Positions 1 through 64,000 of a stretch of 64,000 nucleotides of DNA are shown piece by piece; the stretch's first letter is position 1, and every line of letters starts with the position of its first letter. Source of the stretch: Opitutia bacterium (lineage in GTDB: Bacteria > Verrucomicrobiota > Verrucomicrobiia > Opitutales > Opitutaceae); contig JACPPI010000007.1 of assembly GCA_016190985.1 (NCBI GenBank), forward strand, positions 1-64,000, in the 5' to 3' direction. The notes under the pieces are model-generated. The model did not search any database. It was not told the DNA's origin and saw nothing but the letters and a program-made list of their open reading frames with translations. Position numbers and translations under genes: made by a program.

Positions 1-129
1 ATCGAAAATTTCTTTGGCCGCATCAAAAAATACCGGCGCATCTCCACCCGCTACGAGAAGCTCGCCGCCACCTTCTTGGCCTTCGTGCAGTTCGCGGCCG
101 CTCTGGATTGGCTTACTCATCGGGTTTGA
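1..129 (+). mobile_element. IS5-family transposase, C-terminal fragment (cut by window edge)
   Basis: The window opens inside a frame that reads 42 residues to a TGA stop. The residues IENFFGRIKKYRRI, followed by RYEKLAATFLAF, match the C-terminal end of IS5-family (IS427-like) DDE transposases; the E of IENFF is the last catalytic acid in that family. Only this tail is visible, so it cannot be told whether the insertion sequence is intact. I could not recognise a right inverted repeat in the 76 bases before the next gene. Confidence 0.85.
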
Positions 130-205
130 ATACACGCCCTAAGAGAACGACCAGGGTAATTGAGACGGGTTGCCATGGGCGGGTTGGCCGGGCTTACTCC
201 GGTCC

Positions 206-1129
206 ATGGCAAAAGTCATCCTCGCCGGCGGCAGCGGATTTCTCGGGCAGGCGCTCGGCCGCGCCCTGGCCGCCGGGGGCTGGGAAGTCGTTGTGCTTAG
301 CCGCAATCCCCGCGACGGCGCCCCGTTCCGCGAGGTGCTCTGGAACGGCGAGACCGGCGGCGCGTGGGCGGCGGAGTTGACCGGGGCGGCGGCGGTGGTG
401 AACCTGGCGGGCCGGAGCATCAACTGCGTCCACTCGCTGGAGAACAGCCGCGAGATCCTCGACTCGCGGCTCAACGCGCTGAAGGCGCTGGCCAAGGGTT
501 ATGCCCGCGCAAAAAATCCGCCGCCCGTCTGGGTGCAATGCAGCGCCACGGGCTACTACGGCAACGCCGGCGACCGGTTCTGCGAGGAGACGCTGGCGCC
601 GGGACCGGGTTTTCTGGCCGAGGTCTGCCGGCGGTGGGAGGAGGCGTTCACGGCGCTGGAGCTGCCGGGCGTGCGCCGGGCGGTGCTCCGGCTCGGGCCG
701 GTGCTCGACCGGAACACCGGGCCGTTTCCGGCGATGCTCGGGCTGGCGAAAAAATTCCTCGGCGGGGCCGCCGGCAGCGGCCGGCAGTTCCTGAGCTGGA
801 TCCACCGCGACGATGCGGTGGCGGCGTTCGCGGCGGCCGTCACCCGGCCGGAGCTGACGGGCGCCTGCAACGTCTGCGCGCCCGGGGCGGTGACGAACGC
901 CGAGTTTATGCGCGAGCTGCGCGCCGCCGTGGGCCGGCCTTGGTGTCCGCCCGCGCCCGAGTTCGTCGTGCGGTTCGTGGCGGAGCACCAGTTCCGGACC
1001 GACGGCAACCTGCCGCTGCACGGCCAGCGTTGCACCCCGCAGAAGTTGCTGGCGACCGGCTTCAAGTTCCAACACCCTGCGGTCGGCGCGGCGATCCGCG
1101 ACCTGCTGACCCCTCCTCCTCCGCAATGA
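206..1129 (+). CDS. TIGR01777 family epimerase-like protein (SDR39U1/YfcH type)
   Basis: This 307-residue protein has the nucleotide-binding motif GGSGFLGQAL at its N-terminus, so it should bind NAD(P). AGRSINC, a CSATGYYG motif and a C-terminal TGFKFQHP segment are typical of the TIGR01777 atypical SDR family (E. coli YfcH, human SDR39U1), whose substrate is unknown. The ATG at 206 is chosen because MAKVILAGGSG is the canonical N-terminus; an upstream ATG at 170 would add 12 unrelated residues. The stop overlaps the next start as ATGA, so it is probably co-transcribed with marC. Confidence 0.85.
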   Translation: MAKVILAGGSGFLGQALGRALAAGGWEVVVLSRNPRDGAPFREVLWNGETGGAWAAELTGAAAVVNLAGRSINCVHSLENSREILDSRLNALKALAKGYARAKNPPPVWVQCSATGYYGNAGDRFCEETLAPGPGFLAEVCRRWEEAFTALELPGVRRAVLRLGPVLDRNTGPFPAMLGLAKKFLGGAAGSGRQFLSWIHRDDAVAAFAAAVTRPELTGACNVCAPGAVTNAEFMRELRAAVGRPWCPPAPEFVVRFVAEHQFRTDGNLPLHGQRCTPQKLLATGFKFQHPAVGAAIRDLLTPPPPQ

Positions 1130-1710
1130 ACGAGTGGCTGACCAAGTTCCTGCTGGCCTTCATCCCGCTGTTCGTGGCCATCGACCCGATCGGGCTGGTG
1201 GCCATCTTCCTCGGGCTCGGCCAGAACATCCCGGCCGAGCGCCGCCAGAAGATCGCCGACCAGGCGACTTGGACCGGCGGGCTGGTGGCGCTGGGTTTTC
1301 TTTTCCTCGGCCAGAGCGTGTTCACCGCGCTGGGCATCTCGGTGAGCGATTTCCAGATCGCGGGCGGGCTGATCCTGTTCATCCTCGCCGCGAAGGACCT
1401 GGTCCAGTCCGCCGCCGAGCCGGAGAAACTGCCGGAGGATTTCGGCGTCGTGCCGCTCGGCATGCCGCTCATCGCCGGGCCCGCCTCCATCACCACGCTG
1501 CTGGTGCTGGCCCAGAACCGGGCCCTCGGGCTCGCCGTCATCCTGATCGCGCTGGCGGCCAATCTCGTGCTGGTCGTGCTGGCGTTGCACTACAGCGCCT
1601 GGCTGGGGCGCAAGATCCGTCCGACCGGGCTGCGCGCCATCTCGAAGATCATCTCGATGCTGCTGGCGGCCATCGCCGTCAGCATGATCCGGCAGGGCTG
1701 GAGGTCTTGA
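1126..1710 (+). CDS. MarC family integral membrane protein
   Basis: The product is 194 residues with about six hydrophobic segments and belongs to the MarC/UPF0056 family. FVAIDPIGLVAIFLG near the N-terminus and MPLIAGPASITTLL in the middle are family signatures. Members are multi-pass inner membrane proteins of uncertain function; the old link of E. coli MarC to multiple antibiotic resistance was not upheld. It overlaps the preceding epimerase by four bases and is followed one base later by a secreted hydrolase, so the three genes probably form one transcript. Confidence 0.88.
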   Translation: MNEWLTKFLLAFIPLFVAIDPIGLVAIFLGLGQNIPAERRQKIADQATWTGGLVALGFLFLGQSVFTALGISVSDFQIAGGLILFILAAKDLVQSAAEPEKLPEDFGVVPLGMPLIAGPASITTLLVLAQNRALGLAVILIALAANLVLVVLALHYSAWLGRKIRPTGLRAISKIISMLLAAIAVSMIRQGWRS

Positions 1711-1711
1711 G

Positions 1712-2623
1712 ATGAAAAAAATCGCCCCCACCCTCCTGTTCGTCAGCATGGCCGCCGTGACCGGCGCAGCCTTCCCCCTGGGCGACATCATCAACCGCGC
1801 CGTGGCCGACACCCGCGCGGAATTCACCGGCCCGGCGCTCAAGCCCGAGCAGCTGGCCGTCACCGTCATCGACCTGCGCGGTCCGGCCCCGGTGCGGGCC
1901 GATTACCGCGGCGACGAACGCTTCTATCCGGCGAGCGTCATCAAGCTCTTCTACCTGGCGGCCACACACCGCTGGCTCGAGGACGGCCGGCTCGCCGACT
2001 CCCCCGAGCTGCGGCGCGGCCTGCACGACATGATCGTCGACTCCTCCAACGACGCCACGAACTTCATCGTCGATGCCCTGACCGGCACGACCGGCGGGCC
2101 CGAACTGCCCGCCGCCGAACTCGACGCGTGGAGCGAGAAACGCGGCGCCGTGACCCGCTACTTCGAATCACTCGGCTACCGGCACGTGAACGCCAAGCGC
2201 AAGACCTGGGGCGAAGGCCCCTTCGGCCGCGAGAGGCAGGACATGACGGCGCATCCGCCCGCCCGGAATTTTCTTTCAACCAACGACACCGCCCGGCTCC
2301 TCGCGGACATCGTGGCCGGCCGGTGCGTGACCGCGGCCCGCTCGGCGGAGATGCTGGCGCTGATGGCGCGCGACCCCTTCACGCCAAAGACGGATCCCGA
2401 CGACCAGAGCATCGGCTTCAGCGGACCGGCGCTGCCCCCGGGCGCAAAGCTGTGGTCCAAGGCCGGCTGGGTTTCGTGGGCGCGGCACGACGCCGCGCTC
2501 ATCGAGCTGCCCGGCGGCGGCCGCGTGATCATCGTCACCTTCACCGACGGCCGGGAGCACGCCAACAACCGGGCCATCATTCCCGCCGTCGTGCGGCGGG
2601 TGTTGGCGGGACTCGCGAATTGA
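1712..2623 (+). CDS. Class A beta-lactamase-like serine hydrolase, exported
   Basis: The 303-residue product begins with a signal peptide (MKKIAPTLLFVSMAAVTGAA). It shows the three motifs of the class A beta-lactamase / D-alanyl-peptidase fold: SxxK as S75-V-I-K78 in FYPASVIK, SxN as S111-S-N113, and KxG as KAG in LWSKAGWVSW. PASVIK followed by FYLAATHRW is typical of the 'serine hydrolase' (beta-lactamase2) group, whose substrates are mostly unknown. A role in cell-wall peptide turnover is as likely as antibiotic resistance. It is the last gene of the short rightward cluster and converges on an M20 peptidase. Confidence 0.8.
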   Translation: MKKIAPTLLFVSMAAVTGAAFPLGDIINRAVADTRAEFTGPALKPEQLAVTVIDLRGPAPVRADYRGDERFYPASVIKLFYLAATHRWLEDGRLADSPELRRGLHDMIVDSSNDATNFIVDALTGTTGGPELPAAELDAWSEKRGAVTRYFESLGYRHVNAKRKTWGEGPFGRERQDMTAHPPARNFLSTNDTARLLADIVAGRCVTAARSAEMLALMARDPFTPKTDPDDQSIGFSGPALPPGAKLWSKAGWVSWARHDAALIELPGGGRVIIVTFTDGREHANNRAIIPAVVRRVLAGLAN

Positions 2624-2647
2624 CAGCGGGAGTGACCTGGGGCGCGC

Positions 2648-2685
2648 CGGATAACTTGTAATCTATTATATTACAAATTATCGGG
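2648..2685. repeat. AT-rich palindrome, copy 1 (TTGTAAT/ATTACAA)
   Basis: Arms TTGTAAT and ATTACAA enclose a 7-base loop CTATTAT. The stem extends outward through GATAA/TTATC with one mismatch. The element lies between two convergent genes in GC-rich DNA, where it stands out by composition. The same 21-base core recurs near 18.66 kb and a variant near 16.02 kb. It could act as a bidirectional terminator here, but has no clear T-run. Confidence 0.85.
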
Positions 2686-2708
2686 TAGGCGGAAAGCGGC
2701 CCATTGAG

Positions 2709-3944
2709 CTAACCCTTGAATGTCGTCAGCAGGTCGGCGTAGATTTTGGCGGAGTCGGTCAGGTCCCTGAGCCGGGCGCGCTCGTCCACGGCGTGGTAGT
2801 CGGGGCCGCCGGGCCCGTGGCCGACGGTCGGGATTTTCAGCACTTGGGCGAAATAGTGCATGTCGTTGAACCCGGTGGAGACGGTGAACCTCGCCGGCCG
2901 GCGGCGGATGCGCGCCACACTCGACCGCATCGCGGCGAACAGCGGGTGGGACGGCGGGCGGTAGCACGAGCGGTTGTCGGAGATTTTCCCGACCGTGATC
3001 CGGCACTGCGGGATTTTCCTCGCCGCGGCGCGCAGGAAGGCGCGCAGCTCGCGCTCGGCCTCGGCGACGCTTTCCACCGGCAGCACGCGGCGGTCGATGG
3101 TGAAGCTGGCGGCGGCGGGCACGGTGTTGACCTTGCCGCCCTCGCCGGCGGAGAAGACGCCGCCGAGGTTGAGCGTCGGGCGCAGGCGGCTCCCGTCGGG
3201 CGCGCGGAAGGCGCGGCGGGCGAGCCGCCGCTTGTAGCCGTCGAGCGCGAGCACGAGCGCGGACATCTTTTCCAGGGCGTTGATGCCGGCCCCGGGCGTG
3301 GAGCCGTGCGCGGCGCGGCCATGCACGCGGACGTTGAGCCAGACGACGCCGTTGTGGCCGCAGCAGACGGCGTCGCCCTCGCCGCCCTCGCCCACCACGG
3401 CGTAGTCGGCGCGCAGTTTGCCGTGCGCTGTCACCCAGCCGGTGCCGAGCGTGCTGTCGGTCTCCTCGTCGGCGACGAAGGAGACCTCGACGTTGAAATT
3501 GGGCCGGGTGCCGGTGGCGCGCAGGGCCCTCAGCGCGAAGACGATGCTGGCAATGGCGCCCTTCATGTCGGCGGCGCCGCGGCCGTAGATCCAGCCGTTT
3601 TCGACGACGGGGTGGAACGCGCTGCCCTGCCGCCACACGCCGGAGACGGGCACGACGTCGTAGTGGGCGTTGAAGTGCAGGGTCTTTTTCGCGCCGGCGT
3701 CCCAGAAGCCGATGATATTGTAGCGTGGGAAGGCGAGCAGGTCGGGCTGGGTTTTTTTCTGGAGCGCGCGCGGCACCGGCCGGCGGCGGACCGTCAGGCC
3801 GAGGCCGCGCAGGGTGCGGGCGAGGAGCGCGGTGATCGCGCCGTAGTTCTCGCCCGGGGGATTGACCGTGCGCAGCCGGATGAGCTTTTGCAGGAAGGCG
3901 ACCAGGTCCGGCTGGTGGCGGTCGAGGTAGCGGGCGGGCGACAT
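2709..3944 (-). CDS. M20 family metallopeptidase (ArgE/DapE-like)
   Basis: The 411-residue protein carries the metal-binding pattern of M20 di-zinc amidohydrolases: HYDVVP (H94, D96), GRGAADMKG with the bridging D126, DEET with the catalytic and metal-binding acids at 160-161, and GEGGEGD. A dimerisation-domain signature (HGRAAHGSTPGAGINA) follows. Relatives include acetylornithine deacetylase, succinyl-diaminopimelate desuccinylase and carboxypeptidase G2. Nothing nearby identifies the substrate, so no gene symbol is given. It is divergent from pdxH with about 110 bases between the starts. Confidence 0.85.
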   Translation of the reverse strand: MSPARYLDRHQPDLVAFLQKLIRLRTVNPPGENYGAITALLARTLRGLGLTVRRRPVPRALQKKTQPDLLAFPRYNIIGFWDAGAKKTLHFNAHYDVVPVSGVWRQGSAFHPVVENGWIYGRGAADMKGAIASIVFALRALRATGTRPNFNVEVSFVADEETDSTLGTGWVTAHGKLRADYAVVGEGGEGDAVCCGHNGVVWLNVRVHGRAAHGSTPGAGINALEKMSALVLALDGYKRRLARRAFRAPDGSRLRPTLNLGGVFSAGEGGKVNTVPAAASFTIDRRVLPVESVAEAERELRAFLRAAARKIPQCRITVGKISDNRSCYRPPSHPLFAAMRSSVARIRRRPARFTVSTGFNDMHYFAQVLKIPTVGHGPGGPDYHAVDERARLRDLTDSAKIYADLLTTFKG

Positions 3945-4053
3945 AAAGGCGGATTGTCACCCGGTTCCGGGGCGGGCGCAAACCAGTTTCGGCGCGGCCC
4001 GGGCCGCGCGGTTGATTTTGACAGTGCCGGCGCACGGGGCACGATGGCGGCCT

Positions 4054-4692
4054 ATGGCACTGGCTGACATGAGGCAGGACTACAGCATGGCGGGATTGCT
4101 CGAGAAGGATCTCGCAAAAAATCCCTTCCGCCAGTTCGAGCGGTGGTTCCAGGAGGCCGAGGCGGCGAAAATCCCCGAGCCCAACGCCATGACCCTCGCC
4201 ACGACCGGGCGCGACGGCCGGCCCGCCGCGCGCACCGTGCTGCTCAAGGGCTGCGACGGCCGCGGGTTTGTCTTCTACACCAATTACGAGAGCCGCAAGG
4301 GCCGCGAGCTCGACGCCAATCCCCGCGCCACCCTGCTCTTCCCCTGGGTGGCGATGGAGCGGCAGATCACCGTCGAGGGACCCGTGGCGCGCGTGAGCCG
4401 CGAGGAATCGGAGGCGTATTTCCACAGCCGGCCGCGCGCCAGCCAGCTGGCGGCGTGGGCCTCGCCGCAGAGCACCGCCGTCGCGGGCCGGGCCGTCATC
4501 GAGGAAAGCTACCGCGTGATCGAAAAAAAACACGAGGGCCGCGCCGTGCCGCTGCCGCCGAACTGGGGCGGCTTCCGGGTGGCGCCCGAGACGGTCGAGT
4601 TCTGGCAGGGCCGGCGCAGCCGCCTGCACGACCGCCTGCGCTACCGCCGCGAACCCGGCGGCGACTGGGTGGTCGAACGCCTCGCGCCCTGA
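4054..4692 (+). CDS. pdxH: Pyridoxamine 5'-phosphate oxidase
   Basis: The 212-residue product matches FMN-dependent PdxH, which oxidises pyridoxamine or pyridoxine 5'-phosphate to pyridoxal 5'-phosphate. Visible signatures are RTVLLKG, the FYTNYESRKGREL stretch, the QITVEGPVARVS strand, SRPRASQLAAWAS and the C-terminal FWQGRRSRLHDRLRY with WVVERLAP. The length is close to the E. coli enzyme (218). The ATG at 4054 gives the normal N-terminus MALADMRQDY; the upstream in-frame ATG adds unrelated residues. It starts a three-gene run with a histidine kinase (4 bases later) and a lipoate ligase. Confidence 0.95.
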   Translation: MALADMRQDYSMAGLLEKDLAKNPFRQFERWFQEAEAAKIPEPNAMTLATTGRDGRPAARTVLLKGCDGRGFVFYTNYESRKGRELDANPRATLLFPWVAMERQITVEGPVARVSREESEAYFHSRPRASQLAAWASPQSTAVAGRAVIEESYRVIEKKHEGRAVPLPPNWGGFRVAPETVEFWQGRRSRLHDRLRYRREPGGDWVVERLAP

Positions 4693-4696
4693 TCCG

Positions 4697-6259
4697 ATGT
4701 CCGCCAAGAAAGCGCCCCCGGCCCCCGTCGCGCCGGCCAGCCCCGTCCCGGCTGTGCCGCCCGCGCTCGCCGCCCTCGCGGGCACCCTCGCGGGCTTCGG
4801 TGACGCCGCCGTCGTCACCCGCGACCACTGGCAGGGTGGCGGCGTGGAGATCGTGCTGGCCAACGAGAAATTCGCCGCCCTCACCGGTTATCCCGCCGCC
4901 GCGCTCCCCGGCCGGAACACGCGGCTGCTGCACGGCCCGCGCACCGACCTGGTGGTGCCGGGCGCGGCCAGCCACGACCGGCTCGCGGTGGGCGAAGGCT
5001 GGCTTTACCGCAAGGACGGCACGGAATTCTTTGGCGCCTGGAATTTCTCCCCGATCTTTTCGCAAGGCGCCCCGAGCGGCTGCCTGCTGGGCATCTACCG
5101 CGATGTCTCGGAAATCCGCCGCCTCCGCGAGGCGCTGCTCCAGTCGCAGAAACTTGGCACGGTCGGCCTGCTGGCCGGCGGCGTGGCGCACGATTTCAAC
5201 AACCTGCTCTCCATCATCAACGGTTACTGCGAGATCCTCGCCACGAAGCTGACCGGCACACCGCCGGCGCTGAAGGATTTGCAGGAGATCCACCGCGCCG
5301 GCCTCAAGGCCGCCGGGCTGGCCCGGCAGATCCTCGAGTTCAGCCGCCGGCAGGAATCCGAGGTGAAGGTCGTGAATTTCAACACGCTCGTCCGCGAGAT
5401 CGCCGAGATCATCCGGCGTGTGGCGGGCGCGGAGGTCGCGGTCGAGCTGCGCCTCGCCTCCGACCTCGGCAACGCCCGCATCGACCCCACGCATTTCCAG
5501 CGCGTGCTCCTCAACCTCTGCTTCAACGCGCAGGAGGCCATGCCGCGCGGCGGCAAGCTCACCATCCGCACCTGGAACCACCGCGTCGCGGCCGACGCCG
5601 ACCGGCGCGTGCCCGAGATGGCCGACGGGCCTTACGCGGTCGTGCAGGTCGCCGACACCGGCCACGGCATGGACGAGGCCACCCTCCGGAACATCTTCGA
5701 GCCCTACTTCACCACGAAGCGCCAGGGCACGGGCCTCGGCCTGCCCACCGTGCTTGGCATCATCCGGGAAAATCGCGGACACATCACGGCGCGCAGCGCC
5801 CGCGGCGCCGGCACGACCTTTGAGATCTACCTCCCGGAAACCCCCGAGCCCGAGGAAACCTCCGTCACCCAGCTCGACACCCTGCCCGCCATGCGCGGCA
5901 CCGAGACCCTGTTGATCGTGGAGGAGGACCGGGTGCTCCGGAAAATGATCGCCGGCATCCTCTCCACCGACGGTTACGCCGTGACGGACGCCACCACCCC
6001 CGCCGAGGCGGCCAAGAAGGTGGCGCAGGGCCTGCGCCCGCACCTGGTGCTCATCCAAAGCTGCACCGCGGAAGGCGGCGAACTCATCCGCCTGCTCCAC
6101 GCGGCCAATCCCCGGCTCCGCCTTGTCTGCACCTCGCCGCATCTTTTGCCGGTGAGCCCGCACACGGTGCCGCCCTCGGCCACGATCCATCTGCCCAAGC
6201 CCTTCGCCCTGAGCACGCTGGTCCGGGGCGTCCGCAGCCTGCTCGACGCCGCCAAGTGA
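4697..6259 (+). CDS. PAS-containing hybrid histidine kinase with a degenerate receiver
   Basis: This is a 520-residue soluble sensor kinase. After a Pro/Ala-rich N-terminus comes a PAS domain (about 40-135). Next is a phosphoacceptor helix with H165 in GGVAHDFNNLLS, then an ATPase domain with N-box LNLCFNAQEAMP, G1-box DTGHGMD and G2-box GTGLGLPTVLG. The C-terminal receiver (about 395-515) keeps the acidic pair (EED) and lysine (LPKPF). At the phosphoacceptor strand it reads LVLIQS instead of LVLLD, so it probably cannot be phosphorylated. No transmembrane segment or response regulator is nearby. Its stop overlaps the next start (GTGA), so it is co-transcribed with pdxH and the lipoate ligase. 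Confidence 0.88.
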   Translation: MSAKKAPPAPVAPASPVPAVPPALAALAGTLAGFGDAAVVTRDHWQGGGVEIVLANEKFAALTGYPAAALPGRNTRLLHGPRTDLVVPGAASHDRLAVGEGWLYRKDGTEFFGAWNFSPIFSQGAPSGCLLGIYRDVSEIRRLREALLQSQKLGTVGLLAGGVAHDFNNLLSIINGYCEILATKLTGTPPALKDLQEIHRAGLKAAGLARQILEFSRRQESEVKVVNFNTLVREIAEIIRRVAGAEVAVELRLASDLGNARIDPTHFQRVLLNLCFNAQEAMPRGGKLTIRTWNHRVAADADRRVPEMADGPYAVVQVADTGHGMDEATLRNIFEPYFTTKRQGTGLGLPTVLGIIRENRGHITARSARGAGTTFEIYLPETPEPEETSVTQLDTLPAMRGTETLLIVEEDRVLRKMIAGILSTDGYAVTDATTPAEAAKKVAQGLRPHLVLIQSCTAEGGELIRLLHAANPRLRLVCTSPHLLPVSPHTVPPSATIHLPKPFALSTLVRGVRSLLDAAK

Positions 6260-7038
6260 ACCTGCATCTCCTGCCCGTCCGCACCGCCGGCGCCGCCGAG
6301 AACATGGCGCTGGATTTCCTGCTGTTGCAGCGTTACCCGGTGCCGGCGCCGCGCTTCCGGCATTACGAATGGCGCGGCCCGGCCTGCACCTTCGGCTTCA
6401 GCCAGAAAATCGGGTTCGTCCGGGCGAATCTGCCCTCCTTCGCCAAGGCTTCGGAGGGCCCGCCCGCCGGCGAACACTTCGACCTCTGCCGCCGGCCCAC
6501 CGGCGGCGGCATCGTCGATCACCGCCACGACTGGACCTACGCGCTCGTCCTGCCGCGCGGCCACGCGCTCTACGACGGGCGCGCCGCGCAGTCCTACCGC
6601 ATCGTCCACGAAGGCCTCGCCGCCGCCCTCGCCGCGCTCGGCCAGCCGGCCGCCGTGAAGATGGAATGCGACAAGGTGGAATCCTGTGGGAGCGACCTTG
6701 GTCGCGACAAGTCGCGTGCAAGCACGCTCCCACAAACAGGCGAGGGCGTCTGCTTCCAGCGCGCCGAGCTCCACGACGTCGTGAACACCGCCACGGGCGC
6801 GAAGATCGCCGGCGCGGCGCAGAAGCGGAACAAGCACGGCCTGCTCTTCCAGGGCTCGATCGAGAAATCCGCCGTCGGCCCGGTGGACTGGGAGGAGTTT
6901 TCGCCGCTTTTTTCCGCCGCCCTGGCGCGGACGCTGGGCGCCGAGGCGCAGGAAACGCCGTGGCCCGACCTGAACGAGGACGAAGTCTCCGGCCTCATCG
7001 GGCAGTATTCCTCGCCGGAGTGGATCGAATGCCGGTAG
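6256..7038 (+). CDS. Lipoate-protein ligase A family protein
   Basis: The 260-residue protein shows the biotin/lipoate ligase fold: ENMALDFLLLQ near the start, RRPTGGGIVDH (the RRxxGGG motif), and KIAGAAQKRNKHGLLFQGSI, where the lysine of KIAGAAQ is the catalytic or lipoyl-AMP-binding residue. It should attach lipoate or octanoate to 2-oxoacid dehydrogenase or GcvH domains. The GTG start overlaps the kinase stop. Two interspersed repeats lie in frame (about residues 59-68 and 143-160) and add surface-loop sequence absent from relatives. The TAG stop is the second base onward of the next repeat element (GTAGGG). Confidence 0.82.
   Translation: MNLHLLPVRTAGAAENMALDFLLLQRYPVPAPRFRHYEWRGPACTFGFSQKIGFVRANLPSFAKASEGPPAGEHFDLCRRPTGGGIVDHRHDWTYALVLPRGHALYDGRAAQSYRIVHEGLAAALAALGQPAAVKMECDKVESCGSDLGRDKSRASTLPQTGEGVCFQRAELHDVVNTATGAKIAGAAQKRNKHGLLFQGSIEKSAVGPVDWEEFSPLFSAALARTLGAEAQETPWPDLNEDEVSGLIGQYSSPEWIECR
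6432..6459. repeat. Short hairpin repeat in frame in lipoate ligase gene
   Basis: Perfect arms GCCCTCC/GGAGGGC surround the loop TTCGCCAAGGCTTC. A second copy at 9.49 kb has a nearly identical loop but a different, still complementary stem. Here it is read through in frame and adds about nine residues (PSFAKASEG). Confidence 0.75.
6683..6736. repeat. Twin-hairpin repeat (TGTGGGAGCG...CGCTCCCACA) in frame in lipoate ligase gene
   Basis: Outer arms TGTGGGAGCG/CGCTCCCACA enclose two small hairpins, GCGAC-CTTG-GTCGC and GCGTG-CAAG-CACGC. Their loops, CTTG and CAAG, are complementary to each other. The insert keeps the reading frame of the ligase. It shares its architecture with the repeats at 7.05, 9.25 and 9.55 kb. 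Confidence 0.8.
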
Positions 7039-7086
7039 GGGCGCGCCTTGTGCGCGCCCTCGGGCGTGGACAAGCCACGCCCCTAC
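7035..7086. repeat. Twin-hairpin repeat (GTAGGGGCG...CGCCCCTAC)
   Basis: Outer arms GTAGGGGCG/CGCCCCTAC enclose GGGCGCGC-CTTGT-GCGCGCCC and GGGCGTGG-ACAAG-CCACGCCC. The loops CTTGT and ACAAG are complementary. The first arm supplies the TAG stop of the lipoate ligase gene. It ends 41 bases before the S9 peptidase start. Confidence 0.8.
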
Positions 7087-7127
7087 AAGGTTGCTTCGCG
7101 GGCCCGGTCGCCAATGCTGGCCGTCCT

Positions 7128-9224
7128 ATGAAATCCCCCCGCGTCACTGCGCTTCTCCTCACGCTGGCGTTGTCCGTGTCGGTCATTGCGGCGGACAAGC
7201 GCCCCCTCACCCCGCAGGATCTCTGGGCCGTCAAGCGCCTCAGCAGCCCGGCGGTCGCGCCCGACGGCAAATCGGTCGTGTTCACCGTCCAGGACTGGTC
7301 CATCGAGAAAAACAAAAGCACCTCCAGCCTCTGGCTCGTCGCCACCGCCGGCGGCGCCCCGCGCCGCCTGACCACGGCCGCGGGCACCGACAACGCCGCC
7401 ACCTGGAGCCCCGACGGCACGCGCCTCGCCTTCACCTCCAAGCGCGGGGACGACGAGGCCGCCGCGCTCTACGTCATGCGCACCGACGGCGGCGAACCGG
7501 AAAAAATCCTCGAGCTGCCGTTTGGCGTCTCCGCGCCCCGCTGGCTGCCGGACGGCACCGGCCTCGTGGTCGTCACCACCGTGATTCCCGAGCTGGCGGG
7601 CAAGCTCGCGAAGGAGGACCTCGCCGCGATGAAGAAGGAGATCAAGCGCCGCAAGGATTCCCAGATGACGGCCAAGGTCACCGAGCACCGCCAATACCGT
7701 TACTTCGACCACTACATCACCGACAGCGCCGCGCACCGCCTGCTAGTCGTCACGCTCGCCACCAGGGAGATCAGGGATCTCACCCCGAAGTGGGACCGGC
7801 TCTACACGGTCAGCGGCGAGGCCAACTATGACCTTTCGTCCGACGGCCATTGGATCGCGCTCACGATCAACACCACGCCCCCGCCCTACCGTGAGTTTCC
7901 CAACCACGACGTCTACCTGCTGCCGACCGACGGCTCGGGCGCGTTGAAAAACCTGACGCCCGAGAACCGCGGCGACGACACCGGCGCGGTGTTTGCCCCG
8001 GACGGCAAGTCGCTCGTTTTCGGCCGGCAGGAGACGCCCTACTACAGCGGCGAGTTCACGAAGCTCTGGCGCCACGATCTCGCGACCGGCAAGAACACCC
8101 CGCTGACCGAGGCGCTCGACTGCTCCTTCGACAACGTGAAGTTCTCCGCCGACGGCCAGACGCTGTGGGCCGCCGTCGAGTCGAAGGGCGTGGTGCCCGT
8201 CTTCCGGCTCAACGCCGACGGCACCGGCCTCGCCGCCGTGCACTCCGCCGGCACCTCCAGCAGCCTCGACCTCGCGGGCGGCATGCTGGTCTTCCTCAAC
8301 GACAACACCAGCCGGCCCAACGAGCTCTTCGCCCTCGACCCCGCCAGCGGCGCCGTGCGCCAGCTCACGCGCATCAACGACGACTTCATGGCCCAGATCG
8401 ATCTCGGCCGGGTCGAGAGCTACTGGTTCACCGGCGCGAACCACGACCAGGTCCACGGCTGGCTCGTCTATCCCCCGGGCTACGACGCGAACAGGAAGTA
8501 TCCGCTGATCGAGCTGATGCACGGCGGCCCCCACACGATGAACCGCGACAGCTGGAGCTACCGCTGGAACACCCAGTGCTTCGCCGCGCCGGGCTACATC
8601 GTCACCTGGGTCAACCGCCACGGCTCGACCGGCTTCAGCGAGCAGTTCGGCCGCAGCATCGTGAACCAGTGGGGCGACATGCCCTTCGAGGACATCATGA
8701 AGAGCGTCGACTTCCTCATGAAGAAGCTGCCCAACATCGACCCCGACCGCCTCGCCGCCGCCGGCGCCAGCTACGGCGGCTACATGGCCGCGTGGGTGCT
8801 CGGCCACACCGACCGCTTCAAGGCCATCATCGACCACGCCGGCGTGAACAGCTCCTACGCCCAATACGCCACCGACGTCCCGCACGGCTTCCCCGAGGTC
8901 ATGGGCGGCAAGCCCTGGGACAACCTTGAGGGCATGCAGAAACAGAACCCGATGTTCTACGCGAAAAACTTCAAGACCCCGACGCTCGTCCTCCACGGCG
9001 AACTCGACTACCGCGTGCCCTATGGCAACGGCCTCGAGCTCTACGGCGTGCTCCAGGCGATGGGCGTGCCGTCGCGCCTCGTGGTCTTCCCGGACGAGAA
9101 CCACTGGGTGCTCAAGCCGCAGAACGCCATCCACTGGCACTGGGAGATGCAGAACTGGCTCAGCCGCCACATCGGCGGCAAACCCGTGATCGAGAAACCG
9201 GTGTTCGACACGGAAAGCAAATAA
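7128..9224 (+). CDS. Prolyl oligopeptidase family (S9) serine peptidase, exported
   Basis: The 698-residue product starts with a signal peptide (MKSPRVTALLLTLALSVSVI ending near AA-D). An N-terminal beta-propeller of WD40-like repeats (WSPDGTRLAFTSK, FAPDGKSLVFGR, FSADGQTLWAA) is followed by an alpha/beta-hydrolase domain. The nucleophile is S548 in GASYGGYMA, the acid is probably D627 in GELDYRVP, and the base is H659 in ENHW. This is the acylaminoacyl-peptidase / DPP-IV branch of S9, which cleaves short peptides, probably in the periplasm. The TAA stop lies in the terminal arm of the following hairpin element. A strong intrinsic terminator follows. Confidence 0.93.
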   Translation: MKSPRVTALLLTLALSVSVIAADKRPLTPQDLWAVKRLSSPAVAPDGKSVVFTVQDWSIEKNKSTSSLWLVATAGGAPRRLTTAAGTDNAATWSPDGTRLAFTSKRGDDEAAALYVMRTDGGEPEKILELPFGVSAPRWLPDGTGLVVVTTVIPELAGKLAKEDLAAMKKEIKRRKDSQMTAKVTEHRQYRYFDHYITDSAAHRLLVVTLATREIRDLTPKWDRLYTVSGEANYDLSSDGHWIALTINTTPPPYREFPNHDVYLLPTDGSGALKNLTPENRGDDTGAVFAPDGKSLVFGRQETPYYSGEFTKLWRHDLATGKNTPLTEALDCSFDNVKFSADGQTLWAAVESKGVVPVFRLNADGTGLAAVHSAGTSSSLDLAGGMLVFLNDNTSRPNELFALDPASGAVRQLTRINDDFMAQIDLGRVESYWFTGANHDQVHGWLVYPPGYDANRKYPLIELMHGGPHTMNRDSWSYRWNTQCFAAPGYIVTWVNRHGSTGFSEQFGRSIVNQWGDMPFEDIMKSVDFLMKKLPNIDPDRLAAAGASYGGYMAAWVLGHTDRFKAIIDHAGVNSSYAQYATDVPHGFPEVMGGKPWDNLEGMQKQNPMFYAKNFKTPTLVLHGELDYRVPYGNGLELYGVLQAMGVPSRLVVFPDENHWVLKPQNAIHWHWEMQNWLSRHIGGKPVIEKPVFDTESK

Positions 9225-9284
9225 GGCGGGCGTCGGTTTCCACACCGACGCCAGTCGCCGATGTGGAAATCGGCGACCACCTTA
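9222..9284. repeat. Twin-hairpin repeat with 8-base complementary loops
   Basis: Outer arms TAAGGCGG/CCACCTTA (one mismatch) enclose hairpin GGCGTCGG-TTTCCACA-CCGACGCC and hairpin GTCGCCGA-TGTGGAAA-TCGGCGAC. The two 8-base loops are exact reverse complements, so a kissing-loop interaction is possible. The first TAA is the stop codon of the S9 peptidase gene. Confidence 0.85.
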
Positions 9285-9292
9285 AACAAGCA

Positions 9293-9322
9293 GGCGCCGG
9301 TGATTACACCGGCGCCTTTTTT
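9293..9322 (+). terminator. Rho-independent terminator after the S9 peptidase gene
   Basis: A 10-bp perfect stem GGCGCCGGTG/CACCGGCGCC with an ATTA loop is followed directly by six T residues. It lies about 70 bases after the S9 peptidase stop. From here to the next gene end at 9570 there is no coding sequence; the space holds two further repeats and a CCCGGGA-rich stretch of unknown role. Confidence 0.92.
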
Positions 9323-9483
9323 ATGGCCAGCGGCCGCCGAAGCGGTCGGGGGTCGCAGCACTCAATGGTGCTGTTTAGAGGCGCGGCGCCGCGGGGCGGC
9401 ACAGCGCAAGGGGTAAGCGGACCAAAAAACCTTCTCCCGGAATTATCGCACAAATCCCGGGAAAAACCACCGGGAGTTATTCA

Positions 9484-9509
9484 CCAGCCTTCGCCAAGCC
9501 TACGGCTGG
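9484..9509. repeat. Short hairpin repeat, second copy (CCAGCC/GGCTGG)
   Basis: Arms CCAGCC/GGCTGG surround the loop TTCGCCAAGCCTAC, almost the same as the loop of the copy in the lipoate ligase gene (TTCGCCAAGGCTTC). The stem sequence differs but pairing is kept, so the structure covaries around a conserved loop. Confidence 0.65.
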
Positions 9510-9523
9510 CACAACGGCTTTAG

Positions 9524-9584
9524 GGTGGAGCGGCCTGACCCCAGGACGCTGGCTGAAAACGCGCTGGGGTCAGCGCGTTCCACC
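9524..9584. repeat. GGTGGAGCG twin-hairpin element, copy A
   Basis: This 61-base element has ends GGTGGAGCG and CGTTCCACC. Inside are hairpin CCTG-ACCC-CAGG and hairpin GCGCTG-GGGT-CAGCGC, whose loops ACCC and GGGT are complementary. Copies B (39.2 kb) and C (50.3 kb) share the design. The element overlaps the 3' end of the GNAT gene and supplies its TGA stop, so the last residues GGTR come from it. Confidence 0.85.
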
Positions 9585-10115
9585 TTTCGGCGCCGCCAGA
9601 CTGTAGACAAAGTGGTCCACATGGCGGTCGTAGAGCCACTCGGCTTTCTTGAGGAGGCTCACCTGCTTGAAGCCCAGCCGGAGCGGGATTTTCTGGGCGC
9701 GGATGTTGCCCGTGGCGACGGCCACGACCACTTGCCTGAGCTGCAGCTCGGTGAAGGCGTGCTCGATCACGGCGCGGCAACAGAGCGTCATGATGCCCCG
9801 CCCCGCGCTATCGGGTGCGATCCAGTAGGCGGGAAACCCGACCCGGTTCGCCCAGTCGATCCGGTTGTGGCCGATGACCCCGGCCAGTTGCCCCATCGAC
9901 CAGATGCCGGAGGTGAAGGCGCGCGACTCCCGGTCGTCGCGCCCGGTGCCGGCGATGTAGGCCGCGCTGTCCGCGACCGTCTGGGTCGCGTCCACCCACG
10001 GCAGCCATTCGCGCAAGGCGACGCGGTGGGTCTCGATCACCGCGAATAGCGCCGGTGCGTCGCCGGGCTGCAACGGCCGCAGCTCCAGGCCGGGGGTTAT
10101 TTTGCGGGAGAACAT
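9570..10115 (-). CDS. GNAT family N-acetyltransferase (RimJ/RimL-like)
   Basis: The 181-residue protein starts LELRPLQPGDAPALFAVIE and contains GFPAYWIAPDSAGRGIMT, the acetyl-CoA-binding Q/RxxGxG/A region of GNAT enzymes (SAGRGI). NIRAQKIPLRLGFKQV is the typical N-terminal-protein acetyltransferase ending (usually NxxSxxxxxxxGF). RimL-like proteins acetylate ribosomal protein N-termini or small amines; the substrate is unknown here. The ATG at 10115 is preferred to one 12 codons upstream because homology begins at MFSRKITPGLELRP. The stop is inside a repeat element, so the original C-terminus may have been replaced. Confidence 0.8.
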   Translation of the reverse strand: MFSRKITPGLELRPLQPGDAPALFAVIETHRVALREWLPWVDATQTVADSAAYIAGTGRDDRESRAFTSGIWSMGQLAGVIGHNRIDWANRVGFPAYWIAPDSAGRGIMTLCCRAVIEHAFTELQLRQVVVAVATGNIRAQKIPLRLGFKQVSLLKKAEWLYDRHVDHFVYSLAAPKGGTR

Positions 10116-10184
10116 CAAATCTTTTGTTACAAACACTGCCAAGAAGGGCAAAGCGACTCATTGCTGTCGCTAGATGATGCCCGT

Positions 10185-10970
10185 TCACATGTGCTTTGGA
10201 ACAGCGATCATTTCACCTTTTTTCGGCGCAGCATAGCCCCGAGACTTAGCTCTTTCAGGGTCTCCATCCTGATGACCTAAAACCAATATTCCTTCGCGCG
10301 CCAAACGTTTGCGTGTATCACGCACTCGTTTCATCGGGTCTTTTTGCCTAGCCACAGTTTCGATCGCGACGCGCGGAATAATTTTTCCTTGCGCGAGGCG
10401 AAATAGTTCGTCGATGCGCAGCTGTCCACTCGGGTGGGAAAAGATTTGCTTCCGCACCTGCTCATCGAGGGTGGCGAGAAAACTAACAGGCAGGGCCCCG
10501 TCGCGCACCAGCCAACGGATGGACTCCTTCCCTTTGGCGCTGAGAGATCCCTTCCGGTCGCGATTGAGACCAGCGCGCAGCACTCCGGGCGTCACCCGTA
10601 TTAGTCCGATCGAGAATCGTGATTTCGTATCATCGATCTTCACCAACAGGCAGATTTCCCCCATTGCCTCCGCCGGGATCATCCAATCATTGAGCACGGT
10701 GCATTTGATGTCGACCTCCGCGCCGCGGATGGCGGCATCCAACTTCTCGCCATCAGGCAGCTCAAAATCGAACTTGAATAGGATTTCAACTTTCGTGCCG
10801 ATGTAGGTTTTCTCTGTTTTCTCCAACGCGGCCACCGCCCACCGTCCGGTGCGCATGCCATCGATCACCTCATCAAGTGCTCGGCGCAAAGTCTCGGCGG
10901 CCTGTTGCTCGAAACCGTTTTGCTGCAGGAAGAATTCGACCACCTTGCCCAATTTCTTGTCTCGGGGCAT
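10185..10970 (-). CDS. NaeI-family type II restriction endonuclease
   Basis: This 261-residue protein aligns with NaeI, which cuts GCCGGC and needs a second site for activation. KTEKTYIGTKVEI, EVDIK, GEICLLVKIDD, KESIRWLV and the C-terminal MKRVRDTRKRLAREGILVLG are family landmarks. E62, D78, D87 and K89 fall with the same spacing as the published NaeI catalytic residues E70, D86, D95 and K97, so the active site looks intact. The recognition sequence is inferred from the family. The gene follows a C5-cytosine methyltransferase by 8 bases on the same strand, forming a compact R-M operon. Confidence 0.9.
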   Translation of the reverse strand: MPRDKKLGKVVEFFLQQNGFEQQAAETLRRALDEVIDGMRTGRWAVAALEKTEKTYIGTKVEILFKFDFELPDGEKLDAAIRGAEVDIKCTVLNDWMIPAEAMGEICLLVKIDDTKSRFSIGLIRVTPGVLRAGLNRDRKGSLSAKGKESIRWLVRDGALPVSFLATLDEQVRKQIFSHPSGQLRIDELFRLAQGKIIPRVAIETVARQKDPMKRVRDTRKRLAREGILVLGHQDGDPERAKSRGYAAPKKGEMIAVPKHM

Positions 10971-10978
10971 GATAGAAT

Positions 10979-11977
10979 TCAGTTGCTGGCGGTCTGTAGG
11001 CTGGGATTGCCCGAGATAGCGTATCGAATCCTAAGGGCCACCGCTTTGGCCACAGGCGGAGGAAACGCATTGCCGATTTGGCGATAGGCCGCCGTCTTAC
11101 CGCCAGTAAACTGCCAGTGATCGGGGAAACCCTGAATACGTGCGGCCATGCGGACGGTGAGCCTGGGCATACCTTCAAATCGTGGAGGCGGTGGCGCATC
11201 GGCCAGGGATTTTCCATTCACGCCGAGAGAGGCCCAGGCCTTGCGCGCTCTCGTGGGCCCCAAGTCGGCCCCGCCGTGTTTCTTGGACCCGCCAACCAGG
11301 GTGGGCGCAATTTCATTGGCGTGTGCGGCCCATGACAGGGCTCCCTCCCAACCTCCTGCGGCCATCAAATCAACTAGGGTTTCACCGACCGTTTTTGGAT
11401 GCGCCCCATCGGTCAGTGGAATAGGACTGTGAAAGTTGACGGCCAAATCCTTGCGGATAGCGACAATCACCACTCGGGGCCTTAATTGCGGCACCCCAAA
11501 CTCAGAGGCATTTAAGAGGTGCCAGCTGGATTCGTAGCCAAGGATGGAAAGCTTTCGCTTAAGACTCAGCCGATAATCGGTAAAGACCGCATCGAGAAAA
11601 CCGCGCACGTTTTCAAGCAAGACAGCCTTGGGTCGGCACTCCTCCACTAGCCGCAGAGCTTCAGGAAAAAGATCTCTTTCATCTTCCGAGCCCAATTGCT
11701 TTCCGGCCTTGGAAAACGGGGGACACGGCACGCCACCGGCAAGCAAATCGACACCTTTATATGCCTTGGCCGAAAACAGCCGCACATCCCGCTCAACAAC
11801 ATTCCAATGCGGACGGTTTAAGCGCAGCGTGGCGCAGGCATGTGGGTCAATCTCTACTTGGGCGACATGACCGAAACCCGCGCCTTCCAAGCCCAAGGCT
11901 TGGCCGCCTGCGCCTGCGCATATTTCAACGCACGTCAGGTGTGGTTTGGGCGTGGGGTTTGTTCGGGAGGGCTTCAC
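10979..11977 (-). CDS. DNA C5-cytosine methyltransferase of the NaeI-like system
   Basis: The 332-residue protein has the ordered C5-methyltransferase motifs: I as EICAGAGGQALGLE, IV as GGVPCPPFSKAG with the catalytic Cys, VI as ENVRGF, VIII as LRPRVVIVA and X as YRQIGNAFPPPVA. It transfers a methyl group from SAM to cytosine and should protect the site cut by the neighbouring NaeI-like nuclease. The short target-recognition region (about 190-270) is consistent with a single-specificity enzyme. It is the first gene of the R-M operon; no controller gene is visible. Confidence 0.93.
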   Translation of the reverse strand: MKPSRTNPTPKPHLTCVEICAGAGGQALGLEGAGFGHVAQVEIDPHACATLRLNRPHWNVVERDVRLFSAKAYKGVDLLAGGVPCPPFSKAGKQLGSEDERDLFPEALRLVEECRPKAVLLENVRGFLDAVFTDYRLSLKRKLSILGYESSWHLLNASEFGVPQLRPRVVIVAIRKDLAVNFHSPIPLTDGAHPKTVGETLVDLMAAGGWEGALSWAAHANEIAPTLVGGSKKHGGADLGPTRARKAWASLGVNGKSLADAPPPPRFEGMPRLTVRMAARIQGFPDHWQFTGGKTAAYRQIGNAFPPPVAKAVALRIRYAISGNPSLQTASN

Positions 11978-12068
11978 GGGCTCTTAGCGTCTAAATTTAA
12001 GAGAGAGACCTTCAAGACATTTGTGCGGTGTTGCGGCACCTGTTGGAGGCAAACATGCATCGGCATTT

Positions 12069-13421
12069 CTAAGAAACCCTCACCAGTGTGATCACGCACT
12101 CGAGGTGGCGCGTCTGCGGAAAAAGGTCGAAGGGCTGCACGGCCGTCAGCCGGTAACCGGCGGCAAGGAAGCCCTTGAGGTCGCGCATCTGCGTGGCCGG
12201 GTCGCAGGAGACATAGACGACGGCCCGAGGGCCGAAGGCGAAAAGCTGCGCAAGAAAGGTCTCGTCGCAACCCCTGCGGGGCGGATCGATCACGACCGCG
12301 GTGTCAGCGGGTGGGAATTCCAGTCCGGCGAAGATCTGTGCGGCGTCGCCGGCGCGGAAGGTGGCGTTGGCGATGCCGTTGGCCGCGGCGTTCTCCGTGG
12401 CGAACTTCACCGAGGTCGCGCTCAGCTCGATGCCAGTGACCCGTTCGAAGGCCGGCGCGCAACTCAGGGCGAAGAGCCCGCTGCCGCAGTAAGCATCGAC
12501 CAGGAACCCGGCCCCGCTGCCGGCGGCCTGTTCGCGCACGTAACCGGTGAAGGCCGGCAGAATGAACGGGTTGTTCTGGAAAAAATCACGGGCGAGGAAG
12601 TGGAGACGGAGCGGCTTTGCCGCTCCGAGTTGAGAGTTGAGAGTTGAGGGTTGAGAGTCGATTGCTTCGTGGATCACGGCGTCGTAATCCGTGATGACAC
12701 CTTCCTGGGCGTGCCGAAGCAGGAGTGTCGCGTCGCGTTTGTATTCGCCGGCGGCGAGGCGGGCCTGGGTCTTGGCGCGGGCTTCGGGCAGCTTGGCGTT
12801 GATCTCTGCTGTGGCGATCGGGCAGACCGGCACATCGACGATCTCGAAGCGCGAGCCCTGTTTGAGGAAGCCGATGGGGTGGCTCTCTCTTGTTACTTGT
12901 TCCTTGGCACTTGTTACTTCTTTCCGGCGCGTATGCGCCGAAAAGTGCGGCGTGATCTTGGAGCGGTAGCCGAACTCCCGTGGCGAGCCGATGACGGGCG
13001 CGACGGGAAACTCCACCCCGGCCATGTATTTCAGCAGCTCCTCGACCTGCTGGCGCTTCCACTTCAGCTGCTCGGCGTAGGTGAGGTGCTGGTATTGGCA
13101 GCCGCCGCAGCGGCCGAACAGCGGGCACTTCGGGGCAATCCGGTGCGGCGACGGCGCGAGCACCGCGAGCAGGTCGGCCTCGGAGTAGTTCTTGTGGTTG
13201 CGGTAGACGCGCACGCGCACCTTCTCGCCCGGCAGGGTGAAGGGAACCATCACAACCCAACCCGAAACGGATTGGGTTGGTTGCGAGTTGAGAGCTGAGC
13301 GTTGAGAGACCGGAAGCGAGACACGGCCCAGCCCCACGCCGAGATTGGTCAGCGTCGCGATCTCCAGCTCCAGTTCGTGGTGATAGGGGAGCGGCTGGTC
13401 GTTGAATTTTTTCTTGGCCAC
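12069..13421 (-). CDS. rlmD: 23S rRNA (uracil-5-)-methyltransferase, RlmD/RumA family
   Basis: The 450-residue enzyme has an N-terminal TRAM-like domain, an Fe-S cluster motif CPLFGRCGGCQYQHL, a SAM domain (FLVDAYCGSGLFAL) and the catalytic YVSCDPATQ with the nucleophilic cysteine. It should make 5-methyluridine in 23S rRNA (or tRNA, in the TrmA branch). The GTG at 13421 is preferred; a longer frame to 13460 runs into a repeat element. Three separate arrays of 7-base units lie in frame (about residues 37-46, 167-178 and 254-265), coding Ser/Gln/Thr-rich inserts such as SQPSTLNSQL that relatives lack. Confidence 0.88.
   Translation of the reverse strand: MAKKKFNDQPLPYHHELELEIATLTNLGVGLGRVSLPVSQRSALNSQPTQSVSGWVVMVPFTLPGEKVRVRVYRNHKNYSEADLLAVLAPSPHRIAPKCPLFGRCGGCQYQHLTYAEQLKWKRQQVEELLKYMAGVEFPVAPVIGSPREFGYRSKITPHFSAHTRRKEVTSAKEQVTRESHPIGFLKQGSRFEIVDVPVCPIATAEINAKLPEARAKTQARLAAGEYKRDATLLLRHAQEGVITDYDAVIHEAIDSQPSTLNSQLGAAKPLRLHFLARDFFQNNPFILPAFTGYVREQAAGSGAGFLVDAYCGSGLFALSCAPAFERVTGIELSATSVKFATENAAANGIANATFRAGDAAQIFAGLEFPPADTAVVIDPPRRGCDETFLAQLFAFGPRAVVYVSCDPATQMRDLKGFLAAGYRLTAVQPFDLFPQTRHLECVITLVRVS
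12627..12661. repeat. Heptad array, five GAGTTGA-type units, in frame in rlmD
   Basis: Five consecutive 7-base units read GAGTTGA, GAGTTGA, GAGTTGA, GGGTTGA and GAGTCGA. They are preceded by the hairpin GGAGCGGCTTTGCCGCTCC. The array is translated in frame on the minus strand. Confidence 0.88.
12889..12923. repeat. Heptad array, five CTTGTTA-type units, in frame in rlmD
   Basis: Five consecutive 7-base units read CTTGTTA, CTTGTTC, CTTGGCA, CTTGTTA and CTTCTTT. The unit sequence is unrelated to the other two arrays in the same gene, but the period is the same. It is translated in frame as a TSAKEQVTRE-like insert. Confidence 0.85.
13285..13312. repeat. Heptad array, GAGTTGA-type, in frame near the start of rlmD
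   Basis: Units GAGTTGA, GAGCTGA, GCGTTGA and a partial GAGACCG form a four-unit array of the same type as the one near 12.63 kb. It is translated in frame as VSQRSALNSQ. Confidence 0.78.
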
Positions 13422-13494
13422 GAGAAGGCACAAAAAGTCACAAAAACAAAAGGTTCCCAATCCTTTTCGTGTCTCTTAGTGACTCTTTGTGGCC
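13416..13494. repeat. Inverted pair of 10-base-unit arrays between divergent genes
   Basis: Left units CACGAGAAGG, CACAAAAAGT, CACAAAAACA face right units that read, on the other strand, CACAAAGAGT, CACTAAGAGA, CACGAAAAGG. The ends are GGCCAC/GTGGCC. Each end supplies a GTG start codon: GTGGCC begins both rlmD (leftward) and the SpoU-type methyltransferase (rightward). The pair could form a long imperfect stem. Confidence 0.82.
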
Positions 13495-14298
13495 ATCCTT
13501 CCAGAAAAGATCACCAGTCTCCAGAATCCCCGCATCAAACAGCTCGTGAAGCTGCGCGACCGGCGCGAGCGCGACGACGCAGGCCTGTTCCTGATCGAGG
13601 GCTACCGCGAAATCCGCCGGGCACTGGAGAAAGGCGTCCGGCCCAAGGAGCTGTATTTCAGCCCCGGGTGGTTTCTGGGCGAGAACGAGCCTGCGCTGAT
13701 CGACCAGGCGAAGCAGGCGGGGGCGCAGTTGTTCGAACTGTCGAAGGACGCTTTCGCCAAGGTCGCCTACCGCGAACGGCCCGACGGCCTGCTGGCGGTG
13801 GCCACGCAATGGAAACACGCACTGACCGACCTGAGGCTCGGCCCCCACCCATTCCTGTTGGTCGTCGAGTCCATCGAGAAGCCGGGCAACCTCGGCACCA
13901 TCCTCCGCAGCGCCGACGCCGCCGGCTGCGACGCCGTGATCGTGTGCGACGCCGTGACCGACATCTTCAACCCCAATGTCGTGCGCGCCTCGACCGGCGT
14001 GCTCTTTTCCGTGCCGATCATAGTGGCCGAGAGCGCCGCTGTGCAGGCGTTTTTGGTCGAGAAGGGCATTCGCATCGTCGCCACCACGCCCGACACGCCG
14101 AATCTTTACACCAAGGCCGATCTGCGCGGCGCGCTGGCGATCGTCATGGGCAGCGAGCAATACGGGCTGAGCCCGTTCTGGCTCAAGGAAAGCAACCTGC
14201 TTGTCCGCATCCCGATGGCCGGCCAGGCCGACTCGCTCAACGTCGCCATGGCGACCATCATCACGCTCTTCGAGGCCGTGCGGCAGCGGAACTGCTAA
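13489..14298 (+). CDS. TrmH/SpoU family RNA 2'-O-methyltransferase
   Basis: The 269-residue product has an N-terminal RNA-binding domain (SLQNPRIKQLVKLRDRRERD, then GLFLIEGYREI) and a SPOUT methyltransferase domain. That domain carries the three SpoU motifs ESIEKPGNLGTILRSADA, AIVMGSEQYGLS and VRIPMAGQADSLNVAMA. It should methylate a ribose 2'-OH in rRNA or tRNA with SAM; the nearest named relatives are the 23S rRNA enzymes RlmB and TsnR. The GTG start lies in the repeat element shared with divergent rlmD. The original start may have been further in, near ITSLQNP. Confidence 0.9.
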   Translation: MAILPEKITSLQNPRIKQLVKLRDRRERDDAGLFLIEGYREIRRALEKGVRPKELYFSPGWFLGENEPALIDQAKQAGAQLFELSKDAFAKVAYRERPDGLLAVATQWKHALTDLRLGPHPFLLVVESIEKPGNLGTILRSADAAGCDAVIVCDAVTDIFNPNVVRASTGVLFSVPIIVAESAAVQAFLVEKGIRIVATTPDTPNLYTKADLRGALAIVMGSEQYGLSPFWLKESNLLVRIPMAGQADSLNVAMATIITLFEAVRQRNC

Positions 14299-14328
14299 GA
14301 AAACGCAGCACGGTCCGTTTATTGTGAT

Positions 14329-14835
14329 ATGAAGCTATCGGCATTTTGGCTCTGTGTGCTCCTGCCCACTTTTTGCTTCGGCAGCGGTGTATTGCGAAAA
14401 CCTGCAGTGCTCATCATGCCCGATTTGGTCGAGTTTCGGGCAGGAAGCGTCTATTTACTCAGGGCGGAAATAGGCTTTCGGTGGGACGAGCAGGAGCCTT
14501 TAAAAATTAATGTTTGGCAGAGAGAAAAATCAGGCAAACGGGAATGGCTATTGGGCGATGTTCAGATTTTTGACGAAAACGGAAGAGAACTAGAGCGGCA
14601 GTTCTTCATGTCGATTCCACCTATGCCAGACGGCGAAGTGGTCATCTACCCTGGCGAATATAAACGTTTGGGTTTCTTTGTTTGGAACGGCAGCGTGATA
14701 TTTCCGCGCTCAGGAAATTACTACGTCATCGCCACATTTAACGACGCTTGGATGGGGAAGAAGAACGTCATTTTCACGACGAGCAAACGCTGGTTTAAGG
14801 TGGTCGAGGCACCGCCAAAGAAAAGCAGTCTATAA
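14329..14835 (+). CDS. Hypothetical exported protein, low GC
   Basis: I do not recognise this 168-residue protein. It starts with a likely signal peptide or lipoprotein-type sequence (MKLSAFWLCVLLPTFCFGSG). The rest is rich in beta-strand-like segments (SVYLLRAEIGFRWDEQ, GEVVIYPGEYKRLGFFVW, NYYVIATFNDAW) that suggest an immunoglobulin-like or jelly-roll domain. Base composition is clearly more AT-rich than its neighbours, with many A/T third positions, which suggests recent transfer. It is followed directly by an oleD remnant and a mazEF pair, so the block looks like an insertion. Confidence 0.65.
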   Translation: MKLSAFWLCVLLPTFCFGSGVLRKPAVLIMPDLVEFRAGSVYLLRAEIGFRWDEQEPLKINVWQREKSGKREWLLGDVQIFDENGRELERQFFMSIPPMPDGEVVIYPGEYKRLGFFVWNGSVIFPRSGNYYVIATFNDAWMGKKNVIFTTSKRWFKVVEAPPKKSSL

Positions 14836-14844
14836 TCTAATCCC

Positions 14845-14980
14845 GAAGATTTCAGGTGCTCGATCAGCTCCGCGGTGCCGGTAGCCATGGAGATATTCGG
14901 TGCGTAGCCGAGATCGCGGCGGGCGGCGGAGATGTCGAACCAGTGGTCGGTGGCCATTTCCTTGGCGGCGAAGCGACGAC
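14845..14980 (-). pseudogene. 3'-end fragment of an oleD-like dehydrogenase gene
   Basis: On the minus strand the stretch reads RFAAKEMATDHWFDISAARR and continues DLGYAPNISMATGTAELIEH. It matches the last 45 or so residues of the intact OleD-like protein encoded at 15.66-16.70 kb, which reads RFVAKEMATDHWFNISAARR at the same place. There is no start and no upstream part, and the stop has been lost, so this is a remnant of a duplicated copy. Its position beside a low-GC gene and mazEF suggests that the duplication accompanied their insertion. Confidence 0.85.
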
Positions 14981-15027
14981 AAGGAGTTTGCACTTGCTTG
15001 AGTCGGGGAGGTAATTACATTGTGACT

Positions 15028-15282
15028 ATGCTTACCAAGATTGTGTCCATCGGAAACTCGCGCGGCATCCGCATTCCCAAGGCGATGCTGGAGCATTGTG
15101 GCTTTGGCGAGGAGGCGGAGTTGCAGGCCAAGAACGGCACGCTGATCCTGCGGCCGGTCAACACCCCGCGGGCTGGCTGGGCCGAGGCCTTTGGCGGCAT
15201 GACGGCGGCCAAGGACGACTTGTTGGTGCATGAAGATCCGCCGTCCGGAACGCAGTTCGATGCGGAGGAGTGGCAGTGGTAA
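15028..15282 (+). CDS. MazE-like antitoxin (AbrB/SpoVT swapped-hairpin domain)
   Basis: The 84-residue protein starts MLTKIVSIGNSRGIRIPKAM, the AbrB/MazE DNA-binding fold in which NSRGIRIPK is highly conserved. The C-terminal half is acidic and ends DAEEWQW, like the toxin-binding tail of MazE antitoxins. It should repress its own promoter and neutralise the MazF-type toxin, whose start lies inside its last codons (13-base overlap). The ATG at 15028 is preferred over a GTG two codons upstream. Confidence 0.88.
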   Translation: MLTKIVSIGNSRGIRIPKAMLEHCGFGEEAELQAKNGTLILRPVNTPRAGWAEAFGGMTAAKDDLLVHEDPPSGTQFDAEEWQW

Positions 15283-15599
15283 TCCGTCGCTTCGACGTAT
15301 GGCTGGTGAACCTTGATCCGACGATCGGCAGCGAGATCAGGAAAACACGCCCGGCCCTGGTGGCTTCGCCGGATGAAATGAACGCGCACATCGCCACGGT
15401 GATCATCGCGCCCATGACCACCAAGGGACGCGACTACCCCACCCGTGTGCCCTGCACGTTTCAGGGGAAATCCGGCCAGGTCGTGCTCGACCAGTTGCGC
15501 ACGGTGGACAAAGCGCGGCTGGTCAAGCGGCTTGGCGCAGTGGACGCAGCGGTGGCGGACGCGGTGTTGGAGGGGCTGGCGGAATTGTTCGCCAAGTGA
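15270..15599 (+). CDS. MazF/PemK-type endoribonuclease toxin
   Basis: The 109-residue product has the MazF/PemK signature: RRFDVWLVNLDPTIGSEIRK, then TRPALVASPDE, then the VIIAPMTT strand and the VVLDQLRTVDKARLVKRLG segment. Arg in RKTRP and Thr in APMTT are at the usual catalytic positions. MazF toxins cleave mRNA at short sequences and arrest growth when the antitoxin is lost. The GTG start overlaps the antitoxin gene, so the two are translationally coupled. A chromosomal addiction or abortive-infection role is likely. Confidence 0.9.
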   Translation: MAVVIRRFDVWLVNLDPTIGSEIRKTRPALVASPDEMNAHIATVIIAPMTTKGRDYPTRVPCTFQGKSGQVVLDQLRTVDKARLVKRLGAVDAAVADAVLEGLAELFAK

Positions 15600-15616
15600 G
15601 CTGTAGGCTTGGCCTC

Positions 15617-15664
15617 TTGTAGGTTGCGAGCTTGCACGCAACGTGGCGCGCGCGCCCGCCACCT
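15617..15664. repeat. Twin-hairpin repeat (GTAGGT...ACCTAC)
   Basis: Outer arms GTAGGT/ACCTAC enclose GTTGCG...CGCAAC and GTGGCG...CGCCAC hairpins. It fills the gap between the convergent mazF and oleD-like genes and its right arm overlaps the last bases of the latter. Unlike related elements its loops are not clearly complementary. Confidence 0.65.
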
Positions 15665-16697
15665 ACGCGGAGCGCCGCAGGTGGGTGATCAGCTCCGCCG
15701 TGCCGGCGGCCATCGTGACGCGGGGGGCGTAGCCGAGGTCGCGGCGCGCGGCGGAAATATTGAACCAGTGGTCCGTGGCCATTTCCTTGGCGACGAAACG
15801 CGTCATCGGCGGCTCGCCCTGCAGTGGCAGCACGCGCCACAGCAGTTCAAGCACGCCGCCCGTCGCGTAGGCGGTGCCCAGCGAGACGTGTTTCGTGATC
15901 TCCGGCGCGCCCACACCACGCAGCAATTCGTTGATCCAGTCCCAGAGGACGACCGGCTCGCCGTTGGTGATGAAATAGGCCTTGCCCCCCACGCCCGGCG
16001 GGCCGGAGCCTTTGTAACCTATTAGGTTACAAGTATGGAGGGCTTGTTCGGCGAGGAGGTGGGCTTCGACGACGTTGGAGATGTGGGTCACATCCACCTT
16101 GTTGCGGCCGGAGCCGATGATTTTGAGCCGGCCGGCTTTCGCCAGCGCGAGCACGCGCGGCACCACGTTCCTGTCGCCGGAGCCCCACACGAGGTGCGGG
16201 CGCAGCGAGACGGTCGTGAGCGCCGGGCCGTTGGCGCCGGCCACGATCTTTTCCGCGGCGGCTTTGCTCGTCGGGTAGGCGCAGGGCGCGGCGGAGCAAA
16301 GCGGTGCCGACTCGTCCACGCCCGCAAGATCCCTGCCGTTGTAGACCACGCTGGGCGAGCTGGTGTAGACGAGCCGCGGCACGCCGGCCTCGCGACAGGC
16401 GAAAACGACATTGAAGGTGCCGTGCACGTTGACCCGGATGAAATCGGCCGCCGGGCCCCAGACGCCGACTCGCCCCGCCACATGGAAAACGGTGCCGACG
16501 CCGGCGCAGCCGCGTTGGAGGGCGGCGGTGTCGTCGAGGTCGCCCGAGATAACCTCCGCGCCGAGTTTCTCCAGTTCCGGCAAAGGCCGGCGGGCGAGCA
16601 CGCGCACTTTCCGGCCGGCGGCGAGCAGCCGCTCGGCGAGTTTGCCGCCGATGAAGCCGCTGGCGCCGGTGATGAAGACGGGGGAATTATTGGCCAC
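15663..16697 (-). CDS. oleD: OleD-like NAD(P)-dependent 2-alkyl-3-ketoalkanoate reductase
   Basis: The 344-residue protein is an extended short-chain dehydrogenase of the 3-beta-HSD group. It has GASGFIGG at the nucleotide site, YPTSK (YxxxK) for catalysis, VSLRPHLVWG and DVTHISNVVEAHLLA. This pattern, with an OleC-like ligase next door, fits OleD of head-to-head olefin synthesis, which reduces the beta-keto acid made by OleA. OleA and OleB are not in the window, so the assignment rests on family and neighbour. A palindromic repeat at 16.02 kb is read in frame as TCNLIGYK. The GTG start lies in a GGCCACGGAT-type repeat. Confidence 0.72.
   Translation of the reverse strand: MANNSPVFITGASGFIGGKLAERLLAAGRKVRVLARRPLPELEKLGAEVISGDLDDTAALQRGCAGVGTVFHVAGRVGVWGPAADFIRVNVHGTFNVVFACREAGVPRLVYTSSPSVVYNGRDLAGVDESAPLCSAAPCAYPTSKAAAEKIVAGANGPALTTVSLRPHLVWGSGDRNVVPRVLALAKAGRLKIIGSGRNKVDVTHISNVVEAHLLAEQALHTCNLIGYKGSGPPGVGGKAYFITNGEPVVLWDWINELLRGVGAPEITKHVSLGTAYATGGVLELLWRVLPLQGEPPMTRFVAKEMATDHWFNISAARRDLGYAPRVTMAAGTAELITHLRRSA
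16011..16033. repeat. AT-rich palindrome, copy 2 (TTGTAACC/GGTTACAA), in frame in oleD
   Basis: Arms TTGTAACC/GGTTACAA enclose TATTA. Both arms differ from copies 1 and 3 (T to C and A to G), with pairing kept. The minus strand is translated as TCNLIGYK, the same frame as the copy at 18.66 kb (TCNIIDYK). Confidence 0.85.
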
Positions 16698-16726
16698 GGA
16701 TGAAACGGATAGTCACGGATAAGAAC
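16697..16726. repeat. CACGGATGAA-type iterated repeat at the oleD start
   Basis: Near-10-base units CACGGATGAA, ACGGATAGT and CACGGATAAG follow GGCCA at the 5' end of the oleD-like gene. The family resembles the decamer arrays at 13.42 and 58.89 kb and again sits at a gene start. Downstream of it, to the oleC end, lies only the next repeat. Confidence 0.7.
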
Positions 16727-16739
16727 AGAATATCGATCC

Positions 16740-16823
16740 TGTCATCCTGAGCGCAGCGAAGGATCCAGCGGGAGGACCGCATGCGTGCATGGTTCTGGAT
16801 TCATCACTGCACTCAGAATGACA
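16740..16823. repeat. Hairpin repeat TGTCATCCTGAG...CTCAGAATGACA
   Basis: The left part TGTCATCCTGAG, GCGCAGCGAA, GGATCCAG pairs with the right part CTGGATTC, ATCACTGCAC, TCAGAATGACA to form a long imperfect stem. It occupies most of the space between oleC and oleD. A partial copy (CTGGATTCTTCG, CTCAGAATGAC) lies between atpH and atpF. Confidence 0.82.
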
Positions 16824-16851
16824 CGCAGAAGGGAATGATGCCTGATGAGGT

Positions 16852-18645
16852 TCATTTTTTCAGCGCGCTGGACGGGATGTCGCGCTTGTCCAGCTCATAG
16901 CCGTGCTTGCCCACGGCCCAGCGGGCGAGGGCCAGCCGGTGGATCTTGGCGTTGTGGCGGACATCCACCGGCAGGTGCGGGTGCAGGTAGGCTAGCCGGA
17001 TGGTGTCGGTATGCGCATGCGCCGCGCCGAGCGCCCGCAGCTCGCGCACGAGCTTGCGCCGCAGGGAGGGCGTGGCAACGACCTCACGCGAGACGGGCTC
17101 CACCACAATGGCCGGGCGGTGGCCGTCATGGCCGGTGCCAATGAGCGCGCTGCGGGCGACATTGGGGTGGGCGTTGAAAACGGGCTCGACTTGGTCCGGA
17201 TAGAGCGGCCCCTCGCGGGTCTCGACCCGCTCGGCCTTCCGGCCGCAGAACCAGAGGCGGCCTTGGGCGTCGAGGTAGCCGAGGTCACCCATCCGGTGCC
17301 AGACCTCGGCCTTTTCGATTTTGGATTCTCGATTTTGGATTTTCGCGAGCGTGGTAGCCTCCGGAAGGGCGTCGTAGGATTTGGTGACGACGGGGCCGGA
17401 CACAACGATTTCGCCGATTTCGCCGACGGGGAGTGCGCGGATTTCAGTCACGGGCCCGTCGGTGATCGGGATAACCTTCACCGTGATGTCCGGCACCGGC
17501 CGGCCGACGCAGGTGCCATGGCCCGCGGCCGTAGCCGCGGAAGTGCCAAACTCCAAAGGCCAATGGCCAAACATAGAACGGGTTTCCGCAGTTTTGGGTT
17601 TGGCGTCGGGCCTTTGGCCTTTGGCGTTTGGCCGGCCCAGGACTTCATCCGCGGAAATACTGCAAACCGGCAGAGCCTCGGTGGCACCGTAGGGGCTGTG
17701 GGCGGTGCCGTGAGGCAGGATCTTCTGGAGATCGGCGAAGAGCGACGGCGGCGCGGGCGCGCCGGCCAGGAGCACGCGCTTCAGAGAAGGAAGCACTTCG
17801 TTTTGTGCCAAACACTGTCGCGCGATTATCCTCCAAAGTGTCGGCGAGCCGAATGAGTTGGTGACGCCTTCCTGCCGAATAGCCTGTATGATTTTGTCTG
17901 GGTCAACCAACGCCGGGTGGGCTGGGTCGATCTCGGGCACGATCGTCGTCAGGCCGAGCGCGGGGTTGAAGAGCGCGAAGATCGGCAGCATCGGCAGGTC
18001 CACCTCGCCCGGCGCGATGCCGTAGGTGTCGCGCACCAGCCGCACCTGCGCCTCGAACATGCCGTGCTCGTAGCACACGCCCTTCGGCGCGCCGGTGGAG
18101 CCGGAGGTGAAGAGAATCGCCGCCAGATCGGTCGCGGCGACTTCGCAACACACCCCGGCGCTGCGCGCCACCCCTCTCAAGAGGGGACTGGGAAGCAACC
18201 GCGCCGTGGGCGAGCCGGACGCCCAGAGGCGGACCTCCACGGACTTGAAGGCCGCGCGGAACACATGGCTCATCACCTGGGCGAGCGGGATGCCGAGCAG
18301 CACGCGCGGGCGCGAGCGGGCGACGCAGGCGAGAAAACTCTTCCGCCCCATGCCCGGGTCGATGATGACGGGCACGGCGCCGAGCTTGAAGAGCGCGAAG
18401 GCGGCGGCGATGAGCGGCAAACCCTGCCGCACCATCACCAGCACGCGGTCGCCACGTTGCACGCCGCGGGAGGAGAGCTTTGCCACCCACGCGTCCACCT
18501 CGGAGGCGAGTTCGGCGAAGGACAGCGAGAGATAGTCGATCCGTCCATCCGCCGTGCGTCCGCGCGGCACCTTGATGGCGGCGTGCTCCGGCTGGCGCGC
18601 GGCCATCAGCGGCAGGTGGCGGGCGATGTTGGCGGAATCGGGCAC
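16852..18645 (-). CDS. oleC: OleC-like AMP-dependent acyl ligase (beta-lactone synthetase family)
   Basis: The 597-residue protein is an ANL-superfamily adenylating enzyme with P-loop FTSGSTGAPKG, a YGATEALP motif (A5) and GDLGYLDAQGRLWFCGRK (A7/A8). CYEHGMFEAQVRLVRDTYGI and LPMLPIFALFNPALG resemble OleC, which turns 2-alkyl-3-hydroxyalkanoates into beta-lactones in long-chain olefin synthesis; a fatty acyl-CoA ligase role is the alternative. At least three repeats lie in frame: about residues 150-168, 337-367 and 435-444, making it longer than usual OleC (about 550). The GTG start is my best choice and abuts another palindrome. It follows RNase D on the same strand. Confidence 0.72.
   Translation of the reverse strand: MPDSANIARHLPLMAARQPEHAAIKVPRGRTADGRIDYLSLSFAELASEVDAWVAKLSSRGVQRGDRVLVMVRQGLPLIAAAFALFKLGAVPVIIDPGMGRKSFLACVARSRPRVLLGIPLAQVMSHVFRAAFKSVEVRLWASGSPTARLLPSPLLRGVARSAGVCCEVAATDLAAILFTSGSTGAPKGVCYEHGMFEAQVRLVRDTYGIAPGEVDLPMLPIFALFNPALGLTTIVPEIDPAHPALVDPDKIIQAIRQEGVTNSFGSPTLWRIIARQCLAQNEVLPSLKRVLLAGAPAPPSLFADLQKILPHGTAHSPYGATEALPVCSISADEVLGRPNAKGQRPDAKPKTAETRSMFGHWPLEFGTSAATAAGHGTCVGRPVPDITVKVIPITDGPVTEIRALPVGEIGEIVVSGPVVTKSYDALPEATTLAKIQNRESKIEKAEVWHRMGDLGYLDAQGRLWFCGRKAERVETREGPLYPDQVEPVFNAHPNVARSALIGTGHDGHRPAIVVEPVSREVVATPSLRRKLVRELRALGAAHAHTDTIRLAYLHPHLPVDVRHNAKIHRLALARWAVGKHGYELDKRDIPSSALKK
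17315..17342. repeat. Heptad array CGATTTT/GGATTTT, in frame in oleC
   Basis: Four consecutive 7-base units read CGATTTT, GGATTCT, CGATTTT and GGATTTT. The minus strand is translated in frame as a KIQNRESKIEK insert inside the ligase. Confidence 0.82.
17545..17637. repeat. Inverted pair of heptad arrays (GCCAAAC type), in frame in oleC
   Basis: Left units GCCAAAC, TCCAAAG, GCCAATG, GCCAAAC face right units in the opposite sense (GGTTTGG, CCTTTGG, CCTTTGG, CGTTTGG). The whole pair, about 90 bases, is translated in frame and adds some 30 residues between the A5 and A6 regions of the ligase. Confidence 0.82.
18143..18196. repeat. CCCCTCTCAAGAGGGG hairpin repeat, in frame in oleC
   Basis: The core stem CCCCTCT/AGAGGGG with a CA loop is flanked by GCGCTGCGCGCCA and ACTGGGAAG. 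It is read in frame as an LLPSPLLRGVARSAG insert just before the ATP-binding P-loop. The limits outside the core are approximate. Confidence 0.6.
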
Positions 18646-18647
18646 GA

Positions 18648-18678
18648 GAAATTTGTAATCTATTATATTACAAGTTTC
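18648..18678. repeat. AT-rich palindrome, copy 3 (TTGTAAT/ATTACAA)
   Basis: The 21-base core, including the CTATTAT loop, is identical to copy 1 at 2.66 kb. The outer stem differs (AGAAA/TTTCT instead of GATAA/TTATC) but still pairs. It lies between the RNase D stop and the likely oleC start, and its minus strand could be read in frame with oleC as TCNIIDYK if translation began upstream. Confidence 0.88.
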
Positions 18679-18683
18679 TGGGG

Positions 18684-19796
18684 TCAGCTTTTCCAGGCGG
18701 GCTCGGCCTTGAGCAGCTTCGCCTGCCAGGGCAGGAGCACGGCGTCGATGCTGGCGGGGTCGCGGGCGATCAGCACGAGCTGCGAGCGGGTGGCGATGAG
18801 CGTGGGGTCGAGGTTGAAGCCGGCGGCGAGGCGGTCGCGGTCGGCCTTGATGCGGTCCTGCCGGGCGAGTTCGTCGGGATTCATCGGGGCAAACTCGCGG
18901 CGGCGTTCGCGGCGCGGCAGGGTGTGCGGATCGGTGGCGAAACCGCGGCGGATGGCCTCGGCCATCGAGGGATAGAGCCGGTCGTGGCGGCGGCCGAGAT
19001 GGATGTCCAGCACCTCGGGGAGGGGCCGGTCCTCCTCGGCGGCGCGGGCGATGCGGCCGAGCAGCTCGTTGCCGACGACCTTGAAGGGCGGCGTGTTGAG
19101 CTTCTCGGCCCAGCCCTCGCGCCAGTGCCAGAGGGCGTGGAGCACGCCGAGCCCGCGGCCGCGCAGCCGCTCGGAGCCGTTCACGCGCCAGGCGTTTTCG
19201 TCGGGGGCGGCGAAACCGTCGCGGGCCACCTCGATCTGCCAGCGGCATTTCTGCTCCATCCACTCCATGCGGCCGAGCCGATCGAGGCCGGCGCGCAGCC
19301 GGTCGCGCAGCGCGGGCAGGTAATAGACGTCGGTGGCGGCGTAATCGAGCATGTCGCGGTCGAGCGGGCGCTGGGACCAGTTGGCCTTCTGGTGGTCCTT
19401 GTCCACCTTCGCGCCGAAATTCTGCTCCAGCAGCGCGGCCAGGCCGAAGCGCGGGATGCTCAGCAACTGCGCGGCGAACATCGTGTCGAAAAGCCTGTGC
19501 GGCTCGAACCGGCACAGCTCCCAGAGCAGGCGCAGGTCGTAATCGCTGCCGTGCATGAGGAGCGGCTTGGCGGCGAGGCGCGGCCAGAGCTCGTCGAGGG
19601 GCAGGCCGGCCAGGAGGTCGACGAGGTAGATCTCGCCGTCGGCGAGGATCTGGAGCAGGCAGACCTTGGTCTTGTAGCGGAAGAGGTTGTCGGCCTCGGT
19701 ATCGAGCGCGATCTCGGCGCAGCGGTCGAGCGCGGCGTGGAGCGCCGGCAATTGCGCGGGTTGGTCGATGAACTGGTAGCGGAGCGTCGGATTCAA
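18684..19796 (-). CDS. rnd: Ribonuclease D
   Basis: The 370-residue protein has a DEDDy 3'-5' exonuclease domain: motif I LDTEADNLFR, motif II HGSDYDLRLL and motif III YAATDVYYLPAL, with the Tyr of the DEDDy type. A C-terminal HRDC domain follows (about 205-285, VLHALWHWREGWAEK). RNase D trims the 3' ends of tRNA and other small RNAs. The start is TTG, and its TTGA overlaps the stop of the HDAC-like gene upstream, so the two are translationally coupled. Length matches E. coli RNase D (375). Confidence 0.92.
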   Translation of the reverse strand: MNPTLRYQFIDQPAQLPALHAALDRCAEIALDTEADNLFRYKTKVCLLQILADGEIYLVDLLAGLPLDELWPRLAAKPLLMHGSDYDLRLLWELCRFEPHRLFDTMFAAQLLSIPRFGLAALLEQNFGAKVDKDHQKANWSQRPLDRDMLDYAATDVYYLPALRDRLRAGLDRLGRMEWMEQKCRWQIEVARDGFAAPDENAWRVNGSERLRGRGLGVLHALWHWREGWAEKLNTPPFKVVGNELLGRIARAAEEDRPLPEVLDIHLGRRHDRLYPSMAEAIRRGFATDPHTLPRRERRREFAPMNPDELARQDRIKADRDRLAAGFNLDPTLIATRSQLVLIARDPASIDAVLLPWQAKLLKAEPAWKS

Positions 19797-20662
19797 ACGG
19801 GGGGAGGGGTTGGGTTGTCCCAGGCGGAGAGGAAGGCGTCCATCAGCACCGGCAGGTCGGGGCTGTAGCCGCCCTCGAGGATCGCGGCGGCGGGGCGGCC
19901 GGACTGGCGGAGCCAGCGGCCGAGCCTGGCGAAGTCGGGCGCCTCGAGCGTCATGGCCGTGATGGGATCGCGGGCGTAGGCGTCGAATCCGGCGGACACG
20001 AGCACGAGGTCGGGATTAAAGTCGAGCACGGCTTCCAGCGACAGCGCCAGCGCCAACAGGTGCGCTTCGCGCGGGCTGTGCGGGTCGACGGGAAAGTTGT
20101 AGCAGTTGGCGAAGTTGGTCGTGCCGGTGCCCGGATAGCCGGGATGTTGGTGGACGGAGGCGAACAGCAGGCCGGGCTGGCCGCGCAGGATGTCCTCCGT
20201 GCCGTTGCCGTGGTGGGCGTCGAAATCCCACACCGCCACGCGCCGACCGGAGGATGCGACGTGCAGCGCAGCGATCGCGATCTGGTTGAGATAACAGAAA
20301 CCCATCGCTTGGGAACGCGTGCAGTGGTGGCCGGGCGGGCGCATGAGCGAGAAAGCCAGGGCTCCGGCCAACGCGGCTTCGGCGGCGTCGAGCGCGGCAC
20401 CCACGGCGCGGCGCGCGTGGTCGTAAATGCCCGGAAAGTGCGGTGTGTCGTCGTCGATGTCGCCGGGCTGCTGAAGGCGATGGAGCAGCGCCGGCGTGTG
20501 GGCGGTCAGCAGGACGGCCTCGGTGGCGATCTTGGGCCGCCGCCACTCCCAGTCGGGGTGCGCGGCCTGGAGGTGGGCGGCGCCGCGGGTGACGCGGGCC
20601 GGCTGCTCGGGCCGCAGGTGCGAACCATACTCGGCGCAGGAAGGGTCGTGAAAAATGATCAT
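19793..20662 (-). CDS. Histone deacetylase superfamily (acetoin utilisation/AcuC-like) hydrolase
   Basis: The 289-residue product has the arginase/deacetylase-fold zinc motifs: RPPGHHCTRSQAMGFCYLNQ (active-site His pair), VWDFDAHHGNGTEDI (Asp and His zinc ligands) and VSAGFDAYARDP (third Asp ligand), plus the C-terminal LEGGYS with its glycine-rich loop. Bacterial members deacetylate polyamines, acetylated lysine or short-chain amides; the substrate is unknown here. The ATG at 20662 gives the usual start MIIFHDPSC. It overlaps RNase D by four bases. The upstream neighbour is a separate gene 43 bases away. Confidence 0.9.
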   Translation of the reverse strand: MIIFHDPSCAEYGSHLRPEQPARVTRGAAHLQAAHPDWEWRRPKIATEAVLLTAHTPALLHRLQQPGDIDDDTPHFPGIYDHARRAVGAALDAAEAALAGALAFSLMRPPGHHCTRSQAMGFCYLNQIAIAALHVASSGRRVAVWDFDAHHGNGTEDILRGQPGLLFASVHQHPGYPGTGTTNFANCYNFPVDPHSPREAHLLALALSLEAVLDFNPDLVLVSAGFDAYARDPITAMTLEAPDFARLGRWLRQSGRPAAAILEGGYSPDLPVLMDAFLSAWDNPTPPPV

Positions 20663-20705
20663 CGTGGCGGTCCGCCCACGGACCAATGGGAGCCACAGGG
20701 AAAAC

Positions 20706-21395
20706 CTAAACCGCGCCGCGCAGCAAGCCGGGATTGTCGCCGATCAGCGCGCCGACGCCCCACTCCGCCAGCCGACGGGCGGTGGCGGCATCGTTGACCG
20801 TCCAGCACCAGAGCGTGGCGCCGCCGGCGTGGATGGCGGCGACCATGGCGCGATTCCGCACCGCGCGGTGACGCAGACTGAGGCCGCCGGCGCCGGCCGC
20901 GGTCATCTGGCGCAGAAGTTTGCCGGCGCCACCGCGTCCTGCGGAAATGAGCATGCGCGGGATGTCCGGGGCGAGTTTCGCGGCTGCCCGCACCAGCGGG
21001 GCCTCGAAGGAAGCCAGGATCACCCACCGAGTGGCGCGGGCCCGCCGGACGGCGCGCACGACCGGCGCGACGGTCGCGCCGCGTTTCAGCTCAATCTGCA
21101 CGACCGCCCGGCCGCGCACCAACGCGAGCGCGTCGGCCAGCCGGGGAATGGGCTCGGTGCCGGCGACGCGGAGTTCTTTCAACTCGCGCCAGGTGTGGTC
21201 GGCCAGGCGACCGGGCCGGCCGGTCAGCCGGCGCAGGCCGGCGTCGTGAAACACCGCGGGCACGCCGTCGCGCGTCACCTGCACATCGAGTTCGATGCCG
21301 TCCGCCTTCAGCGCCAGGGCCCGGCGGAAGGCCGCGAGGGTGTTTTCCGGTTTTTCGGCGGAGGCGCCGCGATGAGCGATGACTAATGTGGCCAC
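20706..21395 (-). CDS. Glycerophosphodiester phosphodiesterase family protein
   Basis: The 229-residue protein begins LVIAHRGASAEKPENTLAAF, with the catalytic HRG and the PENT motif. KADGIELDVQVTRDGVPAVFHD follows with the metal-binding E-x-D and the second His. LWCWTVND and GALIGDNPGLL near the end are also typical of GDPD enzymes. It hydrolyses glycerophosphodiesters to sn-glycerol 3-phosphate and an alcohol. No signal peptide is seen, so it is cytoplasmic. The GTG at 21395 (GTGGCC) is the start that fits homology. It is divergent from queC. Confidence 0.9.
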   Translation of the reverse strand: MATLVIAHRGASAEKPENTLAAFRRALALKADGIELDVQVTRDGVPAVFHDAGLRRLTGRPGRLADHTWRELKELRVAGTEPIPRLADALALVRGRAVVQIELKRGATVAPVVRAVRRARATRWVILASFEAPLVRAAAKLAPDIPRMLISAGRGGAGKLLRQMTAAGAGGLSLRHRAVRNRAMVAAIHAGGATLWCWTVNDAATARRLAEWGVGALIGDNPGLLRGAV

Positions 21396-21446
21396 GGCGT
21401 TGTTTTTCCTTGGCCAGCGCCGCCGAGCCAATGCTAAATGCACGGC

Positions 21447-22148
21447 ATGAAGGTCGTCGTGCTTTGCTCCGGGGGCATGGATTCGGTGACCGCGCTCCAT
21501 TGGGCGCGGGCGCACCATGAGGTGTGCGCCGTGCTGAGCTTCGATTACGGCGCCAAGCACAACCACCGCGAGATCCCGTTCGCGGCCGAGCACGCGCACG
21601 CGGCCGGCGCGCCGCACCGGGTCATCCCGCTGGATTTCATCGGGCAGCTCTTCGCCTCCGACCTGCTGAAAACCGGCGGGGACGTTCCCGGGGGGCATTA
21701 CGCCGATGAAAACATGAAGCGCACGGTCGTGCCGTTCCGCAACGGCATCATGCTGGCCGCGGCGACGGGTTTCGCCGAGAGCGCCGGGGCCGAGGGGCTC
21801 GTCATCGCGGCGCACACCGGCGACCACACGATCTATCCCGACTGCCGACAGGACTTCATGCAGGCGATGGGCGACGCGATAAAACTTGGCACCTACGCCG
21901 GCGTGCAACTGCTCCGGCCGTTCATCACCCTGACCAAGGGACAGATCGCCGCCGAAGGCGCGCGGCTGGGGGTGGATTTTGCCCGCACCTGGTCGTGCTA
22001 CAAGGGCGGCGCCGTGCACTGCGGCCAATGCGGCACCTGCGTCGAGCGCCGCGAGGCGTTCCAGCAGGCCGCGTTGGCCGATCCCACGACCTACGAATCC
22101 ACGCCGCCGCTGCCGGCTGGACCAAGAAAAGGAGGAGAGAACGAGTAG
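21447..22148 (+). CDS. queC: 7-cyano-7-deazaguanine synthase
   Basis: The 233-residue product has the ATP-pyrophosphatase loop LCSGGMDSVTAL and the zinc-binding C-terminal cluster CYKGGAVHCGQCGTC. VVPFRNGIMLAAA, HTGDHTIYPDCR and FITLTKGQI are further QueC signatures. QueC converts 7-carboxy-7-deazaguanine to preQ0 in queuosine synthesis. queE, the previous enzyme, follows 69 bases later, but queD and queF are not in the window. The stop TAG lies in the array of GAACGA units that follows, so the last residues may derive from that repeat. Confidence 0.95.
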   Translation: MKVVVLCSGGMDSVTALHWARAHHEVCAVLSFDYGAKHNHREIPFAAEHAHAAGAPHRVIPLDFIGQLFASDLLKTGGDVPGGHYADENMKRTVVPFRNGIMLAAATGFAESAGAEGLVIAAHTGDHTIYPDCRQDFMQAMGDAIKLGTYAGVQLLRPFITLTKGQIAAEGARLGVDFARTWSCYKGGAVHCGQCGTCVERREAFQQAALADPTTYESTPPLPAGPRKGGENE

Positions 22149-22212
22149 GAGAACGAAGAACGAGAACGAACTGGAATCGTTCTCGTAATCGCAATCTTTC
22201 TCGGCCTCTCGT
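22135..22212. repeat. Inverted pair of GAACGA-type short-unit arrays between queC and queE
   Basis: Units GAACGA, GTAGGA, GAACGA, GAACGA, GAACGA (period 6 to 7) are followed by an opposed arm. The inner stem is CGAGAACGA/TCGTTCTCG around ACTGGAA. The queC stop is inside the left arm and the queE start lies just after the right arm. It fits the pattern of iterated-unit inverted pairs elsewhere in the window. Confidence 0.75.
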
Positions 22213-22217
22213 GTGCC

Positions 22218-22910
22218 ATGCTCATCTCCGAGATCTTCCATTCCCTCCAGGGCGAAGGCGAGCTGACCGGCGTGCCGTCGGTCTTCGTGCGCACGAGCGG
22301 CTGCAACCTGCGGTGCAACTGGTGTGACACGCCCTACGCCTCCTGGCAACCCGAGGGCCGGCCGATGGATGTGGACGAGATCCTGGCCGAGGTGCGCCGG
22401 CATCCGGCGCGGCACGTCGTTCTGACCGGCGGGGAGCCGATGATAGCCCCGGAAATCCGCGAGCTGGCCGCGGCGCTGGAAAAATCCGGCCACCATCTCA
22501 CCATCGAGACGGCGGCGACCGTCGCGCCCGACGGCATCGCCTGCGACCTGGCGTCGCTCAGCCCGAAGCTGAGGAACTCCGCGCCGGACGCGCGGCTCGA
22601 CGACACGTGGCGGAAGAAACACGAACAGCTCCGCTGGCAGCCGGAGGTCGTGAAGGCGTGGTTGGGCGGTTATGGCTATCAGCTGAAGTTTGTCGTCGCG
22701 CAGCCGGCGGATGTGGATGAGATTGAGGCGATGCTCGCTTCACTCGGACAGGAAATCCCCCCCGCCAAGGTGCTGCTCATGCCCGAGGGCACGACGGTCG
22801 AGGCCCTGCGCGCCAAGGCCGGGTGGTTGGGCGAGCTGTGCAAGGCGCGCGGCTACCGTTACGCGCCGCGGCTGCACATCGAGCTCTACGGCAACCGGCG
22901 CGGCACATGA
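22218..22910 (+). CDS. queE: 7-carboxy-7-deazaguanine synthase (radical SAM)
   Basis: The 230-residue protein starts LISEIFHSLQGEGELTGVPS and has the radical-SAM cluster motif as CNLRCNWC (CxxxCxxC), followed by VVLTGGEPMI. The HIELYGN ending is also typical. QueE rearranges 6-carboxytetrahydropterin to 7-carboxy-7-deazaguanine, the substrate of QueC encoded just upstream. A small-protein regulation role known for E. coli QueE is not implied here. The stop overlaps the next start as ATGA. Confidence 0.94.
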   Translation: MLISEIFHSLQGEGELTGVPSVFVRTSGCNLRCNWCDTPYASWQPEGRPMDVDEILAEVRRHPARHVVLTGGEPMIAPEIRELAAALEKSGHHLTIETAATVAPDGIACDLASLSPKLRNSAPDARLDDTWRKKHEQLRWQPEVVKAWLGGYGYQLKFVVAQPADVDEIEAMLASLGQEIPPAKVLLMPEGTTVEALRAKAGWLGELCKARGYRYAPRLHIELYGNRRGT

Positions 22911-23551
22911 AAATAAGCCTGATCCCCCGCCTCGGGCCGGCGAAAAAACTGTCGGAGGAGCTGATCGAGCTGCGCCAGCGGGTGGCGGAGCGCGCCGTCA
23001 CCATCCGGGAGCTGCTCTACGTCCTGAAGGGGCGGGCCTACATGTTGCTGGTGATCCTGCTCACCCTGCCCTTCCTCCTGCCCTTGCCGCTGCCGGGCCT
23101 GTCCACGCCGTTCGGCCTGGCGATCATGTTGATCTGCCTGCGGCTGGCGTTGGGGCAAAGGCCGTGGCTGCCCAAGAGCATCCAGCGCCGGGAGCTGCCG
23201 CCGGGCTTCATCCCGCGCCTGCTCGACCTGGCGGCCCGGATCATCGGCTGGCTGGAACGCGTGCTCCGGCCCCGTTGGTTGGTGCTCACCGAGCACGGAC
23301 TGATCCGGCAGCTGCATGCGATCATGATGGTGGCGGCGGCGGTCATCCTGCTGCTGCCGCTGCCGATCCCCTTTTCCAACAGCCTGCCCGGCTGGTCGAT
23401 TCTGCTCCTCGCCAGCGGCCTGCTGGAACGCGACGGCCGGGCGATCGTGTTCGGTTACCTGATGTTTGCCCTCAGCGTGGTCTACCTGTGGCTGTTCGGC
23501 GAGGCGGCGCAGCACCTGGTGGAAGCGGCCCTGGCGAGGTGGCGGGCCTAG
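22907..23551 (+). CDS. ExoD-family (exopolysaccharide synthesis) membrane protein
   Basis: The 214-residue product has a short soluble N-terminus (KKLSEELIELRQRV) then hydrophobic segments with LTLPFLLPLPLPGLSTPFGLAI and a second similar stretch LLLPLPIPFSNSLPGWSILL. This duplicated proline-rich pattern is the hallmark of the ExoD family, named from Rhizobium exopolysaccharide and alkali-tolerance mutants. The biochemical role is unknown. It is translationally coupled to queE, though no functional link is evident. Its stop overlaps, in CTAG, the stop of the convergent SbtB-like gene. Confidence 0.85.
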   Translation: MKISLIPRLGPAKKLSEELIELRQRVAERAVTIRELLYVLKGRAYMLLVILLTLPFLLPLPLPGLSTPFGLAIMLICLRLALGQRPWLPKSIQRRELPPGFIPRLLDLAARIIGWLERVLRPRWLVLTEHGLIRQLHAIMMVAAAVILLLPLPIPFSNSLPGWSILLLASGLLERDGRAIVFGYLMFALSVVYLWLFGEAAQHLVEAALARWRA

Positions 23552-23835
23552 AACTTGCCCGGGCGCAGCACCTGCACGTCGGCGGCGAACGCGATCATGC
23601 CGTAGCGCGGAAACAGCTCGCGCTCCAGCCGCTCCAGCAGCGCGGCGGCCACCTCCGGGCGCACGATGACCTCGATCTGGATGTTGCTGAACTCCGGGAT
23701 GTCCGCCGGCCGGCCGCCGCGCCGGCCCTCGCCCTCCACGGCAAAAAGGGTCCAGCCGCGCGCGCCGGCGGCGCGCAGCAGATCCAGGACGGGTTCGCGG
23801 GCAAATGCCTCGCAGACGATCGTGACGAGTTTCAT
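23548..23835 (-). CDS. PII-like regulatory protein, SbtB type
   Basis: The 95-residue protein starts MKLVTIVCEAFAREPVLDLL and has the PII-like ferredoxin fold order, with a glycine- and arginine-rich T-loop (GEGRRGGRPADIPEFSNI) followed by IQIEVIVRPEVAAALLERL. It lies 20 bases after an SbtA-type bicarbonate transporter gene, exactly where SbtB regulators occur. SbtB proteins bind adenine nucleotides (AMP, cAMP) and gate SbtA. It lacks the CGPxGC C-terminal redox loop of cyanobacterial SbtB. The ATG at 23835 gives the expected N-terminus; the longer frame adds an unrelated sequence. Confidence 0.82.
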   Translation of the reverse strand: MKLVTIVCEAFAREPVLDLLRAAGARGWTLFAVEGEGRRGGRPADIPEFSNIQIEVIVRPEVAAALLERLERELFPRYGMIAFAADVQVLRPGKF

Positions 23836-23855
23836 GGGATGCAGGGCCATGGGAA

Positions 23856-24836
23856 TCAGGAGTGGAGCCAGCGGGCGACCGCCAGGCAATAGGGGATGCC
23901 GAGGGTGAGGTTGAAGGGGAACGTGATCGCGAGGGAGGCGGTGAGATAAAGCGTGGGGTTGGCCTCCGGGATGGCGACGCGGATGGCGGCGGGAGCCGCG
24001 ATATACGACGCGCTGGCGGCGAGCACACCCAGCAGGGTGGCGCCGCCCACGCTCAGGCCGGTGGCATGCCCCACCGCGACGCCGAGCGCGCCGTTCAGCA
24101 GCGGGACGAGGATGCCGAAGCCGATCAGAAACGCGCCCACCTTGCGGAGATCGCCGAGGCGCCGGCCCGCGACGATGCCCATTTCCAACAGGAACAGGGC
24201 GAGCACGCCCTGGAAGGGCGTGACGAAAAAGGGCGCGACCTTCTCCATGCCCGCGCCGCCGCTGACAAAGCCGATCAGCAGCGAGCCGACGAGCAGCAGC
24301 ACGCTCCGGCCGAGCAGCGCCTCATGCGCGGCGGACCTGACTGCCGGGAAGACCGCCTCGTCCGTCCGGCGGGTCGCGAGCTTGCACAGGACGATGCCGA
24401 CCAAAATGGCGGGGGACTCCATGATCGCCAGAAAAGCCGTGGCGTAATTCTCGAACGGCAGGCCGATGGACAACAGGTAGTTGGTGGCGGCGATGAAGGT
24501 GACGGCGCTGACCGAGCCGTAGTGCGCGGCGATCGCCGCCGCGTCGGCCGCCGGCAGTCCGCCCGCCCATCGCAGCACCGGATAGGTCCAGAAAGGGATG
24601 AGCGCGCCCAGCAACAGGGCGGCCAGGCCGGGCAGCCAGATGGTGCCCAGGCCGGCGTTGGAAATCGCCACCCCGCCCTTGAAGCCGATCGCCACCAGCA
24701 GATAGATGGTGAGGCCGAGGTAGAGGGGCTCGGGGAACTTCAGGTCGCTCCTGACGAGCGCCGCAAACACCCCGAGGGCGAAAAACAGCACCGCCGGCGA
24801 AAGCAGGTTGGCGCGGACGGCGTCGAGGATCTCCAT
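23856..24836 (-). CDS. Sodium-dependent bicarbonate transporter, SbtA family
   Basis: The 326-residue membrane protein has about ten hydrophobic segments. LFFALGVFAALVRSDLKFPEPLYLGLTIYLL-type N-terminal sequence, HYGSVSAVTFIAATNYL and FLLEMGIVAGRRLGDLRKVG are signatures of SbtA. It should bring in bicarbonate with sodium, and the SbtB-like gene next to it supports the call. Outside cyanobacteria such transporters supply bicarbonate for carboxylases or pH balance. It belongs to a leftward operon with a voltage-gated channel (12 bases upstream) and TerC. Confidence 0.88.
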   Translation of the reverse strand: MEILDAVRANLLSPAVLFFALGVFAALVRSDLKFPEPLYLGLTIYLLVAIGFKGGVAISNAGLGTIWLPGLAALLLGALIPFWTYPVLRWAGGLPAADAAAIAAHYGSVSAVTFIAATNYLLSIGLPFENYATAFLAIMESPAILVGIVLCKLATRRTDEAVFPAVRSAAHEALLGRSVLLLVGSLLIGFVSGGAGMEKVAPFFVTPFQGVLALFLLEMGIVAGRRLGDLRKVGAFLIGFGILVPLLNGALGVAVGHATGLSVGGATLLGVLAASASYIAAPAAIRVAIPEANPTLYLTASLAITFPFNLTLGIPYCLAVARWLHS

Positions 24837-24848
24837 GAACAGGCGAGG

Positions 24849-25706
24849 CTATTCGCGCGGGCGCGCGCCGGTCAATGGCGGAGGGTTCCGCAATTGGGCG
24901 CGAATGTGCGCGATCTGCTGCTCCAGTTTCACCAGCTCGGCTTCGAGCGCCGATCCGGGGGCCGCGGGCGATCGGTGAGCCGGCGCATCCGCCTCCAGCT
25001 CCGCATGCATCTCCGCCATGCTGTTCATGATGATGCCGATGAAAAGATTGAGGATGATCATCGTGCCGAAAACGATAAAGCTGATGAAATATCCCGCCAC
25101 GAGCAGCGGGGGCGCGGCGCCGAGCGCGCGATTGAAGATGTCGCCCCAGTTGTCGAGCGTCACGACCCGGAAAAGGGACAGCAAGGCGGTGGCGAGATTG
25201 CCAAAATCGCCGCCGGCCCCGCTTCCGAACAGATGCACCCCGGCCACGGCGTAGATATAGAAGAGCAGCCCGAGCAGCAGGCTCACATAGCCCATCGCGG
25301 AGAGGCTCTTGAGCAGCGCGCCGACCAGCAACTGGAGCTTGGGCAGGGCATGCACCAGCCGCATGAGCCGCAAGACCCGGGCCAGGCGCAGGACCGAGGC
25401 GAAGGGGCCGCCGACGGGCAGCAGGCACGCCGCCACGATCAGGCAGTCGAACACGTTCCAGCCGTCGGCGAAGTAGGCCAGCGGCCGGCGGCCGTGGGCG
25501 GCCACGCGCAGGCCGATCTCCACGACAAAAAAGCCGAGCACAGCCCGGTCGAGAAGGCTGATCCAGTGGCCGTGCCGTGCCATCAGGGGCGCGCTGGTTT
25601 CCAGGCCCGCCAGCGTCCCGGCCAGCACGATCATGCCGATGACCATCCCCGGGAAAACCCGGTGCCCGACCACGCGGCCCGCAAAACATGTCAGATCGGA
25701 AGTCAC
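24849..25706 (-). CDS. Single-domain voltage-gated cation channel (NaChBac/NavAb type)
   Basis: The 285-residue protein has six hydrophobic segments in the order S1-S6. S4 is RLARVLRLMRLV, with arginines every third residue. The pore loop is FRVVTLDNWGDIF, equivalent to the TLESWAS filter of NaChBac. S6 ends IILNLFIGIIMNSMAEMH and is followed by a coiled-coil (ALEAELVKLEQQIAHIRAQL), as in bacterial sodium channels. The filter has two aspartates where sodium channels have Glu and Ser, so calcium or mixed permeability is possible. The GTG start overlaps the terC stop by four bases. Confidence 0.9.
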   Translation of the reverse strand: MTSDLTCFAGRVVGHRVFPGMVIGMIVLAGTLAGLETSAPLMARHGHWISLLDRAVLGFFVVEIGLRVAAHGRRPLAYFADGWNVFDCLIVAACLLPVGGPFASVLRLARVLRLMRLVHALPKLQLLVGALLKSLSAMGYVSLLLGLLFYIYAVAGVHLFGSGAGGDFGNLATALLSLFRVVTLDNWGDIFNRALGAAPPLLVAGYFISFIVFGTMIILNLFIGIIMNSMAEMHAELEADAPAHRSPAAPGSALEAELVKLEQQIAHIRAQLRNPPPLTGARPRE

Positions 25707-26716
25707 GCCTTGGGCTGGGGGGCCGGAGCCGACTTGCGGAGCGAGACCGCGATCGCCGAGCCCAGCACCGCGGCAATGATGCCCAGCGACCAGCTGATCG
25801 GGAACTTGCCGCCGAAGGCCTCGTTCAGCCAGACCATCTTGAGTCCCACGAAGACCAGCACGACGCCCAGGCCGTATTTCAGGAAGCGGAACTTGTGCAT
25901 GACGCCGGCCAGCAGGAAAAAGAGCGAGCGCAGCCCCAGGATCGCAAAGGCGTTGGAGGTGAAAACGATCAGCGGCTCGCGCGTGAGGGCGAAGATCGCC
26001 GGGACGGAGTCGACGGCAAAGACGATGTCGCTGATCTCGATGAACACCAGGCACACGAGCAGCGGGGTGGCGTGCCAGATTCCGTTCAGGCGCACGAGGA
26101 ACTTGTCGCCGTGCATCCCGGGCGTCACCGGCATCAGGCGGCGGAGCAGGCGCAGGACGGGATTTTTTTCCGGCTCGATCGGTTTTTCCGGGGCGAACAG
26201 GATCTTGATGCCCGTCAGGATGAGAAACCCGCCAAAGAGCAGGATGACCCAGTGAAACTGCATCAGCAGCGCCCCGAGCGAGATGAACAGGGCCCGGAAC
26301 ACCAGGGCGCCGAGAATGCCGTAGAACAGGACGCGGTGCTGGTATTGCGGCGGCACGGCAAAGTAGCCCAGGACGACGACAAAGACAAAGATGTTGTCCA
26401 CCGACAGGGACGCCTCGATGACGTAGCCGACGAGAAATTCCAGGGCCGTCTGCTTCGCCAGCGCCGCGTGGTCCAGCCCGATCAGGCGGGGATCCAGCGG
26501 CAGCTTCCACTGCGCGTAGAAGTAAAGCCCGGCGCAGAACGCCAGGGCCAGGCTGATCCAGACCAGCGTCCAGGCGAAGGCCTCCTTGACGCTCACGGCG
26601 TGCGCCTTGCGGTGAAAGACGCCGAGGTCGAGGGCCAGCATGCCCAGCACGAAGAGCAGGAAGGCCGAGTAGAACCACCAGTAGTCGGCGAAGGGAAAAA
26701 GCGGAATGTGCGGCAT
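25703..26716 (-). CDS. TerC/Alx family membrane protein
   Basis: The 337-residue product has about nine hydrophobic segments and the two TerC signatures with paired acids: EASLSVDNIFVFVVVL and FIEISDIVFAVDSVPAI. The TerC family (tellurite resistance TerC, E. coli Alx) is now linked to manganese export, and alx is induced by alkali. The ATG at 26716 matches the usual N-terminus. It heads an operon with the channel, SbtA and SbtB. A conserved 50-base motif lies 26 bases upstream and recurs upstream of the YkvA-like gene. No yybP-ykoY riboswitch was recognised. Confidence 0.92.
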   Translation of the reverse strand: MPHIPLFPFADYWWFYSAFLLFVLGMLALDLGVFHRKAHAVSVKEAFAWTLVWISLALAFCAGLYFYAQWKLPLDPRLIGLDHAALAKQTALEFLVGYVIEASLSVDNIFVFVVVLGYFAVPPQYQHRVLFYGILGALVFRALFISLGALLMQFHWVILLFGGFLILTGIKILFAPEKPIEPEKNPVLRLLRRLMPVTPGMHGDKFLVRLNGIWHATPLLVCLVFIEISDIVFAVDSVPAIFALTREPLIVFTSNAFAILGLRSLFFLLAGVMHKFRFLKYGLGVVLVFVGLKMVWLNEAFGGKFPISWSLGIIAAVLGSAIAVSLRKSAPAPQPKA

Positions 26717-26741
26717 GTCGGGCGCCAAGGAGCCCGCCTTT

Positions 26742-26793
26742 GCGCCCGACCACAAGCCGGACCGGATTGGAAATCCGCGCCGAGTTTCCACGG
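26742..26793 (-). promoter_or_regulatory. Conserved leader motif upstream of terC, copy 1
   Basis: In the sense direction the motif reads TGGAAACTC, a hairpin CGGATT-TCC-AATCCG and GTCCGGCTTGTGGTC. It ends about 26 bases before the TerC start. A second copy with about 80 percent identity ends about 31 bases before the YkvA-like start. The shared position suggests a leader RNA or operator; a plain interspersed repeat is the alternative. Confidence 0.5.
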
Positions 26794-26885
26794 CCGTGGC
26801 AAGGCTGTTTCCGCAGGCGATCCGCTGGGCGCGGGAACCTGGCCGGCCTGCGGACCCGGCCGCAAGAGGCCCCCGCCGGATGAAC

Positions 26886-27326
26886 TCAGGATTCCAGGGG
26901 CCACGGCCGCCCATGGGCGGCCCAGTGCGCGCGCAGATCGTGCAGGTTGCGGTTGAACGCGGCTTCGATGAGCAAGGCGTCGTCCAGCAGACCGATCTCC
27001 GGAACGCTGTCCGGGATGAGGTCGTGGCCATGGAGGAGGTAGAAGAGCACAAAGGCCGCTTCACGCTGGGCCTGGGTGTTGGCGGCGGCGGGCGTCTCTT
27101 TCAGGAAAAGCGCGAGGATCTCGACCCGCTGGCGCAAACGACGGGATGCGCCGAGCGGAGCCACTTTCCGCCGGACTTCGGGCAGGATAAACCGGAAACC
27201 GGCCAGGTCGGCCGGGCTCACGCAGTCCGCCCCCCGGGCGACATGCTCGGACGTGCTCGCGGCCGGACCGGCGCCAAGCATTTTGGCGAGATAGTGGCTG
27301 ACGGACGAAGAAAGGTGCTCGTGCAT
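26886..27326 (-). CDS. YkvA/DUF1232-domain protein
   Basis: The 146-residue protein contains FVLFYLLHGHDLIPDSVPEI followed by GLLDDALLIEAAFNRN. This is the DUF1232 (YkvA) motif, usually DLIPDxIPxxGxLDD. Family members are small, often membrane-associated and of unknown function. The N-terminal half (SHYLAKMLGAG, LAGFRFILPEVRRKV) has no recognised domain. The ATG at 27326 is chosen over an upstream one inside repeat-like sequence. It is 170 bases upstream of terC on the same strand. Confidence 0.75.
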   Translation of the reverse strand: MHEHLSSSVSHYLAKMLGAGPAASTSEHVARGADCVSPADLAGFRFILPEVRRKVAPLGASRRLRQRVEILALFLKETPAAANTQAQREAAFVLFYLLHGHDLIPDSVPEIGLLDDALLIEAAFNRNLHDLRAHWAAHGRPWPLES

Positions 27327-27356
27327 GATGGTTGAAACGCCACACCCAATCACCAA

Positions 27357-27407
27357 ACGCGCGGACAACAAGCCGGACTGGATTGCAATTCCGCACGGAG
27401 TTTCCAG
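27357..27407 (-). promoter_or_regulatory. Conserved leader motif upstream of the YkvA-like gene, copy 2
   Basis: The sense strand reads TGGAAACTCCGTGCGGAA, TTGCAATCCAGTCCGGC and TTGTTGTCC. It aligns with the terC copy over about 48 bases. The region between the quinone oxidoreductase stop and the YkvA-like start holds nothing else recognisable. Confidence 0.5.
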
Positions 27408-27425
27408 CCGCCCCTCGGCCCGTCG

Positions 27426-28421
27426 TCAGCAGGCCAGCACCAGCTTGCCGAATTGCGCCCCGGCCTCCATGTGGCGCAGGGCGGCGTCGGCGCGGTCGAG
27501 CGGGAACACCTTGTCCACCACCGGAACGATCCGGTGGGTCTCGACAAACCGGGTCATCCCGGCGAAGTCCGCCGGCGAGCCCATCGTCGTGCCGAGAAGA
27601 TTGATCTGGCGAAAGAAACATTTGCGCAGGTCGAGCGCCTTGGGATTGCCGGTGGTGGCGCCGAAGAAGACGAGACGGCCGCCGGGAGCGGTCAGATCGA
27701 TCAGCTTGGCGAAACCGTCGCCACCGGCGCTGTCGACAATCGCGTCGAAACGCCCGGCCGCCTTTTGCAAGGCCTCGGCCCAGTCGGCGTCGCGATAGTT
27801 CACGCCGCCGCGCACGCCGAGGGTCTGCGCGCGCGCGCGCTTGTCCGCCGAGCCTGAGGTCACCCACACCTCCGCGCCCGCCGCGACGGCGAATTGCAGG
27901 GCGAACAGCGCCGCGCCGCCCCCGACGCCGGTGACGAGCACGCGCTCGCCGGCCTTGAGCTGCGCGCGGGTGAAGAGCGCGCGCCACGCCGTGAGCCCGG
28001 CCAGCGGCAACGCGGCGGCCTGCTCCCACGTGAGGTGGGCGGGCTTGGGCGCGAGGTTGGCGACCGGGATTGAAACCTGCTCGGCGAAGGTGCCGTGATC
28101 CGGCAAGCCGAGAATGCGGTAGGCCGGGCCCTGCGCCCGCGGGTCGTCACCCCAGTCGAGCGATGGGTTGATGATGACCTCGCGCCTCACCCAGGATTGG
28201 TCGGCGGGCGAGCCGACCGAGGTCACGACGCCCGCGCCGTCCGAACCAAGGGTGATGGGCAGCCTGATGTTCGGATAAAGCCCGAGCTGGGTCCAGAGGT
28301 CACGGTGGTTGAGCGCGGCGGCCTTGAGCCGCACCACGGCCTGGCCGGGCGCGGCGACCAGGTCGGGAGCCTCGCAGGTTTCGAGCGGGCTTTTGACCGC
28401 CGTGAGGACTGTGGCTTTCAT
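27426..28421 (-). CDS. Zinc-binding-type alcohol dehydrogenase / quinone oxidoreductase (MDR family)
   Basis: The 331-residue protein is a medium-chain dehydrogenase. NHRDLWTQLGLYP, LGSDGAGVV, the AAALPLAGLTAWRAL helix and the NADPH site VTGVGGGAALFALQFA are in the usual order. It lacks the catalytic-zinc Cys/His set and the four-cysteine structural lobe, so it resembles quinone oxidoreductases rather than true alcohol dehydrogenases. Substrate is unknown. It starts with ATG just after the small Feo-associated gene, 10 bases away and on the same strand. Confidence 0.85.
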   Translation of the reverse strand: MKATVLTAVKSPLETCEAPDLVAAPGQAVVRLKAAALNHRDLWTQLGLYPNIRLPITLGSDGAGVVTSVGSPADQSWVRREVIINPSLDWGDDPRAQGPAYRILGLPDHGTFAEQVSIPVANLAPKPAHLTWEQAAALPLAGLTAWRALFTRAQLKAGERVLVTGVGGGAALFALQFAVAAGAEVWVTSGSADKRARAQTLGVRGGVNYRDADWAEALQKAAGRFDAIVDSAGGDGFAKLIDLTAPGGRLVFFGATTGNPKALDLRKCFFRQINLLGTTMGSPADFAGMTRFVETHRIVPVVDKVFPLDRADAALRHMEAGAQFGKLVLAC

Positions 28422-28431
28422 GTCTGTGGCG

Positions 28432-28602
28432 TCAGGGTTTGCGCAATTTCGACTGTAGTTTCCTGATCTCCGGGCTGACGGCGGAGCAGCTTTCATTGCC
28501 GCAGCCGGGCGACTTCTTTTTGCCGAACCAGGAGCGCAGCAGCAGCGCCGCCGCGACGGCGACAATGAGGAGCGTGATAACGGTTTGGAGAGCGGCGGAC
28601 AT
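28432..28602 (-). CDS. FeoB-associated Cys-rich membrane protein
   Basis: This 56-residue protein has one transmembrane helix (VITLLIVAVAAALLL) followed by KKKSPGCGNESCS, a GCGxxxC cysteine pair in a basic region, and a charged tail. That layout is the FeoB-associated Cys-rich membrane protein family. It starts 3 bases after the feoB stop on the same strand, which supports the call. Its role in ferrous iron uptake is not established; the cysteines may bind iron or sense redox state. Confidence 0.82.
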   Translation of the reverse strand: MSAALQTVITLLIVAVAAALLLRSWFGKKKSPGCGNESCSAVSPEIRKLQSKLRKP

Positions 28603-28605
28603 GGT

Positions 28606-30756
28606 TCAGTAACCCAGCGCGCGGCCGGCTTGGTAGAAGGCGAAGCAGACAAGCCAGGCGGTGCCGGTCATGTAGGCGATCTGGAACAGCGGCCAGCGCC
28701 ACGAGTTTGTTTCACGTTTCACGACGGCAACCGTGCTCATGCACTGCATGGCGAAAACGTAATACACCATGAGCACAAGGCAAACGAGCGGCGTGAACAG
28801 CGGGGCGCCGTCCGGCCAGCGGGCCTGGCGCAGGGCGGTGCGGACGGGCGTGACATCGGCCCGTTTCCCTCCTTGGAAATTTTCCACGCTGAAGACGACG
28901 GCGGTGGAGCTGACAAATACTTCCCGGGCGGCGAAGGAGGTGACAAGCCCGATGCCGATGCGCCAGTCGAAGCCGAGCGGCTTGATCACCGGCTCGAGCG
29001 CGTGGCCGGCGCGCCCGGCGAAACTTTGGGCGATCTGTTCCGTGGCCGTGGCGGCGGAATCGGGATGCTTCGGGTGGGTGGTGAGGAACCAGAGCACGAT
29101 GGAGATGCCGAGGATGATGGTGCCGGCGTTTTTCAGGAACAACCAGCCGCGCTCGACCATCTGGCGGACGATGTCCTTGAAATGCGGCGGCTGGTAGGGC
29201 GGCAGCTCCATGATCATATGCGGCGGGGCGCCCTGGAGGAGGGTGCGCTTGAACAGCCACGCGAAGAAAAAGGCCCCGCCTGTGCCGAGCGCATACATCA
29301 GGAGCATGATGCCGGCCTTGGTCGTCGCGGGGATGGTGTCGCCCGGCAGCAGGGTGGCGATCATCAGCAGGTAGACGGGCAGCCGGGCGGAACAACTCAT
29401 CAACGGGGCGACCAGGATGGTGACGAGGCGGTCGCGGGCGTTCTCGATGGTGCGCGTGGCCATGATGCCGGGGATGGCGCAGGCGTAGGAGCCGAGCAGC
29501 GGGATGAAGGAGCGGCCGTTGAGGCCGACCTTGCTCATGGGCCGGTCCATGATGAAGGCGGCGCGCGCCATGTAGCCCGTGCTTTCGAGAAGGCCGACGA
29601 AGAAAAAGAGGATGAGGATCTGCGGCAGAAAAACGACGATGCCCCCCACCCCGCCGATGACGCCATCCGTCAGCAGGTCGCGCAGGTCGCCGGGAGCCAT
29701 CCCGCCCTTCACCCAGCCGCCGAAGGCGGCGACCTGGCCGTCGATGAAGTTCATTGGCGCCTCGGCGAGCGAGAAGATGGAATAGAACAACGCGGCCATG
29801 ATCGCGCCGAACACGGCCCAGCCCCAGATCGAGTGGCAGAGCACGGCGTCGATCCGGTCGGAGCGCGAGGGCCCCGAGTCGCGGGTGCGGCGGACGACAT
29901 CGCGGCAGAGCAGCCCGATGGCGTCGTAGCGGCTGCGGACGAGCGCGGCGGACCAATCGGCGCCCCCGCCGGCCCAGCGTTGTCGCCAGGTGCCGAGAAT
30001 CTCGTGGGTGCGGGGGCTGAGGGGCTTGGAGCCGGCGACCCGCACGGTGTCAAAGTCCGTCAGCAGCAGCAGCGCCTCGGCGCGGGCGACGAGCGCGGTG
30101 CGGGCGTCGTTTTGCGTGAGCGAGGCCTGAAGCTCGGCGACCGCCGGGGCGATCGGGCCGGGCACATCCCAGCGGTGGCGCGCCAGCGGCAGCTCGATGC
30201 GGCTCAGGGCGAGCTTCAGCTCGACAAGGCCCTTGCCGTGAACGGCCTCGCACGCGACGACCGGCACGCCGAGCGCCTTTTCCAGCGCGGCGGCGGACAC
30301 CTTCATGCCGGCGGCGGCGGCCATATCCATCATGTTGAGCGCGATGATGACCGGCCGCCCGAGGTCGAGGATCTGGTGGACGAGGTAGAGGTTGCGCTCA
30401 AGATTGGAGGCATCGACGACGCAGATGAGGCGGTCGGGCTGCGGCGTGTCCGCGCGGCGGCCGAGGAGCACATCGCGCAGCACCGCCTCGTCGGGCGAGC
30501 GCGCCGCCAGCGAATAGGCGCCGGGCAGGTCGATGATCTCGATGGGCCGGCCGTGTTGCGACCAGGTGATGCCGATCTTTTTCTCGACGGTGACGCCCGG
30601 GTAGTTGCCGACCTTCTGGCGGAGTCCGGTCAGCGCGTTGAAGAGCGTGGTCTTGCCGGAGTTCGGGTTGCCGACGATCGCATAGACCGGCGTCCGGTCC
30701 GGTGCCGCGACCGGACGCTTGCGCCCGGTCAGGGTTATATGGGCGGGCAGTTTCAC
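28606..30756 (-). CDS. feoB: Ferrous iron transporter B
   Basis: The 716-residue protein has an N-terminal G domain (G1 GNPNSGKTTLFNALTG, G2 region NYPGVTVEKK, G3 DLPGAYSL, and a G4-like NMMD). A helical domain follows, then a polytopic membrane domain with two Gate-type repeats, including LPVYLLMIATLLPG and SFAAREVFVSSTAV. FeoB imports Fe(II) across the inner membrane. It overlaps feoA by four bases and is followed by the small Cys-rich gene, giving the order feoA-feoB-feoC-like. No convincing Fur box was found upstream of feoA. Confidence 0.96.
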   Translation of the reverse strand: MKLPAHITLTGRKRPVAAPDRTPVYAIVGNPNSGKTTLFNALTGLRQKVGNYPGVTVEKKIGITWSQHGRPIEIIDLPGAYSLAARSPDEAVLRDVLLGRRADTPQPDRLICVVDASNLERNLYLVHQILDLGRPVIIALNMMDMAAAAGMKVSAAALEKALGVPVVACEAVHGKGLVELKLALSRIELPLARHRWDVPGPIAPAVAELQASLTQNDARTALVARAEALLLLTDFDTVRVAGSKPLSPRTHEILGTWRQRWAGGGADWSAALVRSRYDAIGLLCRDVVRRTRDSGPSRSDRIDAVLCHSIWGWAVFGAIMAALFYSIFSLAEAPMNFIDGQVAAFGGWVKGGMAPGDLRDLLTDGVIGGVGGIVVFLPQILILFFFVGLLESTGYMARAAFIMDRPMSKVGLNGRSFIPLLGSYACAIPGIMATRTIENARDRLVTILVAPLMSCSARLPVYLLMIATLLPGDTIPATTKAGIMLLMYALGTGGAFFFAWLFKRTLLQGAPPHMIMELPPYQPPHFKDIVRQMVERGWLFLKNAGTIILGISIVLWFLTTHPKHPDSAATATEQIAQSFAGRAGHALEPVIKPLGFDWRIGIGLVTSFAAREVFVSSTAVVFSVENFQGGKRADVTPVRTALRQARWPDGAPLFTPLVCLVLMVYYVFAMQCMSTVAVVKRETNSWRWPLFQIAYMTGTAWLVCFAFYQAGRALGY

Positions 30757-31031
30757 CGGGCGCCGGCCGGCCCATCGACTAGGCTCAGGGCGGGGAGCTG
30801 CTCGACGAGAATGCTCATGGCCGCCCGGTGGTTGAGGGCGAGCCGGGTTCCGTTGACCAGGCAGAGACTGGTGGCCGTGCCGGAAATCTTGGTGACCAGC
30901 GCCGCCTCGCCAAAGCCCATTTCCCGCACGCGCTGGCAGAAGCCGTCGTCGCCGTTGAGGACGCAGACCCGCCCGGTCGCGCCGGCGGGCAGCTGACAGA
31001 GCGGCGAGAGATGAAGGTGGGCGGCGGACAT
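30753..31031 (-). CDS. feoA: Ferrous iron transport protein A
   Basis: The 92-residue product is an SH3-like FeoA domain protein. LCQLPAGATGRVCVLNG, the REMGFGEAALVTKI segment and LNHRAAMSILVEQL are the usual features (family consensus RLxxMGF). FeoA is a small cytoplasmic partner of FeoB. It is the first gene of the feo operon, with its stop overlapping the feoB start. The 80 bases upstream hold the atp operon terminator and an A/G-rich stretch in which I could not identify an operator with confidence. Confidence 0.92.
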   Translation of the reverse strand: MSAAHLHLSPLCQLPAGATGRVCVLNGDDGFCQRVREMGFGEAALVTKISGTATSLCLVNGTRLALNHRAAMSILVEQLPALSLVDGPAGAR

Positions 31032-31064
31032 GGCAGATGAGACTGAGTATCAGAAGAGAATCAG

Positions 31065-31107
31065 AAAAAGGCCCCGGGTCAACCTATGACAGTAGACGCC
31101 TCGGGGC
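31065..31107 (-). terminator. Probable terminator of the ATP synthase operon
   Basis: Downstream of the atpC stop on the minus strand, GCCCCG pairs with CGGGGC, enclosing about 25 bases, and is followed by CTTTTT. The stem is short and the loop long, so efficiency is uncertain, but the position between atpC and feoA is right. Confidence 0.55.
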
Positions 31108-31114
31108 TAAGAGG

Positions 31115-31522
31115 TTAGCGCCGCCGGCGTTTGACGGCAAGCTGGACACCGGAGTAGCGCACGAGGCTTTGCAGGTGCTCGTATTGCTGCGGGTCCATGG
31201 TCTTGGCGGCCTTGAGTTCTTCCTCGGCGCGCTTCATGGCGGCCTCGACCGTGTTCTCGTCAATTTTCTCCTCGGTGATCGCGTGCTCGGCGAGCACGCG
31301 GACGCGGTCGCCGTCGATCTGGGCGAAGCCGCCGCCGACGGCGAGCCACGAGGTGGCGCCGCCCTTCGTCACCCGGAGTTCGCCGTCCGCCACCTGGGTA
31401 AGCAACGGGATGTGGCCCGGGAGGACGCCGATCTCGCCCTCGACCGTCGGGACGACGACGGAGTCGATGGTGTCGGAATACACCTTCGCCTCGGGCGTGA
31501 CGATTTCGAGCGTGAGGGGCAT
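31115..31522 (-). CDS. atpC: F1Fo ATP synthase epsilon subunit
   Basis: The 135-residue subunit begins MPLTLEIVTPEAKVYSDTID, and VPTVEGEIGVLPGHIPLLTQ is the diagnostic N-terminal beta-sandwich motif. A C-terminal helical hairpin (AAMKRAEEELKAAK) follows. Epsilon sits in the central stalk and inhibits hydrolysis. It is the last gene of the operon. A heptad-repeat stem element separates it from atpD. Confidence 0.96.
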   Translation of the reverse strand: MPLTLEIVTPEAKVYSDTIDSVVVPTVEGEIGVLPGHIPLLTQVADGELRVTKGGATSWLAVGGGFAQIDGDRVRVLAEHAITEEKIDENTVEAAMKRAEEELKAAKTMDPQQYEHLQSLVRYSGVQLAVKRRRR

Positions 31523-31530
31523 GGTTAGAA

Positions 31531-31622
31531 GTAGTGGGTAGTGAGTAGCGGGTAGCGAGTAGCAGTGGGTGGAGACTTTATTGGCTATGCTCTCTACGCA
31601 CTACTCGATGCTCGCTACAGGT
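31531..31622. repeat. Inverted pair of heptad arrays (GTAGCGA type) between atpD and atpC
   Basis: Five units read GTAGTGG, GTAGTGA, GTAGCGG, GTAGCGA and GTAGCAG. After about 27 bases an opposed arm (CTACGCA, CTACTCG, ATGCTCG, CTACAGG) follows. On the mRNA the arms can pair to form a long imperfect stem between the two coding regions. No gene is enclosed. Confidence 0.88.
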
Positions 31623-31626
31623 TGCG

Positions 31627-33075
<1,449 letters not shown>

Positions 33076-33948
33076 TTAGCTGGCGCTGAACGCGGCGGCC
33101 GCGATCTCGAGGATTTCCTGGGTGATGCCGGCCTGGCGGGCCTTGTTGTATTCGAGCGTGAGGTCGCCGAGGAGCTTGGTGGCGTTGTCCTTGGCGGTCT
33201 TCATCGCGACCATGCGGGCGCTCTGCTCGGAGGCCTTGGCCGAGAGAACGAGCTGGTGGATGTAGCGGTTGACGTAGAACGGCAGCAACGCGGCGAGCAC
33301 GGCGTCGGCGCTGGGCTCGAACAGCATGTCGCGCTCGTCGGTGAACTTGCCGGCGCCGGCCTCGGCGCGGAGGGTGGAGACGAAGTCCTTGACGTTGCTC
33401 AGCGGCAGCACGGGGCGGGCGACGGCCTCCTGCACGAGCGTGTTCTTGTAGCGCGGGTAGATGACCTCGACGGTGTCGATGGAGCCCTCGAGAAACAGCT
33501 TCACCATGAACTCGACCGGCGTCTTGACCTCATTGAAGCCGGCGCGGTCGGAGACGGTGAAGTCGGCGAGCACATCGCGCTTCGTGCGGGCGAGGAACTG
33601 CGCGCCCTTGCGGCCGATGGCCACATATTTGGCGGGCATCCTGATCTCGGTGACGAGCTTGAAGAGGTTGGCGTTGAGCGGGCCGCAGAGGCCCTTGTCC
33701 GTCGTGACGAGCAGAATGCCGCGGACCTTCACGTCGCGCCGGACCAGCAGCGGGTGCTGGTTCTCGCCCACGCGGGGCGCGAGGGCGGCGAGCATGTCGG
33801 CCATCAGCTGGGCGTAGGGCCGGCCGGCGAGCGCGGCGGCCTGCGCCTTCTTCATCTTCGACGCGGCCACCAGCTCCATCGCCTTGGTGATCTGGCGGGT
33901 GTTCTTGACCGACTTGATGCGCCGGCGGATGTCGCGGGTGGAGGGCAT
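33076..33948 (-). CDS. atpG: F1Fo ATP synthase gamma subunit
   Basis: The 290-residue rotor subunit starts MPSTRDIRRRIKSVKNTRQI and continues with KAMELVAASKMKKAQ. The C-terminal helix ends with an AMKTAKDNATKLLGDLTLEY segment and KARQAGITQEILEI, both diagnostic. TDKGLCGPLNANLFK matches the middle domain. The start codon follows an array of 8-base units, which together with a matching inverted array separates it from atpA and encloses a foreign gene. Confidence 0.97.
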   Translation of the reverse strand: MPSTRDIRRRIKSVKNTRQITKAMELVAASKMKKAQAAALAGRPYAQLMADMLAALAPRVGENQHPLLVRRDVKVRGILLVTTDKGLCGPLNANLFKLVTEIRMPAKYVAIGRKGAQFLARTKRDVLADFTVSDRAGFNEVKTPVEFMVKLFLEGSIDTVEVIYPRYKNTLVQEAVARPVLPLSNVKDFVSTLRAEAGAGKFTDERDMLFEPSADAVLAALLPFYVNRYIHQLVLSAKASEQSARMVAMKTAKDNATKLLGDLTLEYNKARQAGITQEILEIAAAAFSAS

Positions 33949-33955
33949 GGATCAG

Positions 33956-33992
33956 GAAAGACTGAAAGACTGAAAGGCTGAAGGACGGAAGG
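33956..33992. repeat. 8-base-unit array, downstream arm of the atpA/atpG insertion
   Basis: Plus-strand units read GAAAGACT, GAAAGACT, GAAAGGCT and GAAGGACG. The reverse complement (CAGTCTTT type) lies on the mRNA just before the atpG start. It can pair with the array at 34.36-34.39 kb, with about 18 of 20 central bases matching. Confidence 0.9.
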
Positions 33993-34003
33993 TCACCATT
34001 TGG

Positions 34004-34348
34004 TTATTTGAGCAGCGTGACAAAGATGGCGATAAGTTCGTCGCATTCTTTCTTGAGCGCAGCGAGACGCTGCGGGGGAAGAATGCCGTCCGCTTCGATG
34101 GATTCGGGCCAGAGCAGGGTCTCGTCAGCCTCGCGCAGGCAATCGCCAAGTTTTGAGCGATATTCGGCCTTGGAGCGGCCTCGCTGGGCTTCGCGGTAAT
34201 TCGCGCCGACCGAGTTGGCTGCACGGACCAGTTGATCGCCGTAGATCTGAGCAAGCCGGTTTCGTGCGGGCAGCGCGGCGAACAAGCGCGCGACACGACG
34301 ATCGAGCAGGAAAGTCCGCTCGCGCAGGTCGCCGTGTTCGTGGAACAT
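34004..34348 (-). CDS. Four-helix-bundle protein (S23/23S rRNA intervening-sequence protein family)
   Basis: The 114-residue protein reads LRERTFLLDRRVARLFAALP, then QLVRAANSVGANYREAQRGR, then KAEYRSKLGDCLREADETLL. Its A-N-SVGANYREA and C-REA-ET motifs are typical of the TIGR02436 four-helix-bundle family. That family includes the ORFs of intervening sequences in 23S rRNA of Leptospira and others, and is related to the diversity-generating-retroelement protein Avd. It is not an ATP synthase subunit. It lies between atpA and atpG, enclosed by inverted arrays of 8-base units, so the whole 0.4-kb unit looks like an insertion into the operon. Function unknown. Confidence 0.88.
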   Translation of the reverse strand: MFHEHGDLRERTFLLDRRVARLFAALPARNRLAQIYGDQLVRAANSVGANYREAQRGRSKAEYRSKLGDCLREADETLLWPESIEADGILPPQRLAALKKECDELIAIFVTLLK

Positions 34349-34354
34349 GAGATT

Positions 34355-34387
34355 TTCACCGGTTCAGTTTTTCAGCCCTTCAGTCTT

Positions 34388-34395
<8 letters not shown>
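34355..34395. repeat. 8-base-unit array, upstream arm of the atpA/atpG insertion
   Basis: On the mRNA strand the units read GCTTGAAA, GACTGAAG, GGCTGAAA, AACTGAAC and CGGTGAAA, each with TGAA at the same place. The first TGA is the atpA stop codon. The array ends just before the ATG of the four-helix-bundle gene. Confidence 0.9.
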
Positions 34396-35920
<1,525 letters not shown>

Positions 35921-35951
35921 CCTGGATGGTGGTTAAAGGGCTGGCGTGGGG

Positions 35952-36344
35952 TTAGACGGCGGAGGAAAGGGCGGCGAGCTGGCCGGCGACGGAGGACTCG
36001 TAGACATCGGAGCCGACACGGATGCGGAGACCGGCGAGGAGCTGCGGGTTGGGCCGCGCGGTGGCGGCGACCGGGCGCCGGTATTTTTGGGTCATGGCGC
36101 TCTCGATCATCCGCAGGGTGGAATCATTGATCGGGCCGGCGTGCTCGACGACGGCGTTGGATTTGGCGAGTTCGTTGGCGATGGCGCGGTGATAGAGCTG
36201 GAGCAGCGCGAGCGCGTGGCGCGGGACGTTTTTCTCGATGTAGCCGAGCACGCCGGTGACCTGCTCGGGCGAGACGGTGCCGTTGACGAGGCTCAACTTG
36301 AAGAGCTGCTTCGCGAGGGCCTTGGTCTTTTTGTCGGCGCGCAT
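35952..36344 (-). CDS. atpH: F1Fo ATP synthase delta subunit, short form
   Basis: The position between atpF and atpA and the C-terminal sequence (LRMIESAMTQKYRRPVAATA, then LLAGLRIRVGSDVYESSVAG) identify delta, the peripheral-stalk cap. At 130 residues it is much shorter than the usual 175-185. The N-terminal six-helix domain that contacts alpha appears reduced (ALAKQLFKLSLVNGTVSPEQ starts it). This could be a lineage trait. An upstream repeat remnant leaves open a truncation at the 5' end. The ATG at 36344 is used. Confidence 0.88.
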   Translation of the reverse strand: MRADKKTKALAKQLFKLSLVNGTVSPEQVTGVLGYIEKNVPRHALALLQLYHRAIANELAKSNAVVEHAGPINDSTLRMIESAMTQKYRRPVAATARPNPQLLAGLRIRVGSDVYESSVAGQLAALSSAV

Positions 36345-36355
36345 TATTGGCAAAA

Positions 36356-36394
36356 GCTGGATTCTTCGTTAGGACTCAGAATGACGCTGCGCGT
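36356..36394. repeat. Partial copy of the TGTCATCCTGAG hairpin repeat between atpH and atpF
   Basis: CTGGATTCTTCG and CTCAGAATGAC match the right half of the repeat at 16.74-16.82 kb. It lies in the atpF-atpH gap and is followed by a small GACGCTGC/GCGTCAGC stem reaching the atpF stop. Confidence 0.7.
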
Positions 36395-36936
36395 CAGCTG
36401 ACGGAAAGTTCCTTGGTCGCGGCGTCGTTGTAGGCGGCGCGATCGGCTTCGGTGAGCTTCCTGGCGAGGACCTGCTCGGTGGTCTTGACGACGAGGCGGG
36501 CGATCTCGCCGCGGGCCTCGTTGAGCATTTTCTTGTGCTCGAGTTCGATGGCCTGCTGGGCCTTGGCGAGGGTGTCGGCGGCGCGGGCCGTGGCCTCGGC
36601 GTTCTGCCGGTCGGCGAAATCCTTGGCGGACTTGCGGGCCTCGTCGACGAGCTTCTGGGCGTCAAGCTGCGCGGCCTTGATGAGGGCGGCGCTTTCCTGG
36701 GCGGCGGCGGCGAGGCGGGCCTGGGTCTCCTCGGCGTGTTTGAGGCCGGTGGCGATCTTGGCGTTGCGCTCCTCCATCGTGGCGATGGTGGGCTTGATGC
36801 CGAACTTGTAGAGGACGCCGAAGAGGATCAGGAAGCTGATCACTTGCATGACCACGTATTTCGGCTCGAGGCCGAACTGCTGGGCGATGCCGGATTCGCG
36901 GGCGGCTTCCGTGACGGCGAGGAGGGTGGGCGACAT
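36394..36936 (-). CDS. atpF: F1Fo ATP synthase b subunit
   Basis: The 180-residue protein has one membrane helix near the N-terminus ([20 protein letters not shown]). A long charged coiled coil follows ([20 protein letters not shown] through [20 protein letters not shown]), the standard peripheral-stalk b subunit design. Only one b gene is present, so the stalk is presumably a homodimer. Confidence 0.96.
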
Positions 36937-36990
36937 GGCGGGAAAGGGACTGGCGGTGCGGCGCAGGGCGCCGCACCGCCAGTCAAACGA

Positions 36991-37209
36991 TTACGAGTTG
37001 GCCTTGGCCAGGAACAGCGCGAGGATGCCGAGACCTTCGGCGAGCGCCATGCCGATGATGGCCTGAACGAGGATTTTGCCGGAGGCGCCGGGGTTGCGGC
37101 CGACGGCCTCGGCGGCTTTTTGGCCGATGAGGCCGACGCCGATGGCGGCGCCGAGCAGACCGAAGGCGCTGCCGATGTTACCGGTGATTTCAGCGAGGAG
37201 GGGATACAT
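36991..37209 (-). CDS. atpE: F1Fo ATP synthase c subunit
   Basis: The 72-residue hairpin protein has helix 1 GLLGAAIGVGLIGQKAAEAV, the polar loop GRNP (usually RQP) and helix 2 with the ion-binding glutamate in ALAEGLGILALFLAKA. The residues around it do not match the sodium-binding set (no Ser/Thr after the Glu), so protons are the likely coupling ion. The ATG at 37209 gives the right size; an upstream ATG would add an unrelated basic extension. Confidence 0.96.
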   Translation of the reverse strand: MYPLLAEITGNIGSAFGLLGAAIGVGLIGQKAAEAVGRNPGASGKILVQAIIGMALAEGLGILALFLAKANS

Positions 37210-37279
37210 GTGGTGGTGGATGTTTTGTGGTTGTGGTTGCCGCCGTGCGCACGCGAGGCACGCTCCCGGCGGTAAAGGG

Positions 37280-38161
37280 TCAGGGATGCGCCTCGGCGCC
37301 GGGCCCCTCCGCGTGGTCGTGGTCATCGCCGTGGTTGCAGATGAGGCCGATGTAGACGGAGGTGAGGAGGGTGAAGACCGTGGCCTGGATGAGGCCGACG
37401 AGCAGCTCCATGAAATAGAAGATGAACAGGAAGCCGGTGCCGTGGAGCAGGTTTTCGCCGCCGAACACGTTGCCGAAGAGACGGACCGAAAGGGTGAAGG
37501 GGCGGATGGCGATGGAGAAGACCTCGATGCAGCCGACGACCAGAAACACCAGCGACAGGAAGGGATAGAGCCAGGCGGGGGTTTCCTTCTTGTCGGCCTT
37601 GTTGCCGAAAAGATCCCAGAGGACGAGCTTCGGACCGGCGTATTTGAAGATGATGATCAGGTAAGCGCCAAAGGAGACGAGCGCGAGGGCGATGGTGCTG
37701 TTGAAGTCGGCCGTGAACGGCCGGATCCACGGCGTGGTGAGGTGAAAGCGGCCGTCCACCTCGTGGCCCCAGCCGACGGTGCCGACGCCGGGCAGCAGGC
37801 CCATCCAGTTTTGGATGAGAATAAAGACGAAGAAGGTCACGAGTAGCGGAAAGGCCGCAGGGAAGGCCCTTTTACCCACGATCGGCTCGAACAGGTCGCG
37901 CAGCGCCTCCAGCACGGACTCAAAGACGGCCTGGCTCTTGGTGGGGAGAACCTGCGGTTTGCGCACGGTCAGCAAAACCAGGCCGATCAGCAGAGCCGAG
38001 ACCGCCCACCCGGTCGCCATGCTATTGGTAATGGCCCATCCATGGCCGAAATCGACCAGCTTGGCGGCGGCCGGGGCGACCCCCTCGCCTTCCGAGGCAA
38101 ACGAGGTGGTCGCGAAAAACAGAGCGGCGATCAGACCTAGGAGTTTCTTGACGGTGTGCAT
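37280..38161 (-). CDS. atpB: F1Fo ATP synthase a subunit
   Basis: The 293-residue protein has an N-terminal hydrophobic leader, about five transmembrane helices and the essential Arg in SVRLFGNVFGGENL. A second helix (FYFMELLVGLIQATVFTLLT) lines the half-channel. The N-terminus (MHTVKKLLGLIAALFFATTS) resembles a signal peptide, as in other long a subunits. A His/Asp-rich tail ends the protein. It is the first gene of the operon; no atpI or atpZ is visible upstream. Confidence 0.97.
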   Translation of the reverse strand: MHTVKKLLGLIAALFFATTSFASEGEGVAPAAAKLVDFGHGWAITNSMATGWAVSALLIGLVLLTVRKPQVLPTKSQAVFESVLEALRDLFEPIVGKRAFPAAFPLLVTFFVFILIQNWMGLLPGVGTVGWGHEVDGRFHLTTPWIRPFTADFNSTIALALVSFGAYLIIIFKYAGPKLVLWDLFGNKADKKETPAWLYPFLSLVFLVVGCIEVFSIAIRPFTLSVRLFGNVFGGENLLHGTGFLFIFYFMELLVGLIQATVFTLLTSVYIGLICNHGDDHDHAEGPGAEAHP

Positions 38162-38198
38162 TAATTTCCGGGCGGGAGTGTCGGAGGGAGCCCAAATA

Positions 38199-38226
38199 GG
38201 TAGGTTTTAGCCTTTCAAAGCGTCAA
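38199..38226 (-). promoter_or_regulatory. Possible promoter of the ATP synthase operon
   Basis: About 60 bases upstream of atpB on the minus strand is TTGACG, a good -35 hexamer. A weak TACCTA-type -10 follows after about 18 bases. The surrounding stretch is relatively AT-rich. This is a motif match only. Confidence 0.35.
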
Positions 38227-38347
38227 CCCCCGAAATCAAAAAAGCCGGAGAGAATTGCAGAATTAGCCGCGTCGCGCGATCGGCCGGGGGTGGCTAATGA
38301 ATCAAGCCGGCTTGCCACCGAGTGCGGGAAGCGGTTATTTGTAAACA

Positions 38348-38515
38348 ATGGACCAAGCCACCCGCGACCTGTTCGCCCGGACCGGACCGCCGCTGCGTCC
38401 GAACGGCGAGCGCAAGCTGGCGCACAACGTCTTCATGCAGGTCACCTGGGGCCTGCTCGGGGCGGCGGCCTTGGGGCAGTTGTTTCTGCTGGTGTGGCTG
38501 GATGTGATGTCCTGA
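38348..38515 (+). CDS. Small single-pass membrane protein, unknown
   Basis: This 55-residue frame (MDQATRDLFARTGPPLRPNG through KLAHNVFMQVTWG) ends with a hydrophobic helix GLLGAAALGQLFLLVWLDVM. Codon third positions are strongly GC-rich, as in real genes here. It is divergent from atpB, and its last 74 bases lie antisense to the 3' end of trmB. I do not recognise a family. The overlap with trmB makes the call moderate. Confidence 0.55.
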   Translation: MDQATRDLFARTGPPLRPNGERKLAHNVFMQVTWGLLGAAALGQLFLLVWLDVMS

Positions 38516-39092
38516 CCGCGACCAGCGACTGGTAGGCGGGGGCCCGGGCCTGAAAGACGGTTTCCTGTTCCAACGGCCATGGCGCGGTCGGATCCAGCTG
38601 CCAGGTCTTCAGGGTTGGGATCAGCTCCACGACGGCGGTGAAATACCCGGCATGGTCGGTGCGAAAGTAGAGCGGTGTGCCCTCTCCTGCCCGGCCAGCC
38701 AGAGCTTCGAGGAATTCCGCCTGCAGGATGCGGTTTTTGTGGTGGCGCTTCTTCGGCCACGGATCGGGAAACAGCACCCAGATCTCGCGCAGAGTCACGC
38801 CGGGCGGCAGGGCGTCGAGAAACTCCCGCGCCTCGGCCTGCACGAAGTGGCAATTGGCCAGCCGCGCGCGGTCGCGTTTCTTGCCGCTCCGATTCAGGCG
38901 GTCGAGGATGATGTCCACGCCGACGCAAAGTTTTCCGGGAAAAGCCTGCGCGTATTGCACCAGAAAGTGGCCGTGGCCTGAGCCGATCTCCCAGACGAGC
39001 GCTTGCGCGGACGGCAGCAGCGCCGCCAGCTCCGCCCGCAGGGCGGCGCGTCGTTCGGTGATGCGCGCGAGAAACTCGGGGTTGTAGGCCAC
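38442..39092 (-). CDS. trmB: tRNA (guanine-N7-)-methyltransferase
   Basis: The 216-residue enzyme has the SAM site WEIGSGHGHFLVQYA, VGVDIILDRL and the family motif VLFPDPWPKKRHHKNRI, with YFRTDHAGYF later. It makes m7G at position 46 of tRNA. The GTG at 39092 is the start that fits homology. The C-terminal tail (HPATPAETTAPRPPPRAGPR) is low-complexity and lies antisense to the small membrane protein gene, so one of the two ends may be extended by drift. Confidence 0.92.
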   Translation of the reverse strand: MAYNPEFLARITERRAALRAELAALLPSAQALVWEIGSGHGHFLVQYAQAFPGKLCVGVDIILDRLNRSGKKRDRARLANCHFVQAEAREFLDALPPGVTLREIWVLFPDPWPKKRHHKNRILQAEFLEALAGRAGEGTPLYFRTDHAGYFTAVVELIPTLKTWQLDPTAPWPLEQETVFQARAPAYQSLVAVRTSHPATPAETTAPRPPPRAGPR

Positions 39093-39116
39093 GGACCCTA
39101 TTGGTCGCGGAAAATT

Positions 39117-39137
39117 CCAAACGCCAAGAACCAAATC
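39117..39137. repeat. Three-unit heptad array (CCAAACG type)
   Basis: Units CCAAACG, CCAAGAA and CCAAATC follow each other upstream of trmB. The unit type is the same as in the inverted pair inside oleC. Confidence 0.6.
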
Positions 39138-39153
39138 GCGAAGCGGCACAGCG

Positions 39154-39215
39154 GGTGGAGCGGCCTGCCCCCAAGCCGCTTCTTCTGAAAGCGCGTTGGG
39201 GCAACGCGCTCCACC
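39154..39215. repeat. GGTGGAGCG twin-hairpin element, copy B
   Basis: Ends GGTGGAGCG/CGCTCCACC enclose GCGGCCTG-CCCC-CAAGCCGC and GCGCGTTG-GGG-CAACGCGC. The loop pair is CCCC with GGG, different from copy A but still complementary. It lies just beyond the stop of the PhoR-like kinase gene. Confidence 0.85.
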
Positions 39216-39217
39216 AT

Positions 39218-40489
39218 TCAGGTTTTCTGCGAGCGGGGCAGGCGGACGATGATGGCGAGGCCCCCACCCTCGCGGTTTTCCGCCCAGACCCGGCCGCCGT
39301 GAAGCTGCACGATGTGTTTCACGATGCTCAGACCGAGGCCGGTGCCGCCGGTCTCGCGCGAGCGGCCCTTTTCCACGCGGAAGAAGCGCTCGAAGATGTG
39401 CGGCAGTTCCTCGGCGGGGATGCCGGCGCCGTTGTCGAGAACACTGCACTCGATCTCGTCCGCGGTCACGGCGAGGGCGCCGATCTCGACGCGCGAGCCC
39501 CTGGGGGTGTATTTGAGCGCGTTTTCAAGGAGGTTGTCGAAGACCTGCGTGAGTTTTTCACCGTCGGCCTCGATCGGGGCCATTTCGGACGGCACGTGGA
39601 GCACGATCTCGTGGTCGGTGCCGGCCGCGCGGTGGCGGTATTCGTCGGCCAGGCCCTGGAAGAACGGCGCGAGCGCCAGCGACGCGAACTGCAGGCCGGG
39701 GGTCGCGGATTCCAAGCGGGAGAGAACCAGCAGGTCGTCGATGATCGATTTCAGCCGGTCGCTGTGGCGCTGGATGGTTTTGAGAAATTTGGCGCGGTCC
39801 TCCAGCGACATCGTCTCGTGGCCGTCGACGAGGGTCTCGATGTAGCCTTTGATGATGCTGAGCGGCGTGCGCAGCTCGTGGGAGGCGTTGGCCACGAAAT
39901 CGCGGCGCACCCGCTCCAGTTTGCGCTGACTGGTGAGGTCGTGGATGACGAAAAGCGCCCACTGCGACTTGCCGTCGGGCGACGGGATGGGCGCGCCGGA
40001 GGCCTCGATCCAGTGCTGGTGCGGACCGTCGATGATCTCGAATTCCTCGCGCGGCAGTTCCTGGCCGGCGCGCGTGGCCCGCACGTAGTCGAGGAACGGC
40101 CCGCTGCGCACGATCAACTCGAGCCGCAGGTTCACCAGGTTCCGGGCGGCGGGGAAAATGTCCCGCAGCGACCGGTTGGCGAGGTGGATGTAGTTGGCCT
40201 CGTCCACGATCAGGACGGCTTCGCGCAGGTTGCCGAGCGTGGCCTCGAGCTGGGCGAGCTGGTCGGTGCGCTGCTGGCGCAACGCGGTGTTGTCGGCGAT
40301 GAGCCGGTTCGTCGCCTCGACGAGGGCGGGCCACGCCGTGAGGCCGCCGCCGGAAACATCTTCGCGCAGCAACGGCTGGCCGCGGCGAACCGCCTCGCGC
40401 AGGTTGCGCAACGCGCGGTTCTGCCGTCGCAACACCCACAGCAGAACAGCCAGGGCAACGGCGAGGACGGCGATCAAAAGCGCGGTCAT
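39218..40489 (-). CDS. phoR: Sensor histidine kinase, PhoR type
   Basis: The 423-residue kinase has an N-terminal transmembrane helix (TALLIAVLAVALAVLLWVLR) and a PAS domain (about 85-180). Next come the H-box FVANASHELRTPLSIIKGY, N-box FDNLLENALKYTP and G-boxes DNGAGIP and GTGLGLSIV. One membrane helix followed by PAS is the PhoR layout. It overlaps the response regulator gene by four bases. No pst or phoU genes are nearby, so the phosphate link is by family. Confidence 0.85.
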   Translation of the reverse strand: MTALLIAVLAVALAVLLWVLRRQNRALRNLREAVRRGQPLLREDVSGGGLTAWPALVEATNRLIADNTALRQQRTDQLAQLEATLGNLREAVLIVDEANYIHLANRSLRDIFPAARNLVNLRLELIVRSGPFLDYVRATRAGQELPREEFEIIDGPHQHWIEASGAPIPSPDGKSQWALFVIHDLTSQRKLERVRRDFVANASHELRTPLSIIKGYIETLVDGHETMSLEDRAKFLKTIQRHSDRLKSIIDDLLVLSRLESATPGLQFASLALAPFFQGLADEYRHRAAGTDHEIVLHVPSEMAPIEADGEKLTQVFDNLLENALKYTPRGSRVEIGALAVTADEIECSVLDNGAGIPAEELPHIFERFFRVEKGRSRETGGTGLGLSIVKHIVQLHGGRVWAENREGGGLAIIVRLPRSQKT

Positions 40490-41187
40490 GCAGGCAGTTT
40501 TTTGTCCGCGATGCGATACCCCACCCCACGGATGGTCTCAATCCAGCCCGCCTCCGGGCCGAGTTTTTCGCGCAGGCGCCGGACGTGGGTGTCGACCGTG
40601 CGGGTTTCGATCTCGGTCGAGTAATTCCAGACGTTGAGCAGGAGATGTTCGCGGGTTTGCACACGGCCTTGACGCTCCATCATCAGGCGGAGCAACTTGA
40701 ATTCCGTGGCGGTGAGCTCAACCAGGGTGCCCCGGACGGTCACGCGATAGGTGTCGCTGTCGAGGAGGATGTCGCCCACGTGCAGCTTGGTGGACGCGGG
40801 CTCCTTCGGCGCGGCGAGACGCCGGAGGATGGATTCCACGCGCAGAACGAGTTCCTTCGGGCTGAAAGGCTTTCCCATGTAGTCGTCGGCGCCCGACTCC
40901 AGCCCATCGATGCGGTCGTGCGGTTCGGCTTTGGCGGTGAGGAAGATGATCGGGACCTTGGAGAGTTTGCTGTCCGCGCGCAGTATCCGGCAGATTTGGA
41001 TACCGCTGAGGCTTGGCATCATTATGTCCAATATTAAGAGGTCGGGTTGGAAGTTCCTGGCCTTCGAGATGCTTGCGGTGGCGTCGTTCTCCGTCTCCAC
41101 GCGAAACCCTTTCGCCTTCAGATGATAGGCGACGAGAGCCGTGACGTCAGGCTCGTCGTCGACGACCAGTATCTTTTTCTTCTCCAT
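40486..41187 (-). CDS. phoB: Response regulator, PhoB/OmpR family
   Basis: The 233-residue regulator has a receiver with the acidic pair in VVDDEPDV, phosphoacceptor Asp in LLILDIMMPSLSG and Lys in MGKPFSPKEL. A winged-helix DNA-binding domain follows (ELTATEFKLLRLMMERQGRV, then VDTHVRRLREKLG). It should control phosphate-starvation genes with the PhoR-like kinase encoded next. Pairing with a PAS-type kinase favours PhoB over other OmpR-family members. Confidence 0.87.
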   Translation of the reverse strand: MEKKKILVVDDEPDVTALVAYHLKAKGFRVETENDATASISKARNFQPDLLILDIMMPSLSGIQICRILRADSKLSKVPIIFLTAKAEPHDRIDGLESGADDYMGKPFSPKELVLRVESILRRLAAPKEPASTKLHVGDILLDSDTYRVTVRGTLVELTATEFKLLRLMMERQGRVQTREHLLLNVWNYSTEIETRTVDTHVRRLREKLGPEAGWIETIRGVGYRIADKKLPA

Positions 41188-41238
41188 GAAAGGTGGCGAG
41201 TATTGTCGGCGGCCGAGGGCTTTCCAGTGAATTTACCC

Positions 41239-41256
41239 GCGTCACGAGATTGTCAC
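41239..41256 (+). promoter_or_regulatory. Possible Pho box upstream of phoB
   Basis: GCGTCACGAGATTGTCAC matches the E. coli Pho box (CTGTCAT, four-base spacer, CTGTCAY) at 12 of 18 places and has two GTCAC repeats 11 bases apart. It lies 50 bases upstream of phoB but in the reverse orientation, so autoregulation is only a possibility. Confidence 0.35.
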
Positions 41257-41281
41257 AAGCAAGGCGCGTCGGAGCAGTGGA

Positions 41282-43153
41282 TCAGATTGTCTTTTCGCGC
41301 AGCGACGCGGCAATCAGCACCATCAGGATGCTGATGTCCGCAGGATTGACCCCGCTGATGCGACCCGCCTGACCGAGGTTTTGCGGACGGAACTGCTGGA
41401 GTTTTTGTGCGCTTTCGCGGCGCAAACCCGGGATGGACAGGTAATCGATTGAGGCAGGAATTTTGATCTTCTCCACATCCTTCAGCTTTTCGATCTGTCG
41501 ACGTTCGCGCTCCAGATAACCCCTGTAGATCACGCGATAAAGGACCTCGTCCTTTACTTCCTTGGATTCGGCGATGAACTCGGCTGGCAGTCCGGCAGAG
41601 TTATGGTCACGGCGCAGGGCATCAGCAAAACTGCCGCCTTGGGTTTTGGTATTTTCCAGGGCACGTTCCCAGTGGGTAATTTTTTCAAGCTTAACACCAA
41701 TTCTACTTAATCTATTTTTGGATAGCAGTTTGTGACTATCTGCGTGTTCAACTAAGCGCAGTTCAGCACTGCCGTGGTTAAAGAGCAATCGATGTTCCGC
41801 GCGGCTCGTGAACATGCGGTAGGGTTCAGTCGTTCCTTTAGTGACCAAGTCGTCGATCAGAACGCCGATGTAAGCTTCATGGCGCTGGACAATCATTGGC
41901 TGCTCTCCCCTCGCCTTAAGCACGGCATTGACGCCAGCGACCAGCCCTTGGGCTGCGGCCTCCTCGTAGCCGGAGGTCCCATTGATCTGGCCTGCCAGAA
42001 AAAGATTCTCAACCTTGCGCGATTCAAGCGACGGGAGCATCTGCGTCGGCGGTGCAAAGTCGTATTCGACGGCATAGGCCGGACGCAGGAGCACAGCTTG
42101 CTCTAGCCCCGGGATGCTATGGACCAACTCGATCTGCACATTGAACGGCAGGCTCGTTGAAAGCCCATTGATGTAATATTCGTTCGTATTAAGACCTTCG
42201 GGCTCGAGAAAGAGGAGGTGCCGAGGCTTGTCGGCAAATCGCACAAACTTGTCTTCTATACTCGGGCAATAGCGCGGCCCCACTCCGGCAATCTCACCTG
42301 AATACATGGCCGAGAGATGCAGGTTTTCCCGGACGATCTCGGCCGACCGGGGTGTTGTGTGGGTCATCCAGCAGGAAACCTGCTCGCTTCCAGGCGACCA
42401 GCCGATCTTACGCTCCCCAGTGCGTTCCACGTGGAACAGGTCGCCGTCCTCTCGTGTGTCATGAAACGCAAAAAGCGTCGGCACGGGATCACCCTTTTGC
42501 TCCTGAAGGCAGGCGAAGTCGATGCTTTGTCCGAGGATACGGGGTGGCGTGCCGGTCTTGAGACGTTGGAGTTCGATGCCGGCCTCCAGCAGGCTGCCTG
42601 ACAGGGTTTTCGCGCTGAAGTCTCCTAGCCGGCCACCTTCGTTCTTGTTCTGACCGACATGCATTAGGCCGCGCAGAAACGTGCCAGTTGTGACGACCAC
42701 GGTTCGTCCATGGAATTCGATATCCAGATTGGTGCGACAGCCGATCACCTTGCCGTCTTTGAAAATCAGACCCGTGACCGTGGCTTGAAAAACCTGGAGG
42801 TTAGGCTGCAACTCCAGCGTATGCTTGAGCCGAAACTGGTAAGCTTTCTTGTCGCACTGGGCTCGTGGTGACTGCACCGCCGGGCCCTTGGATTCGTTGA
42901 GCAGGCGGAATTGAATTCCCGTGACATCGGTATTGATCGCCATCTCCCCGCCCAAGGCATCGATTTCGCGAACCATCTGCCCCTTGGCCTGACCGCCGAT
43001 AGCCGGGTTGCAGCTCATCTGGGCAATCGTATCGATATTGCCCGTTAGGAGCAGGGTGGAGGCTCCCATTCGCGAAGCAGCCAGACAAGCCTCCACCCCG
43101 GCATGGCCGGCCCCACAGATAATCACATCAAATGGCGCACCTTGGTATGTCAC
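41282..43153 (-). CDS. mnmG: tRNA uridine-5-carboxymethylaminomethyl modification enzyme MnmG (GidA)
   Basis: The 623-residue FAD protein starts DVIICGAGHAGVEACLAASR. CNPAIGGQAKGQMVREIDAL and CPSIEDKFVRF are MnmG signatures, and GQINGTSGYEEAAAQGL matches the second GidA signature. With MnmE it adds the cmnm5 group to U34 of tRNAs. mnmE lies 43 bases upstream on the same strand, a common arrangement. Codon use is less GC-rich than in the neighbours. Confidence 0.97.
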   Translation of the reverse strand: MTYQGAPFDVIICGAGHAGVEACLAASRMGASTLLLTGNIDTIAQMSCNPAIGGQAKGQMVREIDALGGEMAINTDVTGIQFRLLNESKGPAVQSPRAQCDKKAYQFRLKHTLELQPNLQVFQATVTGLIFKDGKVIGCRTNLDIEFHGRTVVVTTGTFLRGLMHVGQNKNEGGRLGDFSAKTLSGSLLEAGIELQRLKTGTPPRILGQSIDFACLQEQKGDPVPTLFAFHDTREDGDLFHVERTGERKIGWSPGSEQVSCWMTHTTPRSAEIVRENLHLSAMYSGEIAGVGPRYCPSIEDKFVRFADKPRHLLFLEPEGLNTNEYYINGLSTSLPFNVQIELVHSIPGLEQAVLLRPAYAVEYDFAPPTQMLPSLESRKVENLFLAGQINGTSGYEEAAAQGLVAGVNAVLKARGEQPMIVQRHEAYIGVLIDDLVTKGTTEPYRMFTSRAEHRLLFNHGSAELRLVEHADSHKLLSKNRLSRIGVKLEKITHWERALENTKTQGGSFADALRRDHNSAGLPAEFIAESKEVKDEVLYRVIYRGYLERERRQIEKLKDVEKIKIPASIDYLSIPGLRRESAQKLQQFRPQNLGQAGRISGVNPADISILMVLIAASLREKTI

Positions 43154-43196
43154 ATCAATTTAGATTACTTATCAAATTATATATTTCAATATGGTA

Positions 43197-44549
43197 TTAT
43201 TTTCCGATACAAAATGACGCAAACAAGTGATCGAGGATTTGCTCATTGCTTATTTTACCGGAAACCTGGCCGTATGCGTCCAACACATGACGCAAATCAC
43301 TGGCTACCAATTCACTGGGTTTATATACGGCGAGCTTTTGACCAGCACTCGCCAAACTAGTCATGGCTTGGTCGAGGGCATGGGCATGGCGGGCATTGAT
43401 CGCCACGAGTTCATCCCAGATTTCTATGTGGAACGCATCGGCCAGCCGGACCACCGCCGCCTCAAGCACCTCAAGCCCAGCGCCATGCAGCGCGGAAATA
43501 TTCACGATGGGGAAAATTTGGGGCAATTCAACCCCAGCATTTGGCGTCAGGTCGATTTTGTTGAACACCGCGATGGTATTGGCCGGTGTTAGGCGCGAGG
43601 CGAGCGCAGATGGCAGGGCGGGCAGGGGACGCGTCAAATCGATCACCCACAAAAAAAGATCAGCCTCGGCGGCCTGTTCGATCGTCTTGTCGATGCCGCG
43701 TTTCTCAAGCGGGGAGGGTGAGGCATTTAATCCGGCTGTGTCGATCAGCCGCAGCCAATGCGGCCCGATCATAATGCGCTCCTCAAGGTAATCGCGGGTC
43801 GTGCCCGGCTCGGGGCTGACCAACGCGCGCTCTCGGCCGACGAGCCGGTTGAGCAGACTGCTTTTGCCGGCGTTCGGCTCGCCGAGGATCACCGTCTTGA
43901 TGCCATCGCGCAGCAGTTCGCCGTAGTGGCTCGTGGCCAGCAGCCGGTTGGTGTCGGCCAGGAGTCCGGCGAGGCGGGTTTGCACAGCCTTGCGATCTTC
44001 CGGCGGCAGATCCTCCTCGGGAAAATCAATGTAGGCCTCGATCACAGCCAGAACCCCAACCAGCTCTACGACAAGCCTGCTCATGTGCCGCCCCAGAGCG
44101 CCGCGCAGCTGTTGGTTGGCCGCTGCCAGCGCTCTCTCGCTGCGCGCATGTATGAGGTCCATCACAGCCTCGGCTTGGCTCAGGTCCATGCGGCCGTTGA
44201 GGAAAGCGCGTTTGCTGAATTCACCCGCTTCCGCCGGCCGGCAGCCGCGCGCAAAAAGATCCTCGAGGATTTTCTGCGCAATGAACGGGTTCCCGTGGCT
44301 CGAAATCTCCACCGTGTCTTCGCCGGTGAACGAATTCGGCCCGGCAAACCAGGTGAAAAGCACGTCGTCCACGAGCACTCCGGCCCGGTCACGATAATCC
44401 GCATGCTGCGCCAGCCGGGGCGGGGGAGTGGCGCCGAAAATCGCCCGCACCAAGTCCGCCGCCTGCGGCCCGCTGGCGCGCACGACGGCAATGGCCGAAG
44501 TGCCGACTGGGGTCGCGAGCGCGGCGATGGTGTCGGCGTGGTTCAACAT
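43197..44549 (-). CDS. mnmE: tRNA modification GTPase MnmE (TrmE)
   Basis: The 450-residue protein has an N-terminal tetrahydrofolate-binding domain (DTIAALATPVGTSAIAVVR), a helical domain and an inserted G domain with GEPNAGKSSLLNRL, a DTAGLN switch and FNKID. It ends with CIGK, carrying the essential C-terminal cysteine (family CxGK). The ATG at 44549 starts at the canonical LNHADTIAAL. The gap to mnmG is strikingly AT-rich. Confidence 0.96.
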   Translation of the reverse strand: MLNHADTIAALATPVGTSAIAVVRASGPQAADLVRAIFGATPPPRLAQHADYRDRAGVLVDDVLFTWFAGPNSFTGEDTVEISSHGNPFIAQKILEDLFARGCRPAEAGEFSKRAFLNGRMDLSQAEAVMDLIHARSERALAAANQQLRGALGRHMSRLVVELVGVLAVIEAYIDFPEEDLPPEDRKAVQTRLAGLLADTNRLLATSHYGELLRDGIKTVILGEPNAGKSSLLNRLVGRERALVSPEPGTTRDYLEERIMIGPHWLRLIDTAGLNASPSPLEKRGIDKTIEQAAEADLFLWVIDLTRPLPALPSALASRLTPANTIAVFNKIDLTPNAGVELPQIFPIVNISALHGAGLEVLEAAVVRLADAFHIEIWDELVAINARHAHALDQAMTSLASAGQKLAVYKPSELVASDLRHVLDAYGQVSGKISNEQILDHLFASFCIGK

Positions 44550-44670
44550 GCCACGACCAAAAGCCACCGGGCACGGCGAAGCAAAAGAGAAATTGTCCGC
44601 AGGAGATCTTACGGCTCAGGGCAAAACCCTTCGTTTTGACGAACTATTCCGTTTCCAGTAATCTCGCGCC

Positions 44671-45141
44671 ATGATCCGACGACTGACCAGCGAGATCCTG
44701 AGGCACTATCCGCAGATTTATTTTGCGTGCCATCTTGAGCACACCCGGGCGCGCACCAACGCGCATCGCCTGGCCGACCGCGACATCGTGCTGCTGGGCC
44801 ACCTCGACGAGCGGTTGCCGTTGTGCGCAGGCCAGCTGGCGCGCCATCTGGGCGTGCGCCCGTCCACGTTGTCCGCCCAGTTGCAACACTTGGAATCCCT
44901 CGGTCACCTGGCGCGCCGTGCCGCCCCGCGCGACCGCCGCCACACCGATTTGTTTCTCACCAAAAGCGGCGCCGCCGCCCTGGCCGCGACCTCCATTCTC
45001 GATCCCGGCCGGGTCAACGTGCTCCTCATGCAGTTGTCGCCCGAGGAACGCACGCTGGCGGTCGGCGGGCTGACCTTGCTCGCCCGGGCGGCGCGCCAAC
45101 TCCAGTTGAAATGTCCCAAACAACACCGGCTATCCTCATGA
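44671..45141 (+). CDS. MarR family transcriptional regulator
   Basis: The 156-residue protein has a winged helix: LCAGQLARHLGVRPSTLSAQ is the helix-turn-helix, LQHLESLGHLARRAAPRDRR the recognition helix and wing (MarR DxR motif as PRDRR), and TDLFLTKSGAAAL follows. Flanking helices would make the dimer. Its stop overlaps the start of the SRPBCC-like gene (ATGA), so it probably regulates that operon. The ligand is unknown. Confidence 0.85.
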   Translation: MIRRLTSEILRHYPQIYFACHLEHTRARTNAHRLADRDIVLLGHLDERLPLCAGQLARHLGVRPSTLSAQLQHLESLGHLARRAAPRDRRHTDLFLTKSGAAALAATSILDPGRVNVLLMQLSPEERTLAVGGLTLLARAARQLQLKCPKQHRLSS

Positions 45142-45656
45142 AAATCACCCTGATCGTCCTTGGCGTGCTCGGCGGCCTCGTGGTGTTGGCCGCTCTGATC
45201 GGCCTGTTTCTTCCGCGCGAACACACGGCGAGCCGCGCCGCGACTTTCGCGCAGAGTCCGGCGGCGCTCTTCGCGGCGGTGCGCGATGTGGCTGCGCTGC
45301 CCACCTGGCGCAGCGGCCTGAAGTCGGCCGAGTTGCTGCCCGCCCGGAATGGGAGGGCTTCGTATCGGGAAACCGGCCCGCAGGGCCCGGTCACCTATGT
45401 CGTGGTCGAGGAGCGCGCCGCGGAAAAACTCGTCCTGCGGATCGCGGATGACTCGTTGCCCTGCGGCGGCACCTGGACCTTTGAGTTTTCCCCGGCGGGC
45501 ACAGGCGGCGTGCTGCGCCTCACCGAGCGCGGCTTTGTGAAGCCCGCCCTGTTTCGCTTCCTCGCCCGCTTTGTCTTCGGCCACACGTCGACCATGGAAA
45601 CCTATCTCCGTGACCTCGGGAGAAAATTCGGTCAAAACATCAATCCCCAACCCTGA
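45138..45656 (+). CDS. SRPBCC-domain (START-like) membrane-anchored protein
   Basis: The 172-residue product has an N-terminal transmembrane anchor (ITLIVLGVLGGLVVLAALIG) and then a SRPBCC/polyketide-cyclase-like domain: SPAALFAAVRDVAALPTWRS near its start, a central VTYVVVEERAAEKLVLRI strand and TWTFEFSP later. Such domains bind hydrophobic ligands. It lies between a MarR regulator and a DUF3052-like protein in one operon, so the three probably respond to a common small molecule. Function not known. Confidence 0.75.
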   Translation: MKITLIVLGVLGGLVVLAALIGLFLPREHTASRAATFAQSPAALFAAVRDVAALPTWRSGLKSAELLPARNGRASYRETGPQGPVTYVVVEERAAEKLVLRIADDSLPCGGTWTFEFSPAGTGGVLRLTERGFVKPALFRFLARFVFGHTSTMETYLRDLGRKFGQNINPQP

Positions 45657-45661
45657 AACCC

Positions 45662-46285
45662 ATGGGGCTTGAAGCCAACGGCACCCTCCGGCTCGGGCGC
45701 GATGCCTTTGCCGGCCGCGCCCATCTCGACTCCGACATGATCCAGTTTCGCGGCGGCGCCAGGCTCGACCTCATCTTCAAGGACATCAAGTCCGCCGAAG
45801 TGGAGCGGGGCGGAGCACTGGTGCTGACGCACACCCGCGGCACGACGACCTTTGTTTTACCGGACCGCGCGACGGCAGAAAGATGGGCGCTGAAGATCCG
45901 CTACCCGAAAAGCCTCATCGACAAACTCGGAGTGAAACCCGATTCGCGCGTCGCCGTCCTCGGGGTGGGCGACCCCGAATTTCTGCAGCAGGCCACACAG
46001 CGCCTCGGCGCGAATCCACCGGCAAAACCAGCCGCGTTACTGGACTTCATCTTCTACGCCGCCGACAGCGCGGCCCAGCTGGCCAAACTGAAATCACTCA
46101 GAGCTTACCTGCAACCAGCCGGCGCCATCTGGGTTGTCACCGTCAAGGGCAAGGCGGCGACGGTCAAGGACTCGGAGGTGCGGCAGGCCGCGAGCGCCGC
46201 CGGACTGGTGGACATAAAGGTCTGCGGTTTCTCCGCGACCCACACCGCGCTGAAGCTCGTGATTCCAAAAAACCAGCGTGGGTAA
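45662..46285 (+). CDS. DUF3052-like protein
   Basis: The 207-residue product has an N-terminal beta-rich part (LRLGRDAFAGRAHLDSDMIQ). The C-terminal part resembles DUF3052: SLIDKLGVKPDSRVAVLGVG, LDFIFYAADSAAQLAKL, AIWVVTVKGKAATVKDSEV and a final GFSATHTALKLVIPK. The function of this domain is unknown. It follows the SRPBCC gene by 5 bases and is the last gene of the rightward MarR operon; recA converges on it 15 bases later. Confidence 0.75.
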   Translation: MGLEANGTLRLGRDAFAGRAHLDSDMIQFRGGARLDLIFKDIKSAEVERGGALVLTHTRGTTTFVLPDRATAERWALKIRYPKSLIDKLGVKPDSRVAVLGVGDPEFLQQATQRLGANPPAKPAALLDFIFYAADSAAQLAKLKSLRAYLQPAGAIWVVTVKGKAATVKDSEVRQAASAAGLVDIKVCGFSATHTALKLVIPKNQRG

Positions 46286-46300
46286 CACCAACCGATATGA

Positions 46301-47077
46301 TCACGGCTTGCCCGGTGTGATCGGCGGCGGCGCGGGCATCAGCGGCACGGTGATCTTGACCGAAGCCACCGGCTCGGGCTTGGGCGCGGCGATTACCGGT
46401 TTTTGAACCGCCGGAGTGGCCGAAGCCGCCGGTTTACTGAGCAATGTCGCGCGCACGGTGGCGTGGGGGATATCCCGGGCTATCTCCGTTGCGCGGGCCT
46501 CGGCGGTGGTGATGTCGGCGGGCCGCTTCGCGATCCGGGCGCGCACCTGTGTCTCGGCGTCGGAGGCCGCGCCGGATTTCTTGGCGACGATCAGCCAGGC
46601 CAGGCCCTCGACATAATCGCGTTTCACTCCCCGCGCGCTGACCAGCATGGCGCCGATGTTGTGCTGCGCCTCGGCGAGGCCGGCCCGCGCCGAGGTCGTG
46701 AAACAGTCCAGCGCCCGGCCGTAATCCGGCGCGCCGGCGAGGCCATCATGATAAATTTTCCCGAGGCGGAACCAGCCGTTGGCCACGCCGCCCTTGGCCG
46801 CCTGCTCAAACAGCGCGGCCGCCGCCGGCACATCGCGCGGCACGCCGTCGCCCTCGAGAGTGCGGTCGCCGAGTTCGAGACAGGCCTGCGGGTCGCCCTT
46901 CGCCGCGAACTGCCTGAGCTGCTCGACCGTGGTCCACTTCGGGCCGCCGCCCTTGGTGGAGATCAGTTGCGGCGGGGCGTCGGCGGGCTCGGCTTTCGGC
47001 TTCTCCTTCTTGGCGGCGAAAGCCGGCCCGGCGGCGAGGCATGCGACAAGCAACAGGCGGGGCAGGGCGGGGCGCAT
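46301..47077 (-). CDS. Exported Sel1-like (tetratricopeptide-type) repeat protein, alternative start inside the recA frame
   Basis: From an internal ATG the frame encodes 258 residues beginning [20 protein letters not shown], a clear signal peptide. Sel1-like repeats follow ([17 protein letters not shown], then [20 protein letters not shown], then a GKIYHDG repeat and [20 protein letters not shown]). Such proteins mediate protein contacts in the envelope. A signal peptide in the middle of a polypeptide makes no sense after RecA, so I expect independent translation from this start. No good ribosome-binding site is seen. Confidence 0.7.
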
Positions 47078-48193
47078 GAGGGTTGATGCTGGGACGGCTC
47101 CGGCAGGATTGGGTTCCGCGTTTGCAGGGGCGCGGCTTGACTGCGTCCGGACGCAGTCAAGCCGCTTCTCCATGATCGCTGCCGTGACCTTGGCGGCGAG
47201 CGCGGCGTTCGTGCGGAAGGCTTCCTTGGCGGCTTCGCGGCCCTGGCCGACCAGCTCGCCGTTGAACGCGATCCACGCGCCCTTTTTCTCGAGCACCTTG
47301 TGGTCGAGGCCGAGATCGATGAGCGAGCCGCTCGTCGAGATGCCCTCGTCATACATGATGTCGAATTCCACCTCCGTGAACGGCGGGGCGACCTTGTTCT
47401 TCACGACCTTGATCTTGGTGCGGTTGCCGATGACCTTCCCGTCGGGCGTCTTGAGCTGGTCCTTGCGGCGGATGTCGATGCGGATCGACGAGAAGAACTT
47501 CAGCGCGCGGCCGCCGGAGGTGGTTTCGGGGTTGCCGAACATCACGCCGATCTTCTCGCGGATCTGGTTGGTGAAAATGCACACGCAGTTCGTCTTGCTC
47601 ACGACGGAGGTGAGGCGGCGCATGGCCTGCGACATGAGGCGCGCCTGGCTGCCCATGGTCATGTCGCCCATCTGGCCGTCGAGCTCGGCCTTGGTGATGA
47701 GGGCGGCGACGGAATCGAGCACGATGATGTCGATGCTGTTGGAGCGGATCAGCGTCTCCATGATGTTGAGCGCGTCCTCGCCCGAGTCGGGCTGGGAAAC
47801 GAGCAGGTCGTCGAGGCTCACGCCGACGACCTTGGCGTATTTCGGGTCGAGTGCGTGCTCGACGTCGATGAAGGCCGCGAGGCCGCCCTTGCGCTGGGCC
47901 TCGGCGATGACGCTGAGGCAGAACGTGGTTTTGCCGGACGATTCCGGGCCGTAGATCTCGACGATGCGGCCCTTGGGCAGGCCGCCGACGCCGAGGGCGA
48001 GGTCGATCGCGAGCGAGCCGGTCGAGAGCGTCTCGACCTTCATCTTCTGGTTGCTGCCGAGGCGCATGATCGAGCCTTCGCCGAACTGTTTCGTGATGGA
48101 GGAGACGGCGAGCTCGATGTTTTTCTCGCGGGCGGGATTGGCGGACTTTTCGGACGTGGCGACGCGGGCGTCGGACTTGGTGGCTTTGGACAT
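46301..48193 (-). CDS. recA: RecA, reading without a stop into a Sel1-repeat protein
   Basis: Residues 1 to about 350 are a complete RecA recombinase: Walker [23 protein letters not shown], the L1/L2 loop region and MAW-like [17 protein letters not shown] (TNQIREK here). It forms ATP-dependent filaments on single-stranded DNA and triggers LexA cleavage. The frame does not stop at the usual place. It continues through a perfect 34-base palindrome into a second protein that begins with its own signal peptide, giving 630 residues in all. Either this is a true fusion, or a stop was lost or miscalled in the RecA tail. The RecA core looks intact. Confidence 0.9.
47132..47165. repeat. Perfect 34-base palindrome at the end of the recA core
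   Basis: The arms GCGGCTTGACTGCGTCC and its exact complement meet with no spacer. It sits where a recA terminator or 3' repeat would be expected, but is translated in frame in the present sequence. There is no T-run. Confidence 0.85.
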
Positions 48194-48331
48194 GGGAATC
48201 GTGTGTGGAGGGTTAAAGGGTCATCCTAGCGAATGGCGCTGACAACAGTATGTCAGGAGCTTTTCTTCGGCGCCGGTTTCCGGCAAGCGCGGAGTGGCCG
48301 GTAAACGCCCTAAATCGCCGGCGATCATCCC

Positions 48332-48685
48332 TCAGGCGGCAGGCGCAGCGGGCCGGTTCACGCCGAAGGCGAACCACACCGCCAGCGCGATGAGCCCGAG
48401 GCTCACGGCGTAGTTCCACCTCAGCTTTTCCCCGAGCACCAGCCAGGCGAAACCCGCAAACACCACGAGGGTGATGACCTCCTGGATGATCTTCAGCTGG
48501 TATCCGCTCCACTGGCCGTAGCCGAGGCGGTTGGCCGGCACCATCAGGCAGTATTCAAAAAACGCGATGCCCCAGGAAATGAGGATCGCCACCCACAGCG
48601 GCTTGTCGTGCATGAACTTCAGGTGCCCATACCAGGCAAAGGTCATGAAAATGTTCGAGGCGCAGAGGAGCAGAATGGTGGACAT
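48332..48685 (-). CDS. DMT/DUF486 family small membrane protein
   Basis: The 117-residue protein has four hydrophobic segments and begins TILLLCASNIFMTFAWYGHL, the hallmark of DUF486 (DMT superfamily). VAILISWGIAFFEYCLMVPA and YQLKIIQEVITLVVFAGFA are conserved too. Function is unknown; relatives are small transporters of the drug/metabolite superfamily. The ATG at 48685 is preferred over one three codons upstream. The 138 bases between it and the recA start hold no recognised feature. Confidence 0.85.
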   Translation of the reverse strand: MSTILLLCASNIFMTFAWYGHLKFMHDKPLWVAILISWGIAFFEYCLMVPANRLGYGQWSGYQLKIIQEVITLVVFAGFAWLVLGEKLRWNYAVSLGLIALAVWFAFGVNRPAAPAA

Positions 48686-48744
48686 GGCGCGCATGCTGTG
48701 CTGCGGCACCGGCGCCGCACGCCAAAAACGCCCCGCGGCGACCC

Positions 48745-49758
48745 TCACTCCGACATCGTGTAGACGGCGAACGAGGGCAGCCAATGCGAGCGGTTGAAGT
48801 CCTGGGCGTCGAGCAGGGGGAACGCGGCGGCGTAGTGGGCGGCGGCGGCCTTGATCGCGAGTTCGCGGCGGGAATCGTCTGCGTCGAGCAGGCCCGCGAG
48901 CCGCCGCCACACCCAGCCCTTGTTGAGGTTGAGGCCGATGAGGTGCGCGATCTTCGGGTCGGTGGGGTCGCTGATGTGCGCCGGCCGGAGCAGGTTGGCC
49001 GGCTCGCCCTGCGCGAGGCGGGGCAGGAACTTGTCGAACCAGCGGAGGAATTGCTCGCGGGGCAGGATGCGGGCCATGAGCCCGGCCTCGACAAGGCACG
49101 GCGAATAAAAATCCTCGCCCGAGGGCTCGTAGTGGCCGGGATAATCCGTGTCGTGGCCGAACCAGTAGGCGGCGCGCGCCGTGCAGAACAGCTTCAGCTC
49201 CTGGTCGTCGTGGGCGCGGGCGTGGCCCAGCACGAGCGCCACGGCCACGGCGGTGTTGCCGTGGATGCCGTTGCGCACCGGCGTGGTCAGCGCCCGCAGG
49301 TAGCGCATGAAGCCGGCGCGGATGAACGACACCAGCGGCTCCATGTTGGTCTCGAGCGTGGCGTCGTAGGCGCGGACCTCCTGCGCGAGCTTGAGCAGCC
49401 AGGCCCAGCCGTAGGGGCGCTCGAAGAATTCCCGGCCCGGCGCCTGGAAATACGCGGCCTCGGCCCGCATGTTCTCCGCCGCCAGGTGGTCGTGCAGCAC
49501 GCGGCTGATCTCGTCGCGCTCCGGCAGCTTGGGAAACATCAGCGCAAGGCGGACCAACATCCAGTGCTGGTGCACGCACGAGTGCCAGTCGTAGCTGCCG
49601 TAGAAGGCCGGGTGCAGCTCGCGCGGCGTCCGGGCGTCCGCCGGGCCGCCGAGGGCGTGCTGCAGGTAGTGCGGATACTCGCGGCGGATGTTCGCCAGGC
49701 CCAGGCGGGCGAATTCGGAGGCCTTCTCGGCGGTGAGGATGGGGAAGGAGGCGGACAC
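48745..49758 (-). CDS. DUF2891 domain-containing protein
   Basis: The 337-residue protein reads LGLANIRREYPHYLQHALGG, HPAFYGSYDWHSCVHQHWML and TDYPGHYEPSGEDFYSPCL, matching DUF2891. Helical (alpha/alpha) repeats with His- and Trp-rich patches suggest a sugar- or metal-binding enzyme fold. The reaction is unknown. No signal peptide is seen. It precedes the DUF486 gene on the same strand with a 59-base gap. Confidence 0.8.
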   Translation of the reverse strand: MSASFPILTAEKASEFARLGLANIRREYPHYLQHALGGPADARTPRELHPAFYGSYDWHSCVHQHWMLVRLALMFPKLPERDEISRVLHDHLAAENMRAEAAYFQAPGREFFERPYGWAWLLKLAQEVRAYDATLETNMEPLVSFIRAGFMRYLRALTTPVRNGIHGNTAVAVALVLGHARAHDDQELKLFCTARAAYWFGHDTDYPGHYEPSGEDFYSPCLVEAGLMARILPREQFLRWFDKFLPRLAQGEPANLLRPAHISDPTDPKIAHLIGLNLNKGWVWRRLAGLLDADDSRRELAIKAAAAHYAAAFPLLDAQDFNRSHWLPSFAVYTMSE

Positions 49759-49854
49759 GGGCGGGGAAAGCGGACTATGCGGGCTGAAACTTTAAGTTGA
49801 AGTAGAAAGCGTGGCGGCTACCTTGTGCCGTCCCTACTGTTTCCGCACCACACC

Positions 49855-50190
49855 ATGAAAATCAAAGCCTATCTCAAACCCTCCTGCGGCTGGTCCAACG
49901 GCGTCCGCGCCATCATGCGCAAGCACAACCTCGCGTTTGAGGACATCGACATCATCAACAACCGCGCCAACTACGAGGAGATGGTCCGCAAGTCCGGCCA
50001 GCCCCTCTCGCCCTGCGTCGAGATCGACGGCGTGATGCTGGCCGACATCTCCGGCGAGGAGGTCGAGAACTACATGCTGGCAAACAACCTCGTGCAGCCG
50101 ACCGCCGCGCCGGTGAACGTCGCCCTCAACGCCGGCTGCTCCGCCGAGGAGCACGAGAAGATGGCCGCCAAGCCCGTGCGCTTCTTCTGA
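49855..50190 (+). CDS. Glutaredoxin-like protein with a CGWS site
   Basis: The 111-residue protein has a thioredoxin-fold start MKIKAYLKPSCGWSNGVRAI, with the active-site C-x-x-S as CGWS, and a cis-proline in LSPCVEIDGVMLADIS. The second active-site cysteine is replaced by serine, as in monothiol glutaredoxins, though it lacks the CGFS consensus. A Cys just after the cis-Pro is unusual. The C-terminal extension (LNAGCSAEEHEKMAA) carries another Cys. A strong terminator follows. Confidence 0.82.
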   Translation: MKIKAYLKPSCGWSNGVRAIMRKHNLAFEDIDIINNRANYEEMVRKSGQPLSPCVEIDGVMLADISGEEVENYMLANNLVQPTAAPVNVALNAGCSAEEHEKMAAKPVRFF

Positions 50191-50214
50191 GACCCGAAGA
50201 TTTCGTCGCCATTT

Positions 50215-50244
50215 AAGGCCGGGCCGCGAGGTCCGGCCTTTTTG
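50215..50244 (+). terminator. Rho-independent terminator after the glutaredoxin-like gene
   Basis: An 11-bp stem AAGGCCGGGCC/GGTCCGGCCTT (one G-T pair) with a GCGA tetraloop is followed by a T-run (the last Ts of the stem plus TTT). It lies 25 bases after the stop codon. Confidence 0.9.
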
Positions 50245-50246
50245 TT

Positions 50247-50309
50247 GGTGGAGCGGCCTGACCTCAAGACGCTTTCCCAAACAGCGCGTTGGGGTCAACG
50301 CGCTCCACC
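50247..50309. repeat. GGTGGAGCG twin-hairpin element, copy C
   Basis: Ends GGTGGAGCG/CGCTCCACC enclose CCTG-ACCT-CAAG and GCGCGTTG-GGGT-CAACGCGC. The loops ACCT and GGGT can pair with one G-U. The element supplies the TGA stop of the sodium symporter gene, whose last residues are GGAR. Confidence 0.85.
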
Positions 50310-51833
50310 GGCCTGCCGCGGCCGCGCCAGGACGGCCACGCCGAGGGTCAGCGCCGTGCCGAGCAGCGTGAACCACGGCCAGAAGATCTCCCTGCCGAAG
50401 GCGTGCAGCCACCACGCCCGCGTCGCCGGCAGGTTGGCCGGCCAGTAGACGAGGTTCATCGCGGCGAACGACACGAGCATCCCGGTCATCGCCGCGCGCG
50501 CCCCGACGCCGCGCGCGAACAGAGCGAGAATCAGTCCGCCGAGCAGCGCGCCGCTGGTCAGACCGCGCAGCGAGAACGCCGCGTCGAGCACGAAACGCAC
50601 CTCGCGGGTCAGCCACGCCGTGCCCACCAGCGCCACCGCCCAGCCCGCGGTCGACCACCGGCTGAGGCGCAGCAGCCGCTCCTCGCTCCAGCCCGGGCAC
50701 ACCGGCCGCACGAAATCCATCGTCGAGACCGAGGCGAGCGCCGTCAGGGCCGAGCTGATCGACGACATCGCCGCCGCGAGGATCGCCACGATCAGGCCGC
50801 CGCGCAGCAGGTGCGGCACCTCCGTCAGCATGAAGATCGGAAAGATGAAATCCACCGACTTGATGCCCGGCCGGCCCTCGGGCAGCGGGATCTGGAACGG
50901 ATGCCCCTGGTAGAACACCCACAGCAGCACGCCGACAAGCAGGAAGATGAGGAACAGCGGGAAGATCAGCACTGCGCTCAACGCGAGCGCCTTCCGGCCG
51001 TCGCCCACGGAGCCGCAGGCGAGCACGCGCTGCACGATGAGCTGCTCCGCGCCGTGCGTCGACAGCACCAGCGCCGTGCCGCCGAAGAGACCCATCCAGA
51101 GGTTGATCGGCGCGCCGAGCGTGAAATCCAGGTTGAGCCACGCCAGTTTGCCCGCCGCCCCGGCCTGCGCCAGCGCCGCGCTCCAGCCGCCGTCCACCAG
51201 CGTGGGAATGTAGAACAGCGCGAACAACCCGCCGCCGAGGAAGAGGCCGAACTGCACGGCGTCGGTCCAGATCACGGCTTTCACGCCGCCCAGGCAGGTG
51301 TAGAGCAGCGAGAGCCCGACGAACATCACGATGGCGCCGAGGATCGGGTCGACGAGCCCGCCGAGGCTGCACACTTGCTCGCCCAGCAACAGCCGGATGG
51401 GGATGCAGGCCACGAACACGCGCACGCCGGCCGCCAGCGTTTCCAGAAAAAGAAACAGGCCGGCCGCCAGCCGCCGCGGGCCGCGCCCGAGGTGGGTTTC
51501 CAGCAGCTGGTAGGGCGAGAAGATCTCGCCCCGCAGGTAGCGCGGCACCATCACGACCGCGAGGATCACGCGCGCGATCACGTAGCCGATGATCATCTGG
51601 ATGAACATCAGGTTGCCGCCGTAGGCGATGGCCGGCACGCCGATCACGGTCAGCGCGCTCGTCTCCGCCGCGACGATGGAGAGGCCGATGCCCCACCACG
51701 GGACGTTGCGGCTGCCGAGAAAATAATCCCGCGTGGTCTTCTGCTCGCGGCCGGACCACAGGCCGAGCGCCACGATGCCGCCGAGGTAGGCGGCGATGAT
51801 GCTCCAGTCGCCGGGACTGAAATGGCCGTTCAT
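50295..51833 (-). CDS. Sodium:solute symporter (SSS family)
   Basis: The 512-residue protein has about 13 hydrophobic segments. The start YFLGSRNVPWWGIGLSIVAA, then ETSALTVIGVPAIAYGGN, is the SSS motif. AAAMSSISSALTALASVSTM, with its serine-rich sodium-2 site, is the second signature. It should take up a sugar, carboxylate or nucleoside with sodium; the substrate is not evident. The extreme C-terminus and stop come from a repeat element. Confidence 0.92.
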   Translation of the reverse strand: MNGHFSPGDWSIIAAYLGGIVALGLWSGREQKTTRDYFLGSRNVPWWGIGLSIVAAETSALTVIGVPAIAYGGNLMFIQMIIGYVIARVILAVVMVPRYLRGEIFSPYQLLETHLGRGPRRLAAGLFLFLETLAAGVRVFVACIPIRLLLGEQVCSLGGLVDPILGAIVMFVGLSLLYTCLGGVKAVIWTDAVQFGLFLGGGLFALFYIPTLVDGGWSAALAQAGAAGKLAWLNLDFTLGAPINLWMGLFGGTALVLSTHGAEQLIVQRVLACGSVGDGRKALALSAVLIFPLFLIFLLVGVLLWVFYQGHPFQIPLPEGRPGIKSVDFIFPIFMLTEVPHLLRGGLIVAILAAAMSSISSALTALASVSTMDFVRPVCPGWSEERLLRLSRWSTAGWAVALVGTAWLTREVRFVLDAAFSLRGLTSGALLGGLILALFARGVGARAAMTGMLVSFAAMNLVYWPANLPATRAWWLHAFGREIFWPWFTLLGTALTLGVAVLARPRQAGGAR

Positions 51834-51865
51834 GGACGCGCCGAAACCGGGCGATAGCAGATCGC

Positions 51866-52768
51866 CTACTTTAACACCCCGGTTTCACGCCAACTTTTCA
51901 GCGGCTCCCACGGGGTCGTCAGGTGGGTCATCACGTCGGTGAAGAAGCTGAACACCGCGTCAGGATGGATCGGCGGCAAGGGCCTGCTCTTTGCACGACG
52001 GGCCTTGCGATCGATGTTCTCGGACCGGCGCAAAACATACACGTGATCAACACGAGAGCCGACAATGTTCACCTTGCCGGTTTCGAGCTTCAGGAATTCG
52101 GCCAGAAGAAACTGCCGGCAAAAGGGAAACCCGCGCTTCAGGTTCTCCGCCAATATCTCGCTGGCGAACCAGCGCGGGCGATCCAAGTATGTTTTGCATT
52201 CAACGGCCACGGCCGGAACGAATATCTCGTCGTCCTGATGGCGTGTTCCTGCGGTGAAGCGGCTGGTGATCTTCCGGCTAATGACAAAGTCAACACTGGC
52301 TGCCTGGTAATGGGGGCGGGGCAAATCAATGAACTGGCGGAAATCCGGAGCCGAAAAATACAAGCCGTGAAAAACTTCCCGCTTGCCGAGTTCGGCGGAT
52401 CCCCCGAGAGAAGAGACCAGCGGCAGAAACAGATAGGTGCAGAATTCTTCCAGGGCGGAGGGCTGAAGCGCGCCACGAGAATCGAAAGCCTGGTCGATCT
52501 CTGGCGTATCCAGGGTATTCCTGTATTCCCCGAACAATTGCGTCTGCCGATCAACAAAACCGCGCCAGCCATCCGACTTCTCGGCACTGCTGGGCACAAC
52601 GTTGGCGGCCAGACGCCAAGCAGCGTAACGCCGAGCGACCACTCGAAGCAAACGTGACCCCTTTCCATCACCTCCATCGACAGCCTTTTTGAGGATGTTG
52701 GCCCCATGGGGATACGCCGAAGGGAATTCGAAATGAGTGCCAAAAATCTGGGCGTTGGACTTCCTCAT
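51866..52768 (-). CDS. Probable type II restriction endonuclease, Bpu10I-like
   Basis: The 300-residue protein has a PD-(D/E)XK-like core in ASVDFVISRK followed by VPAVAVECKTYLDRP, where E-C-K is the likely catalytic pair. SRVDHVYVLRR and the ending VMTHLTTPWEPLKSW recall Bpu10I-family nucleases (CCTNAGC group). That family call is from memory of motifs and is moderate. It starts 4 bases after the stop of a C5-methyltransferase gene on the same strand, which supports an R-M pair. The ATG at 52768 is chosen for this coupling. Confidence 0.68.
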   Translation of the reverse strand: MRKSNAQIFGTHFEFPSAYPHGANILKKAVDGGDGKGSRLLRVVARRYAAWRLAANVVPSSAEKSDGWRGFVDRQTQLFGEYRNTLDTPEIDQAFDSRGALQPSALEEFCTYLFLPLVSSLGGSAELGKREVFHGLYFSAPDFRQFIDLPRPHYQAASVDFVISRKITSRFTAGTRHQDDEIFVPAVAVECKTYLDRPRWFASEILAENLKRGFPFCRQFLLAEFLKLETGKVNIVGSRVDHVYVLRRSENIDRKARRAKSRPLPPIHPDAVFSFFTDVMTHLTTPWEPLKSWRETGVLK

Positions 52769-52772
52769 GGCC

Positions 52773-53987
52773 TTAGGCGGTGGCGACGAGGCCAGCAGGC
52801 GTATGTCGGCGATTTTTGGCGGCCAAAACATGTGAAATCACATGCTGGGCCAAGAGCGGAGGCACGGCATTGCCGATCTGGTTATACTGTGAAAGGTGCT
52901 TCTCCGCATGGCGCCCTTCCCGGGCCAACAGCTTGGCGCTGACCACGGTTGGCTTGCCTTCGAAAACGTAGTGATCCGGGAACGATTGTATGCGAGCACC
53001 TTCTCGCGGCGTGAAGTTCCGGTGAAGTTCCGGGTGAAGGAAATTGGCGTAGAAGCTGGCGGCAATGGTGTGACAGGGACGATCCCAGTGCATTCTCCGG
53101 TTGTTCTGATCGTAAGCAGCCGGGCTCGACTCATGGCGCAAGCGTGCTCGGGGGGCATGCTCGCTTGAGACATCGCTTTGAGACTGGCCCGGGCGGATGG
53201 TTTTGAAGCGGGCTATCAGCCGAGGCGTGTGATTCATGGGCTGATGATTGCGCACAATTCTGCCGGCCATCCGTCGCATCAGGCGCTGATATTCGTTTTG
53301 TGCGGAAGATCCGTAAGGTTGAGCGTCCGCATCGCCTCCGACATCCACCAGCGGAAGATCGCTGATGGCATCCCGGACCGTTCGTGCAGGTGGCAAATGA
53401 AAGAGAGAAGAGGGGCCCTCTGGCGAGTGGGTGGGTTTTGGTGCGGGCAGCTCTCCGAACTCTTGCGAGGCCACAAAGAAAACACGGCGGCGTATTTGTG
53501 GCACGCCATAAAGATGGGCATCCAGCTCCCAAATTGATGTCGAATATCCCAGTTTGGCGAACTCATCGGTGATTACCACCGACACAGGCAGACCGCTGGC
53601 GGTCTTGGCCCGCAGCAGCCCAGGCACATTTTCAATGATCGCGGTGCCTGGCTCCAGGGCGCGAACGAAGCGCAGAAACTCCCGAAACAGCGAATTTCGC
53701 GGGTCCTTGGGATCTTTCTTGGCCGGTCCGGCGTGCGAAAAACCCTGACAGGGAGGACCACCGATCACGAAATCTGGATGCTTGGGAATGTGCCGGCGAA
53801 TCCAGGATGTTGTGCGGCTTCGGATGTCGGACTTGAGCACCTCGGTTTCCGGGTGGTTTCTTGCAAGCGTCTGACAGGCCCAATCGTCAACCTCCAGGGC
53901 ATGCGTTACTTTTCCACCGCACCATTCAGCTCCGAGGGAAAAACCACCCGCGCCCGCAAACAAATCGATGAAAATTGGGCGGGGCAT
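52773..53987 (-). CDS. DNA C5-cytosine methyltransferase (second R-M system)
   Basis: The 404-residue enzyme has motif I IDLFAGAGGFSLGAEWCGG, IV GGPPCQGFSHAG with the catalytic Cys, VI IIENVPGLL, VIII QIRRRVFFVA and X YNQIGNAVPPLLA. The target-recognition region (about 200-300) is longer than that of the NaeI-like enzyme. It should protect the site cut by the nuclease encoded downstream. Codon use is less GC-rich than in neighbouring core genes, consistent with transfer. Confidence 0.93.
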   Translation of the reverse strand: MPRPIFIDLFAGAGGFSLGAEWCGGKVTHALEVDDWACQTLARNHPETEVLKSDIRSRTTSWIRRHIPKHPDFVIGGPPCQGFSHAGPAKKDPKDPRNSLFREFLRFVRALEPGTAIIENVPGLLRAKTASGLPVSVVITDEFAKLGYSTSIWELDAHLYGVPQIRRRVFFVASQEFGELPAPKPTHSPEGPSSLFHLPPARTVRDAISDLPLVDVGGDADAQPYGSSAQNEYQRLMRRMAGRIVRNHQPMNHTPRLIARFKTIRPGQSQSDVSSEHAPRARLRHESSPAAYDQNNRRMHWDRPCHTIAASFYANFLHPELHRNFTPREGARIQSFPDHYVFEGKPTVVSAKLLAREGRHAEKHLSQYNQIGNAVPPLLAQHVISHVLAAKNRRHTPAGLVATA

Positions 53988-54024
53988 TTGCCTGCATAGA
54001 TGCGGGTTTCGCAGACGAAAGCAA

Positions 54025-54046
54025 GAGCGCGGTCCACCCTGCGCTC
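54025..54046 (-). terminator. Weak terminator-like hairpin at the serA 3' end
   Basis: On the minus strand GAGCGC pairs with GCGCTC around ten bases and is followed by TTGCTTT. The stem overlaps the serA stop codon. The short stem and broken T-run make this only a possibility. Confidence 0.35.
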
Positions 54047-55280
54047 AGTGCAGCAGCCGGGCGCGGATGGTGCCGGGCACGCTCTGCAGTTCGTCGATCG
54101 CGATCTCGCTCGCGGCGGCGTCCACGTCCATCACGCAGTAGCCGATGTGCTCGTTGGTCTGCAGGTATTGGGCGGAGATGTTCACCTTGTGGCGGCCGAA
54201 GCGCTCGTTGATGCTGGCCAGCACGCCGGGCACGTTGCGGTGGATGTGCAGCAGGCGGCTCTTGCCGGTGCCGGCGTGCTCGGGGAGCGTGACCTCGGGG
54301 AAGTTCACCGCCGTGACGGTCGAGCCGTTGTTCGAGTAGCGGATGAGCTTGTCGGCGACCTCGGTGCCGATGTTGGCCTGCGCCTCGACGGTCGAGCCGC
54401 CGATGTGCGGGGTGAGGATGACGTTGTCGAAGCGGCGCAAGGGTGAAAGGAATTCCTCGTCGTTGCCCTTGGGCTCCTCGGGGAACACGTCGATGGCGGC
54501 GCCCGCGAGGTGGCCGCGCGCGAGCGCGTCGGCCAGGGCGTCGATGTCGACCACCGTGCCGCGGGCGGCGTTGATCAGGTGCGAACCCTTCTTCATCGCG
54601 GCGAGCTGGGCCCGGCCGATGAGGTTTTTCGTCTGCGGCGTCTCGGGCACGTGCAGGCTCACCACGTCGCTCTCGCCGAGCAGGGCGGCGAGCTTGGCCA
54701 CGGGGCGGGCGTTGCCCATGGGCAGGCAGCCGGCGATGTCATGGAAGAGCACGCGCATCCCGAGGTGCTCGGCGAGGATGCCGAGCTGGGTGCCGATGTG
54801 GCCGTAGCCGACGATGCCGAGCGTCTTGCCGCGCACCTCGACGCTGCCCTCGGCGCTCTTGGTCCAGCCGCCGCGGTGCACGAGCGCGTTTTTGCCGGGG
54901 ATGCCGCGCAGCAGCATGATGATCTCGCCGAGCACCAGCTCGGCCACACTGCGGGTGTTGGAATAGGGGGCGTTGAAGACCGGGATGCCGCGCTGGGCGG
55001 CGGCGGCGAGATCCACCTGGTTGGTGCCGATGCAGAAGCAGCCGATGGCGGTGAGCTTGGGCGCGGCGGCGAGCATCCCCGCCGTCACCTCGGTGCGCGA
55101 GCGGATGCCGAGGAAATGCACGTCCCTCAGCGCGGCCTTGAGGGCGTCGCCGGTGAGCGACTTGGGCAGGTTGCGGACGCTGGCATAGCCGTCGCGCGTC
55201 AGCGCGTCGGTGGCGTTGGCGTGGATGCCCTCAAGGAAGAGGAACTTGATGCGGCGTTTGTCGAAGGAGAGTTTTTGCAC
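54045..55280 (-). CDS. serA: D-3-phosphoglycerate dehydrogenase
   Basis: The 411-residue protein is very similar to E. coli SerA (410): IGCFCIGTNQVDL, SNTRSVAELVLGEI, the NAD site GIVGYGHIGTQLG, GTVVDIDAL, AAIDVFPEEP and the active-site TPHIGGST. A C-terminal ACT domain (HIHRNVPGVLASINE through PGTIRARLLH) follows and should give serine feedback inhibition. It starts serine synthesis from 3-phosphoglycerate. The GTG at 55280 matches the E. coli start; a longer frame upstream is not conserved. It sits between two R-M systems. Confidence 0.95.
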   Translation of the reverse strand: MQKLSFDKRRIKFLFLEGIHANATDALTRDGYASVRNLPKSLTGDALKAALRDVHFLGIRSRTEVTAGMLAAAPKLTAIGCFCIGTNQVDLAAAAQRGIPVFNAPYSNTRSVAELVLGEIIMLLRGIPGKNALVHRGGWTKSAEGSVEVRGKTLGIVGYGHIGTQLGILAEHLGMRVLFHDIAGCLPMGNARPVAKLAALLGESDVVSLHVPETPQTKNLIGRAQLAAMKKGSHLINAARGTVVDIDALADALARGHLAGAAIDVFPEEPKGNDEEFLSPLRRFDNVILTPHIGGSTVEAQANIGTEVADKLIRYSNNGSTVTAVNFPEVTLPEHAGTGKSRLLHIHRNVPGVLASINERFGRHKVNISAQYLQTNEHIGYCVMDVDAAASEIAIDELQSVPGTIRARLLH

Positions 55281-55357
55281 GGGCGGAGCGCGACAATCAG
55301 CGGAAAACCCCGTCCCCGGCAAGGCCCGTGTGCGTAATAGCAAGCGCGGCCAAGCGC

Positions 55358-55966
55358 CTACTTGCGTTTAAGCGCACGTCTCTGCAAGGAATGACCGTCC
55401 ATACCCTTGGGGATGAGCGCCACGCCGGGATCAGTGCGGTCAAAGGACACCGCAATCACGGCCAGCAATCCGTCCAGTGCTTTTAAGTGCCGGTAAACGG
55501 GGAAATACGGCGCCAGCTCCTTGTAGTTGCCGATCCGCTGCGTCAGGAAGTGGTAGAGTTCGCGATCCGGCAGAATTAGGACGCCACCCGCCAGATGACC
55601 CTCGATGATCCCCATGCAGATCTTGTTCAGGGCCCGATGCGAGCTGGAGATATTTCCGGTTTCCCATTCCGCGGCAAATTGCCGGCCGTCGGGCAGGGGT
55701 TTCAGGGCATCAACTTTTCCCGGTCCCAGCCCCTGCGCGAGCACAGGGCGTTGCTCCAATTTCCAGCCCAAGGCATCTAGCTTTCGCATGAAACCAACCT
55801 TGATGGGCAAGACTCCATTGCCGTCCATCACCGGGCGAATGCTGAATTTGCGGGAATTGGCAGGCCAGACCACGTTGCCTATCGCCCGGCGAACATCATC
55901 CAGACACGCCCCCAAGGCGGCATGGGTTGACTGCCCAAACAGAATCTCCTCGTGGACGATTTTCAT
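55358..55966 (-). CDS. BamHI-family type II restriction endonuclease
   Basis: The 202-residue protein is alignable with BamHI (213 residues) along its length: NVVWPANSRKF with PIWPATSKTF, EWETGNISSSHRALNK with EFETGNISSAHRSMNK, TQRIGNYKELAPYF with TDRVTNFEELEPYF, and LIPKGMDG with LIPKGSDG. D86, E100 and E102 correspond to BamHI catalytic D94, E111 and E113. Cleavage of GGATCC is inferred. Its start overlaps the stop of a small HTH controller gene, and the matching methyltransferase is divergent, as in the BamHI system. Confidence 0.93.
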   Translation of the reverse strand: MKIVHEEILFGQSTHAALGACLDDVRRAIGNVVWPANSRKFSIRPVMDGNGVLPIKVGFMRKLDALGWKLEQRPVLAQGLGPGKVDALKPLPDGRQFAAEWETGNISSSHRALNKICMGIIEGHLAGGVLILPDRELYHFLTQRIGNYKELAPYFPVYRHLKALDGLLAVIAVSFDRTDPGVALIPKGMDGHSLQRRALKRK

Positions 55967-56262
55967 TTGCGTCCCTCCGTGTCGGCGGCCAATTCCTGCT
56001 CCATCAACCGCACAATCCCGGCAGCCGATTGCTTGGAGGCGGAGGCGAGGCGAAATAGCGTGAACAAGGAAACACCTTTCTCTCCCCGCTCGATCGCATA
56101 CAGGAAGGCTCGGTCCAACCCGGAGTGCTGGGCCGTGCGCGTGGGGTTGAAGTCGTCGGAGCCGCGCAGCTTGGCCAGCACCCGGCCAAAGATGCGGTTG
56201 AAGGCGGCTTCATCGATATGGGTTCCGCCATGCCACAACAGGCGTTCGTCGATTTTATCCAT
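55963..56262 (-). CDS. Controller (C) protein of the BamHI-like system
   Basis: The 99-residue protein has an XRE-type helix-turn-helix: FGRVLAKLRGSDDFNPTRTA followed by QHSGLDRAFLYAIERGEKGV, then SLFTLFRLASASKQSAAGIV. Small HTH proteins encoded just before and overlapping the nuclease gene are C proteins, which delay endonuclease expression until methylation is complete. A palindromic C-box lies 33 bases upstream of its start. The DRAFLYAIERG stretch resembles the DRTYIGDIERG segment of known C proteins. Confidence 0.87.
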   Translation of the reverse strand: MDKIDERLLWHGGTHIDEAAFNRIFGRVLAKLRGSDDFNPTRTAQHSGLDRAFLYAIERGEKGVSLFTLFRLASASKQSAAGIVRLMEQELAADTEGRK

Positions 56263-56294
56263 GCAGGAGCGTAGGCTTTTGGGATAAAGTTAGA

Positions 56295-56312
56295 TGTAGT
56301 CTATTGACTACA
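56295..56312. promoter_or_regulatory. C-box operator of the BamHI-like system
   Basis: TGTAGTC-TATT-GACTACA is an 18-base inverted repeat between the divergent controller and methyltransferase genes. The AGTC-N4-GACT core is that of C-protein binding sites. Only one full palindrome is seen, whereas many systems have two. The surrounding 100 bases are AT-rich and should hold both promoters. Confidence 0.8.
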
Positions 56313-56366
56313 ATTGATAAAAACGGATGCTCGCCCTGCTCCGCCTGCATCCCTAAAACCCGCAAC

Positions 56367-57407
56367 ATGTCAGTCGCCCCGTTACCTCCGGCCAATCACC
56401 GCACCGCCTTGGGCGCGCTCTATCAGGGCGACTGCCTGAGCTTGCTGCCGCAGATTGAGGCCGGCTCGGTGGACTTGATCTTTGCTGATCCGCCCTTTAA
56501 TTTGGGCAAATCCTACGCCTCCGGCATGGACGACGCGGTTTTGCCCGATCGCTATCTTTTGTGGTGCAAGCAATGGATCGATGAATGTGCGCGGGTGCTC
56601 AAGCCCGGGGGGAGTTTTTTCCTCTACAACCTGCCGAAATGGAATGTGGCGCTGGGGGCATTCCTGAACGAGCGGCTTACTTTCCGCCATCAGATCGCCG
56701 TTGAGATGACGTATACCCTGCCGATTTCTGGGCGACTCTACCCGAGCCACTACTCTCTGCTCTATTACTGCAAGGGACCGAAGCCAAACGTCTTCTCGCC
56801 CGACCGGGTGGCGATGGCGACCTGCCCGCATTGCTTTCAGGAACTGAAGGATTACGGCGGCTACAAGGACAAGATGAATCCCGAGGGGGTGAGTCTCAGC
56901 GATGTCTGGAAGGACATATCGCCCGTCAGGCATCGTAAATTTAAGAGGCGGAGCGATGCGAATGAGCTGTCGCTCAAGTTGCTTGATCGCGTCATCACCC
57001 TCGCTTCACGTCCGGGGGACCTGGTGATGGACCCTTTTGGTGGGTCCGGCAGCACCTATGCGGTGGCAGAGTTGAAGAACCGCCGGTGGTTGGGAATGGA
57101 GCTGGGCCCGGTCGATCAGATAGTCGCCCGGATGCAGCCGGCGAATCTGATGATAGAACGCCGCTATCTGGATGAGGCCCGACGCGAACTCAATGCGCTC
57201 TTCCCGCCTGAGGTGTTGGCGGGGAGACGAAAATGCGGGCACTGGACGCCAGGGAATATCCCCAAGGGGCAACCCCGCAGCAGCCCCAGGAAGCCCCTTC
57301 AGGAACAGGTCGAACTGGTGCTGCATGAAGAGGCGGCGGTTTACTCCGCTGCGCGGAAAAACAAGCCGAAGCACGGAGATGGCCCCAAGGCAAAGAAATC
57401 AGCATAA
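56367..57407 (+). CDS. DNA methyltransferase of the BamHI-like system (beta class, probably N4-cytosine)
   Basis: The 346-residue protein has motif IV (DLIFADPPFNLG, D41) before the SAM motif (DLVMDPFGGSGSTYA), the beta-class amino-methyltransferase order. MKPGGSFF-like LKPGGSFFLYNLP lies between. BamHI methylase makes N4-methylcytosine in GGATCC, and the same is inferred here from the partner nuclease; the DPPF motif alone would also allow N6-adenine. The ATG at 56367 (MSVAPLPPANHRT) is chosen. A basic Lys-rich tail ends the protein. Confidence 0.88.
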   Translation: MSVAPLPPANHRTALGALYQGDCLSLLPQIEAGSVDLIFADPPFNLGKSYASGMDDAVLPDRYLLWCKQWIDECARVLKPGGSFFLYNLPKWNVALGAFLNERLTFRHQIAVEMTYTLPISGRLYPSHYSLLYYCKGPKPNVFSPDRVAMATCPHCFQELKDYGGYKDKMNPEGVSLSDVWKDISPVRHRKFKRRSDANELSLKLLDRVITLASRPGDLVMDPFGGSGSTYAVAELKNRRWLGMELGPVDQIVARMQPANLMIERRYLDEARRELNALFPPEVLAGRRKCGHWTPGNIPKGQPRSSPRKPLQEQVELVLHEEAAVYSAARKNKPKHGDGPKAKKSA

Positions 57408-57422
57408 CACCCTTTCACTACG

Positions 57423-57884
57423 ATGCCCTCGAAACCGATCCCCGGCTCGTCGGGTGAAGTGCTGACCACCCTGCCTTCGGCCTACCAGCCGCACGCGGCC
57501 ACGGGTCTGCTGCACCTGCCGCGGTTCCTCGCCAAGGCCAAATATGTGAAACAGCACGGCGCGCTGCCGGCCAGCTACGCCAAGAACTACAAGCGCGGCA
57601 TGGACCGCTTCCTCTGCCAGCACCTCGGCATCGAGCCTGCGGCCGTCGAGAAAATCGTCTTCGAGTCCGCCACCGACGCCGAGATCGACGCGAAACTGAA
57701 AACCATCTTCCCCGCCGACGTGCGCGCGGCGAAGTGGAACCGCGACTATGTGCAGAAGGGCATGACGCCGAGCGGCCGGGAATTCCTGAAAGAGGCGCTG
57801 GCCAACATGGGCTGCGCCGACCGGGTGGACCAGATCGTCAGCGTCGTGGATTTGATCGAGTTCGACGAAGGGCGCATTGAGTAA
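57423..57884 (+). CDS. DUF5069 domain-containing protein
   Basis: The 153-residue protein reads LLHLPRFLAKAKYVKQHGAL and KNYKRGMDRFLCQHLGIEPA, then WNRDYVQKGMTPSGREFL. These are DUF5069 features, in which LPRxxxKxR is characteristic. The function is unknown; relatives are common in Verrucomicrobiota and Planctomycetota. It follows the methyltransferase by 15 bases on the same strand, but its GC-rich codon use suggests it belongs to the host rather than to the R-M island. Confidence 0.8.
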   Translation: MPSKPIPGSSGEVLTTLPSAYQPHAATGLLHLPRFLAKAKYVKQHGALPASYAKNYKRGMDRFLCQHLGIEPAAVEKIVFESATDAEIDAKLKTIFPADVRAAKWNRDYVQKGMTPSGREFLKEALANMGCADRVDQIVSVVDLIEFDEGRIE

Positions 57885-57970
57885 GGGACGACCCGCCTTC
57901 GCCGTGGCTTCCGCCGTCGCCCGGGCTATGGCGGACAAGACGGCTGGCGAGCGAGGGCCTGCTTACGGCT

Positions 57971-57998
57971 CTGTCCTCTGACCTCTGTCGTCTGTTCT
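57971..57998. repeat. Heptad array (CTGTCCT type)
   Basis: Four units read CTGTCCT, CTGACCT, CTGTCGT and CTGTTCT. Before it (57.89-57.97 kb) is a run of GCC/GGC-rich short palindromes including TTCGCCGTGGCTTC, similar to the short hairpin repeat loop. Nothing coding is seen in this gap between convergent genes. Confidence 0.8.
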
Positions 57999-58002
57999 CC
58001 GC

Positions 58003-58329
58003 TCAACACGGCTGGTGGCCCCAGTCGTTGTCCTTCAGCTCCTTCTCGAAGCGCTTCATCTGCTCCTCGGGAGTCAGGGTCGGCGCGGGTGGCATGGTCT
58101 GGTGCGAGCCGTCGCAGGTCGCGCCCGTTTTTGAATGTTTGCAGCCGCAGAAATACACGGGGCCGCTCTGCCCGGCCTTGAACAGCTTGGGCGCGAGACC
58201 CGTGCCCTTGTGCGAGCCGTCGCAAAACGGCTGGGCCGCGCTCCGCCCGCAGGCGCACCACGCGTAGGTCTTCCCCGCCTCGACGTTGACGGCATAGGGC
58301 GACCGCTGGGCGATGACGGGCTCCGGCAT
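58003..58329 (-). CDS. CDGSH-type iron-sulfur protein with two CDGSH motifs
   Basis: The 108-residue protein has two [2Fe-2S] CDGSH units, CACGRSAAQPFCDGSH and CGCKHSKTGATCDGSH, each with the three Cys and one His ligands. This is the tandem-motif architecture of bacterial mitoNEET-type proteins (MiNT-like). An acidic helix at the C-terminus (TPEEQMKRFEKELKD) follows. It is probably a redox or cluster-transfer protein. The next gene downstream, on the same strand, encodes nothing related. Confidence 0.93.
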   Translation of the reverse strand: MPEPVIAQRSPYAVNVEAGKTYAWCACGRSAAQPFCDGSHKGTGLAPKLFKAGQSGPVYFCGCKHSKTGATCDGSHQTMPPAPTLTPEEQMKRFEKELKDNDWGHQPC

Positions 58330-58338
58330 GGAGGGGGG

Positions 58339-58869
58339 TTATTTTTCCCGAGTGCTGAACGGCGGCACGGTCTGCAGCTGGGGCTTGGGCTTGCGGGGGA
58401 GCCAGCGGGGGACGTCGCGGCGGTAGTCCTCATACATCGCCCCGAAGTTGCGGCGGAGCACCTCCTCCTCCCAGAGTTGCACGAGGACATGCGTGGCGCA
58501 CATGAGCATCACGAGATAGACCGTGATATTCCACGACCAGAAGAAAAGGGCTTGGCTGCCGATCAGGGCGAAGATGGCGAGATACATCGGATTGCGCACC
58601 CATTTGTAGGGGCCGCGGCGCACGAATTTTTTCGGCGGGTCGAGCGGCAGGGGCGTGCCCTGGCCGCGCGTGGCGAACAGCCACTGGCTGGAGAGAAACA
58701 CGGCGACCGCGAGCGGCGCCAGCCCCGCGGCGGCGTATTGCGGCCAGTGCCACACCGCCGGCCACTCGGGGTGCCGCTCAAACCAGTGCAGCGGCACCCA
58801 GCCCACGACGAAGCCGGGCACGATGATCGTGAAGGCGAGGTTTTTGAGGAGGAGCCAGAGGTGATTCAT
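58339..58869 (-). CDS. Isoprenylcysteine carboxyl methyltransferase-like (ICMT/PEMT) membrane protein
   Basis: The 176-residue protein has four to five hydrophobic segments. The C-terminal motif RNPMYLAIFALIGSQAL, then EEEVLRRNFGAMYEDYRRDV and PRWLPR, is that of the ICMT/phospholipid methyltransferase family (RHPxY, then E-x2-L-x3-F-x2-Y-x2-Y). Bacterial members methylate unknown small molecules or lipids with SAM. The ATG at 58869 follows a decamer-repeat element. It is 9 bases upstream of the CDGSH gene on the same strand. Confidence 0.85.
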   Translation of the reverse strand: MNHLWLLLKNLAFTIIVPGFVVGWVPLHWFERHPEWPAVWHWPQYAAAGLAPLAVAVFLSSQWLFATRGQGTPLPLDPPKKFVRRGPYKWVRNPMYLAIFALIGSQALFFWSWNITVYLVMLMCATHVLVQLWEEEVLRRNFGAMYEDYRRDVPRWLPRKPKPQLQTVPPFSTREK

Positions 58870-58882
58870 TGCCGGAAGGTGC

Positions 58883-58912
58883 CCACGGACAGACACGAAT
58901 GAACACGAAGAG
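58883..58912. repeat. Decamer array (CACGGACAGA type) upstream of the ICMT-like gene
   Basis: Units CACGGACAGA, CACGAATGAA and CACGAAGAGG lie 13 bases before the ICMT-like start. The next 55 bases hold a GGACAG/CTGTCC stem (ACAGAACAATTCGGGCAATT region). This is the third decamer element found at a gene 5' end. Confidence 0.78.
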
Positions 58913-58970
58913 GGGATTTGGACAGGAGGAACAGAACAATTCGGGCAATTCTGTCCAAGATAATTTCCGG

Positions 58971-60056
58971 TCAGAGGTGGGTGGTGAGCGCGCCGAGGCC
59001 GTGCTGGATGTTGTGGCGGAGCGTGGCGAGGTTCTCGCGCACGAGCGCGCCCATGCTCGCGCAGGCGAGGTAGCGGTCGTGGCGGAAGTGCGCGGCGAGG
59101 CCGGCGCGGAGGCTGGAGACGTTTTCCGGCGGCGCGATGGGGTCGGCCTCCATGGCGGTGAGGAGGAGGTTGAGGCGCTGGGTGGACAGCTCGGCGCGGG
59201 CGAGGATGAGCGTCTGCTCCTCGCGCTGGTATTGGAACGCGGTCTCCCGGCGCAGGTGCTTCGTGCAGTAGTTCACCAGCGGCAGGTTGTCCTTGAAATA
59301 CTGGGGCAGGTAGAAGGTCTTCCGGCCGTTGTGCGACTGCTGGTCGAAATCCATCGCGCGGATGCGGATCTGCGAGCCCTCGAAGTCGGGCGTGATCACG
59401 ACCACGAAGTTGTAGCTGCGCATGTCGCCGAGGAGCTGGACGAAGCTGCGCTCGTTGAACTTCACCATCTCCTTCGCGATCCGGATCGGGCGCAGCTCGG
59501 GCCGGTCGAGCCAGCGGGTGATGAAGATGTCGCCCGGGATGCCGGCGATGTGCTCCTCAACGAGCGTGGCGCCGGAGGTGAGGAAGTTGAGGCGGTTGGG
59601 CGAGAGCAGGTGCTCCAGCTCGAGGCCGTAGACGCGCGAGGCGTCGGCCCGCTTGACGTAGAAGTGGTCGGGATTGTCGTTGAAGGCGTTGACGATGCGG
59701 ATGCGGAACGGCGTGGAGTTGCCGAAGCTGCAAAAATCGATGCGGTCGATGTAGAGGTGCTGCATGACCGCGAAGTCGCCGTCGACGCGGAGCAGGGCGT
59801 AGAGGCGTTTGAGGTCCTCGTTGAGCGCGGGGATGTCCTCGGCGCGGTAGGCCACGGTTTCCCACAGGGTGTTGCGGCCCTCGGCGTCCATCAGCGGGAT
59901 GGACTCGGTGAAGTTCCGCAGGCGCCCGTAGGTGACGGGCAGCTCGCGCTCGCGCCGGTATTTTTTCAGGTAGTCGCGCAGGCCGTCCCGGATGGGGAAG
60001 CTGGGCTTCTTCTGGAGGCGGGCATGGCCGAAGGGATCGGTGGTGGTGGCGTCCAT
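58971..60056 (-). CDS. Conserved hypothetical protein, soluble
   Basis: I do not recognise this 361-residue protein. It is soluble, with alternating helix and strand, and has no signal peptide. Noticeable stretches are LRDYLKKYRRERELPVTYGR, FCSFGNSTPFRIRIVNAFND, DFDQQSHNGRKTFYLPQYFK and CTKHLRRETAFQYQREEQTL. No catalytic motif is evident. The ATG at 60056 is the first plausible start downstream of a repeat-rich leader. It stands alone, divergent from the membrane protein at 60.3 kb. Confidence 0.7.
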   Translation of the reverse strand: MDATTTDPFGHARLQKKPSFPIRDGLRDYLKKYRRERELPVTYGRLRNFTESIPLMDAEGRNTLWETVAYRAEDIPALNEDLKRLYALLRVDGDFAVMQHLYIDRIDFCSFGNSTPFRIRIVNAFNDNPDHFYVKRADASRVYGLELEHLLSPNRLNFLTSGATLVEEHIAGIPGDIFITRWLDRPELRPIRIAKEMVKFNERSFVQLLGDMRSYNFVVVITPDFEGSQIRIRAMDFDQQSHNGRKTFYLPQYFKDNLPLVNYCTKHLRRETAFQYQREEQTLILARAELSTQRLNLLLTAMEADPIAPPENVSSLRAGLAAHFRHDRYLACASMGALVRENLATLRHNIQHGLGALTTHL

Positions 60057-60179
60057 CCGCGGGGGATGCTGCCGGGGAATCGCGGCGTGGCAATAGCGGG
60101 GGCGCGGGCGGCGGTGAGATGCAGACCGGCCTCCCCCGCGCCCGATACCGCGGGGCCATCCTCGGTGTGTCCATTGGGT

Positions 60180-60204
60180 TGATGTCAACTAATAGTTGAC
60201 ATCA
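60180..60204. repeat. Palindrome TGATGTCAACT/AGTTGACATCA, copy 1
   Basis: Perfect 11-base arms enclose AAT. It is followed by CTCCCCGCCCGCGC. A near-identical palindrome plus the same GC-rich tail occurs at 61.96 kb, so the two form direct repeats around one membrane-protein gene. Confidence 0.88.
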
Positions 60205-60318
60205 GCTCCCCGCCCGCGCCGGGGGAAAGAGGAGCAAGGACGCGGGAAGAGTGGGGCGGGGTGGTGGGAGCCGTGCGGGCGGTCTTGCCCGGAAGCCGGA
60301 AACCGGCTGAATCGCCTC

Positions 60319-61866
60319 ATGCCCATCCCGCGCGCTGTCATCCTCCACCGCCTCGTCCGCGCGGGGCTGGTGTTGTTCGTGGTGGGGCTGGCCGGGCGGC
60401 ACTGGCACCCGTATTACGGTTTCACGCGCTTCCTGCAGATGGACGCGGGCGCGTTGGCCGCGGCACTGCCGGAGCTGCGCGGCGCGCCTATCTTCGCCTA
60501 TGAAAACGGCTATGACGGACATTACTACGCGCAACTGGCCGCGCGCCCGGCGGTGAACGATCCGGCGCTCGCGGGCGGGTTCGACAACCTGGGCTACCGC
60601 GCCCGCCGGATTTTGCTGAGCTGGGTGGCGTGGGTGGTGGGCGGAGGCGATGGGGTGGCGGCAGCGCGGGCCTACGCGTGGTTGAATCTCGTGCTCTGGG
60701 CCGGGCTCGCGGCGCTGCTGGGGCGGATCTTCCCGTGCATGGGCTGGCGCGAGACGCTGGCCTGGGTCGGAGTGCTGTTTTCCGCCGGCGTGCTGCACAG
60801 CGTGCGGCTCGGCCTGACGGACCTGCTCGCGCTGCTGCTGGTGGCGGGCGCAGTTTTTCTCGCCGAAAACAACCGTCGCGGGGCGGCGGCGGCGCTGCTC
60901 GGGCTCGGCGGGCTGGCGCGCGAGACCGCGCTGCTCGGGGTCGTGACGCTGTGGCCGCCCGGCAAACCCTCCTTGCAAAGCTGGGTGCGGGCGGCGGGTT
61001 GGGCGGCGCTGTGCGTCGTGCCGCTCGCGGCTTGGCTGTGGTATCTGCGCTCGGTGCTGGGTCCCACCGAGCCGGGGCTGGGCAATTTTGCCGCGCCGCT
61101 CGCCGGCTGGGCGGGAAAATGGGCCGAGATGATCCTGCGCCTGCGCACGGAACCCGACCGTTACCTCGTGCTCACGGGCCTGCTCGCGCACGCGGGCCTG
61201 ACGGTGCAGGCGGTGTTTTTGCTGGCGCGGCCGCAGCCGGCGGACCGGTGGTGGCGGCTGGGCGCGGTTTACGCCGGGCTGCTGCTCGTGCTCGGTCCGG
61301 CGGTCTGGGAGGGGCATCCTGGCGCGGCGACGCGCGTGCTGCTGCCGCTGGCGCTCGCCTTCAATGTGCTGGCCGCACGCGGACGCGTGGGCGCGGCCTG
61401 GCTGGTGGCGGGCAACCTGCCGGTGCTCGCCGGCGTGCTGGCTTTCTGGACGGTGCCGCAGGATCCGCATGAACTCGCAGCCGGGCGCGCGAGCGCGGGC
61501 GCGTATGTCGTCCAGGCCGATGCGCGCTGGCATGCGGCCGAGCACGGCCGGAACCGCACGTGGGCCTGGTGTCCGCAGGCCGGCGGGATCGAACTGAAGC
61601 TGTGGCCGCGCGCGGATGCGCAGATGAAAATCCAGGTGGCGGTGCGCGGCCTGACGGCCCGCCCGCTGGAAATCCGCCAGGACGGGCGCGTGCTGTGGCG
61701 CGGCGACATCGGGGAAAAACTCCAGTGGGTCACGCTGCCCGTCGTGACGCTGGCGCAAGGGCGCGCGCGGCTGGAGTTGTCGAGCAGCGCGGCGCCGGCG
61801 GTCGAAAGCGCGGCCGTCGGCGCGCGGCCACTCGGCTTTGCCATCTACGGCGTGCGGGTGGACTAG
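60319..61866 (+). CDS. Polytopic membrane protein, glycosyltransferase-like
   Basis: The 515-residue product has about nine hydrophobic helices, then a soluble C-terminal beta-domain (IELKLWPRADAQMKIQVAVR, PLEIRQDGRVLWRGDIGE). An N-terminal loop YENGYDGHYYAQLAARP carries a D-G-x-Y-Y motif like the first periplasmic loop of GT-C glycosyltransferases; this is the only hint of function. It is a single gene enclosed by two direct copies of a palindromic repeat. The ATG at 60319 starts just before the first helix. Confidence 0.65.
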   Translation: MPIPRAVILHRLVRAGLVLFVVGLAGRHWHPYYGFTRFLQMDAGALAAALPELRGAPIFAYENGYDGHYYAQLAARPAVNDPALAGGFDNLGYRARRILLSWVAWVVGGGDGVAAARAYAWLNLVLWAGLAALLGRIFPCMGWRETLAWVGVLFSAGVLHSVRLGLTDLLALLLVAGAVFLAENNRRGAAAALLGLGGLARETALLGVVTLWPPGKPSLQSWVRAAGWAALCVVPLAAWLWYLRSVLGPTEPGLGNFAAPLAGWAGKWAEMILRLRTEPDRYLVLTGLLAHAGLTVQAVFLLARPQPADRWWRLGAVYAGLLLVLGPAVWEGHPGAATRVLLPLALAFNVLAARGRVGAAWLVAGNLPVLAGVLAFWTVPQDPHELAAGRASAGAYVVQADARWHAAEHGRNRTWAWCPQAGGIELKLWPRADAQMKIQVAVRGLTARPLEIRQDGRVLWRGDIGEKLQWVTLPVVTLAQGRARLELSSSAAPAVESAAVGARPLGFAIYGVRVD

Positions 61867-61954
61867 TGGGAGGGAATCGTGCGGGTGGCGAAATGCGGGC
61901 CGGATGTCTTTTGCCCCCGAGACCGCAGGTTCATCTCGGGGCGCAGGCCTAAGG

Positions 61955-61981
61955 CTGATGTCAACCATTAGTTGACATCAG
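61955..61981. repeat. Palindrome CTGATGTCAAC/GTTGACATCAG, copy 2
   Basis: Arms of 11 bases enclose CATTA, followed by ATCCCCGCCCGCGC. The element contains the TGA stop of the small membrane protein gene on the minus strand. The 94 bases between it and the end of the glycosyltransferase-like gene hold no recognised feature. Confidence 0.88.
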
Positions 61982-62326
61982 ATCCCCGCCCGCGCGCGCG
62001 AACGGGTTGCGCGGAACGCGGCCGCTAAAGTGGCGGGACCGGCGAGCAATTGCAGGGCCGGTCAGCCCCAGGGCCAGCAGGGCGATTCGCTCCGGCACGA
62101 GCGGCATTCCGGCAAACTCTTCGATCCCGATGAGCAGCAACAGCGCGGCGACCGGGACCAGCAGACCGAGGAACTGCCAGACAGCGACGCGAGCCAGGCA
62201 TGAGGCGCGGGTAAGACTACCCGTCCGGAATCCCGCCACGCTGCGCCACCATACCCGCCAGTGCAGCTCGGTGATAACGACGATGCACCCGACCAGATAG
62301 AAGAAGGTGACGAGGTTATCGCTCAT
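61961..62326 (-). CDS. Hypothetical small membrane protein
   Basis: The 121-residue product has about three hydrophobic segments (LVTFFYLVGCIVVITELHW, WQFLGLLVPVAALLLLIGI, IALLALGLTGPAIARR). I do not recognise a family. Its C-terminus (GDLMSTNG) and stop codon are supplied by the palindromic repeat, so the natural end may have been replaced. It lies alone between a convergent membrane protein and a 93-base gap with no visible feature. Confidence 0.55.
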   Translation of the reverse strand: MSDNLVTFFYLVGCIVVITELHWRVWWRSVAGFRTGSLTRASCLARVAVWQFLGLLVPVAALLLLIGIEEFAGMPLVPERIALLALGLTGPAIARRSRHFSGRVPRNPFARAGGDLMSTNG

Positions 62327-62419
62327 ACGCTCAGGCTGCGGTTGGCAACGCTTGCGGCGACCGCGCAGCGACCATCGGCGGATGATTGCGCGACCAAGCG
62401 CATCGATTCACCAGTAAAC

Positions 62420-63301
62420 TCATGCAGCGGCCAGCCGGCGCTCGCACAGCGCGATGAGGCGGGCCCGGAGCGGCTGGCTGCGCGCGGCGAAGTCGCGCTG
62501 GTGCGCTTCATACTCGGCGCGGCCCGCGGGTGTCTCGATCCGGATGGGAGCGTAGCCGAGTTTTTCCAGGTCGTAGGGGCTGGCGCGCATGTCGATCTCA
62601 CGGATCTCGCGGGCGAAGGCGAAGCAGTCGGCGATCAGTTCGGCGGGCGTGAACGGCGCGAGTTTGAACGCCCACTTGTAGAGGTCCATGTTGGCGTGGA
62701 GGCAGCCGGGTTGCTCGAAGTCCGGCGCGGTGGCGCGCGTGGGCGCGAGCTTGTTCAGCGGCGACGCGGGCGCGGTGAAGAAGCGGAAGGCGTCGAAGTG
62801 CGAGCAGCGCACGGGCTGGGCTTCAACGAGGCGCGCCAGCTCGTCGGGCGGAAAGCGCAGCGGCCAGGCGTTGTGCCGCACCTCGGCGGGCGTCTGGCGG
62901 TGGACCATCGCCCACTCGTGCAGGCCGAAGCAGGCGAAGGCCGGTGCGCGCCCGGCGGTGAGGCGGAGAAGGTTGAGGATCCACGCCACGCTCTCGCGGC
63001 GGGGCAGGGCGGCGGGGTTCAGCGCCACTCCGCCGTCGGCCTCGTGGTATTCGGGCCAGCGGAGAAACTCGCGCGCGGTCGCGCCGAGCAGCACGACGTC
63101 GGGGCCCGGATGCCAGCGCCGCAGCCACGCCGGGCGGAAGCGGTAATATTCGAAAAGAAAATCATGGACGGGGTGTTTTTCGCCGCGCGCGGCCCGGGCC
63201 TGGTGCGGCGCGGTCCAGGCGGTGACGCGCTCCTCGTGGGCGCGGCGGCGCGCATGCCAGTCGGCCTCGGGGAGGACAACGGGTTTGTCCGTGGCGACCA
63301 C
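62420..63301 (-). CDS. Conserved protein of the family often labelled 3-methyladenine DNA glycosylase
   Basis: The 293-residue protein reads HPVHDFLFEYYRFRPAWLRR, FGLHEWAMVHRQ, SHFDAFRFFTAPASPLNKL, QPGCLHANMDLYKWAFKLAP and DMRASPYDLEKLGYAPIRIE. These blocks are highly conserved in a family found in Actinobacteria and Verrucomicrobiota. Databases often label it 3-methyladenine DNA glycosylase, but I see no helix-hairpin-helix or AAG motif, so the function should be treated as unknown. The GTG start follows the kinase stop by one base, so the two are coupled. Confidence 0.7.
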   Translation of the reverse strand: MVATDKPVVLPEADWHARRRAHEERVTAWTAPHQARAARGEKHPVHDFLFEYYRFRPAWLRRWHPGPDVVLLGATAREFLRWPEYHEADGGVALNPAALPRRESVAWILNLLRLTAGRAPAFACFGLHEWAMVHRQTPAEVRHNAWPLRFPPDELARLVEAQPVRCSHFDAFRFFTAPASPLNKLAPTRATAPDFEQPGCLHANMDLYKWAFKLAPFTPAELIADCFAFAREIREIDMRASPYDLEKLGYAPIRIETPAGRAEYEAHQRDFAARSQPLRARLIALCERRLAAA

Positions 63302-63302
63302 G

Positions 63303-64000
63303 TCAGCCTTTCGCCAGCAGCCGGCGCACGCCCTCGATCGGCGGCTCGCTGATGAAACGATACTCGACCGGCCAGGCGTGGGTCTCGGCCAGGGCCTTGA
63401 GCGCGCAGATGGCGGGCGGGCTGTTGAGGATCGCGCCGCTCACCCCGCACGGCACCACGGCGGCGCCGAACAGCTTGGTGGTGACGAGGCGGGCGTTATC
63501 CACGAGGTCGGTCACGGTGCAGGCGAGGGCGGTCCGGGCCGGGGCGCAGCCGGCGTTGGCGAGTTCGAGCACGCGCGGGGCGAAGGCCGCGATGCGGCCG
63601 TTGGCGTCCTCGGCGGTGTAGAAGAAACGGGTGTTGGCCGCGGCGTCGGCGAGGCCGGTGTGGGTTTTCAGCGCGTCGCCCAGCGCGGTCGGCTTGGCCC
63701 AGCCCTGCAGTTCGAGGAGCGCGTGGCCAATGGCGCGGCGGCCGAGATCGGAGCCGCTGCCGGGATCGCCGAACCGCCAGCCCAGGCCGCCGGCGTAATG
63801 GATGGCGCCGTCCAGGCCGCGCGCGGCAACGAACGAGCCGGTGCCGGCGTGCAGCACGAGGCCCGGTGCGCCGTCGGTGGCGAGTTCCAGCACGGGCAGC
63901 GAGTCCGGTCCGGTCACCACGGTGCCGTGGTCGCGCAACGTGGCGGCGAAATCCTTCCAGAAAGCCGCCGCACCGGCGGTGTAGAGGTGGGTCGCGGCGA
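63303..64000 (-). CDS. BadF/BadG/BcrA/BcrD-type ATPase (N-acetylglucosamine kinase-like), 5' part outside the window
   Basis: The visible 232 residues are the C-terminal part of an ASKHA-fold kinase: LVLHAGTGSFVAARGLDG is the phosphate-2 loop, and GGLGWRFGDPGSGSDLGRRA is the family's GDEGSG-type motif. VPCGVSGAILNSP is the adenosine motif region, and IEGVRRLLAKG ends the protein. Relatives phosphorylate N-acetylglucosamine or related amino sugars. The start is beyond the window edge. The last gene is coupled to the conserved protein downstream. Confidence 0.8.
   Translation of the reverse strand, partial: AATHLYTAGAAAFWKDFAATLRDHGTVVTGPDSLPVLELATDGAPGLVLHAGTGSFVAARGLDGAIHYAGGLGWRFGDPGSGSDLGRRAIGHALLELQGWAKPTALGDALKTHTGLADAAANTRFFYTAEDANGRIAAFAPRVLELANAGCAPARTALACTVTDLVDNARLVTTKLFGAAVVPCGVSGAILNSPPAICALKALAETHAWPVEYRFISEPPIEGVRRLLAKG

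Follow-up and report, generated by a model that had tools for sequence, protein, structure and literature searches.

Complementary loops as a by-product of inverted REP units in three very probable REPIN families of an Opitutaceae genome

The REPINs GI to GIII of Pseudomonas fluorescens SBW25, as described by Bertels and Rainey (2011, PMC3116915), are inverse REP doublets with a spacer, show compensatory changes in their hairpins and have a RAYT adjoining matching REPINs; the same was found for the elements reported here. These authors also proposed that the doublet is mobilised by a RAYT dimer and takes a two-hairpin 'clover' fold, which the legend of their Figure S11 sets against one long hairpin. 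A strong enrichment in GTAG repeats is described for Opitutus terrae, most of whose GTAG-20 elements read GTGG and whose GTAG-17 dimers have spacers of 1-2 bp (Di Nocera et al. 2013, PMC3733652). As in our elements, its REP dimers bear a GTAG/GTGG tag with the tags outside, and GTAG REPs occur as homodimers and heterodimers with complementary stem changes. The TnpA-REP systems of Stenotrophomonas maltophilia and Marinomonas combine a HUH/Y1 enzyme, a tagged single-strand hairpin and specific loop bases, like the system proposed below, and loop bases are required by both enzymes; the E. coli enzyme, instead, makes no selection of loop bases (PMC8266576), so loop reading is not universal. In-frame REP insertions within genes have already been reported (PMC6006769), and PMC12306157, when searched for relevant passages, was found to mention neither Verrucomicrobia nor Opitutus nor REPINs.

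Three elements of this kind, named A, B and C, lie in the 64 kb stretch of DNA that we analysed (hereafter the window; Table 1). In each of them the right half, once reverse-complemented, aligns with the left half over arm/tag, stem and loop. A thus consists of a pair of TGTGGGAGCG-type REPs whose loop is CTTG, B of a GTAG-tagged pair with CTTGT, and C of a pair with TTTCCACA. The stems differ between the halves (in A, for example, AC..GT vs TG..CA), and every stem is self-complementary. The loops are complementary because one REP unit is present twice, inverted, so that the family loop is read once per strand. The earlier note on this DNA had described three repeats with twin hairpins and complementary loops, and both the reading of the sequence and the window scan described below bear this out. 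It had overlooked that the right half is the left-half unit turned round, which is the origin of the loop match.

Table 1. Coordinates of the three elements, their hairpins and the neighbouring features (positions in the window)
Feature	Position	Strand	Description
REPIN A	6685..6734	.	two TGTGGGAGCGNNCTTGNNCGCGAC-type units in inverse orientation; read directly from sequence
Hairpins of A	6692-6705; 6714-6727		loop CTTG; loop CAAG
REPIN B	7035..7086	.	GTAG-tagged pair of inverse GTAGGGGCGNNNCTTGN-type units
Hairpins of B	7039-7059; 7062-7082		loop CTTGT; loop ACAAG
REPIN C	9222..9284	.	GGYGG foot; 8-base loop TTTCCAYA
Hairpins of C	9229-9252; 9254-9277		loop TTTCCACA; loop TGTGGAAA
Lipoyl/biotin ligase-family gene	6256..7038	+	PF21948, PF03099
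S9-family peptidase gene	7128..9224	+	
Candidate intrinsic terminator	9292..9322	+	G+C-rich hairpin then T run, just after C; by eye

The GC content of 65.5% raises the possibility of chance palindromes, and adjacent hairpin pairs with stems of at least 5 bases are indeed common regardless of their loops (107 in the window, 72 in shuffled sequences). The whole window was scanned for perfect hairpins that lie side by side (stem >=5, loop 4-8, gap 0-14) and whose loops are reverse complements of each other, and exactly three places were found, namely A, B and C. Such pairs were nearly absent from 200 dinucleotide-preserving shuffles, with a mean of 0.03 places and a maximum of 1; at stem >=6 the window retained two places (B and C), against none in 100 shuffles. 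Given these shuffles, which the earlier note had suggested as a control, and the copies of the families found elsewhere, chance GC-rich palindromes can be ruled out for practical purposes, and they do not show complementary loops equally often, an alternative that the same note had raised.

The three elements belong to repeated families. The arm-pattern search on the genome that carries the window (2.95 Mb, 34 contigs; hereafter the own genome) identified 31 REPINs of family A and, with the strict arm pattern, a single copy of B. With all loop types admitted, the B arm pattern was found in 18/57 genomes, the own genome included, and a single genome has as many as 56 matches; some of the matches in relatives have a different loop (TTGCCC), and a few are probably due to chance. 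For C, the window copy was the only true match of the strict arm patterns: no second copy was found with them because the arms of the window C are variant (TAAGG vs the usual GGTGG context). Four C halves, two from the window and two from the L070 locus, were then used to build a covariance model of the half, and the first 150 candidates per genome were scored. The best match had E <=1e-7 in 10/38 genomes, and some match at E<=1, noise included, was present in 33/38. The own genome yielded five C REPINs (the window copy and L115-L118) and at least 21 half-matches at E<=1, again with noise included.

The families differ in their tags. The tag of B is GTAG, at the foot of the hairpin, and that of A is GTGG, two bases ahead of the stem. 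In C, GGTG is present in 105/108 halves and GGCG in 3/108, the left half of the window copy being one with GGCG; a G follows, so that GTGG overlaps the stem. The layout of A, in which GTGG, two unpaired bases and the stem are followed by a tail of three bases, resembles that described for GTAG-1/GTAG-2, the comparison of A, B and C with the numbered GTAG families being one of descriptions, not of consensus sequences (PMC3733652). Compared with the REPINs of SBW25 (PMC3116915), the host group and the REP sequences differ, the spacer is here often only a few bases long (in the 49-50-base A copies and in the majority of B and C copies), and in many elements the stems differ between the halves.

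Then, we evaluated the RAYT transposases. The PF01797 family (Pfam) was matched at seven places in the own genome and in 16/21 genomes of the genus. One of the RAYTs of the own genome (L004, 174 aa) has A REPs on both sides and scores 85.5 bits against the NCBIfam model NF047646 'REP-associated tyrosine transposase' (cut-off 80); thus the search for a TnpA-REP (RAYT) transposase in the genome, proposed by the earlier note, gave a positive result. In relatives of the same genus, B REPs lie on both sides of RAYTs L220 and L222, and C REPs on both sides of RAYT L203/L237; a second C-type RAYT (L238, in genome G013), 62% identical, is likewise flanked by C. Among these and other RAYTs, L222 (92 bits), L206 (88.4) and L210 (81) are also above the NF047646 cut-off, while the C RAYT L203 (73.4) and the B RAYT L220 (69.5) are below it. 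HUH-like motifs, such as MPDHVH and MPDHWH, were recognised by eye. Further inverted REPs, each kind with a loop of its own, were found at other RAYT matches of the genus, so many families share the twin-REP architecture. This agrees with the view of the earlier note that one architecture spans families unrelated in sequence: it holds for the three families of the window, and the other REPs of the genus are likewise inverted.

A close intact C-type RAYT was not found in the own genome, where the best match reaches 55% identity across residues 69-155 and lies in an open frame of 93 aa; no C REP was found at that locus. Four genomes (G012, G007, G011 and G015) have 57-87 C matches each at E<=1 among the first 150 candidates per genome, and no C REP was found at their eight RAYT loci (among 30 loci searched); at another locus of G012 (L216) a C REPIN lies several hundred bases from a RAYT, beyond that RAYT's own flanking REPs. 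We also considered a tie between the presence of a C RAYT and the copy number of C, and no clear link emerged, since in several C-rich genomes no C REP was found at the RAYTs examined.

Overall, inverse REP pairs with a short spacer, genomic repetition, a GTAG-like tag and a RAYT flanked by the same REP family were all found. Together with the loop and stem statistics given below, this makes it very probable that A, B and C are REPINs, i.e., non-autonomous elements of two inverse REP hairpins, belonging to three families, each of which has, or once had, its own RAYT. The elements are thus genuine, and their kind is known: REP dimers with GTAG/GTGG tags have been described in Opitutus, and so have TnpA-REP enzymes that read the loop (PMC3733652, PMC8266576). 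What changes is the interpretation of the loops.

The position of the elements relative to genes was also considered. A lies within the ligase-family gene and adds about 18 codons to it without shifting the frame. This insertion is absent from loci L063 and L070 (an 18-residue gap), and at L057 the place of A is taken by a REPIN whose left half is identical and whose spacer and right stem differ; presence or absence of REPINs at orthologous sites is therefore seen. The stop codon of the ligase-family gene (TAG, 7036-7038) is part of the GTAG of B, and that of the peptidase gene (TAA, 9222-9224) forms the first three bases of C. The nearest named relatives of the peptidase are mostly Opitutaceae, Opitutia, Opitutus, Lacunisphaera or Didemnitutus records. 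A hairpin and T run similar to the candidate terminator of Table 1 follow the REPINs in L057 and L070.

That B and C begin at stop codons would fit RNA devices at gene 3' ends, acting in mRNA protection or termination in addition to transposition or instead of it. We scanned the 40 bases from the peptidase stop codon in 26 loci (25 of a set of 28, and the window) and found REPIN-like pairs of several unrelated families in seven of them, window included, although one of the seven (L069) pairs dissimilar loops and is doubtful. Of the other six, just two, L065 and the window, have exactly complementary loops. No REPIN-like pair was found in the remaining 19/26 loci, A lies inside coding sequence, and the families are multicopy with matching transposases flanked by the same REPs. 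On balance we regard the RNA device as unlikely.

The complementary loops could themselves be the selected feature, either as kissing loops or as loop strands paired within one long hairpin, in DNA or RNA. The earlier note had presented them as a conserved design, and all three window copies are indeed exactly complementary. To place them among their relatives, we analysed 31 A copies of the own genome, 60 B copies among the matches listed, and the 54 of 61 C stretches that could be parsed as pairs (the seven unparsed being L119, L134, L155, L162, L168, L169 and L173). Sixty of the C stretches were hand-picked from the top rows of the covariance model, which biases them toward model-like loops. 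Matches of the TTGCCC-loop subfamily (those of G005, G007 and G019 and some of those of G013 and G018) were excluded from the B set, as were 12 matches from G036, a single one from G032 and a poly-G row from G018; in one of the 60 rows of the set (G022) the right half does not fold. The null for loops and stems was obtained by randomly re-pairing halves within genomes.

Loops were exactly complementary in 16/31 A copies, against 17.0 (sd 1.7) after random re-pairing. For B, among the matches listed, the count was 18/60, slightly above the random 13.9 (sd 2.7; P 0.09 for as many), and for C it was 12/54, fewer than the random 18.4 (sd 3.2; P 0.03 for as few). No co-variation of loops between halves was thus detectable in the 31 A, 60 B and 54 C copies, as no significant excess over re-pairing was present. 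Variants such as CTGG, CTCG, CTTGA and TTTCCATA are one-sided, i.e., found without a matching change in the partner half; in C, TTTCCACA and TTTCCATA each account for 46 of 108 halves. With only 12/54 exact matches, the 8-base match of the window C is a minority state among the C copies examined. Most other copies of B and C are therefore not complementary, and about half of those of A are, so that the conserved design seen by the earlier note is not supported.

The stems behave differently from the loops. Local stems are Watson-Crick paired at 97.7% in A, 97.4% in B and 97.7% in C, against cross-half pairing at stem positions of 77.4%, 77.0% and 63.5%, respectively. What is kept is the local hairpin: the stems vary by compensatory change, and local structure is constrained. 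Complementarity between loops is no conserved requirement and is a by-product of the inverse orientation. Coherently, of the suggestion that the design reflects a structural requirement and not common descent, the first part stands for the local hairpins, while the loops match through common descent within each family, to which recognition of the loop by the enzyme probably adds.

DNA fold energies gave a different picture for each family. The local two-hairpin fold was favoured over the cross-half fold in 0/31 copies of A, 36/60 of B and 46/54 of C. For A, one long hairpin is predicted to be more stable in 31/31 copies, and in the window copy, where CTTG pairs with CAAG, it reaches -20.7 kcal/mol vs -9.2 for the two local hairpins; this speaks in favour of selected loop pairing. 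For the window B and C, the predicted fold contains both local hairpins. When free, A would therefore fold as one long hairpin, and the window B and C as two. Since loop pairing fails on co-variation and is disfavoured by the re-pairing tests, kissing loops, or loop strands paired for a function, appear very improbable, and the by-product reading is retained.

The C family is peculiar for its heterodimers. Identical stem pairs were found in 0/54 copies, against 14.5 (sd 3.0) after random re-pairing, and the preference for the local fold (46/54) compares with a random 22.7. In B, among the matches listed, the local-fold preference equals the random expectation (36/60 vs 35.7), with 4 homodimers vs 7.6 (P 0.11) and 2 distinct homodimer types vs 5.2 (P 0.02). 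In A, homodimers are more and not fewer than expected (14/31 vs 10.1; mean energy difference P 0.04). Because copies within a family are related to one another, these P values make the evidence look stronger than it is. None of the artificially homodimerised copies favoured the local fold (0/62, 0/120 and 0/108), as expected by construction.

Selection for heterodimers as a general rule is unsupported, the effect being weak or absent in A and B. For C, we tentatively consider it possible, if doubtful, that selection holds the halves different, so that single-stranded DNA folds as two hairpins readable by the transposase and not as one long hairpin. Against this stand A (0/31) and B, which have no such effect, and the all-heterodimer state of C could equally be explained by descent from one unequal founder. 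Di Nocera et al. (2013, PMC3733652) saw no obvious reason why most REP families prefer heterodimers, and suggested that heterodimers escape nucleases that remove long hairpins.

On the basis of this evidence and of the described systems, we propose that RAYT (TnpA-REP), a single-strand HUH/Y1 transposase, would serve, now or formerly, its own REPIN family. In single-stranded DNA every REP would fold into a short hairpin beside its tag (GTAG, GTGG or GGYGG-like), and the enzyme would read tag, hairpin and loop together. Under this proposal, the loop is largely kept within a family and stem bases are free as long as they pair, because tag, hairpin and loop are what the enzyme reads. The doublet may then be mobilised by a RAYT dimer, as proposed by Bertels and Rainey (PMC3116915). 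For A, B and C, both the reading of tag and loop by the enzyme and the mobilisation are inferred from the literature on related enzymes.

These results correct a tempting reading, as the complementary loops of inverted REP dimers need no loop-loop function. They also contribute three REP/RAYT families to a genus in which such systems abound; one of the three has an 8-base loop. With the C family, the predominance of REP heterodimers can be put to a natural test, and selection for its heterodimers, if true, would be natural evidence for the proposed 'clover' fold in REPIN transposition.

A REPIN lies in the same position within the lipoyl/biotin ligase-family gene of the window (REPIN A) and in L057, a related locus whose S9 peptidase is 86% identical to that of the window. 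The left halves of the two REPINs are identical, whereas the spacer and the right stem differ. The coordinates of these and of the other repeats are listed in the table.

Repeat features in the window and in the related locus L057
Feature	Location	Description
REPIN A	window 6685-6738	in-frame insertion, ligase-family gene
REPIN at the position matching REPIN A	L057, about 3592-3650	relative's locus
Small repeat CCTTCGCCAAGGCTNCGG	window 6437-6454, 9488-9505	
Family D12 repeat, TTTGTAATCTATTATATTACAAAT-like	window 2653-2679, 16009-16035, 18650-18676	AT-rich, near-palindromic, several copies
Family D8 dispersed repeat	window 9524-9571, 39154-39201, 50247-50294	48 bases, starts GGTGGAGCGGCCTG

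The same ligase-family gene also contains a copy of a second, smaller repeat, CCTTCGCCAAGGCTNCGG, which was found 38 times in the window's own genome (22 exact copies and 16 with one mismatch), while its reversed control gave no match there. The copy at 6437 lies within a stretch that adds 10 in-frame codons (SFAKASEGPP) to the gene, an addition missing from all 13 orthologues shown in the comparison. Sequence similar to CCTTCGCCAAGGCTNCGG is also present in the spacers of two C-family REPINs (loci L115 and L144). The D8 repeat is possibly another palindromic family.

A short way 5' of the peptidase start, a promoter-like TTTGACT motif was read by eye in 21 of the 24 relatives compared; the stretch compared is 7087-7127 in the window, which has GTTGCTT at the motif's place, with REPIN B immediately upstream.

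Within the genus, matches to the RAYT transposase are flanked by inverted REPs of additional families, each with a distinct loop (loci L187, L195, L196, L199, L206-L208, L212, L216, and L219). Finally, at one intergenic spot 3' of the S9 peptidase stop codon, the REPIN family differs between genomes (window, at 9222; loci L057, L063, L065, L068, and L070). This spot could possibly be a hotspot for the insertion or the retention of REPINs.
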